Below are positions 1-22,077 of a stretch of DNA of 22,077 nt, one piece after another (the first letter of the stretch is position 1; each line of letters begins with the position of its first letter). The notes under the pieces were generated by a model that did not search any database, was not told the DNA's origin, and saw nothing but the letters and a program-made list of their open reading frames with translations. The translations under genes and the position numbers were made by a program. Source of the stretch: a virus; IMG/VR virus record IMGVR_UViG_3300036985_001490, positions 1 through 22,077 of that record, one strand, 5' to 3'.

Positions 1-1
1 A

Positions 2-358
2 ATAAGAGCGGCAAAAAGAAAAGAGGATCGGGAAAGGGAAACAATCGGAAAGGAGTTTGATTCATTGGTCAAGAATTTCGCGGAGGTCTTATTCTCTTAC
101 AATTTCGACAAAGAACTTCAGAGTTTTCCAATATTTGAAACTTATTCCGATATTTGGAAAAGTTATTGTCAACACGCTTCCGCGATTTGTCAATTTCAAA
201 TAGTTCAACCGGATCCTCTCGCGTTCTTTAAGTTCGCAATTGATCAACATACGGGAGACGATATCCTCCTCCAAGATGTCAAAAAAAGAAACGGAGAAGT
301 CGAAGATCTCAAAAAAATCGACAACCAACGCGACGGTCCTCAAAAAATCGTCGACTAA
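2..358 (+). CDS. Hypothetical protein, C-terminal part (5' end outside window)
   Basis: The frame is open from base 2 to the TAG stop at 356-358, giving the last 118 residues of a protein that starts before the window. It begins with a charged Arg/Lys/Glu stretch and continues into an aromatic-rich segment (many Phe, Tyr and Trp), which reads like folded protein. I do not recognise a family. Its last 83 bases overlap the start of the small terminase gene in another frame, so its charged C-terminal tail shares DNA with the low-complexity N-terminus of the terminase. The position just before the terminase fits a late-operon or packaging-associated gene, but that is context only. The first in-frame start-like codon (TTG at 65) is not convincing, because the reading frame continues upstream without a stop. 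Confidence 0.5.
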   Translation: MRAAKRKEDRERETIGKEFDSLVKNFAEVLFSYNFDKELQSFPIFETYSDIWKSYCQHASAICQFQIVQPDPLAFFKFAIDQHTGDDILLQDVKKRNGEVEDLKKIDNQRDGPQKIVD

Positions 359-824
359 AAACGACCAACAAGACCGGAGGTCTCTCGCTGACAAGATTCT
401 GATTGAATACGAAGTCGGAGGAGTCACCCTTGAGTCTTGTTGCGGCTTTTATGGAATAACGGCCCGGACGCTTCATAATTGGATCGCGCTCGATTCCGAA
501 ATTTTACAACGTTATAAAAGAGCCAAGGAAAAGGCCTCCACGGCGGGAAGAGAATTGATTCGGGAGAAGGCTCTCGACGGACTTACTCGATTGATTACGG
601 GCTATTTTATTGAAGAAGAGGAGGAGGTCAAAATCAAAGACAAGGCCGGGAATGTGACAAGAACAATAATCACCAAACGAAAGAAATACTTCGCGCCGAA
701 TCCGACCTCCGTGATCTTTGCCTTGAAGAATATCGATCCGACTTCATGGAACGCGGAGTCCGCTCCTATGGAAGATCAGGAACCGCAACTCTTTAAAATT
801 GGCGACAATACAATTTCCTTTTGA
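276..824 (+). CDS. terS: Phage terminase small subunit (TerS)
   Basis: A 182-residue protein expected to recognise the packaging site on concatemeric phage DNA and hand it to the large terminase. Residues 1-35 are a Lys/Ser/Thr-rich, probably disordered tail. Residues about 38-72 form a helix-turn-helix-like unit (core VTLESCCGFYGITARTLHNW) typical of small terminases. The rest is helical and charged, with a Glu run followed by a Lys/Arg patch, as expected for an oligomerising subunit. I chose the ATG at 276; a longer frame exists from a TTG at 240, but the other genes here start with ATG. The stop overlaps the large terminase start (TGATG), implying translational coupling. The assignment rests on the helix-turn-helix and on the position directly before a clear TerL; sequence similarity among TerS proteins is usually weak. 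Confidence 0.75.
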   Translation: MSKKETEKSKISKKSTTNATVLKKSSTKNDQQDRRSLADKILIEYEVGGVTLESCCGFYGITARTLHNWIALDSEILQRYKRAKEKASTAGRELIREKALDGLTRLITGYFIEEEEEVKIKDKAGNVTRTIITKRKKYFAPNPTSVIFALKNIDPTSWNAESAPMEDQEPQLFKIGDNTISF

Positions 825-2101
825 TGATCAAATTCGAGGCTCACCCAAAACAAAAGGAATTCATTGAAAAAGTCTTCTCCGGTTCCTATTCTTATTTATT
901 ATTCGGAGGAGCGGCCGGAGGTGGGAAGTCTTATGTCTCACTTGCTGCGGCGATCCTTTATTGTAAAATTTACCCGGGATCCCGTGGATTCATTGTCCGG
1001 GAAAGTCTTCCGACATTAAAGAGAACGACAATCAAATCCTTTTTCAAACTTTGTCCGCGTCGTTTTATTCGATCTTACAATCAAACGGATCAAGTTGTTC
1101 GGTTCAATAATGGCTCGGAGATTAACTTCATGGCGGAGAACTTCGACGCGGACAAGAACTTGACCCGATTCGACGGGATCGAGGCGAACTTCTTTATTGG
1201 AGAGGAGGCGCAAGAGTTGCAACAAAAGACATTCGAGAAAATGAAACTTCGCGCGGGTCGACATATTATTCCCGGACTCGATGTTCAACCTCGGCCTCTT
1301 ATCTTGTTGACTTGCAATCCTTCGCAAAATTGGACTAAGTCGGTCTTTTATGATCGATATGTTGACGGGAATCTTCCTTCGGAATACTCTTTCACTCCTT
1401 CATTGATGATCGACAATCCCTCTCTTCCTGAATCTTATCTTCAGGGACTTGAAAACATTGATGAGGTCACAAAGGCGATCTTCGTTGAAGGTCGTTGGGA
1501 CGTTCTCGATATTGAGAGACCTTTTGCTTATTCCTTCAAGAGATCGAAGTCGGTTGTCAAAGGCTTGACCATTGAACCGAAGGTTCCCTTGATCCTATCT
1601 TTTGACTTCAACGTTGATCCGATCACTTGCTTGGCGGGTCAATCGTACGGAAACAAGATCAGGATCCTCCACGAATTCCGACTTCGAAATTCCGATATTT
1701 ATAAACTTTGTGAAACGATCCGCGCGAAATTTGGCGATCAAAACTTCATTGTCACCGGTGACGCGTCAGGAGGAAACAGATCCGCGATGACAAAGGGAGC
1801 CTTGAACTTTTATCAAATTATCAAGAACGAACTTGATCTCTCAACAAACGCGTTCAAAGTTCCCTCGGTCAATCCTTCAATCAAGAACTCCCGGGTTCTC
1901 TTGAACTCGCTTCTTGATCGTCACCCTGATTTCTTGATTGACGAATCTTGTACTTTCACAATCTCCGATTTGGAGACGGTCCAAACCGACAACCTCGGCG
2001 ACATTGACAAATCGAAGGACGCGTCAAAGACTCACTTGTTGGACTGCTTGAGATATTATCTTTTCACTTTTCACTCCGATTTCGTTCGTTATTTTCGATA
2101 A
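824..2101 (+). CDS. terL: Phage terminase large subunit (TerL), ATPase and nuclease
   Basis: A 425-residue packaging motor subunit that docks on the portal, pumps DNA with ATP and cuts concatemers. The N-terminal ATPase has a Walker A GGAAGGGKS at residues 28-36, a Walker B-like FFIGEEA around 123-129 and the coupling motif LLTCNPS around 161-167. The C-terminal RNase H-like nuclease shows the three expected acidic positions: D261 in SFDFNVDP, D313 in TGDASGG and D407 in HLLDCLRYY. Length is normal for the family. The start is the ATG at 824, which overlaps the small terminase stop by one base. The gene ends at a TAA immediately before a consensus Bacteroidetes promoter, so the packaging genes are separable from the tail genes at transcription. 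Confidence 0.95.
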   Translation: MIKFEAHPKQKEFIEKVFSGSYSYLLFGGAAGGGKSYVSLAAAILYCKIYPGSRGFIVRESLPTLKRTTIKSFFKLCPRRFIRSYNQTDQVVRFNNGSEINFMAENFDADKNLTRFDGIEANFFIGEEAQELQQKTFEKMKLRAGRHIIPGLDVQPRPLILLTCNPSQNWTKSVFYDRYVDGNLPSEYSFTPSLMIDNPSLPESYLQGLENIDEVTKAIFVEGRWDVLDIERPFAYSFKRSKSVVKGLTIEPKVPLILSFDFNVDPITCLAGQSYGNKIRILHEFRLRNSDIYKLCETIRAKFGDQNFIVTGDASGGNRSAMTKGALNFYQIIKNELDLSTNAFKVPSVNPSIKNSRVLLNSLLDRHPDFLIDESCTFTISDLETVQTDNLGDIDKSKDASKTHLLDCLRYYLFTFHSDFVRYFR

Positions 2102-2109
2102 CAAAAGAG

Positions 2110-2117
2110 TATATTTG
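2110..2117 (+). promoter_or_regulatory. Bacteroidetes-type -7 promoter element (TATATTTG)
   Basis: TATATTTG matches the TAnnTTTG consensus of the primary sigma factor of Bacteroidetes. It lies in the 37-base gap between the large terminase stop and the tail chaperone ATG at 2139, which would give a leader of roughly 15 bases. A weak TTCG about 21 bases upstream may stand for the -33 element. The same octamer occurs before the capsid and lysis blocks. It probably drives the tail operon. Confidence 0.6.
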
Positions 2118-2138
2118 TCGATACTAAAGACGAAAATC

Positions 2139-2720
2139 ATGTTCCAATTATTTAAGAAGAAGAAGGAAACAATCTCCAATCCTCCACAAAAGACGCGTTC
2201 GGTTGCGATGTCTCAAGTCTATATTGACAAATTCGGGAATCGTTGGTTCGAATATTCCAACCCGTTGGATCTCCCGGCAAAGAGAGCGATCTCGGCGGAG
2301 GTGGCGACGCGTTTCGCGGACCTAAATTTGACAAGATCCGTCTTTCTTTTCCTTGTTGGTGAGATGAAGAAGGCCGCGAACAAAGGAGATATTGTTGAAC
2401 TTTTCCGGATCCTTGGCGAAATGGAATTCCGGACGGGATTCCTTGGAGAAGAGGAGACCTTGATCGAACTCGCTCTTTGTTATTATGTTCTCGAGGACGA
2501 GGACGAGACTTCTATTGATTCGCTTTCTCGACAAAAGAAGATTGATATTTTTAAAACGGACGAGGACGCTCGGGCTTTTTTTTTGCGCGGAGCCTTCAGT
2601 CACACGATCAAATATTCGGATATGTCCGAAGAAGATATCCTCGAATATTTGAAAATGAACGTCCCGGAAAAAGAAAGGCTCGACCGACTTACTCGGGGGA
2701 CGATCTCTCCAATTATATAG
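2139..2720 (+). CDS. Tail assembly chaperone, G-like
   Basis: A 193-residue protein immediately upstream of the tape measure, the position of the tail assembly chaperone G in siphoviruses. The N-terminus is Lys-rich; the middle has a conserved-looking segment (FGNRWFEYSNPLDLPAKRA) and then an alpha-helical acidic body with little low complexity. The assignment rests on position and on an open -1 frame that continues past its stop to just before the tape-measure ATG, the hallmark of G/GT chaperone pairs. I start it at the ATG at 2139, 22 bases after a promoter box. It contains two possible slip sites: a nine-T run at 2576-2584 and a five-G run at 2695-2699. Chaperones of this type coat the tape measure during tail tube growth and are absent from the finished virion. 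Direct sequence recognition is weak. Confidence 0.6.
   Translation: MFQLFKKKKETISNPPQKTRSVAMSQVYIDKFGNRWFEYSNPLDLPAKRAISAEVATRFADLNLTRSVFLFLVGEMKKAANKGDIVELFRILGEMEFRTGFLGEEETLIELALCYYVLEDEDETSIDSLSRQKKIDIFKTDEDARAFFLRGAFSHTIKYSDMSEEDILEYLKMNVPEKERLDRLTRGTISPII
2695..2699 (+). other. Candidate -1 ribosomal frameshift site (five-G run)
   Basis: In the chaperone frame the ribosome reads CGG-GGG-ACG. A peptidyl-tRNA on the GGG at 2697-2699 can slip back one base onto the GGG at 2696-2698 with perfect pairing. Translation then enters the frame that stays open to 2923. The join reads LTRG followed by DDLSNYIDEINY, a natural protein sequence. No strong downstream stem or pseudoknot is obvious, so this site is inferred from reading-frame logic. 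Confidence 0.4.
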
Positions 2721-2923
2721 ACGAAATAAATTATTTGAATCAATTGATTTGTGATTCAAAACCTTCCGAAGTCAAGGCCTTGGAGTCGTTGTCCGTTGAA
2801 GAATACTATCAAACGATCAACACTTGGTTGAAAATTATTGACGAGAAGAACAAATCCGCCGAGAATTCACGATCTTCGGACTCGGATCAAGGAGGAGTCT
2901 CGAAAAAGAGGCTTTCTTCTTAA
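2699..2923 (+). CDS. T-like extension of the tail chaperone, reached by -1 frameshift
   Basis: This frame carries 74 residues from 2699 to a stop at 2921-2923, starting DDLSNYIDEINYLNQL and ending in a Ser/Lys-rich tail. It contains no ATG at all; the only start-like codons are TTGs such as that at 2735. It lies in the -1 frame relative to the G-like gene and stays open through the last part of that gene. A frameshift at the G run would give a fusion of about 261 residues, matching the GT chaperone architecture in lambda and many siphoviruses. The tape-measure ATG follows 12 bases after its stop. Independent translation as a 62-residue protein from TTG at 2735 is the alternative. Confidence 0.5.
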   Translation, partial: DDLSNYIDEINYLNQLICDSKPSEVKALESLSVEEYYQTINTWLKIIDEKNKSAENSRSSDSDQGGVSKKRLSS

Positions 2924-2935
2924 AACTTTCAAATC

Positions 2936-5900
2936 ATGGCGGTTAAGAATATAATCTTCAAAATCGAGGCGGACGTTGCTTCTCTCAAAAGAGAACTTGC
3001 CGGGGTCAATACTTCGGTTGACAATACAGAAAAAAAAGTGACTTCTCTCGGAAAGGCTTTCTCTTTAGCGGGAGCGGCCTTCGGAGGAATCGCGATCGGA
3101 TCTCAATTCGCTGAATTGGCGAAGCAATCGATCAACGCGGCCGCGGCCTTTGAAACTCTTGAGATCTCTTTTTCTACTTTCTTAGGCTCGGCCGAAGAAG
3201 GGGCGCGGGTCCTCAAAGAATTAGAACAATTCTCTTTGAAAACTCCTTTCACTCCGGCGCAAGTCCAAGAGGCCGGAAAGGCGCTTCTTGCTTTTGGAGA
3301 ACCCGTTGAGAAGTTGACCGCTACTTTGAAAAATATCGGAGACATTTCGGCGGGAACCGGAAAGAATTTCAATGAGTTGGCCATAATTTACGGAAAGGCT
3401 CGAACTCAAGGGACTCTCTACGCGGAAGACATTAATCAATTGACCGAGGCCGGGATTCCGATCATTGACACTCTCGCGGAGTCTTTGGGAACTTCGGCCG
3501 GGAATATCAAGAAACTCGCTTCGGAAGGAAAGATCGGATTCTCGGATTTGGAAAAAGGATTCCGAACTCTTACTTCTTCAGGAGGTCAATTCGAAGGATT
3601 GACGGAAAAGTTGGCTCAATCTACGGCCGGAAGACTCTCAACTTTACAAGGTAACGCGGAAGCGATTCGCCGGTCTTTTGGTGAGAGCCTTCTTCCGGTC
3701 TTTGAAGTCCTGATCAATACGGCGACGCAAGTCCTTTCCTTCTTTGGGAACTTCAACTCAATACTTGAAGCAAATCGAGCGGCCTTCGCTGCGGTTGGAG
3801 CGGCAATCGCTTTGTCGGTTGGTGCGATGACAAGAGACATTCAACTCAAAGTCTTATCCAACGCGGTGACTCTTGCTTTGGCTATCAAGGAACGCGCTCT
3901 CGCGGTGGCGACAAACATAAAAACAACCGCAACAAGGATCGCGACAACGGCTTCGCAAGGAGCGACATTCGCGACTCGAGTTCAAACGGTGGCGACGGAA
4001 GTCGCAACAATTGCGACAAAAGGATTCAACGCGGCGATCAAGGCGAACCCGCTCGGGATCCTGATCACTCTTTTGACAACTGCGGCGATCTTATTTGTTG
4101 ACTTCGCGGACGCGGCGGACGCGTCGGCGACTCAAGTTGAAAGATTCGCGGACGGGGCGAAGGCCTTCGGAGAGTTTGAACAATCCTTCAAGAAGAACTT
4201 GAACGAAGAAAAGGCGGCTCTTGCTGCGAACGTCGAACAAATCAAAAAGTCGAACGCGGGATCTCAAGAAAGGGCCGTCCTGATCAAGAAACTCAATGAT
4301 CAATTCGGAACAACGCTCACCAATTTAACGGACGAGAAGAAATTCGTTGCGGCGCTTGAAGTGGCCTATCTTTCCGCGACGGAAGCAATCAAGAAGAAGG
4401 CTCTTGCTTCGGCGGGAGAGGAGGCCTTGACAAACCTATACAAAGAACAAATTCGACTCACCGAGATTCTCAACGCAAACCTCGAAGAGAAGAAAAAGAT
4501 CTCCGATTCGGTGAACGCTCAATTTGCAACTTCCGACGTTGCGGTTGACAAGATTATCGAATCAAGGACCGGAATTCAAACGGCTCAAATCAATAATTCC
4601 AAAAAGGAACTCGCTCTTGTCAATTCGGCGATCGATAAGATCTCAAAAAGAACGGCCGAAGCGATCGGAGGACCAACCGATCCGATCAACATTCCGGTTT
4701 CGGTTGAATTGATCAACTCCCGGGCTAAATTGGCGGCCGACTTGGAGAAAGAACTTCGCGGACTCAAGATTGATCTTTCACAACAAGGACCTTCTTTTGT
4801 CGATCCTAAAAACGTGGAGGAAGCAAAGAAACAAGCGAAGGATCTCGCGGACGTTGATCGCGCAAGAGTGGACGAGGAGATCAACAATCGAATCAAAGAG
4901 TTTAAAAATAACGAAACCTATACTTCAGCGACGGCGAAACTTTTGGACGATATCAAAAAGAAGAAACTCGAAATCATTGCAAACCAAGAGGCGAATCAAC
5001 TTCAGATTATTGATATCAACGCGGCGGAAAGAGACTCCAAGGCCTTGAGGTCAATTGAAGAGACAAGTTTTGAAGAGAAGATCTTTCTTGCGGAAGAATC
5101 CAACAAAAGACTCGAGGAACTTCAACAAGAATCACTTGACAAGTTATCCAAGGCGACAAAGGCCAAAGACAAAGAAACAATTCAATCCGAGATCAACGCG
5201 CGACTTGATTTGATTCGTCAGGGATTAGAGAAAGAAAGACAACTTCGGGAGGCGGCGATCATTGCTCAAAGAAACGCGGATCTCGGGAATGTGAAACTCT
5301 CCGAAAAAGAAAAGGCGGCGATCACGGCGAAATCAAACCTTGAGATCCTGAAGTTGAATCAAAACTATTTGGATAAAAAAACGGCGGCCGGAAAAGAGGC
5401 CGGAGCAAAAACAACCGAAGACGACCTCAAAGTTCAACAAGAGATTACTCAAGGAATAATCAATTTGACGAAGGAGTCTTTGAGCGCTTTGAAAGAAATT
5501 TCGGCCGCTCGAATTCAAGAGGCGGATCTTGCAATCTCCAACCAACAAAAGAGAGTTGAACGCGCCGCGAAACTTGCGGAAAATGGAAACGTCGCAATCC
5601 TCGAATCGGAACAAGAAAAACTTGACAACTTGGTCCGCGCTCGTCAACAATATGTCCGACAACAACAAGTCCTCGGCCTTATTGAAATGACAACCAACTC
5701 CGCAATCGCAATCTCAAAGGCTGCGGCGGAAGGTGGCGCGGCGGCTCCTTTCACAATTGCGGCGACATTGATCGCTCTTGCGGCGGGATTTGTCGCGGCA
5801 AAGGCTCAAGCACAAGCGGCGGGAGGATTTGAAAAGGGCGGTTATACCGGCGACGGTGCAAGAAGAGAACCGGCCGGAATCGTTCACAAAGGGGAATTTG

Positions 5901-6160
5901 TATTCACTCAAGAAAAGACAAGGAGGTTTCGATCAGTATTTGAAGACATTCACAAAGGAAGAGATCCTTTCGTCGCTCGAGGAGTTGGGGAGAAGATTAT
6001 CTTTGTAAACAACTCGGGTCTTGACGGAAAACTTGACAAGATCGAACGCGCAATTCGTGAACAACAAGGTCTCAACCTTTCGATTTCGGAAAAGGGTATT
6101 CACGGCCTTGTCTCCTCTTACCAATTTAAAGAATCAAGAATCAAAAAAGGAGCAAGATGA
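2936..6160 (+). CDS. Tail tape-measure protein
   Basis: A 1074-residue tape measure, the protein that sets tail length and is ejected with the DNA. After a short coiled start (residues 1-40) comes the tape-measure core (about 65-255; landmarks SFSTFLGSAEEG and FTPAQVQEAGKALLAFG). Hydrophobic segments lie around 280-300, 371-390 and 914-962. Residues about 410-900 are dominated by Lys/Glu/Gln/Ala-rich coiled coil. The C-terminus has GGYTGDG and VHKGEFVF (about 968-990), a combination I associate with tape measures of Bacteroidetes phages. At about 0.15 nm per residue the tail would be roughly 160 nm, which fits a siphovirus. It follows the G/GT chaperones by 12 bases and its stop overlaps the next ATG. 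A virion peptidase or lysozyme domain is not apparent in it. Confidence 0.93.
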   Translation: MAVKNIIFKIEADVASLKRELAGVNTSVDNTEKKVTSLGKAFSLAGAAFGGIAIGSQFAELAKQSINAAAAFETLEISFSTFLGSAEEGARVLKELEQFSLKTPFTPAQVQEAGKALLAFGEPVEKLTATLKNIGDISAGTGKNFNELAIIYGKARTQGTLYAEDINQLTEAGIPIIDTLAESLGTSAGNIKKLASEGKIGFSDLEKGFRTLTSSGGQFEGLTEKLAQSTAGRLSTLQGNAEAIRRSFGESLLPVFEVLINTATQVLSFFGNFNSILEANRAAFAAVGAAIALSVGAMTRDIQLKVLSNAVTLALAIKERALAVATNIKTTATRIATTASQGATFATRVQTVATEVATIATKGFNAAIKANPLGILITLLTTAAILFVDFADAADASATQVERFADGAKAFGEFEQSFKKNLNEEKAALAANVEQIKKSNAGSQERAVLIKKLNDQFGTTLTNLTDEKKFVAALEVAYLSATEAIKKKALASAGEEALTNLYKEQIRLTEILNANLEEKKKISDSVNAQFATSDVAVDKIIESRTGIQTAQINNSKKELALVNSAIDKISKRTAEAIGGPTDPINIPVSVELINSRAKLAADLEKELRGLKIDLSQQGPSFVDPKNVEEAKKQAKDLADVDRARVDEEINNRIKEFKNNETYTSATAKLLDDIKKKKLEIIANQEANQLQIIDINAAERDSKALRSIEETSFEEKIFLAEESNKRLEELQQESLDKLSKATKAKDKETIQSEINARLDLIRQGLEKERQLREAAIIAQRNADLGNVKLSEKEKAAITAKSNLEILKLNQNYLDKKTAAGKEAGAKTTEDDLKVQQEITQGIINLTKESLSALKEISAARIQEADLAISNQQKRVERAAKLAENGNVAILESEQEKLDNLVRARQQYVRQQQVLGLIEMTTNSAIAISKAAAEGGAAAPFTIAATLIALAAGFVAAKAQAQAAGGFEKGGYTGDGARREPAGIVHKGEFVFTQEKTRRFRSVFEDIHKGRDPFVARGVGEKIIFVNNSGLDGKLDKIERAIREQQGLNLSISEKGIHGLVSSYQFKESRIKKGAR

Positions 6161-7944
6161 TAAGCAACTTAAAAATCGAACTCAACGGAGTTCTCGTTCG
6201 CGGAAGAATTGAAGGAGTTGATTCTTTTCTTATTACATTACGAGAAAAAGACGAAGATCGATTCTTGTCAAAATCGTTCTCCTCGGAGTTGACTTTTTAC
6301 GATGACGGTTTCGACATTCTCGCTCCTATCATATTAAACAACTCAAACGGATTCGCCAACAAGGTGACGGTCAAAATTTATGACGATTGTTGTTCGGATC
6401 CGGTCTTCACGGGATTGATTCTTGGAGATTCAATTGATTGGTGCGAACCGGGTTGTTCAATTACTGCGAACATAATTGAAGAAAACGACGCGTTCAATTG
6501 CTTCCGATCAACTTTGATCGCTGACAACTTTGACGGATTTCTTTCGCGCGACTTCGTTCCTTTGCGATATTGTATCGAGTCGCGTCCTCAATTTATGCAA
6601 GTTGTTTTAATTTGGTTAGCCTATTTGTTGAATCAAATCTTTTACCTGATTTTGATTCCTTGGGTGATCGCGATCTTTTTCCTTTTGGGGATTGTCAACA
6701 TTCTTTGCAATATCGTTGTTGTGATTTGTCGATTCAAGTTGAGATTCAAGATTCTTCGTTGGACGGTTCAAATTGGTCCGATTTGTTCTCCTCCTGATTG
6801 TTCGGGAGCCTTCACGAATCCGCTCACTCTTATCGGATTAGTGACCGACCTCTTCAAAGAGATCAACGAAGAATTGATTCCTTGCGGAAGATATCACCCT
6901 TCGCCATACGTTCGCGACTACGTGAACAATGTTTGTAAAAAATGCGGATTAACCTTTCAATCTTCGATCCTCAACAATCCCTCGTCTCCTTATTTTAATA
7001 CGTTGCTTGTTTCCGCTCAAGTGGATCGCGGAAGGAAAAAGTCTTCCTCAAACTTCCGTCTTATCGAAAACAATATTCCGGTTGAAACTTTGGAGAGTCT
7101 TATTGAGGAATATTTGATCCCGTTATTCAATGCGGATTATTCAATCAATTCGGGAATCCTGATCTTTGAAAGAAGGGATTTCTTTCAATTGTCTTCGACG
7201 TGGATTGATACGGAAGACCTTCTCAACAAAGGATTGATCTTAGAAGACAAGGTTTGTTTTTCTTGGATTGAAAAAGAACGTTATTCCTTTGGGCAATTCG
7301 AATATCAATCCGACGCTCAAGATTATATCGGGAACGAGGCCAAAAGTAGGTGGAACGATATTGTTGAATGGAACATTCCGTTCTCAACAACTCAAAAAGG
7401 AGTCTTTCGTCTTCCTCTTCCGGTTTCTCCGGCTCGTTTTCGTCAAGACGGGATTGATGCGGATCTCTTTTCTCGATTCGAGTCGGCTCTTGGTGGGGTT
7501 GTCAATGTGATCTTCTTTGGAGCCTTCTCAAGTTATAATCGCGCGATGTTGATCAATCAACATACTTTCTTCAATTATAAATTTCTGATTCACAATCCCG
7601 ATTCCGGAACGAATGGATATATTCAAAACTTTTATTCCGATTCCTTTTGTGGAGGAAATCCCGGACCGGTTCCGGAGGAGCGATATAATTATCCTTTTTG
7701 GTTCGATGAAGGATATCAAAACAACCTTTATTCAAATTTCTACGCGATTGAAGATCCTCGTCTTCCCGGATCTTCAAATTTCAATTTCTCCTTTACGTTC
7801 TTATTCGACTGCGACAATCTTCGGACAATCGCCTTCGATAAGGCGGTGAGACTTAATCGAGGAGGTCTTTCAATTTCAGGAAAGATTCAAGAGTTGGAAA
7901 TCGACTTCAACGCGCGAACAATGAAAGTCTCGGGAATTTGTTAA
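6157..7944 (+). CDS. Tail-tip/distal tail structural protein with internal membrane-like segment
   Basis: A 595-residue protein directly after the tape measure, where the distal tail or tip hub normally lies. The N-terminal third is beta-rich (SSELTFYDDGFDIL, then VKIYDDCCSDPVFTGLILGDSIDWCEPGC), resembling N-terminal regions I recall from Bacteroidetes phage tail proteins. Residues 147-191 are very hydrophobic, with a central proline (P168) and few polar breaks, enough for two membrane helices. They are followed by a basic patch (RFKLRFKILRW). A CKKC pair sits at 260-263. The C-terminal half is aromatic-rich and probably beta-structured. The ATG at 6157 overlaps the tape-measure stop and has a GGAG six bases upstream, one of the few good Shine-Dalgarno sites here. 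The exact role (Dit, Tal or other hub) is not resolvable by eye. Confidence 0.6.
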   Translation: MISNLKIELNGVLVRGRIEGVDSFLITLREKDEDRFLSKSFSSELTFYDDGFDILAPIILNNSNGFANKVTVKIYDDCCSDPVFTGLILGDSIDWCEPGCSITANIIEENDAFNCFRSTLIADNFDGFLSRDFVPLRYCIESRPQFMQVVLIWLAYLLNQIFYLILIPWVIAIFFLLGIVNILCNIVVVICRFKLRFKILRWTVQIGPICSPPDCSGAFTNPLTLIGLVTDLFKEINEELIPCGRYHPSPYVRDYVNNVCKKCGLTFQSSILNNPSSPYFNTLLVSAQVDRGRKKSSSNFRLIENNIPVETLESLIEEYLIPLFNADYSINSGILIFERRDFFQLSSTWIDTEDLLNKGLILEDKVCFSWIEKERYSFGQFEYQSDAQDYIGNEAKSRWNDIVEWNIPFSTTQKGVFRLPLPVSPARFRQDGIDADLFSRFESALGGVVNVIFFGAFSSYNRAMLINQHTFFNYKFLIHNPDSGTNGYIQNFYSDSFCGGNPGPVPEERYNYPFWFDEGYQNNLYSNFYAIEDPRLPGSSNFNFSFTFLFDCDNLRTIAFDKAVRLNRGGLSISGKIQELEIDFNARTMKVSGIC

Positions 7945-7965
7945 ATTAATTGATATTTTTACACT

Positions 7966-10818
7966 ATGAAAATAAACTCCTTAGTCGAAACGGGTTTCGG
8001 ACAAAATCCGATCTTTCCTTTTGCTACTTGCGGACAACTTCTTCGTCTTGAACTTGAATTGTCTCCCGGAGAACCTTTCCGGGAAGTCACCAAAATAGAA
8101 TGGTTCGATACTTGTTCGGGAGTGATCACACAAGTCAACGGGATTCCTTGGGCGAATCCCTTGTCGTTCCATATTAATATGACCGACGATCCGGACACGA
8201 ATGTCTCGATTGATTTAGTGGTGAATGGAGGTTGTTCGGGAGTTGGAATTCCGTTTTCGGGGAACTTTCACATTCACTATTCAGGAGGTTCTCAAAATTT
8301 ATACTATACTTTTATCCCGATTGATCCAATCTCTCCGGCCTTCAAACCGGTTCCTCAATACGGCGGACCTGATCTTCAATTCTTCCCTTGTACGGGAGGC
8401 GATTGTTCTCAACTTCAACCAACCGCAGCAATATTGCAAAACAATACGGTCGGATCTTTATTCGTTGCGGTTGACTTTCCGCTTTATACTCCGGGCGATG
8501 TGACCTTCTATTTGAATGGAGTTGAAGTCTTGGATCCGACAAACATTGAAGTTCCTCCCGGGGGAGATAGTCTTCTTCAGTTTACGAAATGCGGGGGAAC
8601 ATGGACTCCGGGATTCACGGTTTTAAATATTACAATTTGCGGAGCAATCCTTGCTTTGTTTCTCAACGTCGTTCCGGTTCAATGCGGAACCAATGGATTG
8701 AATTTGATCTCGTCGGAATTGAAGACGGAATCGAATTTCCTTCCTCCGGTTGATGTTACGGATCCGCTCACTCGTTATGACGAAGCGGCAATCGGGGAAC
8801 AAAAAATCCTTCGCGTTGTTTATCAATACAATCAACAAATAACCGGACCGGATTTCGATGTTTATTTCAATCCTTGGCTCTTTGACATTGTTTCCAATTT
8901 CGGGGTCAAGTACCCGTCCGGAATTGTCGACGGTCCTCCTCCGTCCGGATATTTCTTCAAATTCAATCCGAATCTTGGATTTTCAACCTTTGAGATGCAA
9001 ATCTTCAACGCGGGAACTTCGGCAAATTCTCAAAGGAATGAGAATTCTTATATCAGTTTTATTGATCAAAACAAATTCTTCATTGACTTTATCTTTTATA
9101 TGATTGAAGATTTGGACGATTGGATCGGAACGGGAACGATCGCGAATCAACCGAAACTTCTTAATTCTCACCAATCCGCGCCGCTTCCTCTTGAAAATTT
9201 GGTTCAATCGGTTTACAACGTTGAAAAACGTCTTTGTTTTATGACTTATGTTGTTGATCCGAATCACCCGAACGAAATTCCCGGATCAATTCCTTTGGCT
9301 TACGAACCGAACGAGGCTTTCTTCATCAAGGCGATTCCTTTTATCGCGAAATTTTACAATCAAGGTTGGAACGGCTCGGATCCGGATTGGACGAATCCTC
9401 AATTCGCTCTTTATAGGAACATGATTCAAGTCGACAAGTTGTCGATTCTGACTCCAACCGAACTCACCTTTCGAATTGATCTCGGAGTTTCAGGATCGGA
9501 ACCGGTCAACAATATTGTTCTTTGGTTGATCGATACTTCTCAAGAGAATAACTTCGCGAAATTTTATGACAATTATCTTTCCTCTCGCGCGGACATTGTG
9601 ACGGGAGGTCCCGGCCTTATCAACAATCAATTTATTGGACCGGCAACCGGCCCGACAAATGTGAGCGGGAATGTTTGGGAGGTTATTGTCAATGTTGATC
9701 AAGGGGTCAATCCTGAAGGAATTTATCGCGCGGTTGCGGTTGTTTATGCGGATTCAAATTCAAAGGTCTTCTCTTATATTTCGGACGAGATCCTTGTGAC
9801 AAGAATTCCGGGGATTGAGATTTGTTGTCCTTTGTCTTTCAATTCTGAATGGTGGAACTATTTTCGACAAATTGGGACCAATTGCGCGATTCCAACGGTA
9901 AAAGAAAGAGTCTCTCACCGACTTGAAGTCAACGGAGGAGATTTCAGTCTTTGCCTTGTTAATTATGGCGCTCCGGCGATTTGGTACGAATACTTGACAA
10001 ATGTTCGTCTCAATGTTTATCGATATGTTCCTGACTTTCCTTCAGTTGGAAAGACGACTTTCTTCATGTTTGATCAATATCAATCAATTAAGACTCCGGG
10101 ATTTCCGGGAAGTTTCAACAACTTATCTCCGGACTTTACGGCGGGGATCAATGGATTTGGGAATCTCGATCTCTTTTGGAGCGGTCGGGTAAGATATGAA
10201 GAGGATCTTCCTCTTTCAGGATCCAACGTCTTTGTTGCGAATTCTCCGACTTCTTATTCCCGACTTCCGGCGGGTCCTCTTGGCTCAACTTATGTCAATA
10301 CTATTGGCGTCAATTATAATTGGGGAGACGAAAATATAATTTTCGAATATCAATTCGAATTCGATCTTTCTTCCATATTTGGAGAGGCTTTCAATTTGGT
10401 ATTAAATTCTTCCTATTCTTTGACTCCGGTTGACGTGGAACCTTCAACGGCTCCTTTTGATTCGCTCTTCCGTCCTCTTCGATTAGACGGAAACGGAACG
10501 ACCGAGATCGAAGGTCCTTTTTGTGAGGGATCCTTTGATTTTATTGAGGTCAACGTCTTCAAGAACACTCCTCCGATCTCTTATCGAGGTCACCTTCTCG
10601 CGACGGTTGAGTCTTTCCCTTATGGAATCAACAACATTCAAGAGGAAGACGGGGTTCTTGCTGAAAATCCTTCTTCGGGACTTCCGGCGCTTCATTATCC
10701 GAGACTATACAATCTCCCGGTCACCTTCAACGACAACGGATCCTTCAATTTTAATATTCAAGGATTATCTCCGGGGAAATACTTAATTTGTGCTATCTTA
10801 TTAAATGATCCGACTTAA
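7966..10818 (+). CDS. Large putative tail-tip or fibre protein
   Basis: A 950-residue protein with the composition of a virion surface protein: rich in Gly, Pro, Asn, Phe and Tyr, short beta-like segments, few long helices, no signal peptide. Landmarks are FDTCSGVITQVNG near the N-terminus, CTGGDCSQLQ around 146-155 and GLSPGKYLICAILLNDPT at the C-terminus, which resembles the last strands of an Ig- or fibronectin-like module. Cysteines are scattered, several in the first 250 residues. I do not recognise a named family. Position after the tape measure and first tip protein suggests host-receptor interaction. The ATG at 7966 follows an A/T-rich gap of 21 bases with only a poor promoter match. 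Its TAA overlaps the next ATG by one base. Confidence 0.5.
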   Translation: MKINSLVETGFGQNPIFPFATCGQLLRLELELSPGEPFREVTKIEWFDTCSGVITQVNGIPWANPLSFHINMTDDPDTNVSIDLVVNGGCSGVGIPFSGNFHIHYSGGSQNLYYTFIPIDPISPAFKPVPQYGGPDLQFFPCTGGDCSQLQPTAAILQNNTVGSLFVAVDFPLYTPGDVTFYLNGVEVLDPTNIEVPPGGDSLLQFTKCGGTWTPGFTVLNITICGAILALFLNVVPVQCGTNGLNLISSELKTESNFLPPVDVTDPLTRYDEAAIGEQKILRVVYQYNQQITGPDFDVYFNPWLFDIVSNFGVKYPSGIVDGPPPSGYFFKFNPNLGFSTFEMQIFNAGTSANSQRNENSYISFIDQNKFFIDFIFYMIEDLDDWIGTGTIANQPKLLNSHQSAPLPLENLVQSVYNVEKRLCFMTYVVDPNHPNEIPGSIPLAYEPNEAFFIKAIPFIAKFYNQGWNGSDPDWTNPQFALYRNMIQVDKLSILTPTELTFRIDLGVSGSEPVNNIVLWLIDTSQENNFAKFYDNYLSSRADIVTGGPGLINNQFIGPATGPTNVSGNVWEVIVNVDQGVNPEGIYRAVAVVYADSNSKVFSYISDEILVTRIPGIEICCPLSFNSEWWNYFRQIGTNCAIPTVKERVSHRLEVNGGDFSLCLVNYGAPAIWYEYLTNVRLNVYRYVPDFPSVGKTTFFMFDQYQSIKTPGFPGSFNNLSPDFTAGINGFGNLDLFWSGRVRYEEDLPLSGSNVFVANSPTSYSRLPAGPLGSTYVNTIGVNYNWGDENIIFEYQFEFDLSSIFGEAFNLVLNSSYSLTPVDVEPSTAPFDSLFRPLRLDGNGTTEIEGPFCEGSFDFIEVNVFKNTPPISYRGHLLATVESFPYGINNIQEEDGVLAENPSSGLPALHYPRLYNLPVTFNDNGSFNFNIQGLSPGKYLICAILLNDPT

Positions 10819-11873
10819 TGAATACAACTTTCACTTCCTATCAACAAGGTTCAACGGTTTATTGTGATATATCTCAAGGTTGCGCCGAATTAGTTGATTC
10901 TTTCGATCGAACAATTTGTGCTCAAATTGAGATCCTCGCTTGTGGATCCGGCGATCCGGACAATCCTTGCGGGACTGCGGTTGTCAACAACGGACTTCTT
11001 CTTTGTACTTGCGAAGGTTCCGATCGTTGTCCTTTATGTGAGAACGATCTTCCTTTCAATAATATATTGAACTACGGCGACGAGATCTTCATTCAATTAC
11101 AACAAATTGACAACGTCACGGGACAAGATCCAAACGGAACATTCCCGGACTTTGAAGATTGGGCCTTCATTGGAATCAAAGATTGTTGCTCCGGCGATTT
11201 AGTTCAACAAATTGGAGGCGGACCTTTGAACGCGGCGACAATTGCGACTTCTTCTTTTGTTGGAGTCTTTCCGGTAAGGAATTACAGAGGAGAAATCAGT
11301 TGGTCCAACATTCAAACAATCAAGATCGACTCCGATGAGATCTTTGATCTTCTCGCGGCTCAATTTCCTGAAGGAAACGGTTGTTTCTCGCTTGTGATTG
11401 AAGGCGAATATTTGGACTTTTTCCTTTGCTCACAACCTTACAAAAGAAATCCTTGTCCGGAGAAAAAGTCGACGATCCTTCTTGAAGGAATATATCAAGG
11501 AACTGATTCCTTCGGTTATTATTATGGAGAGGAAGCGATCGGAACCGGTCTTTTCACTTATTCAAATCAATACAGAGTCGAAGGAGTTGTCGAACAATTG
11601 AATTTCGATATCTCAAAAGAAAAGATCGGAAATCGAATGATCCCGACTTCCTCCACGATCTTGGGGAATTATTCTCTTCGAACTCAAAGAACTCCTTCTT
11701 CAATTGCTCGTCTTATTACAAATATCTTGGCGGCTCCTGACGTCAGGGTCGACGGATTCGCTTATCTTTCGGACGGAGAGGTCTCCAAGAATAACGAGAT
11801 CGGGAATCAATGGTTTGTCGAAGCAAGACTTCAAAGAATAGTATCTCAACAATCATTCAATTGCAATAAATAA
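10818..11873 (+). CDS. Cysteine-rich putative tail/virion protein
   Basis: A 351-residue protein translated from an ATG that overlaps the stop of the preceding 950-residue gene (TAATG), so the two are probably coupled and work together. It has 15 cysteines, most in the first half. A CTCEGSDRCPLCE cluster around residues 63-75 (C-x-C-x6-C-x2-C) looks like a metal knuckle. The second half is beta-rich with aromatic and Gly/Ser segments (GIYQGTDSFGYYYGEEAIGTG). No transmembrane or signal segment is visible. I do not recognise the family; a tail-tip accessory or receptor-binding component is inferred from position. It is followed by a 14-base A-rich leader and the portal gene. Confidence 0.45.
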   Translation: MNTTFTSYQQGSTVYCDISQGCAELVDSFDRTICAQIEILACGSGDPDNPCGTAVVNNGLLLCTCEGSDRCPLCENDLPFNNILNYGDEIFIQLQQIDNVTGQDPNGTFPDFEDWAFIGIKDCCSGDLVQQIGGGPLNAATIATSSFVGVFPVRNYRGEISWSNIQTIKIDSDEIFDLLAAQFPEGNGCFSLVIEGEYLDFFLCSQPYKRNPCPEKKSTILLEGIYQGTDSFGYYYGEEAIGTGLFTYSNQYRVEGVVEQLNFDISKEKIGNRMIPTSSTILGNYSLRTQRTPSSIARLITNILAAPDVRVDGFAYLSDGEVSKNNEIGNQWFVEARLQRIVSQQSFNCNK

Positions 11874-11887
11874 GAAAATTAAAAAAA

Positions 11888-13561
11888 ATGACAATCGAAC
11901 AATTGAACGACAACTTCGGGAGACTTCCGGAGCCTAAAAACAAAAATAATTGGAACGAGGTTCGGAATACAATGTTCATTCACACGCGCGGAAGAAATCC
12001 CGGGAAGATTCTCACCATGAGAAGACCAAACGAGGATCCGGAAGTTCAAAAATATAGACTTGACACTTGGGAACCGATCACGAAGGGGAGCATGAATCGA
12101 GCAATTGACAAGTTGTTCCGGATCTTTTCTTCGGCCAACTTTTCGATCACGGTTTCGGCGGATCTTTCCGATTATTTGGATCAAAAGAAATTCTCGGGTC
12201 AATACTTTTATTCATACATTCAAAAATATATCGTTCGACGAATGATCGAAGATCCGAACGGTTATCTTGCTTGGATTCCCGGCGGAGAAGGCCTTTTCGA
12301 TCCTTCGGTCAAAGTGGAGGCGGAGGCCGTCTTGATATCCTCGGAAGATATCGTCTATCTTTCCGACGAGGCGATCTCTTGGTTGTCAAAAGAAAAGGAT
12401 ATCATTTTCACCGACGGAAAACAAAAAGAGGCGGACATAATTTTGACCCTTACAAAGACGGGTTTTTATAAGTCAACGGAAAGACGAGGAAACGGAAAGA
12501 ATAAAAAGTTCAATCTCGAATTGATATATCAACATGACACCGGAATTCTTCCGGCGATTGTTCTCGGTGGCGATGCGACGGACGAGGACTTCTTTGAATC
12601 TTACTTCTCCGCTTTTGTTCCTTTTGCGAACGAGGCAATTCGTCAATATAGTGATTGGGCGGGAGTGATGACAACAAGTTGTTTTCCATATCGCGAAGAG
12701 GTGGCGGATATTTGCGCGGCTCCGGGTTGTCGAGACGGACTTTGTTTCGATTCCTCAATTGACGAGGAGCGACCTTGTAAGAAATGCAAAGGGACCGGAA
12801 GAGTGATCTCTCGATCTCCTTTTGGCGTATTCATGAGAGATCGCGGATCCGATCCGATCAACGGTCCTCAAAGTGATTCTCCAATGATTCGATTCATTGG
12901 TCCTCCCGTTGATGTGATCAAGTATTCCGGGGAGGCTTGGGAGATATTATTGAAAAAGGCCGAAGAGGCTCTCAACTTGAACACAATTCAGGAGGCTCAA
13001 TCCGGAGAGGCGAAACGCGTTGATCGTGAGGATTCTTATATCGTACTCTCAAAGATCTCGAATAATATCTTTGACGAAATAATTTACAAGAGTTTATTGA
13101 TCATTGAGAAATATCGTCAAGTTGTTGATCCAATCGATCCGATAATTGTGAAACCAATTTCTTTCTCGATGAAGAACGAAGAAGATCTTCTTGACGAGGT
13201 TTCAAAACTTTCCGACAAGAACGCTCCGGTTGCTTTCTTAGTGGAGGCGACGAAGGATCTTGCAAAGAAGAGATTCTCCGGAAACAAGACTCTTTCCCGA
13301 ATGGTTGAAGTCCTTGTTGTTTACGATCCGATATATAACACAACGGCAAAAGACAAACTCGCTCTTCTTGCTTCGGGAGTGATCACTTTCTCGGATATGA
13401 TCAAGAGCCTCCACGCTTACAAGGTTTTGACTTCGCTTGTTGCGGAGGCCGGAACGGTATTTTTGGAGAAACCACTTGCGGAGATCTTTGTCGCAATGGA
13501 CGAAAAGATCAACTCAATCACTTCAGGAATTCAGCAAAATAACACGATTATTCTTCCTTAA
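11888..13561 (+). CDS. Phage portal protein with zinc-ribbon-like insert
   Basis: A 557-residue protein that I assign as portal, the dodecameric ring at the capsid vertex on which terminase docks. Evidence: its size, the mixed alpha/beta body, the long helical C-terminal third (EAWEILLKKAEEALNLNTIQEA onward, like portal stem and crown helices), and its place directly before a MuF-type minor head protein, the usual neighbour of SPP1/Mu-type portals. Residues 276-304 carry C276, C281, C286, C297 and C300, ending CKKCKGTGR, which resembles half of a DnaJ-type zinc motif and is not part of the classical portal fold. The ATG at 11888 follows eight A bases, an A-rich leader typical of Bacteroidetes. 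Confidence 0.7.
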   Translation: MTIEQLNDNFGRLPEPKNKNNWNEVRNTMFIHTRGRNPGKILTMRRPNEDPEVQKYRLDTWEPITKGSMNRAIDKLFRIFSSANFSITVSADLSDYLDQKKFSGQYFYSYIQKYIVRRMIEDPNGYLAWIPGGEGLFDPSVKVEAEAVLISSEDIVYLSDEAISWLSKEKDIIFTDGKQKEADIILTLTKTGFYKSTERRGNGKNKKFNLELIYQHDTGILPAIVLGGDATDEDFFESYFSAFVPFANEAIRQYSDWAGVMTTSCFPYREEVADICAAPGCRDGLCFDSSIDEERPCKKCKGTGRVISRSPFGVFMRDRGSDPINGPQSDSPMIRFIGPPVDVIKYSGEAWEILLKKAEEALNLNTIQEAQSGEAKRVDREDSYIVLSKISNNIFDEIIYKSLLIIEKYRQVVDPIDPIIVKPISFSMKNEEDLLDEVSKLSDKNAPVAFLVEATKDLAKKRFSGNKTLSRMVEVLVVYDPIYNTTAKDKLALLASGVITFSDMIKSLHAYKVLTSLVAEAGTVFLEKPLAEIFVAMDEKINSITSGIQQNNTIILP

Positions 13562-13564
13562 AAA

Positions 13565-15325
13565 ATGGACGACCAATTTTCAACCTCGATTCTCAAATTG
13601 ATTCGAGAAAAAGATTCTTTTATGAGTACCTCGGACAAGAGACTCTTGAAGAACTTCAATGAGATTGAAAAGTCGATTTATAAGGCCGTAAAAAAGACGA
13701 TCTCTTCGCTTAATCAAGAAGGAGGGAGGATTCTCTTTGATGAGAACAACACCGAGGAGATCAACAAGATCAACAAGATTATTCGAGACGCGATTCAAGG
13801 ATCTTCTTATCCTTCGGACGTCAAGACTTATCTCCGCGACTTTGATCAGGTGAAAGAATACAATCAAAAGACTCACGAAGAACTCAACGGGATCTCGAAC
13901 AAAGAATTCGAGAAGATTGTCGGACCAATTCAAAAGACGGTCGTTGATCAAACTCTTGAAGGATTGGTCGGGGCCGGAATCAACACCAACTTTTCGGATC
14001 CTCTTCGAAACGGACTCTTTCAGAATATCGTCTCCGGGACAACCTTTGAGAATCTTGAGTCTTTGATCTCTTCCTATATTTTAACCGATCCGGACAATTT
14101 GGGAAGGTTCAAAAGATACGTCGGACAAATTTCTCGCGACGCGCTCAACCAATACGACGGACAAGTCAACGCAAGAATCGCCGAAGATCTCGATCTCAAC
14201 GCGTTTCGATATGTTGGAAGTCTTATCGAGGACTCGCGTCCTCAATGTCGTCGTTGGGTTTTCAAGGAGATCCTTTTGAAAGAAAATCTTCCGGACGAGA
14301 TCGCTTGGGCCAACAACAACGGAACGGGAATGATCCCGGGAACCGACGAGAACAATTTCGCCGTCTATCGTGGAGGATACAATTGTCGACATTCGGCGAT
14401 TCCTTTCAAGATGACAAAGAGCCAAAGGGAACAACTCGGACTTCAGGAACAAAAACAAGAAGTCGAAGTTAATAATGTCGTTGATCAACAAATAAAAGAG
14501 ATCAGTCCTCAAAAGTCAATTGATAAGTCAATCCAAAAGATTGAAACGCAACAATCGCAAACGGCAAAAGTTGCGGACGGCTTGTTTTATAGTTCTCAAC
14601 CAATTGAAACGGTCAATTCGATGAATAACGTCCTTTTTAATACGGACGGAGTTGTTGACATTATCAATCAAGACAATGTCCGAATATTTCTTCGCAACAC
14701 AAAAGAATCAACTTCTCGGGGATATAAAACAATGAAGTCCGTCGAGGGAACGGTTCTTCCGACAAATTTTCGAGCGGCCAATATTTCAAAAAACTCGAAC
14801 GGAAATTGTTCAACAACGAATAGTTTTATGAATATTAAGATTTTGAAAGGAGAGAAGTCTGTTTTTGAAAAGATTGACATGAATTTCAACGAGTTGGATC
14901 ATGTTGACACAAGACTCACAACTTTCAACAATGATCAATATCTTATTTTTAATAAGACAATCGTTGCGCAGAAAAAGGGAGATCAGGATTGGAAATATTG
15001 GTCGGTGAGAGGGGCCTCAAATGCAAAAGGGAAAAAGAATGTCGCTCCGACAATCACTCACGAGGCCGGACATATATTCCAAAACAAATACGATCGGAGT
15101 TTGACGGTTTTCAATCGATTGATAAAAGAGAATGAACTCACTCTTCAAGACGCTCCAACGCTTTACGGAGAAACAAATTTTCGTGAGTTTTGGACCGAGT
15201 CTCTTACTTTTTATATTTATGACAACAAGACTCTCAAAGATAAAAATCCGAAGGTTTTCAAATTGGTTGAACAATACTTTTCAGAGTTTAACATTGATTT
15301 AAAAACGGTAAAACTTGCACCATGA
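13565..15325 (+). CDS. MuF-type head morphogenesis protein fused to HExxH metallopeptidase domain
   Basis: A 586-residue two-part protein. The N-terminal part (to about residue 285) is a minor head protein of the SPP1 gp7/Mu gpF type: a helical start, then the MuF core with SRPQC (C228) and GGYNCRHSAIPF (C274, R275, H276). Residues about 286-340 are a Gln/Lys-rich linker. The C-terminal domain has HEAGH at 499-503, an exact HExxH zinc-peptidase motif, followed about 40 residues later by TNFREFWTESLTFY (541-545), resembling the distal Glu helix of anthrax-lethal-factor-like minigluzincins. MuF proteins of temperate phages with variable C-terminal toxin domains are described, so this may be an effector carried in the head. 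A role in capsid maturation is the alternative. Its stop overlaps the next small gene (ATGA). Confidence 0.8.
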   Translation: MDDQFSTSILKLIREKDSFMSTSDKRLLKNFNEIEKSIYKAVKKTISSLNQEGGRILFDENNTEEINKINKIIRDAIQGSSYPSDVKTYLRDFDQVKEYNQKTHEELNGISNKEFEKIVGPIQKTVVDQTLEGLVGAGINTNFSDPLRNGLFQNIVSGTTFENLESLISSYILTDPDNLGRFKRYVGQISRDALNQYDGQVNARIAEDLDLNAFRYVGSLIEDSRPQCRRWVFKEILLKENLPDEIAWANNNGTGMIPGTDENNFAVYRGGYNCRHSAIPFKMTKSQREQLGLQEQKQEVEVNNVVDQQIKEISPQKSIDKSIQKIETQQSQTAKVADGLFYSSQPIETVNSMNNVLFNTDGVVDIINQDNVRIFLRNTKESTSRGYKTMKSVEGTVLPTNFRAANISKNSNGNCSTTNSFMNIKILKGEKSVFEKIDMNFNELDHVDTRLTTFNNDQYLIFNKTIVAQKKGDQDWKYWSVRGASNAKGKKNVAPTITHEAGHIFQNKYDRSLTVFNRLIKENELTLQDAPTLYGETNFREFWTESLTFYIYDNKTLKDKNPKVFKLVEQYFSEFNIDLKTVKLAP

Positions 15326-15513
15326 GAATAGAACAAATCCAAGAATTGAGTCAATTGACCGAAATCGCGGTTTTTAATTATGATGTTGATCAACTCAAAT
15401 TGATTCGAGCAATTATTGAAAAGGATTTTCAGGATTCCGAATATATCAACGAAGAGGGGGACGAATGGTTTTATTCCATGGTTCCGGACGATTTATTGAC
15501 GTTGATTGAATAA
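15322..15513 (+). CDS. Small acidic protein; possible partner of the MuF-metallopeptidase
   Basis: A 63-residue protein with about 16 Asp/Glu and only 4 Lys/Arg. It has an amphipathic helical start (IEQIQELSQLTEI) and a C-terminal acidic section (NEEGDEWFYSMVPDDLL). Its ATG overlaps the stop of the MuF-metallopeptidase gene as ATGA, so it is translationally coupled to that gene, and a promoter separates it from what follows. I do not recognise a family. The coupling, small size and strong negative charge would fit an immunity protein or inhibitor that keeps the metallopeptidase domain inactive in the producing cell. This is inference from layout; it could equally be a small structural or assembly factor. 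Confidence 0.6.
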   Translation: MRIEQIQELSQLTEIAVFNYDVDQLKLIRAIIEKDFQDSEYINEEGDEWFYSMVPDDLLTLIE

Positions 15514-15538
15514 GATTCTTTTTCCGATTCGAATTTAT

Positions 15539-15546
15539 TATCTTTG
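15539..15546 (+). promoter_or_regulatory. Bacteroidetes-type -7 promoter element (TATCTTTG)
   Basis: TATCTTTG fits TAnnTTTG and lies in the 48-base gap between the small acidic gene and the ATG at 15562. The leader would be about 10 bases. No convincing -33 TTG is at the usual spacing. It would drive the small hypothetical and scaffold genes, separating them from the MuF unit. Confidence 0.5.
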
Positions 15547-15561
15547 ATAAAATTTAAAACA

Positions 15562-15918
15562 ATGGAAAAAGTAAGAATTCAAAACATTAAGACCGGGAGA
15601 ATGATTGATCTTTCTCGAAAGGCGGTCGACCTATTAAAAACAAACGGCAAATTCGGAGACTTTGACGAGTTGGAAGTTGTTTCTCCTTCAACTCCTTTGC
15701 TACGTTCAAAGGATTTCGTTCCTCCGGTTAATTCAGGCGCTCAAAAAATGGATCAAGAAAATCTCACCGAAAAGGAAGAAGAGAAAGACTTGACTTTTGA
15801 CGAGTTGACAAGTACGGAAATCGGAGAAGATCTTCTTCCTGAAGTGGAGGAAGGACAAGAATTTGTTTCTTTTGAAGTGATTGACAAGTCAGCAACAAAA
15901 CCAAAAAAAAAGAAGTAA
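15562..15918 (+). CDS. Small phage hypothetical protein in head module
   Basis: A 118-residue protein. The first 45 residues look folded (VRIQNIKTGRMIDLSRKAVDLL then a Gly/Phe-rich turn and DELEVV), a pattern common in small phage head-region proteins in which a short beta unit is followed by a helix. The middle is a Glu/Asp-rich, probably disordered stretch and the end is Lys-rich (KPKKKK). I start it at the ATG at 15562, 15 bases after a promoter box; an earlier TTG at 15544 lies inside that box. It lies between the MuF unit and the scaffold and ends three bases before the scaffold ATG. Its function is unknown; a small capsid-assembly accessory is a reasonable guess. Confidence 0.65.
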   Translation: MEKVRIQNIKTGRMIDLSRKAVDLLKTNGKFGDFDELEVVSPSTPLLRSKDFVPPVNSGAQKMDQENLTEKEEEKDLTFDELTSTEIGEDLLPEVEEGQEFVSFEVIDKSATKPKKKK

Positions 15919-15921
15919 GAT

Positions 15922-16743
15922 ATGAAGAACGTTGAAAGTTTTCTCAAAAAGATCGGTTTGAAACCTGATCAAATTACAACATTGATCGCTGAAGAGTCGG
16001 CGGACATTGATCCAATATTCAACTCTTTCAAGGCTTCTCAAAAGATCGCGATTTCAAACGATCCGGATTTCATTCAGTCGATAACGACCGAGATCAGGGG
16101 GACCGAACTATCAAAGGCGGAACACAAGATCCGAAAGACTTTCGGGTTGAGCGCTGAAGAAGTAAAAGAAAAGAAGTTCGACGAGATTATCTCAATCGCT
16201 TTTGATAAGGCGAAGAGTTCGGTTTCGGGAACTACGGAAGAACTTCAAAATCGTCTTGTTGCGGTTGCGGCCGAGAACAAAAGACTTCTCGAGGAAGTGA
16301 TCCCGGCAAAAGAAAAAGAGGCTTCTTCTGTGATCTCTTCTTTCAAAAAAGACGCGGCGATCCGTTCCTTTTTACTTGGGAAGGCTCCTTCTTTGACCAC
16401 AACTCCCGAAGTCCTTCTTCCGGCGATCAATTTGAATCTTTCTTCAAAGTACAATATTGACGTTGATCAGGAAGGAAAGATCGTTGTCAAGACAAAGGCG
16501 AATCTTGATCCATTGTCGAAAGACGGAACGAAAGTGATCGGTTTTGAGGATATCTTGAACGATCATATTGTTGAACTTGGAGTTGTGAAACAATCCAACG
16601 CGGGAGCGGGAGGGGCGAATCCGATCAAAGGACAAGAGAGAAAAGAGTTTTCAAACGATCCTCCGAAGTTCAACTTCCCGGGAATGAAGGCGGCCGCGGA
16701 TAATGTCGAAGCGATGAAAAATATGAAGACCTTCGGATCATAG
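15922..16743 (+). CDS. Putative capsid scaffolding protein
   Basis: A 273-residue protein directly upstream of the probable major capsid gene, where scaffolds lie in many tailed phages. It starts with a possible helical hairpin (VESFLKKIGLKPDQITTLIAEE). Residues about 95-150 form a coiled coil (TEELQNRLVAVAAENKRLLEEV and KEKEASSVISSFKKD). The C-terminus (about 220-273) is a Gly/Pro/Ala/Asn/Lys-rich flexible tail ending in a helix, similar to the capsid-binding ends of scaffolds. No peptidase motif is visible, so it is more likely a pure scaffold than a protease-scaffold fusion. The assignment rests on coiled-coil content and position. Confidence 0.6.
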   Translation: MKNVESFLKKIGLKPDQITTLIAEESADIDPIFNSFKASQKIAISNDPDFIQSITTEIRGTELSKAEHKIRKTFGLSAEEVKEKKFDEIISIAFDKAKSSVSGTTEELQNRLVAVAAENKRLLEEVIPAKEKEASSVISSFKKDAAIRSFLLGKAPSLTTTPEVLLPAINLNLSSKYNIDVDQEGKIVVKTKANLDPLSKDGTKVIGFEDILNDHIVELGVVKQSNAGAGGANPIKGQERKEFSNDPPKFNFPGMKAAADNVEAMKNMKTFGS

Positions 16744-16754
16744 AAATAAATTCA

Positions 16755-16762
16755 TATATTTG
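16755..16762 (+). promoter_or_regulatory. Bacteroidetes-type -7 promoter element (TATATTTG) for the capsid gene
   Basis: TATATTTG is an exact TAnnTTTG match, 12 bases after the scaffold stop. A TTCG 19 bases upstream may be a weak -33 element. The start of transcription would fall at about 16767-16769, on or next to the ATG at 16768, so the transcript would be leaderless for the small leader reading frame and would carry about 150 bases of leader before the capsid ATG at 16920. Confidence 0.6.
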
Positions 16763-16767
16763 TCACC

Positions 16768-16860
16768 ATGTTGGGCCGGAGGGCCGTAAACTCACAACCG
16801 GGGACCGAGACTCCCTTTCAGTCTCAACCGGATCCGATCAATCGGATTTCAAAAGATTGA
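16768..16860 (+). CDS. Candidate leaderless 30-residue leader peptide
   Basis: The ATG at 16768 lies five bases after a consensus -7 element and opens 30 codons ending at TGA 16858-16860. The peptide begins MLGRRAVNSQPGTETPFQSQ and ends DPINRISKD; it is hydrophilic, without a signal or membrane segment. The reading frame runs through both small hairpins and stops just before the closing strand of the putative three-way junction. Its translation could therefore control folding of the capsid leader. It may instead be a chance frame across a structured RNA; codon evidence in 30 codons is too small to decide. Confidence 0.3.
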   Translation: MLGRRAVNSQPGTETPFQSQPDPINRISKD

Positions 16861-16869
16861 TCTTGTGAG
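16774..16869 (+). promoter_or_regulatory. Structured 5' leader of the capsid gene (putative three-way junction)
   Basis: Four inverted repeats can pair in the + strand transcript. GGCC 16774-16777 pairs with GGCC 16782-16785 (loop GGAG). CTCACAA 16791-16797 pairs with TTGTGAG 16863-16869 and encloses two hairpins: GAGACT 16807-16812 with AGTCTC 16820-16825 (seven-base loop) and ATCCGA 16832-16837 with TCGGAT 16842-16847 (loop TCAA). The sequence CAACCGG is repeated at 16795 and 16825. The enclosing stem can extend by AAA (16788-16790) with TTT (16873-16875) across a bulge. No known riboswitch or tRNA is recognisable. It is probably an untranslated regulatory structure for capsid expression, or overlaps the leader peptide frame. 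Confidence 0.5.
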
Positions 16870-16876
16870 CGGTTTA

Positions 16877-16916
16877 AAATTCAAATTCAAATTCTAAACT
16901 CTTTTAAAAACTCTTT
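16877..16916 (+). repeat. Short direct repeats in the capsid gene leader
   Basis: Three perfect tandem copies of AAATTC occupy 16877-16894. Two copies of AACTCTTT follow at 16897-16904 and 16909-16916, 12 bases apart, the second ending three bases before the capsid ATG. The block is A/T-rich and lies between the structured leader and the start codon. It may be a ribosome standby region or a protein-binding operator. Confidence 0.5.
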
Positions 16917-16919
16917 ACA

Positions 16920-17939
16920 ATGGCTTATACTGAAGGACTATGTTCCAAACTTCAAGCAAATCTTGTTGACATTGCGGGTTATAACGCTCCGGCGCTTAAC
17001 CGTCAAAAAGTTGGTTTTATTGATGCTCTTATGAGTGATATCAATCGAATCAATATCAGAACCGAAATCGTCCCAACGAACGGAAAATTCCGTGCGGTTC
17101 AAATTAACTATCAAAGTCAGGCTTGTGACGATGATGTTTCAACGGATCCAACTCCGAATTGTACGACTTCACTTGCTCCGGCTCCTTCCGAGGCTTTGAT
17201 CACTTCTTTCGATGTGGCAAAGTACAAGATGAAGTTCGCCGAGAACGACATGAGAAAATTATGTGAGGCGGATTCGGTTTGGGTTGGTCAAAATATAATG
17301 AGAGCGATGAACGCCGTGAACATGAAAGTTGACAAGTTGATTCTTGCAACTCAAGCGGCGAACATGGGGACATTTGCGGACGGATCAGTTTCGAAAGATA
17401 TTCCTTTGTTTAACTCAACAACTCAAGGTCCTAACGCAATGGCTTGGGCGGGAATTCGTCACTATTACGATGAGTTAGGCGCGGCTTCAACTCCTTTAAT
17501 CGTTGGCGGAGGTTCAATCGATTTATACGCAAAGGCTCAACAAATCGCTTGTTGCAATTCAACGGTTGGAATGGATTTGGCAAGAATGACGGGCGACGGG
17601 TACTTTTACAATGATGTGAACGTGAACTCGGTTTTTGATCCGACTCAATTCATTGTCTTGGCTCCGGGTGCGGTTCAATTAGTGACTTGGAACAAATATC
17701 TTGGCGACTACGCGAAGAGAAGTGATTCTTTCGAACACGGGACAATCGTTGATCCTTTCACGGGCTTGGTTTACGACTTAAAGACTTCTTATGATGATTG
17801 TACTGAATCTTGGTACGTTGAGTTGGCTTTGAATTATAACTTGTTTCAAGTTCCGGCGGCTTTCTGTGTTGATGCGGGAGTGAATATGTCACTTTTATTC
17901 GAAGATTGTTCAACTTCTCCAATTGGTTGTGGAGGTTAA
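16920..17939 (+). CDS. Probable major capsid protein
   Basis: A 339-residue protein with size, composition and context of a major capsid protein: it follows portal, MuF and scaffold genes and has its own strong-looking promoter and long leader. The sequence is balanced, without signal or membrane segments. Landmarks are GYNAPALNRQKVGFIDALMSDINRINI near the N-terminus, AKYKMKFAENDMRKLCEADSV in the middle and FIVLAPGAVQLVTWNKYLGDY followed by EHGTIVDPFTGLVYDL in the C-terminal third. Such late segments are typical of the HK97-fold A-domain and spine. Ten or so cysteines (for example ACCN and CDDD) are unusual for a capsid protein. I could not confirm the fold by eye; another abundant virion protein remains possible. 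Confidence 0.7.
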   Translation: MAYTEGLCSKLQANLVDIAGYNAPALNRQKVGFIDALMSDINRINIRTEIVPTNGKFRAVQINYQSQACDDDVSTDPTPNCTTSLAPAPSEALITSFDVAKYKMKFAENDMRKLCEADSVWVGQNIMRAMNAVNMKVDKLILATQAANMGTFADGSVSKDIPLFNSTTQGPNAMAWAGIRHYYDELGAASTPLIVGGGSIDLYAKAQQIACCNSTVGMDLARMTGDGYFYNDVNVNSVFDPTQFIVLAPGAVQLVTWNKYLGDYAKRSDSFEHGTIVDPFTGLVYDLKTSYDDCTESWYVELALNYNLFQVPAAFCVDAGVNMSLLFEDCSTSPIGCGG

Positions 17940-17986
17940 TCTTTTTATTTAAAAATAACAATTTCACACTTTAAAAATCTAAAAAA

Positions 17987-18544
17987 ATGGCAATATGTAA
18001 TTCGGTTTGCGCTCCGGCGCTTCCTTTATCATACGCGGCCGGTTGCGGGATTGTATCTCGCGCCGGAGGAATCAAATTCCTTGTGTTTATAAAATGCGAC
18101 TATGAATTCACCGATATCGGTTCCCGCGTTGAGTGGGAAGCGGCGGTTGCTTCGAATGATGTCGTGATTTCGGGATTGGTCCTTGGTCAAAAACCAAAAG
18201 GATCATTCACGAAGAAAAGAGTCGCGTCTTGTCAACCGGAAGCGGTTGTCGGCGCTGAAAAGACATTGACCTTCCAAGATTACAACACCGATACGGTGAC
18301 GGTTGGAGAAGGCGGTTGTCTTGCTTACTCTTTTTGGAACACAATCCTTCAAGAACCTTCTTCGTATAAATTCGGATATTACTCTTGTGACGGTCGCTTT
18401 TATGGAGTGATCAACGACTTTCAAATTGAAGTCGACGAGGTAATTGAAGACAACAATACGGGGTCAATCTATTTCGACGGGACAATCTCTTGGAATCAGG
18501 TTCAAATGCTTTGTCCGGAGGTTGTTGACCTAAACGGATTATAA
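17987..18544 (+). CDS. Probable major tail (tube) protein
   Basis: A 185-residue beta-rich protein, the right size for a siphovirus tail tube subunit. Landmarks are GGIKFLVFIKCDYEFTDI, VEWEAAVASNDVVISG, KTLTFQDYNTDTVTV and GSIYFDGTISWNQVQ; alternating strands with a central Trp/Glu helix resemble tube proteins that I associate with Bacteroidetes phages. Six or seven cysteines are present. It follows the capsid gene after a 47-base A/T-rich gap with no promoter consensus, so it is probably co-transcribed with the capsid, and a strong intrinsic terminator follows its stop. Being the last gene of the most strongly promoted unit fits a protein needed in many copies. An alternative is a head decoration protein. 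Confidence 0.5.
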   Translation: MAICNSVCAPALPLSYAAGCGIVSRAGGIKFLVFIKCDYEFTDIGSRVEWEAAVASNDVVISGLVLGQKPKGSFTKKRVASCQPEAVVGAEKTLTFQDYNTDTVTVGEGGCLAYSFWNTILQEPSSYKFGYYSCDGRFYGVINDFQIEVDEVIEDNNTGSIYFDGTISWNQVQMLCPEVVDLNGL

Positions 18545-18573
18545 GATTCTTCTTCTTCTTCTTTGGTAAGAAC

Positions 18574-18612
18574 ACCGGGTCGCGATACAATGTCGGCCCG
18601 GTTTCTTTTTAT
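18574..18612 (+). terminator. Rho-independent terminator after the capsid/tail-tube unit
   Basis: A nine-pair stem forms between ACCGGGTCG (18574-18582) and CGGCCCGGT (18594-18602), with one G-U pair and an 11-base loop, followed by a T-rich tract (TTTCTTTTTATT). It lies 30 bases after the tail-tube stop and directly before the next promoter. Confidence 0.85.
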
Positions 18613-18616
18613 TCTT

Positions 18617-18624
18617 TATATTTG
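18617..18624 (+). promoter_or_regulatory. Bacteroidetes-type -7 promoter element (TATATTTG) for the lysis block
   Basis: TATATTTG lies immediately after the terminator and only four bases before the ATG at 18629. Transcription would start at or within a few bases of the ATG, so the first message of the lysis block is probably leaderless. The terminator tail replaces any clear -33 element. Confidence 0.6.
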
Positions 18625-18628
18625 AAAC

Positions 18629-19033
18629 ATGATTCTCAACTCGAAACTCGCTCCAAAAACGAACGAAAAACTCGGGAAGGTCCTCGATCTTCTTGACAAG
18701 GCTCTTCGTCCTTACGATCTTTTGATTCTTGAGGCTTCAACAATTGAAAAGATTGAAGACAAAAAGATCAAGGAGAACCTCCTTCAAATTGAAGGCGGAA
18801 TTTCTTTTGTTCCCTTCCTGATTCGTTGGGGTTCAAAAAACAAAAAGAACGAATCCGAAATTCAATCAATTCTTGATTGGTTTGATACAAATAAACACTT
18901 GGAAGAGGTTTCTCTTATTGTGATTGAAGGATCGAAATTTGATCTTTTTATCTTACAAGAGAAGAAAAAGAAGAAAAAGAAATCTCTCGAGACTCAACTT
19001 GAGGAAGTCAAAGAAACCTTCTCCAATGAATAA
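18629..19033 (+). CDS. Hypothetical protein at the head of the lysis operon
   Basis: A 134-residue protein with a helical N-terminus, a hydrophobic core (PYDLLILEAS, GGISFVPFLIRWG, LIVIEGSKFDLFIL) and a Lys-rich run then acidic C-terminal tail (LETQLEEVKETFSNE). No signal, membrane helix or recognised motif is present. The ATG at 18629 is four bases after a consensus -7 element. Its last eight bases overlap the start of the endolysin gene (ATGAATAA), so the two are translationally coupled. It could regulate lysis or be a small virion protein; nothing in the sequence decides. The poly-Lys run is encoded by mixed AAA/AAG codons and lacks a canonical slippery heptamer. Confidence 0.6.
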   Translation: MILNSKLAPKTNEKLGKVLDLLDKALRPYDLLILEASTIEKIEDKKIKENLLQIEGGISFVPFLIRWGSKNKKNESEIQSILDWFDTNKHLEEVSLIVIEGSKFDLFILQEKKKKKKKSLETQLEEVKETFSNE

Positions 19034-19538
19034 AGAACTCAAGTATTTGATTATTCATTGTCTCGCGACTCCAAAAGGAAGATCAGTCACGGCCGAGACG
19101 GTGAGAAATTGGCACACTCAACCCGCTCCAAAGGGGAGAGGTTGGTCTCGCGTTGGCTATTCGGACCTGATCCTTCTTGACGGTACGCGTCACAAGTTTA
19201 TCAAACACGACGGCGACAAATGGATCGAACCCGAAGAGATCTCAAACGGAGTCGCGGGAATCAATTCTCAATCTCGTCACCTTTGTTATGTTGGAGGCTT
19301 ATCCCAAGACGGAAAGAAGGCCGAAAATACGCTCACCCAAAGACAAGAGTTGACTCTCGTCTCGATTATCTCCGAAGTTCTTTCTTATTGTCCGACGATC
19401 TTGATCGCGGGACATAATCAATTCGCGCGAAAGGATTGTCCTTCTTTCTTTGTTCCTGAATGGATCAAAGAGAACAAATTCTTGTCCGTACCTTCTAAAA
19501 ATATTTATCTTCAAGATCCTTTCAATTATGGCGGTTAA
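19026..19538 (+). CDS. Endolysin: T7 lysozyme-type N-acetylmuramoyl-L-alanine amidase
   Basis: A 170-residue zinc amidase (Amidase_2/PGRP family) that cuts the bond between N-acetylmuramic acid and L-alanine in peptidoglycan. All key positions of T7 lysozyme can be placed: H11 in YLIIHCLAT (T7 H17), Y45 in GYSDLILLDG (T7 Y46), H130 in AGHNQ (T7 H122), K136 (T7 K128) and C138 in KDCPSF (T7 C130), with the H-to-C spacing of 8 conserved. No signal peptide or cell-wall-binding domain is present, so export depends on a holin. The ATG at 19026 is used; the frame extends upstream, but that part is the Lys-rich shadow of the preceding gene. It overlaps both neighbours, by 8 and 11 bases. Confidence 0.93.
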   Translation: MNKELKYLIIHCLATPKGRSVTAETVRNWHTQPAPKGRGWSRVGYSDLILLDGTRHKFIKHDGDKWIEPEEISNGVAGINSQSRHLCYVGGLSQDGKKAENTLTQRQELTLVSIISEVLSYCPTILIAGHNQFARKDCPSFFVPEWIKENKFLSVPSKNIYLQDPFNYGG

Positions 19539-20472
19539 ATGTTTACAAAATTTTATCGGGGTCAAATGTATCGGAGAACCAACTCCTCGCTCCGGTTATT
19601 ATATTAATCAACTCGAAGGATTGAGTCTTCGACTCGCTTCGGACGTGGCGGATTCGGACTATCTTTCCGGGGTTGCTTTGCTCAAAGACAAGATCGCTCT
19701 TGCGACGGATCTTGTTGTTTCGGATATCGCTCCGGCGGCGCTCAAATTCTTCCGCGTCAACACTTTGGTCGATTCAATTCAAGCGGGAATCTTTTCTCTC
19801 ACTTATTTGATCCCGGCAAACGTGGAAAGAGGACTTCAAATCGAAGTGAGAAGATCTCGTTTGTTAAGAAATCGCGTCAACAAAGTAAAGATCAAGATTC
19901 AGGAGGCAAACTTTGCTCACCAATTTAAGATTGTCGACGGATCAAACGAAACAATCTATTCGTTTGTAACTGACTCAAAAGGAGAGGCGGAAGTCTTCCC
20001 GAATTATCTTTCTGAAGAGGCGAAGATCTTTATTGTTATGGAGAATGATTTTATCAATGTGAACGATACGGATATCAAAGAAGGTTGCGGTTGTTCTTCA
20101 ATAACCGGAAGAAATATACTTGTTCACGGTTGGAATGGATCTTCGACAAGTTCTTCTTCTTATGGTTTACAAGTGGAGATCGCGGCGGAATGTTCTCAAG
20201 ATCAACTCGCTTGTATTATTTCTTCAAGACTTGGGTTTCCGATTCTTTACAGATCAGGACTCGAGATTGTCAAGGAGGCCTTGACGACTGATCGATTGAA
20301 TTCGGTCACTCTTTTGAATCGTGAACGCTTGGAGATCCTCCACGATCTGTTCACAAAAGAATATGAGTCTCAACTTAGAAGATTGATCGAGTCGCTCCCG
20401 GAACTTCTCAAGAGGTTGGACGATTGTTGTATCAATTGCAATCAATCGCGTTATGTCTATGGAACACCATAA
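19528..20472 (+). CDS. Unknown phage protein, possible virion structural component
   Basis: A 314-residue protein that starts inside the end of the endolysin gene (ATG at 19528) and ends inside the start of the holin gene. The N-terminus (CLQNFIGVKCIGEPTPRSGYYINQLEGLSL) resembles proteins I associate with Bacteroidetes phage structural regions that open with a Cys-containing strand and a GxYINxLxG segment. The middle is beta-rich, with a GCGCSS cluster near residue 190 and a Ser-rich loop (STSSSSYGL). The C-terminal 70 residues are a strong amphipathic helix region ending with CCINC. There is no membrane or signal segment. Its place between endolysin and holin may reflect packing of late genes rather than a lysis role. 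Confidence 0.55.
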   Translation: MAVKCLQNFIGVKCIGEPTPRSGYYINQLEGLSLRLASDVADSDYLSGVALLKDKIALATDLVVSDIAPAALKFFRVNTLVDSIQAGIFSLTYLIPANVERGLQIEVRRSRLLRNRVNKVKIKIQEANFAHQFKIVDGSNETIYSFVTDSKGEAEVFPNYLSEEAKIFIVMENDFINVNDTDIKEGCGCSSITGRNILVHGWNGSSTSSSSYGLQVEIAAECSQDQLACIISSRLGFPILYRSGLEIVKEALTTDRLNSVTLLNRERLEILHDLFTKEYESQLRRLIESLPELLKRLDDCCINCNQSRYVYGTP

Positions 20473-21145
20473 TTCAAAAATATATGAAACACAATCAAAA
20501 TCTTTCTCGCGGTTGCGGAAGTTGTGGAGGCGGTTCTCGTCCTCCGCGTCCTTCCTCCCCGTCTCGACCTCCCTCTCCTCCCCGTCCTCGACCAAGATAG
20601 GCGGGTTTCACGCGGTTCAAGAATTTGGGGCGATTGTTGAGTCGGTCGCCTCTTTAAATTTACGACCGGAGTTCTTTATTGGTTCAATCTTTGGAGGCTT
20701 CTCCCTTGGAATGATTACGGCCTTCGCGGAAAATTGGATTTATTCACCGGCTTCGGCTCTTTACGCGTTGATCTTCTTGATTGGAGTCGATCATGTGACG
20801 GGAACGACGATCGCCTTGAGGAATAACAAATTCGAGACCAAGAAGGCCGTCCGGATCTTTTGGACGTTGATCTCTCACGTTGGACTCTTGAGTTTGTCTT
20901 TGAATCTTGCGAAAGGTTCGGTTGCGATTTATTGGTTGGACGAGTCGGTCTTTGTTCCTTTGGTCTTGGTCAATCTTTTGTCCCTGATCAAGAACTTGTC
21001 TCTTCTTGGTTTGATCAACAATAAATTCGCGGATATATTATACAATAAAATTGACGTTTATAAAAATGAATATATCACTCAAAAACCAACTCCGGAGACT
21101 TCTCAATCTGAAGAGGGCGATTCTTCTTCTTCTCTTGACGCTTAG
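20453..21145 (+). CDS. Phage holin of the TcdE/holin_4 type
   Basis: A membrane protein of up to 230 residues that would permeabilise the inner membrane and release the endolysin. Hydrophobic segments lie at about 73-94, 102-122, 135-152 and 166-188. The second begins the family motif, an Asp in the membrane followed by TG (VDHVTGTTIAL, D113-G117), then a basic loop (NNKFETKKAVR). This matches the TcdE-like phage holin family. The C-terminal 30 residues are hydrophilic. The only ATG before the membrane domain is at 20453, but residues 1-60 are a Ser/Arg-rich stretch encoded with codons unlike the neighbours and overlap a better-looking small frame at 20484-20600. The functional start may therefore be later and non-ATG. 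The 3' end overlaps the spanin gene by 80 bases. Confidence 0.75.
   Translation: MSMEHHNSKIYETQSKSFSRLRKLWRRFSSSASFLPVSTSLSSPSSTKIGGFHAVQEFGAIVESVASLNLRPEFFIGSIFGGFSLGMITAFAENWIYSPASALYALIFLIGVDHVTGTTIALRNNKFETKKAVRIFWTLISHVGLLSLSLNLAKGSVAIYWLDESVFVPLVLVNLLSLIKNLSLLGLINNKFADILYNKIDVYKNEYITQKPTPETSQSEEGDSSSSLDA
20484..20600 (+). CDS. Candidate 38-residue Gly/Cys and Pro/Arg-rich microprotein
   Basis: An ATG at 20484, 11 bases after the stop of the 314-residue gene, opens a 38-codon frame ending in TAG. The peptide starts MKHNQNLSRGCGSCGGGS and continues with a repetitive Pro/Arg/Ser tail (motifs SRPP, SPPRPRPR). Its codons (CGT, CCT, TCT, GGA, TGT) match the preferences of the surrounding genes better than the holin-frame codons over the same bases (TCC, CGG, AGG, CCC). 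It overlaps the first part of the holin frame completely. It could be a real small protein with the holin starting downstream, or a chance frame. No known family. Confidence 0.45.
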   Translation: MKHNQNLSRGCGSCGGGSRPPRPSSPSRPPSPPRPRPR

Positions 21146-21527
21146 TTCTTGCATAACTCCGGAAAGGTGCGCGGAGCGGTTTCCCGGATCCTCGACTTCG
21201 GTGATCACTATCAAGGACACAACAATATTCACCACTTCAACGCGATTCGACACGATCTTCTCTCTTGGTTCAAGAGATACGGTCTTCATGGTTGATCGCT
21301 TGACGGATATCAAGGTCAAGGTTGTTCGACTTCCCGGAGATTCGATCTTTGTGAGTTCGATTTGTCCTCCCGACACAATTCGCGTTCCTATGTATAAAAC
21401 CGAGACAACGGTCGAAAAGATTCTCAATATCTTTCCAAAACAAAACCGGAATTTCTTTTTGTCGGTCTTTTTGATTATTCTCGGACTTATGGCGATCGCG
21501 TACGTTTTCAGAACGATAAGACAATGA
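21066..21527 (+). CDS. Unimolecular spanin (u-spanin)
   Basis: A 153-residue protein with the two-ended membrane architecture of u-spanins such as T1 gp11. It has an N-terminal lipoprotein signal (basic start, Leu-rich core, lipobox LSSC with C29 as the acylated residue) for the outer membrane and a C-terminal transmembrane helix (about 130-148) for the inner membrane. The roughly 100-residue periplasmic part is beta-strand-rich with repeated Asp-Thr pairs (KDTTIF, RFDTIF, RDTVFMVD, PPDTIRVP), a pattern I associate with Bacteroidetes phage lysis cassettes. It would fuse inner and outer membranes as the last lysis step. I use the ATG at 21066; the signal region is embedded in another frame of the holin C-terminus. 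Its stop overlaps the next ATG. Confidence 0.8.
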   Translation: MNISLKNQLRRLLNLKRAILLLLLTLSSCITPERCAERFPGSSTSVITIKDTTIFTTSTRFDTIFSLGSRDTVFMVDRLTDIKVKVVRLPGDSIFVSSICPPDTIRVPMYKTETTVEKILNIFPKQNRNFFLSVFLIILGLMAIAYVFRTIRQ

Positions 21528-21985
21528 CGGATCTCAAAGGACTCAAGAAGATAATTGTCAAGATCGCGAAAGAGGTCTCGAACTCTCAAACATTGAAGAA
21601 TATTCTTGTTGCGGGAGGAAAAGATCTTGAAGGTCGAATCAAGCAAAGGATTTTCAACAAAGGACAAGATTCTTCCGGTCTTCCTATTGGAGTTTATAAA
21701 GCGGGCGGATCTTGGAAGAAATATCGGGAGAAGTCAGGAAGACAAGTCTCTTATGTTGATCTCGAGGACAAAGGAAATCTTCGTCGTTCGATTCAGGTCG
21801 TGGAGGAAGGTCCGGACGTATTTCTCGCGATCATAAATGATAAGGAATATTTAATCGCTCAAGGACAAGAGGAGCAACGTCAAACGACTATCTTTGAGCC
21901 TACCAAGGAGGAACAAAAGGCGCTTCAACTTTATATCAACGACCTGATCGACGAAGAGATTGAGAAGGTCTTAAAAAATATTTAA
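21524..21985 (+). CDS. Neck/tail-completion protein (gp10 or Mu gpG-like virion morphogenesis)
   Basis: A 153-residue protein with the layout of HK97 gp10/Mu gpG-like proteins at the head-tail joint. It has a helical N-terminus (LKKIIVKIAKEVSNSQTLKNILVAGGKDLEGRIKQRIF), then GQDSSGLPIGVY and a tract of the type YREKSGRQVSYVDLEDKGNLRRSI. That tract is common in phage tail-completion proteins, in which a mature subunit is described by D..G, SGR and VDL..G.L..SI positions. The C-terminal part (FLAIINDKEYLIAQGQEEQ and a terminal helix) completes the small domain. The ATG overlaps the spanin stop as ATGA, so a structural gene is coupled to the lysis genes. It is well separated from the portal. Confidence 0.65.
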   Translation: MTDLKGLKKIIVKIAKEVSNSQTLKNILVAGGKDLEGRIKQRIFNKGQDSSGLPIGVYKAGGSWKKYREKSGRQVSYVDLEDKGNLRRSIQVVEEGPDVFLAIINDKEYLIAQGQEEQRQTTIFEPTKEEQKALQLYINDLIDEEIEKVLKNI

Positions 21986-21987
21986 GA

Positions 21988-22077
21988 ATGATCAAGGAAC
22001 TATTGACCCGAATATCAAACAATATTCTTTCCGCTCTTCCTGAATTACAAAAGGGAATCTTTCTCGCAAGAATTGAC
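21988..22077 (+). CDS. Unknown protein, N-terminal 30 residues (continues beyond window)
   Basis: An ATG two bases after the stop of the neck-type gene opens a frame that runs to the end of the window. The visible part (MIKELLTRISNNILSALPEL onward) is an amphipathic helical start with no known motif. The spacing suggests the same operon as the preceding gene, and another head-tail joining or tail gene would be expected here, but that is inference. Confidence 0.55.
   Translation, partial: MIKELLTRISNNILSALPELQKGIFLARID

What the first reader, a model, noticed from the sequence alone, without database searches (positions are those of the whole stretch)
14580..15513. MuF head protein with an HExxH metallopeptidase domain and a coupled acidic small gene: candidate virion-borne toxin and immunity pair
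Seen: after the MuF core (C228, C274-R-H) and a linker comes a 245-residue domain with HEAGH (499-503) and, about 40 residues later, TNFREFWTESL, like the distal Glu helix of lethal-factor-type minigluzincins. The next gene (15322-15513) overlaps by ATGA, encodes 63 residues and has about 16 acidic against 4 basic residues. Known: temperate-phage MuF proteins with polymorphic C-terminal toxin domains have been described. Inference: the domain is injected or carried with DNA and cleaves a host or competitor protein, and the small protein protects the producing cell. A maturation protease is the rival idea, supported by the lack of another visible capsid protease.
Basis: partly seen in the sequence, partly recalled or inferred. 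Interest (0 to 1): 0.75.

Follow-up and report, generated by a model that had tools for sequence, protein, structure and literature searches.

The report
Swappable phage-head protease with small partner
A phage head protein carries a protease-like tail domain that, together with a tiny neighbouring gene, is swapped as one unit between closely related phages, which suggests a phage-delivered protease and its matching off-switch.

Summary
ORF 13565-15325 is a MuF/minor-capsid-like head protein with a C-terminal gluzincin domain (H499 E500 H503, Y534, E541, E545). AlphaFold (pLDDT 80.6) places it beside anthrax lethal factor domain IV and PPEP-1. The 63-residue gene overlaps it by ATGA.

Relatives give a natural experiment. 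Of 79 family proteins, 22 have a long C-terminus and all 22 carry HExxH. In pairs with 92-98% identical flanking DNA, a cassette from 12-38 residues after the CRH motif to about the stop of the small gene is present, absent or exchanged. Partner similarity follows domain similarity (partial r 0.87 given core similarity; 0 of 5000 permutations). In cultured pelagiphages one domain-partner pair sits on two cores without detectable similarity.

A maturation protease is unlikely. Best reading: a virion-borne protease effector with a dedicated partner, probably an inhibitor. Injection, proteolysis and toxicity are inferred. Against: some zincin forms lack such a partner (L062, L245), and L266 has an unrelated one.

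MuF-metallopeptidase toxins with small ORFs are published as temperate-phage genes; here no integrase was found, including in four apparently closed genomes. New variant of a known kind.

The parts
11888..13561 (+). portal-like protein, directly upstream
   Evidence: 557-aa ORF; an ORF of similar size lies upstream of the MuF-like gene in relatives and an annotated portal gene does so in HTVC026P; no Pfam or PHROG hit of its own
13565..15325 (+). head protein of 586 aa: MuF/minor-capsid-like core plus C-terminal gluzincin
13565..14392 (+). core, residues 1-276, ending in RGGYNCRH; shared with long and short relatives
   Evidence: alignments A2 and A6; core identities
14393..14440 (+). hinge SAIPFKMTKSQRE..., conserved among the nearest long relatives; homology between close relatives with different cassettes breaks about here
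   Evidence: alignment, blastn boundaries
14558..15322 (+). gluzincin (type A) domain, residues 332-586, as modelled
   Evidence: AlphaFold2 pLDDT 80.6, pTM 0.84; VIA-align Z 12.8 to anthrax lethal factor 572-776, 11.5 to Zmp1/PPEP-1; Foldseek best E 1.5e-3
15059..15073 (+). HEAGH, residues 499-503 (predicted zinc-binding helix)
   Evidence: HExxH in 16 of 16 distinct type A domains
15164..15166 (+). Tyr534, seven residues before Glu541, as Tyr728/Glu735 of lethal factor
   Evidence: 14 of 16 distinct type A domains, Leu in L262 and L263; lethal factor residues from passages of PMC3496994
15182..15202 (+). REFWTES, residues 540-546, with Glu541 (predicted third zinc ligand) and Glu545
   Evidence: both Glu 16 of 16
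15322..15513 (+). 63-aa acidic, predicted all-helical partner gene, ATGA overlap
   Evidence: a profile of 15 homologues finds below E 0.2 only genes directly behind type A zincins among 7508 ORFs; dN/dS below 1; AlphaFold2 pLDDT 85.6, four helices
15544..15918 (+). next head-region gene (ATG at 15562 in the frame of relatives), outside the cassette
   Evidence: an ORF of 80-127 aa follows at this place in relatives with type A, B and C cassettes
15922..16743 (+). scaffold-like protein
   Evidence: ORFs of 273-280 aa at this place in the near relatives; no family hit over cut-off; HTVC026P has an annotated scaffolding protein in the same place
16920..17939 (+). major-capsid-like protein
   Evidence: position and relatives; no family hit

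Best explanation
A phage head protein delivers a metalloprotease effector, and the small gene encodes its dedicated cytoplasmic partner, most likely an inhibitor. The core is built into the virion near the portal like other MuF proteins. The C-terminal gluzincin rides inside and enters the next cell with the DNA, where it cleaves one or more cell proteins. The 63-residue protein, made from the same message through the ATGA overlap, keeps the enzyme off while the producing cell assembles virions. Domain and partner form one cassette that phages gain, lose and exchange by recombination. Shown here: gene structure, predicted fold with conserved active-site pattern, cassette boundaries, presence/absence and exchange, pairing of domain and partner, purifying selection. 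Inferred from known MuF proteins: location in the virion. Inferred only: ejection, proteolysis, target, inhibition, harm to the recipient.
For: Fold and active site. All 22 long members among 79 family proteins have HExxH, found by a search on the core alone. Survey on the RGGYNCRH motif, all 119 loci held: 22 long, 15 with HExxH; 13 of these 15 are followed by a 59-80-aa ORF starting at -4 to +1 nt, against 10 of 91 short closed forms with room downstream that have an ORF of 40-100 aa at -20 to +5. Exchange or presence/absence between close relatives: L062/L064, L061/L062, L128/L130, L129/L130, L085/L068, L125/L119. Partner similarity follows domain similarity, partial r 0.87, 0 of 5000 permutations; partner classes. 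Scar of a type A small gene behind the type B pair of L061. Type F domain and partner in HTVC026P and Kolga on cores without detectable similarity, and absent from three phages with cores 64-71% identical to that of HTVC026P. Published MuF toxins show the same layout: 20% of 191 with a metallopeptidase, 89.4% followed by a small ORF (PMC5576092 sections 7 and 8).
Against: L062 carries a zincin with no small gene. L245 is followed by a 482-aa ORF and L259 by a 105-aa ORF. L266 carries a type A zincin with a follower that the type A partner profile does not find. The long forms seen with these cores are zincins or XkdF-like fusions, with one unclear short extension (L231), so the set is narrower than classic polymorphic toxins. 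No integrase or repressor family was found, so protection of a lysogen is not an obvious use. Foldseek has no match at E 0.001 or better in PDB or the viral library. Pfam ATLF does not hit the window protein. The complex was not modelled; toxicity and virion location were not measured.
Confidence: 0.6

Rival explanations
1. Entry aid: the zincin is a virion protease that helps DNA ejection or early take-over (for example by clearing a barrier or an antiphage protein), and the small protein is a loading chaperone or assembly-time latch, not immunity against a toxin.
For: The long members carry proteases rather than mixed toxins. No lysogeny genes found, so killing competitors of a lysogen is not the obvious gain. 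Some zincin forms do without such a partner. PMC5512222 (passages) links zincins in polyvalent phage and plasmid proteins to processing of the polypeptide.
Against: The partner is exchanged with the domain and was left as a scar when replaced in L061, which fits specific inhibitor pairs at least as well; short relatives lack the domain altogether.
Confidence: 0.22
2. Head maturation protease: the zincin cleaves scaffold, portal or capsid proteins during assembly.
For: No other capsid protease was recognised in the window. Five of 119 RGGYNCRH proteins match the XkdF signature used and a sixth (L258) looks similar by eye; Pfam confirms the two tested.
Against: Close relatives lack the domain: L085 against L068 at 92.5% and 94.4% DNA identity on the two sides, L125 against L119 at 94%, cores 99% and 97% identical. 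Subtypes are exchanged between phages whose neighbouring head genes are 94-98% identical. Among the XkdF-like fusions the nearest downstream ORFs are 195-245 aa at +54 to +61 in three, 63 aa at +3 in L173, none listed for L258, and L181 is cut off.
Confidence: 0.06
3. The small gene is an ordinary head-region gene whose pairing with the domain only reflects shared ancestry.
For: Some short-MuF relatives also have a 63-aa gene directly behind MuF, a different one; 10 of 91 short forms of the survey have a small ORF there.
Against: Pairing holds after correction for core similarity. Near-identical cores have unrelated partners when domains differ (L085/L086, L128/L130), and domain and partner recur together on a dissimilar core (Kolga).
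Confidence: 0.07

Closest known systems
MuF polymorphic toxins of temperate phages (PMC5576092)
   Same: Head protein with C-terminal toxin-type domain, small ORF directly behind, polymorphic C-terminus; that paper reports metallopeptidase domains in 20% of 191 MuF toxins and small ORFs behind 89.4%
   Different: That paper found MuF toxins only in temperate phages (its test for phages gave p = 0.055); here no integrase or repressor family was found, including in four apparently closed genomes. The core reaches no Pfam MuF cut-off. The long forms seen here are zincins or XkdF-like fusions, apart from one unclear case
Bxa and Bacteroidales prophage MuF toxins (PMC11699363)
   Same: MuF N-terminus, exchangeable C-terminal domain, small adjacent immunity ORFs; host phylum Bacteroidota is likely here too
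   Different: Tested activity there is ADP-ribosylation, and other predicted domains are deaminase and alarmone synthetase; here gluzincins with other partners and no experiment
Anthrax lethal factor domain IV / PPEP-1 (M34-type gluzincins; family label recalled)
   Same: Predicted fold (Z 12.8 and 11.5) and HExxH...Tyr-x6-Glu pattern
   Different: About 15-20% identity; phage head protein, not a secreted toxin; Pfam ATLF does not hit the window and hits relatives only below its cut-off. Nothing here suggests action on animals
Cultured pelagiphages HTVC026P (gp30-gp31) and Kolga EXVC016S (gp59-gp60)
   Same: Same architecture: core, gluzincin, overlapping partner of 60 or 56 aa, then head genes
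   Different: Type F domain and partner, not type A; annotated as hypothetical proteins except gp59 (putative head morphogenesis protein)

Membership tests
MuF polymorphic toxin | MuF domain by profile | tested here: inconclusive
   Window core: Phage_min_cap2 below cut-off, no Phage_Mu_F; L035, another MuF-zincin, hits Phage_min_cap2 over cut-off and Phage_Mu_F below it in the same region; profile comparison with Phage_Mu_F-type cores gave no match
MuF polymorphic toxin | Gene in the packaging/head module next to the portal | tested here: met
   annotated portal and scaffolding genes flank the homologue in HTVC026P
MuF polymorphic toxin | C-terminal extension that varies between close relatives | tested here: met
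MuF polymorphic toxin | Small ORF (<150 aa) directly behind the long form | tested here: met
   Window yes; 14 of 15 distinct cassettes of the core family; 13 of 15 zincin forms of the motif survey by a stricter 40-100 aa rule
MuF polymorphic toxin | Found in temperate phages | tested here: inconclusive
   PF00589: 0 of 23 and 0 of 22 virus records; PF00239: 0 of 23 and 0 of 7; PF07508: 0 of 9; HTH_3 and S24: 0 of 10 each. Most records are fragments, and the window is one
MuF polymorphic toxin | Toxicity and protection by the partner | not testable with these tools
   Needs expression
M34 / lethal-factor-like gluzincin | HExxH plus distal Glu | tested here: met
   16 of 16 distinct type A domains; metal binding itself not testable
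M34 / lethal-factor-like gluzincin | Fold of the catalytic domain (predicted) | tested here: met
   VIA-align Z 12.8, 3.4 A over 169 residues; Foldseek only E 1.5e-3 to 2.6e-3
M34 / lethal-factor-like gluzincin | Reaches the Pfam ATLF (PF07737) gathering score | tested here: not met
   Window no hit at E 1; 8 of 10 zincin proteins and 3 of the 8 zincin domains hit ATLF, each below cut-off. So not filed as a member of PF07737
Head maturation protease | Present in close relatives with the same head genes | tested here: not met
   L068, L119 and other short forms lack it

The most novel reading that the evidence does not exclude
Phages without recognisable lysogeny genes carry allelic protease-inhibitor pairs in their heads as a phage-against-phage weapon. 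A cell already infected by one allele makes the matching inhibitor and so tolerates superinfection by the same allele, while a phage with another allele brings an unblocked protease. The slot is given over to proteases because the target is a protein common to the infected cell or the competing phage, not because the domain is a general poison.
Probability: 0.15. Interest if true: 0.85.

Novelty: new variant of a known kind. Interest (0 to 1): 0.6.

Why it matters
It offers a natural experiment, phages with 92-98% identical flanking DNA around a present, absent or exchanged cassette, on whether MuF C-terminal domains are dispensable cargo with cognate partners. It extends the class towards phages with no detected integrase, where guarding a lysogen is not the obvious reason for an immunity gene. 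It points to named cultured phages (HTVC026P with the cassette; HTVC111P, HTVC112P and HTVC202P without; Kolga with a related pair on another core) in which virion content, infection and partner function can be measured.

Tried and rejected
Domain-only searches with the window's own sequence found nothing in viral contigs, phages or plasmids, and only a chance match (E 1.9) among PDB sequences. NCBIfam gave nothing. PHROGs gave the window protein only weak matches (best E 0.044); relatives' domains match the C-terminal ends of two head-morphogenesis PHROGs weakly to moderately (L086 to phrog_4728 E 4.6e-9, L056 to phrog_241 E 7e-4), a sign that such fusions are already in known phage families. 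The first pattern scan required HExGH plus EF[WFY][AT]E and is therefore biased; its 53 loci were not used for the claim that all long forms of the core family are zincins. Of its proteins with a tail under 60 residues, 31 are listed; small ORFs start close behind many of the MuF-like ones, with exceptions (L008, L010, L021, L032, L041, L051, and L017 and L046, which are cut off); I did not count these strictly. The type A partner profile scored the 114-119-aa gene of some short-MuF phages at E 0.2-0.96, taken as chance. Foldseek with the small protein gave nothing below E 1.8; with the domain in the viral library nothing at E 0.001 or better, best 2.3e-3. The type A profile in 395 genomes of one phylum matched 13, each only over part of the profile (best rows span positions 149-248); of seven proteins read, five resemble small secreted HEF[GA]H...EYWAE proteins and two MtfA-like ones (labels recalled). 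Ten bacterial-genome loci with a related core showed no HExxH extension. Subtype letters: in phmmer at E 1e-4 the domains of 25 cassettes form only four groups (A+D+F without L128, B+E, L062, L128); I named finer subtypes by eye and with the partner class in view, so the letters alone are partly circular. The permutation test does not use them. Rows dropped before counts: identical cassettes L058, L059, L065, L066, L088, L129 and truncated L079 for the 15 distinct; L062 (no partner) and L168 (core cut off) from the permutation test, which also left out L263, L266 and L279. My first survey count covered 80 of the 119 loci held; the recount on all 119 brought in L245 and L259, which go against a universal partner.

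Full report
What is there. The window is a 22,077-base virus record with no host named. ORF 13565-15325 encodes 586 residues and the overlapping ORF 15322-15513 encodes 63. The head protein lies between a portal-like ORF and scaffold-like and capsid-like ORFs. Pfam gives only a weak Phage_min_cap2 match in the core and nothing that I would trust in the C-terminal domain or the small protein; NCBIfam gives nothing.

Fold. With seven homologous domains as alignment, AlphaFold2 modelled residues 332-586 at mean pLDDT 80.6 and pTM 0.84; residues 112-134 of the model are below 50. Foldseek's best solved structures are PPEP-1 (E 1.5e-3) and anthrax lethal factor (E 2.6e-3), none at 0.001 or better. 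A second alignment of Foldseek's own matches gives Z 12.8 to lethal factor residues 572-776 (169 residues, 3.4 A) and Z 11.5 to Zmp1/PPEP-1. Among 16 distinct domains of this subtype (type A), H499, E500, H503, E541, E545, Y550 and E574 are identical in all, Y534 in 14 and C415 in 15. The Tyr-x6-Glu spacing is that of Tyr728 and Glu735 of lethal factor (passages of PMC3496994).

Relatives and the natural experiment. A search with the core of the window and of L002 gave 78 relatives. With the window that makes 79 proteins: 22 have more than 39 residues after the CRH motif, and all 22 hold HExxH there. The other 57 show at most 39 residues after the motif, among them L083, which is cut off 4 residues after it, or, in L131, end before it. 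After removing identical or cut copies, 15 distinct cassettes remain, which I letter A (window, L056, L057, L060, L064), B (L061, L063), C (L062), D (L085, L101, L128) and E (L086, L087, L125, L130). The domains of 25 cassettes (these and ten from the survey below) all link at E 0.01 in phmmer, so they look like branches of one zincin superfamily; at 1e-4 they form four groups. The partner genes fall into five classes that do not link at E 0.01. The finer letters were set partly with the partner in view.

Cores and cassettes have separate histories. L062 and L064 have 93% identical cores but C and A domains; L128 and L130 97% with D and E; L085 and L086 97% with D and E; L085 and short L068 99%; L125 and short L119 97%. 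DNA alignment shows the edges: L062 and L064 are 95.3% identical up to position 5866 and 97.6% again from 6681/6981; L129 and L130 95.8% and 95.7% on the two sides; L085 has about 900 bases that L068 lacks, L125 about 830 that L119 lacks. The break lies 12-38 residues after the CRH motif, and in these pairs homology resumes within about 12 bases of the small gene's stop. L061, with a type B pair, keeps the 3' end of a type A small gene behind it. L087/L130 and L268/L278 have lower dS in the cassette than in the core, and L269/L274 the reverse, which fits exchange; some of these dS values are saturated.

Pairing. For 30 cassettes with a partner and an adequate core, correlation of domain similarity with partner similarity is 0.92, and 0.87 with core similarity held constant; 0 of 5000 permutations reach it. 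A profile of 15 type A partners finds, among 7508 ORFs of the loci then held, below E 0.2 only genes directly behind type A zincins. Results the other way: L062 has no partner, and L266, a type A domain on a core that weakly matches Phage_Mu_F, has a 72-residue follower that the profile does not find.

All 119 hold the motif in frame: 96 end within 60 residues, one is cut off, 22 are longer. Of the 22, 15 have HExxH, five match an XkdF signature (two tested by Pfam, both hits), one more (L258) looks XkdF-like by eye, and L231 has a 74-residue extension of unclear nature. Thirteen of the 15 zincin forms are followed by a 59-80-aa ORF at -4 to +1; L245 is followed by a 482-aa ORF and L259 by a 105-aa ORF. 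As a control, 10 of 91 short closed forms with room downstream have an ORF of 40-100 aa at -20 to +5.

Cultured examples. Tblastn with the window protein hit four pelagiphages. In HTVC026P gp30 is 608 aa with RGGYNCRH, then HEFGH and EFFAE, followed by an overlapping 60-aa gene. HTVC111P, HTVC112P and HTVC202P have 64-71% identical cores, end 18 residues after CRH and go straight to the scaffolding gene. The gp30 domain matches L168 and L194 (type F), and so does gp31. In Kolga and Aegir the tblastn match covers only the domain (residues 337-605), so their core is not detectably similar to that of gp30. Kolga gp59, annotated as putative head morphogenesis protein, is followed by gp60, which a profile of three type F partners finds at E 2.2e-7. 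Aegir has an annotated pair in the same layout that I did not translate. So domain and partner recur together on dissimilar cores.

Lifestyle. PF00589 was found in 0 of 23 and 0 of 22 virus records (the two bacterial assemblies had many matches) and in 0 of 4 and 0 of 1 pelagiphages. PF00239: 0 of 23, 0 of 7, 0 of 2. PF07508: 0 of 9. HTH_3 and S24: 0 of 10 each. Many of these records are short fragments. Four cassette-bearing contigs of 32.0-34.4 kb have matching ends and look closed: G001 and G027 (127 bases exact), G005 (132 bases, 3 mismatches) and G031 (340 bases, 1 mismatch); all four were in the searches above. Missing markers do not prove a virulent life. PMC8163748 (passages), which describes Kolga, reports that infection dynamics of most of its isolates suggest lysogeny or chronic infection despite lacking the genes, or host bistability, and that 16 of 29 earlier SAR11 viruses are temperate or carry such genes; I did not see its verdict on Kolga or HTVC026P.

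Hosts. Genome contigs with related cores are mostly Bacteroidota assemblies; giving these phages to that phylum is an inference, and pelagiphages show that the design is not limited to it.

Literature. PMC5576092 (passages, sections 7, 8 and 11) describes MuF toxins, a metallopeptidase in 20% of 191, small ORFs behind 89.4% against 25.5% of short forms, and none with a known toxin domain in virulent phages (p = 0.055). PMC11699363 (abstract, section 7) shows tested immunity for a Bacteroides MuF toxin. PMC3482391 (passages, section 17) lists lethal-factor-like peptidase toxins mainly with another delivery system. PMC5512222 (passages) treats MuF fusions as delivered effectors. Other papers were seen only as search listings. 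Beyond these, five searches listed no title or abstract start that describes gluzincin-partner cassettes in phages without lysogeny genes; the library lacks most subscription journals.

Verdict. The cassette is real, mobile, dispensable and in most cases paired. Its most likely use is as a virion-borne protease effector with a cognate inhibitor. The step from there to toxin and immunity is reasonable but untested.

Noticed in passing
window 11888-13561 and portal ORFs of relatives: Portal-like ORFs carry DnaJ-type CxxCxGxG motifs (label recalled): 59 of 68 found have a CxxCxGxG and at least two CxxC; the window has one CKKCKGTG and is not among the 59.
   Followed up: partly
L144, L154, L173, L181, L209, L258: MuF-like RGGYNCRH proteins whose long C-terminus looks like the XkdF prohead protease; Pfam confirms L144 and L209, the only two tested.
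   Followed up: partly
L061 6880-6963: Remnant of a type A small gene behind a type B zincin-partner pair, a scar of cassette replacement.
   Followed up: yes
L062 5868-6680: A zincin cassette with no partner gene; homology to relatives resumes about 10 bases after the stop.
   Followed up: partly
L245 and L259: Zincin-bearing RGGYNCRH proteins without a 40-100-aa follower; L259 is 1042 residues long in the open frame and may hold further domains.
   Followed up: no
L301, L302, L303, L305, L306: Genomes of the phylum searched encode proteins in open frames of 224-241 residues that start like secreted proteins and hold HEF[GA]H...EYWAE, like the catalytic helices of the phage domain.
   Followed up: no
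L266 2113-2904: Type A zincin on a different head-protein core, followed by a 72-aa gene that the type A partner profile does not find.
   Followed up: partly
L003, L004, L005, L011, L025, L035, L040, L045, L050, L054: MuF-like zincin proteins from the biased motif scan are also followed by ORFs of 53-68 aa overlapping by 1-4 bases.
   Followed up: partly
L085 / L101 partner genes: The type D partner is Cys-rich (CxxCKH...C.AF.DDIP); that of L085 matches phrog_33375, a family of unknown function, at E 2.4e-5.
   Followed up: no

Follow-up and report, generated by a model that had tools for sequence, protein, structure and literature searches.

The textbook case of a pseudoknot in a phage leader is that of T4 gene 32, and to our knowledge pseudoknots in the mRNA leaders of tailed phages are rarely described. 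Stabilizers of mRNA 5' ends such as the ompA leader consist of hairpins located close to the 5' end of the message of a very highly expressed envelope gene. The gene 32 leader provides a precedent for the combination of an end-proximal knot, an A+U-rich leader and a stable mRNA (PMC3014915; PMC535899). Knots in tandem are known from the ToxI antitoxins, where they lie behind a promoter and are followed by a terminator before the toxin gene (PMC8860590).

The locus described here shares elements with both systems. It lies in a virus record of 22,077 bases, which was analyzed as a whole and is referred to as the window. Between the stop codon of an upstream gene, ending at 16743, and the capsid ATG at 16920 lies a gap of 176 bases, the longest between the main open reading frames. 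We consider it very probable that the leader filling this gap is an RNA element, not described so far, that controls production of the virus shell.

A chain of pseudoknots in front of the capsid gene

The leader of the window can be read as a chain of three H-type pseudoknots (pk0, pk1 and pk2), found with a parser which sought chains of such knots in the order S1, L1, S2, S1', an A-rich L3 and S2'. The features of the region are as follows.

15922-16743, + strand: upstream gene, probably a scaffold gene, judging only from its position, size and charged sequence
16755-16762, + strand: promoter-like box TATATTTG, a match to TAnnTTTG
16768-16860, + strand: ATG (16768-16770) and 30-codon open reading frame MLGRRAVNSQPGTETPFQSQPDPINRISKD with TGA at 16858-16860, judged not to be a gene
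16774-16785, + strand: GGCC/GGCC pairing
16774-16793, + strand: pk0, with S1 16774-16777/16782-16785, L1 G, S2 16779-16781/16791-16793 and L3 GUAAA (GGCC-G-GAG-GGCC-GUAAA-CUC)
16791-16797, + strand: 5' strand of the enclosing stem P1, CTCACAA, overlapping S2' of pk0
16800-16825, + strand: pk1, with S1 16800-16804/16812-16816, S2 16807-16811/16821-16825 and L3 UUCA (GGGGA-CC-GAGAC-UCCCU-UUCA-GUCUC)
16830-16861, + strand: pk2, with S1 16830-16835/16844-16849 (outer pairs G-U), L1 G, S2 16837-16843/16855-16861 and L3 CAAAA (GGAUCC-G-AUCAAUC-GGAUUU-CAAAA-GAUUGAU)
16862-16919, + strand: A+U-rich spacer (26% G+C) up to the capsid start codon, with AAATTC three times and AACTCTTT twice
16863-16869, + strand: 3' strand of P1, TTGTGAG, pairing with CTCACAA
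16920-17939, + strand: major capsid protein gene of HK97 fold, as predicted by a structure model, Foldseek and VIA-align

All features listed in the first-pass annotation, namely the box TATATTTG, the ATG, the 30-codon frame, the stem, the hairpins, the repeats (AAATTC three times at 16877-16894, and both copies of AACTCTTT) and the 176-base gap, were recovered at their positions. That annotation had interpreted the leader as a three-way junction. Its pairings are indeed present; the GGCC hairpin and the two six-pair hairpins, however, are each one helix of a pseudoknot, and the arms of the supposed junction are the pseudoknots themselves. Hammerhead, HDV-like and twister ribozyme readings of the junction were dropped, as there was neither a conserved core nor an Rfam match.

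A nested fold of positions 16764-16919 reaches -40.5 kcal/mol (z -2.46), which 3 of 200 shuffled sequences equal, and on its own beats chance modestly, without being dramatic. The chain of pseudoknots scores 50.1, compared with 33.6 for the best of 2,000 dinucleotide shuffles, none of which matches it, and it is the top three-knot chain of the 22 kb window. Since the runner-up, which lies within coding sequence, attains 45.1, the score alone is no proof, and it is the comparative evidence that carries the case.

Conservation of the array in related leaders

Leaders were gathered upstream of related capsid genes, and 44 non-redundant ones were parsed. All 40 of their own shuffles are outscored by 29 of 38 leaders, the remainder being mostly cut, mis-parsed or weak; these per-leader scores are approximate, as the three-knot parser overlooked two leaders (L019, L045) and assigned a wrong last knot in some others (e.g., L039, L040, L054-L056). 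The covariation that the first-pass annotation had proposed to look for is found in the knots of relatives, in the form of compensatory changes on both sides of a pair. It is clearest in alignment A4, which comprises 15 relatives aligned by sequence only, with the knots taken from one member. Here, 92.7% of the cells pair as compared with 80.9% after shuffling, 10 of the 21 pairs have changed on both sides (4.8 expected), and none of 500 shuffles attains the covariation score of 0.311 (0.085 shuffled); when the partners are shifted by one base, pairing falls to 45-53%. Agreement is weaker in the subgroup A8, with 88.9% versus 85.1% pairing and a score of 0.195 versus 0.137. The sequence-only alignment of the window and its nearest relatives (A5) is too poor for pair counts, and the compensatory evidence therefore comes from other subgroups, together with the per-leader shuffle test.

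Additionally, pk0 and pk1 were curated by eye in 35 leaders each; their pairing as such is thus given by construction, and it is the diversity of the paired strands that is informative. The curated stems comprise 19-29 distinct sequences, and a 5' strand fully pairs with the 3' strand of another leader in just 9-26% of cases. The S2 stem of pk0, for instance, is GAG/CUC in the window and GCG/CGC, UCG/CGA, GCA/UGC, GAA/UUC or CGG/CCG in relatives. Loop L3 of the curated knots consists of 62-71% A and usually ends in AA; beyond this A-richness, no conservation of loop sequence was seen across the leaders, which indicates a role exerted by shape. At the level of sequence comparison, these data establish the pseudoknots and their conservation, and indicate that the shape of the array has long been kept in the relatives while its letters changed. 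The earlier view of the leader as a structured RNA under selection and tied to the capsid gene is thereby upheld, by the shuffle tests as well as by the two-sided changes. Variants of pk0 exist: the leaders L003-L008 lack its second stem and carry a plain hairpin (GGCC-AAAGAA-GGCC or GGAC-AAAGAA-GUCC), and loop L3 of L052, L055 and L056 contains a small inserted hairpin (GAUCGUUUGAUC or GAUAAUUUUAUC).

The enclosing stem CTCACAA/TTGTGAG (P1) fared less well. It clashes only with S2 of pk0, so that pk1 and pk2 could form alongside it. The stem of the window outdoes those of shuffled sequences (P 0.017) and has such counterparts in some relatives (L009, L010, L011, L031 and L097), but not in most, and no two-sided compensatory changes were found where they could be counted (alignment A7). 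Being uneven across lineages and free of such changes in A7, P1 was rejected as a conserved core helix and is regarded as no more than a possible alternative pairing.

The S1' strand of the last knot (pk2) doubles, in many relatives, as the 5' arm of a long terminator-like hairpin. Long U runs follow the hairpin in the L036-L051, L019 and L002 lineages and shorter ones elsewhere, those of L009, L010, L025, L029 and L017 being weak. The three strands involved change together, as GGGA/UCCC/GGGA, GGGU/ACCC/GGGU, GGGCU/AGCCC/GGGCU or CGGG/CCCG/CGGG. The hairpin also has two-sided changes of its own (pairing 75.9% versus 64.3% and score 0.344 versus 0.156 in one alignment; a second count gives 91.5% versus 83.6% pairing). 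As the last knot and the hairpin share one strand, they are mutually exclusive, as in an attenuator. No such hairpin is present in the window, L012, L059, L052-L056, L060-L068, L076 or L141.

The capsid gene, its predicted promoter and the spread of the array

The gene downstream of the leader was assigned by its predicted fold, as no match to PHROGs, Pfam or PADLOC was obtained for 16920-17939. A model built from 12 related sequences (pLDDT 70.9, pTM 0.73) has HK97-fold capsid proteins as its top Foldseek matches, and the highest VIA-align score (Z 14.4 over 267 residues) is to the capsid protein of mycobacteriophage Douge. On the basis of this model, the gene encodes an HK97-fold major capsid protein, in agreement with its first naming as a capsid gene. 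The gene before the leader (15922-16743) had no family match above the cut-off; relatives carry a gene of 270-306 codons just upstream, which often ends in ...TFGK/Q. Further upstream, between the tail-side and the capsid genes, positions 13565-15325 of the window encode a large protein that has no PHROGs match and bears a zinc-metalloprotease-like motif, THEAGHIFQ, near its C-terminus. The capsid proteins of distant relatives (L060-L068, with genes starting at about 3760-3860, and L076, at 2815) are extended at the N-terminus by a hydrophobic segment of about 50-70 residues, which the window protein does not have.

The motif TAnnTTTG corresponds to the -7 box of Bacteroidota promoters and is a putative promoter element here. 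Among the 44 leaders, 21 have it no more than 60 nt ahead of pk0, as compared with about 1.5 predicted by its density in the collected loci. The box ends 11 nt before pk0 in the window and 5-7 nt before it in nine relatives; in seven leaders the distance is exactly 5 nt. In leaders with a box, the capsid mRNA should thus start just before pk0. The L033-L056, L100 and L117 lineages have no TAnnTTTG box, and their pk0 begins a few nucleotides after the previous stop codon; a simple role as a 5' cap therefore does not cover all cases. Judging from the promoter box alone, the hosts are probably Bacteroidota. The last 40 nt ahead of the capsid ATG have a median G+C content of 17.5% across the leaders.

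Almost every relative whose leader is complete carries two to three tandem knots ahead of the HK97-fold capsid gene. The array reaches distant relatives (L060-L068, L076) and L141; in L141, 3 nt separate the last knot from the ATG, and the capsid protein is 25% identical to the A2 query. No array is present in L138, where the gap measures 24 bases, and none was clearly seen in L135. Capsid relatives were found in IMG/VR only: INPHARED yielded none for the window, L066, L138 or L141, and the genome contigs of GTDB none. The first-pass annotation knew of no described element of this form, and the searches agree with it. Rfam 15 gave no match to the window at the gathering threshold and nothing meaningful at E up to 10, and among 13 relatives no family exceeded the threshold except tRNAs in L067, a distant relative with six tRNA genes in a row further upstream (L067:1186-1747). 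A tandem-knot capsid leader was not found in the open-access papers searched either.

Pattern scans for pk0-like sequence returned the known leaders, together with coincidences in coding sequence (L218, L221, L223, L225, L233). One further match, L209, belongs to an unrelated phage, the relatives of which showed repeated hairpins in actinophages, a different element. In these unrelated phages, one uncultured and the others being Streptomyces Raleigh and SV1, Gordonia GMA1 and Rhodococcus REQ3, a row of two or three hairpins with identical loops occupies the gap before the presumed scaffold gene, which adjoins the major capsid gene (L209:4098-4220 on the minus strand, L236:960-1030, L237:930-1026, L238:1080-1190 and L239:1100-1190). 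Examples are the GCCGAAUGGC repeats in REQ3, CAGGA loops in Raleigh and GACG loops in L209. Such rows are perhaps another kind of capsid-operon RNA operator.

Possible functions and comparison with known systems

The fixed position of the array before one particular gene suggests that it acts in cis on the expression of the capsid gene. With moderate confidence, we read 16755-16919 as a promoter box and a cis-acting three-pseudoknot leader of the capsid mRNA, the most likely function of which would be to shield the message physically. Three H-type pseudoknots would lie at or near the mRNA 5' end, and the A+U-rich stretch between them and the start codon would be unstructured. Closely packed near the end, or in other lineages just behind the previous stop codon, the knots would guard the capsid mRNA against decay and leave the start region accessible, and they could offer a site at which a phage or host factor adjusts the shielding. 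In relatives with the shared-strand hairpin, the leader would probably be an attenuator in addition, with the last knot as anti-terminator. Three points favor end protection in the window: the proximity of the array to the predicted 5' end, the freedom of its loop sequences, and the large amounts in which the gene product is needed. Against stabilization stand the terminator-like hairpin that many relatives carry before the capsid gene, which suggests regulation instead, the last knot of L141, which at 3 nt from the ATG would hinder ribosomes, and L138 and apparently L135, which do without an array.

Protection of the mRNA end, a bound protein and attenuation are not mutually exclusive, and the confidence given to each overlaps with that of the others; the latter two are strong rivals. 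By analogy with T4 gene 32, a phage protein, perhaps the capsid, scaffold or a single-strand binding protein, may bind the knots first, then spread over the A+U-rich repeats and block ribosomes, thus providing feedback on capsid synthesis. We hold this translational operator to be possible, if tentative: the layout of 5' knots and a short-repeat, A+U-rich stretch up to the ribosome binding region is shared, a series of knots would lend itself to cooperative binding, and the last knot of L141 abuts the start codon, but the gene encodes a capsid protein rather than a single-strand binding protein, the repeats of the spacer show no obvious conservation in relatives, and A+U-rich start regions are commonplace in Bacteroidota. 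Attenuation was among the functions first proposed for the leader. In a transcription attenuator, pk2 would compete as anti-terminator with the terminator hairpin, and the extent to which RNA polymerase reads into the capsid gene would be decided by a signal to which the knots respond. The shared strand of pk2 and the hairpin, the U runs that often follow, the co-changing triples and the hairpin's own two-sided changes make this plausible in many relatives. The window leader has no terminator, and with the hairpin also missing from several lineages, attenuation cannot be the general function; weak U runs in five leaders, and the need for a terminator before the most needed late gene to be conditional, further reduce this to a reading that we regard as possible, if tentative.

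That the leader gives rise to a trans-acting small RNA akin to a type III antitoxin, with knots (sometimes closed by a terminator) that serve as decoys for a host ToxN-type endoribonuclease, appears quite unlikely. The order of tandem H-type pseudoknots, in many relatives a terminator-like hairpin, and a gene is that of toxIN (PMC8860590), and the four-pair S1 and A-rich L3 are similar; yet the units within one leader are not sequence repeats (only AAATTC was found), the stems vary freely between relatives whereas the core of the ToxI repeat is conserved in sequence, a capsid gene lies downstream, and five neighboring genes have no PADLOC match. The leaderless 30-residue peptide of the first-pass annotation, to which control or attenuation of capsid synthesis might be ascribed, is most improbable. 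Its ATG stands five bases after TATATTTG and opens a 30-codon frame, but neither is kept at that place in relatives: the ATG is absent in L009 and L010, and the frame has 4 codons in L029 and 11 in L002. Moreover, the frame crosses all three knots, where the stems vary in compensatory fashion and not as codons, and the peptide was rejected as a gene. Going beyond end protection, we also consider, as a speculative possibility, a new class of phage regulatory RNA, i.e., a capsid-dedicated array of tandem pseudoknots in an uncultured group that probably infects Bacteroidota, in which the last knot would act in many lineages as anti-terminator against a terminator of the capsid gene, and the status of assembly or a phage factor would set capsid output by way of RNA folding.

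What distinguishes this element is the presence of two to three knots in a row before a capsid gene, with little sequence conservation, in a phage group of which no named member was found in INPHARED. The leaders offer a ready-made set of compensatory data and a testable model of how capsid output is set, and the lineages with and without the terminator-like hairpin provide natural comparisons.

Among known RNAs, the ompA-type leader is likewise structured close to the 5' end of its mRNA, ahead of an envelope or shell gene with very high expression; it consists of hairpins, whereas pseudoknots are kept here across a whole phage group. The pseudoknot chain of tmRNA resembles the array in having several H-type pseudoknots in a row within one bacterial-type RNA, but there is no tRNA-like domain or tag here, and ARAGORN finds no tmRNA in the window. 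Riboswitch-like leaders with alternative anti-terminator and terminator are similar to those many relatives in which pk2 and the hairpin share a strand; unlike them, the window has no terminator, no conserved aptamer-like loop sequence and no Rfam match. With type III antitoxin RNAs (ToxI, and also CptI and TenpI) the leader has in common the tandem H-type pseudoknots behind a promoter and, in many relatives although not in the window, a terminator-like hairpin between array and gene. It differs from them in that Tandem Repeats Finder detects no array of near-identical repeats, only the three AAATTC copies outside the knots, in that no conserved single-stranded cleavage site is seen, and in that an HK97-fold capsid protein instead of an endoribonuclease is predicted downstream. 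The gene 32 leaders of T4, T2 and RB69, also from tailed phages, have an H-type pseudoknot near the mRNA 5' end and an unstructured A+U-rich stretch of short repeats up to the ribosome binding site (PMC535899; PMC3014915). Both features are found in the window, where the 5' end is predicted from the promoter box and the repeats run to the start codon. The T4 leader has one knot instead of two to three, its gene encodes the single-strand binding protein that itself binds the knot and not an HK97-fold capsid protein, and no alternative terminator-like hairpin has been described there. The window thus shares some features of the gene 32 leader and of ToxI and lacks defining ones of both, and the element belongs with the pseudoknotted mRNA leaders, a known kind.
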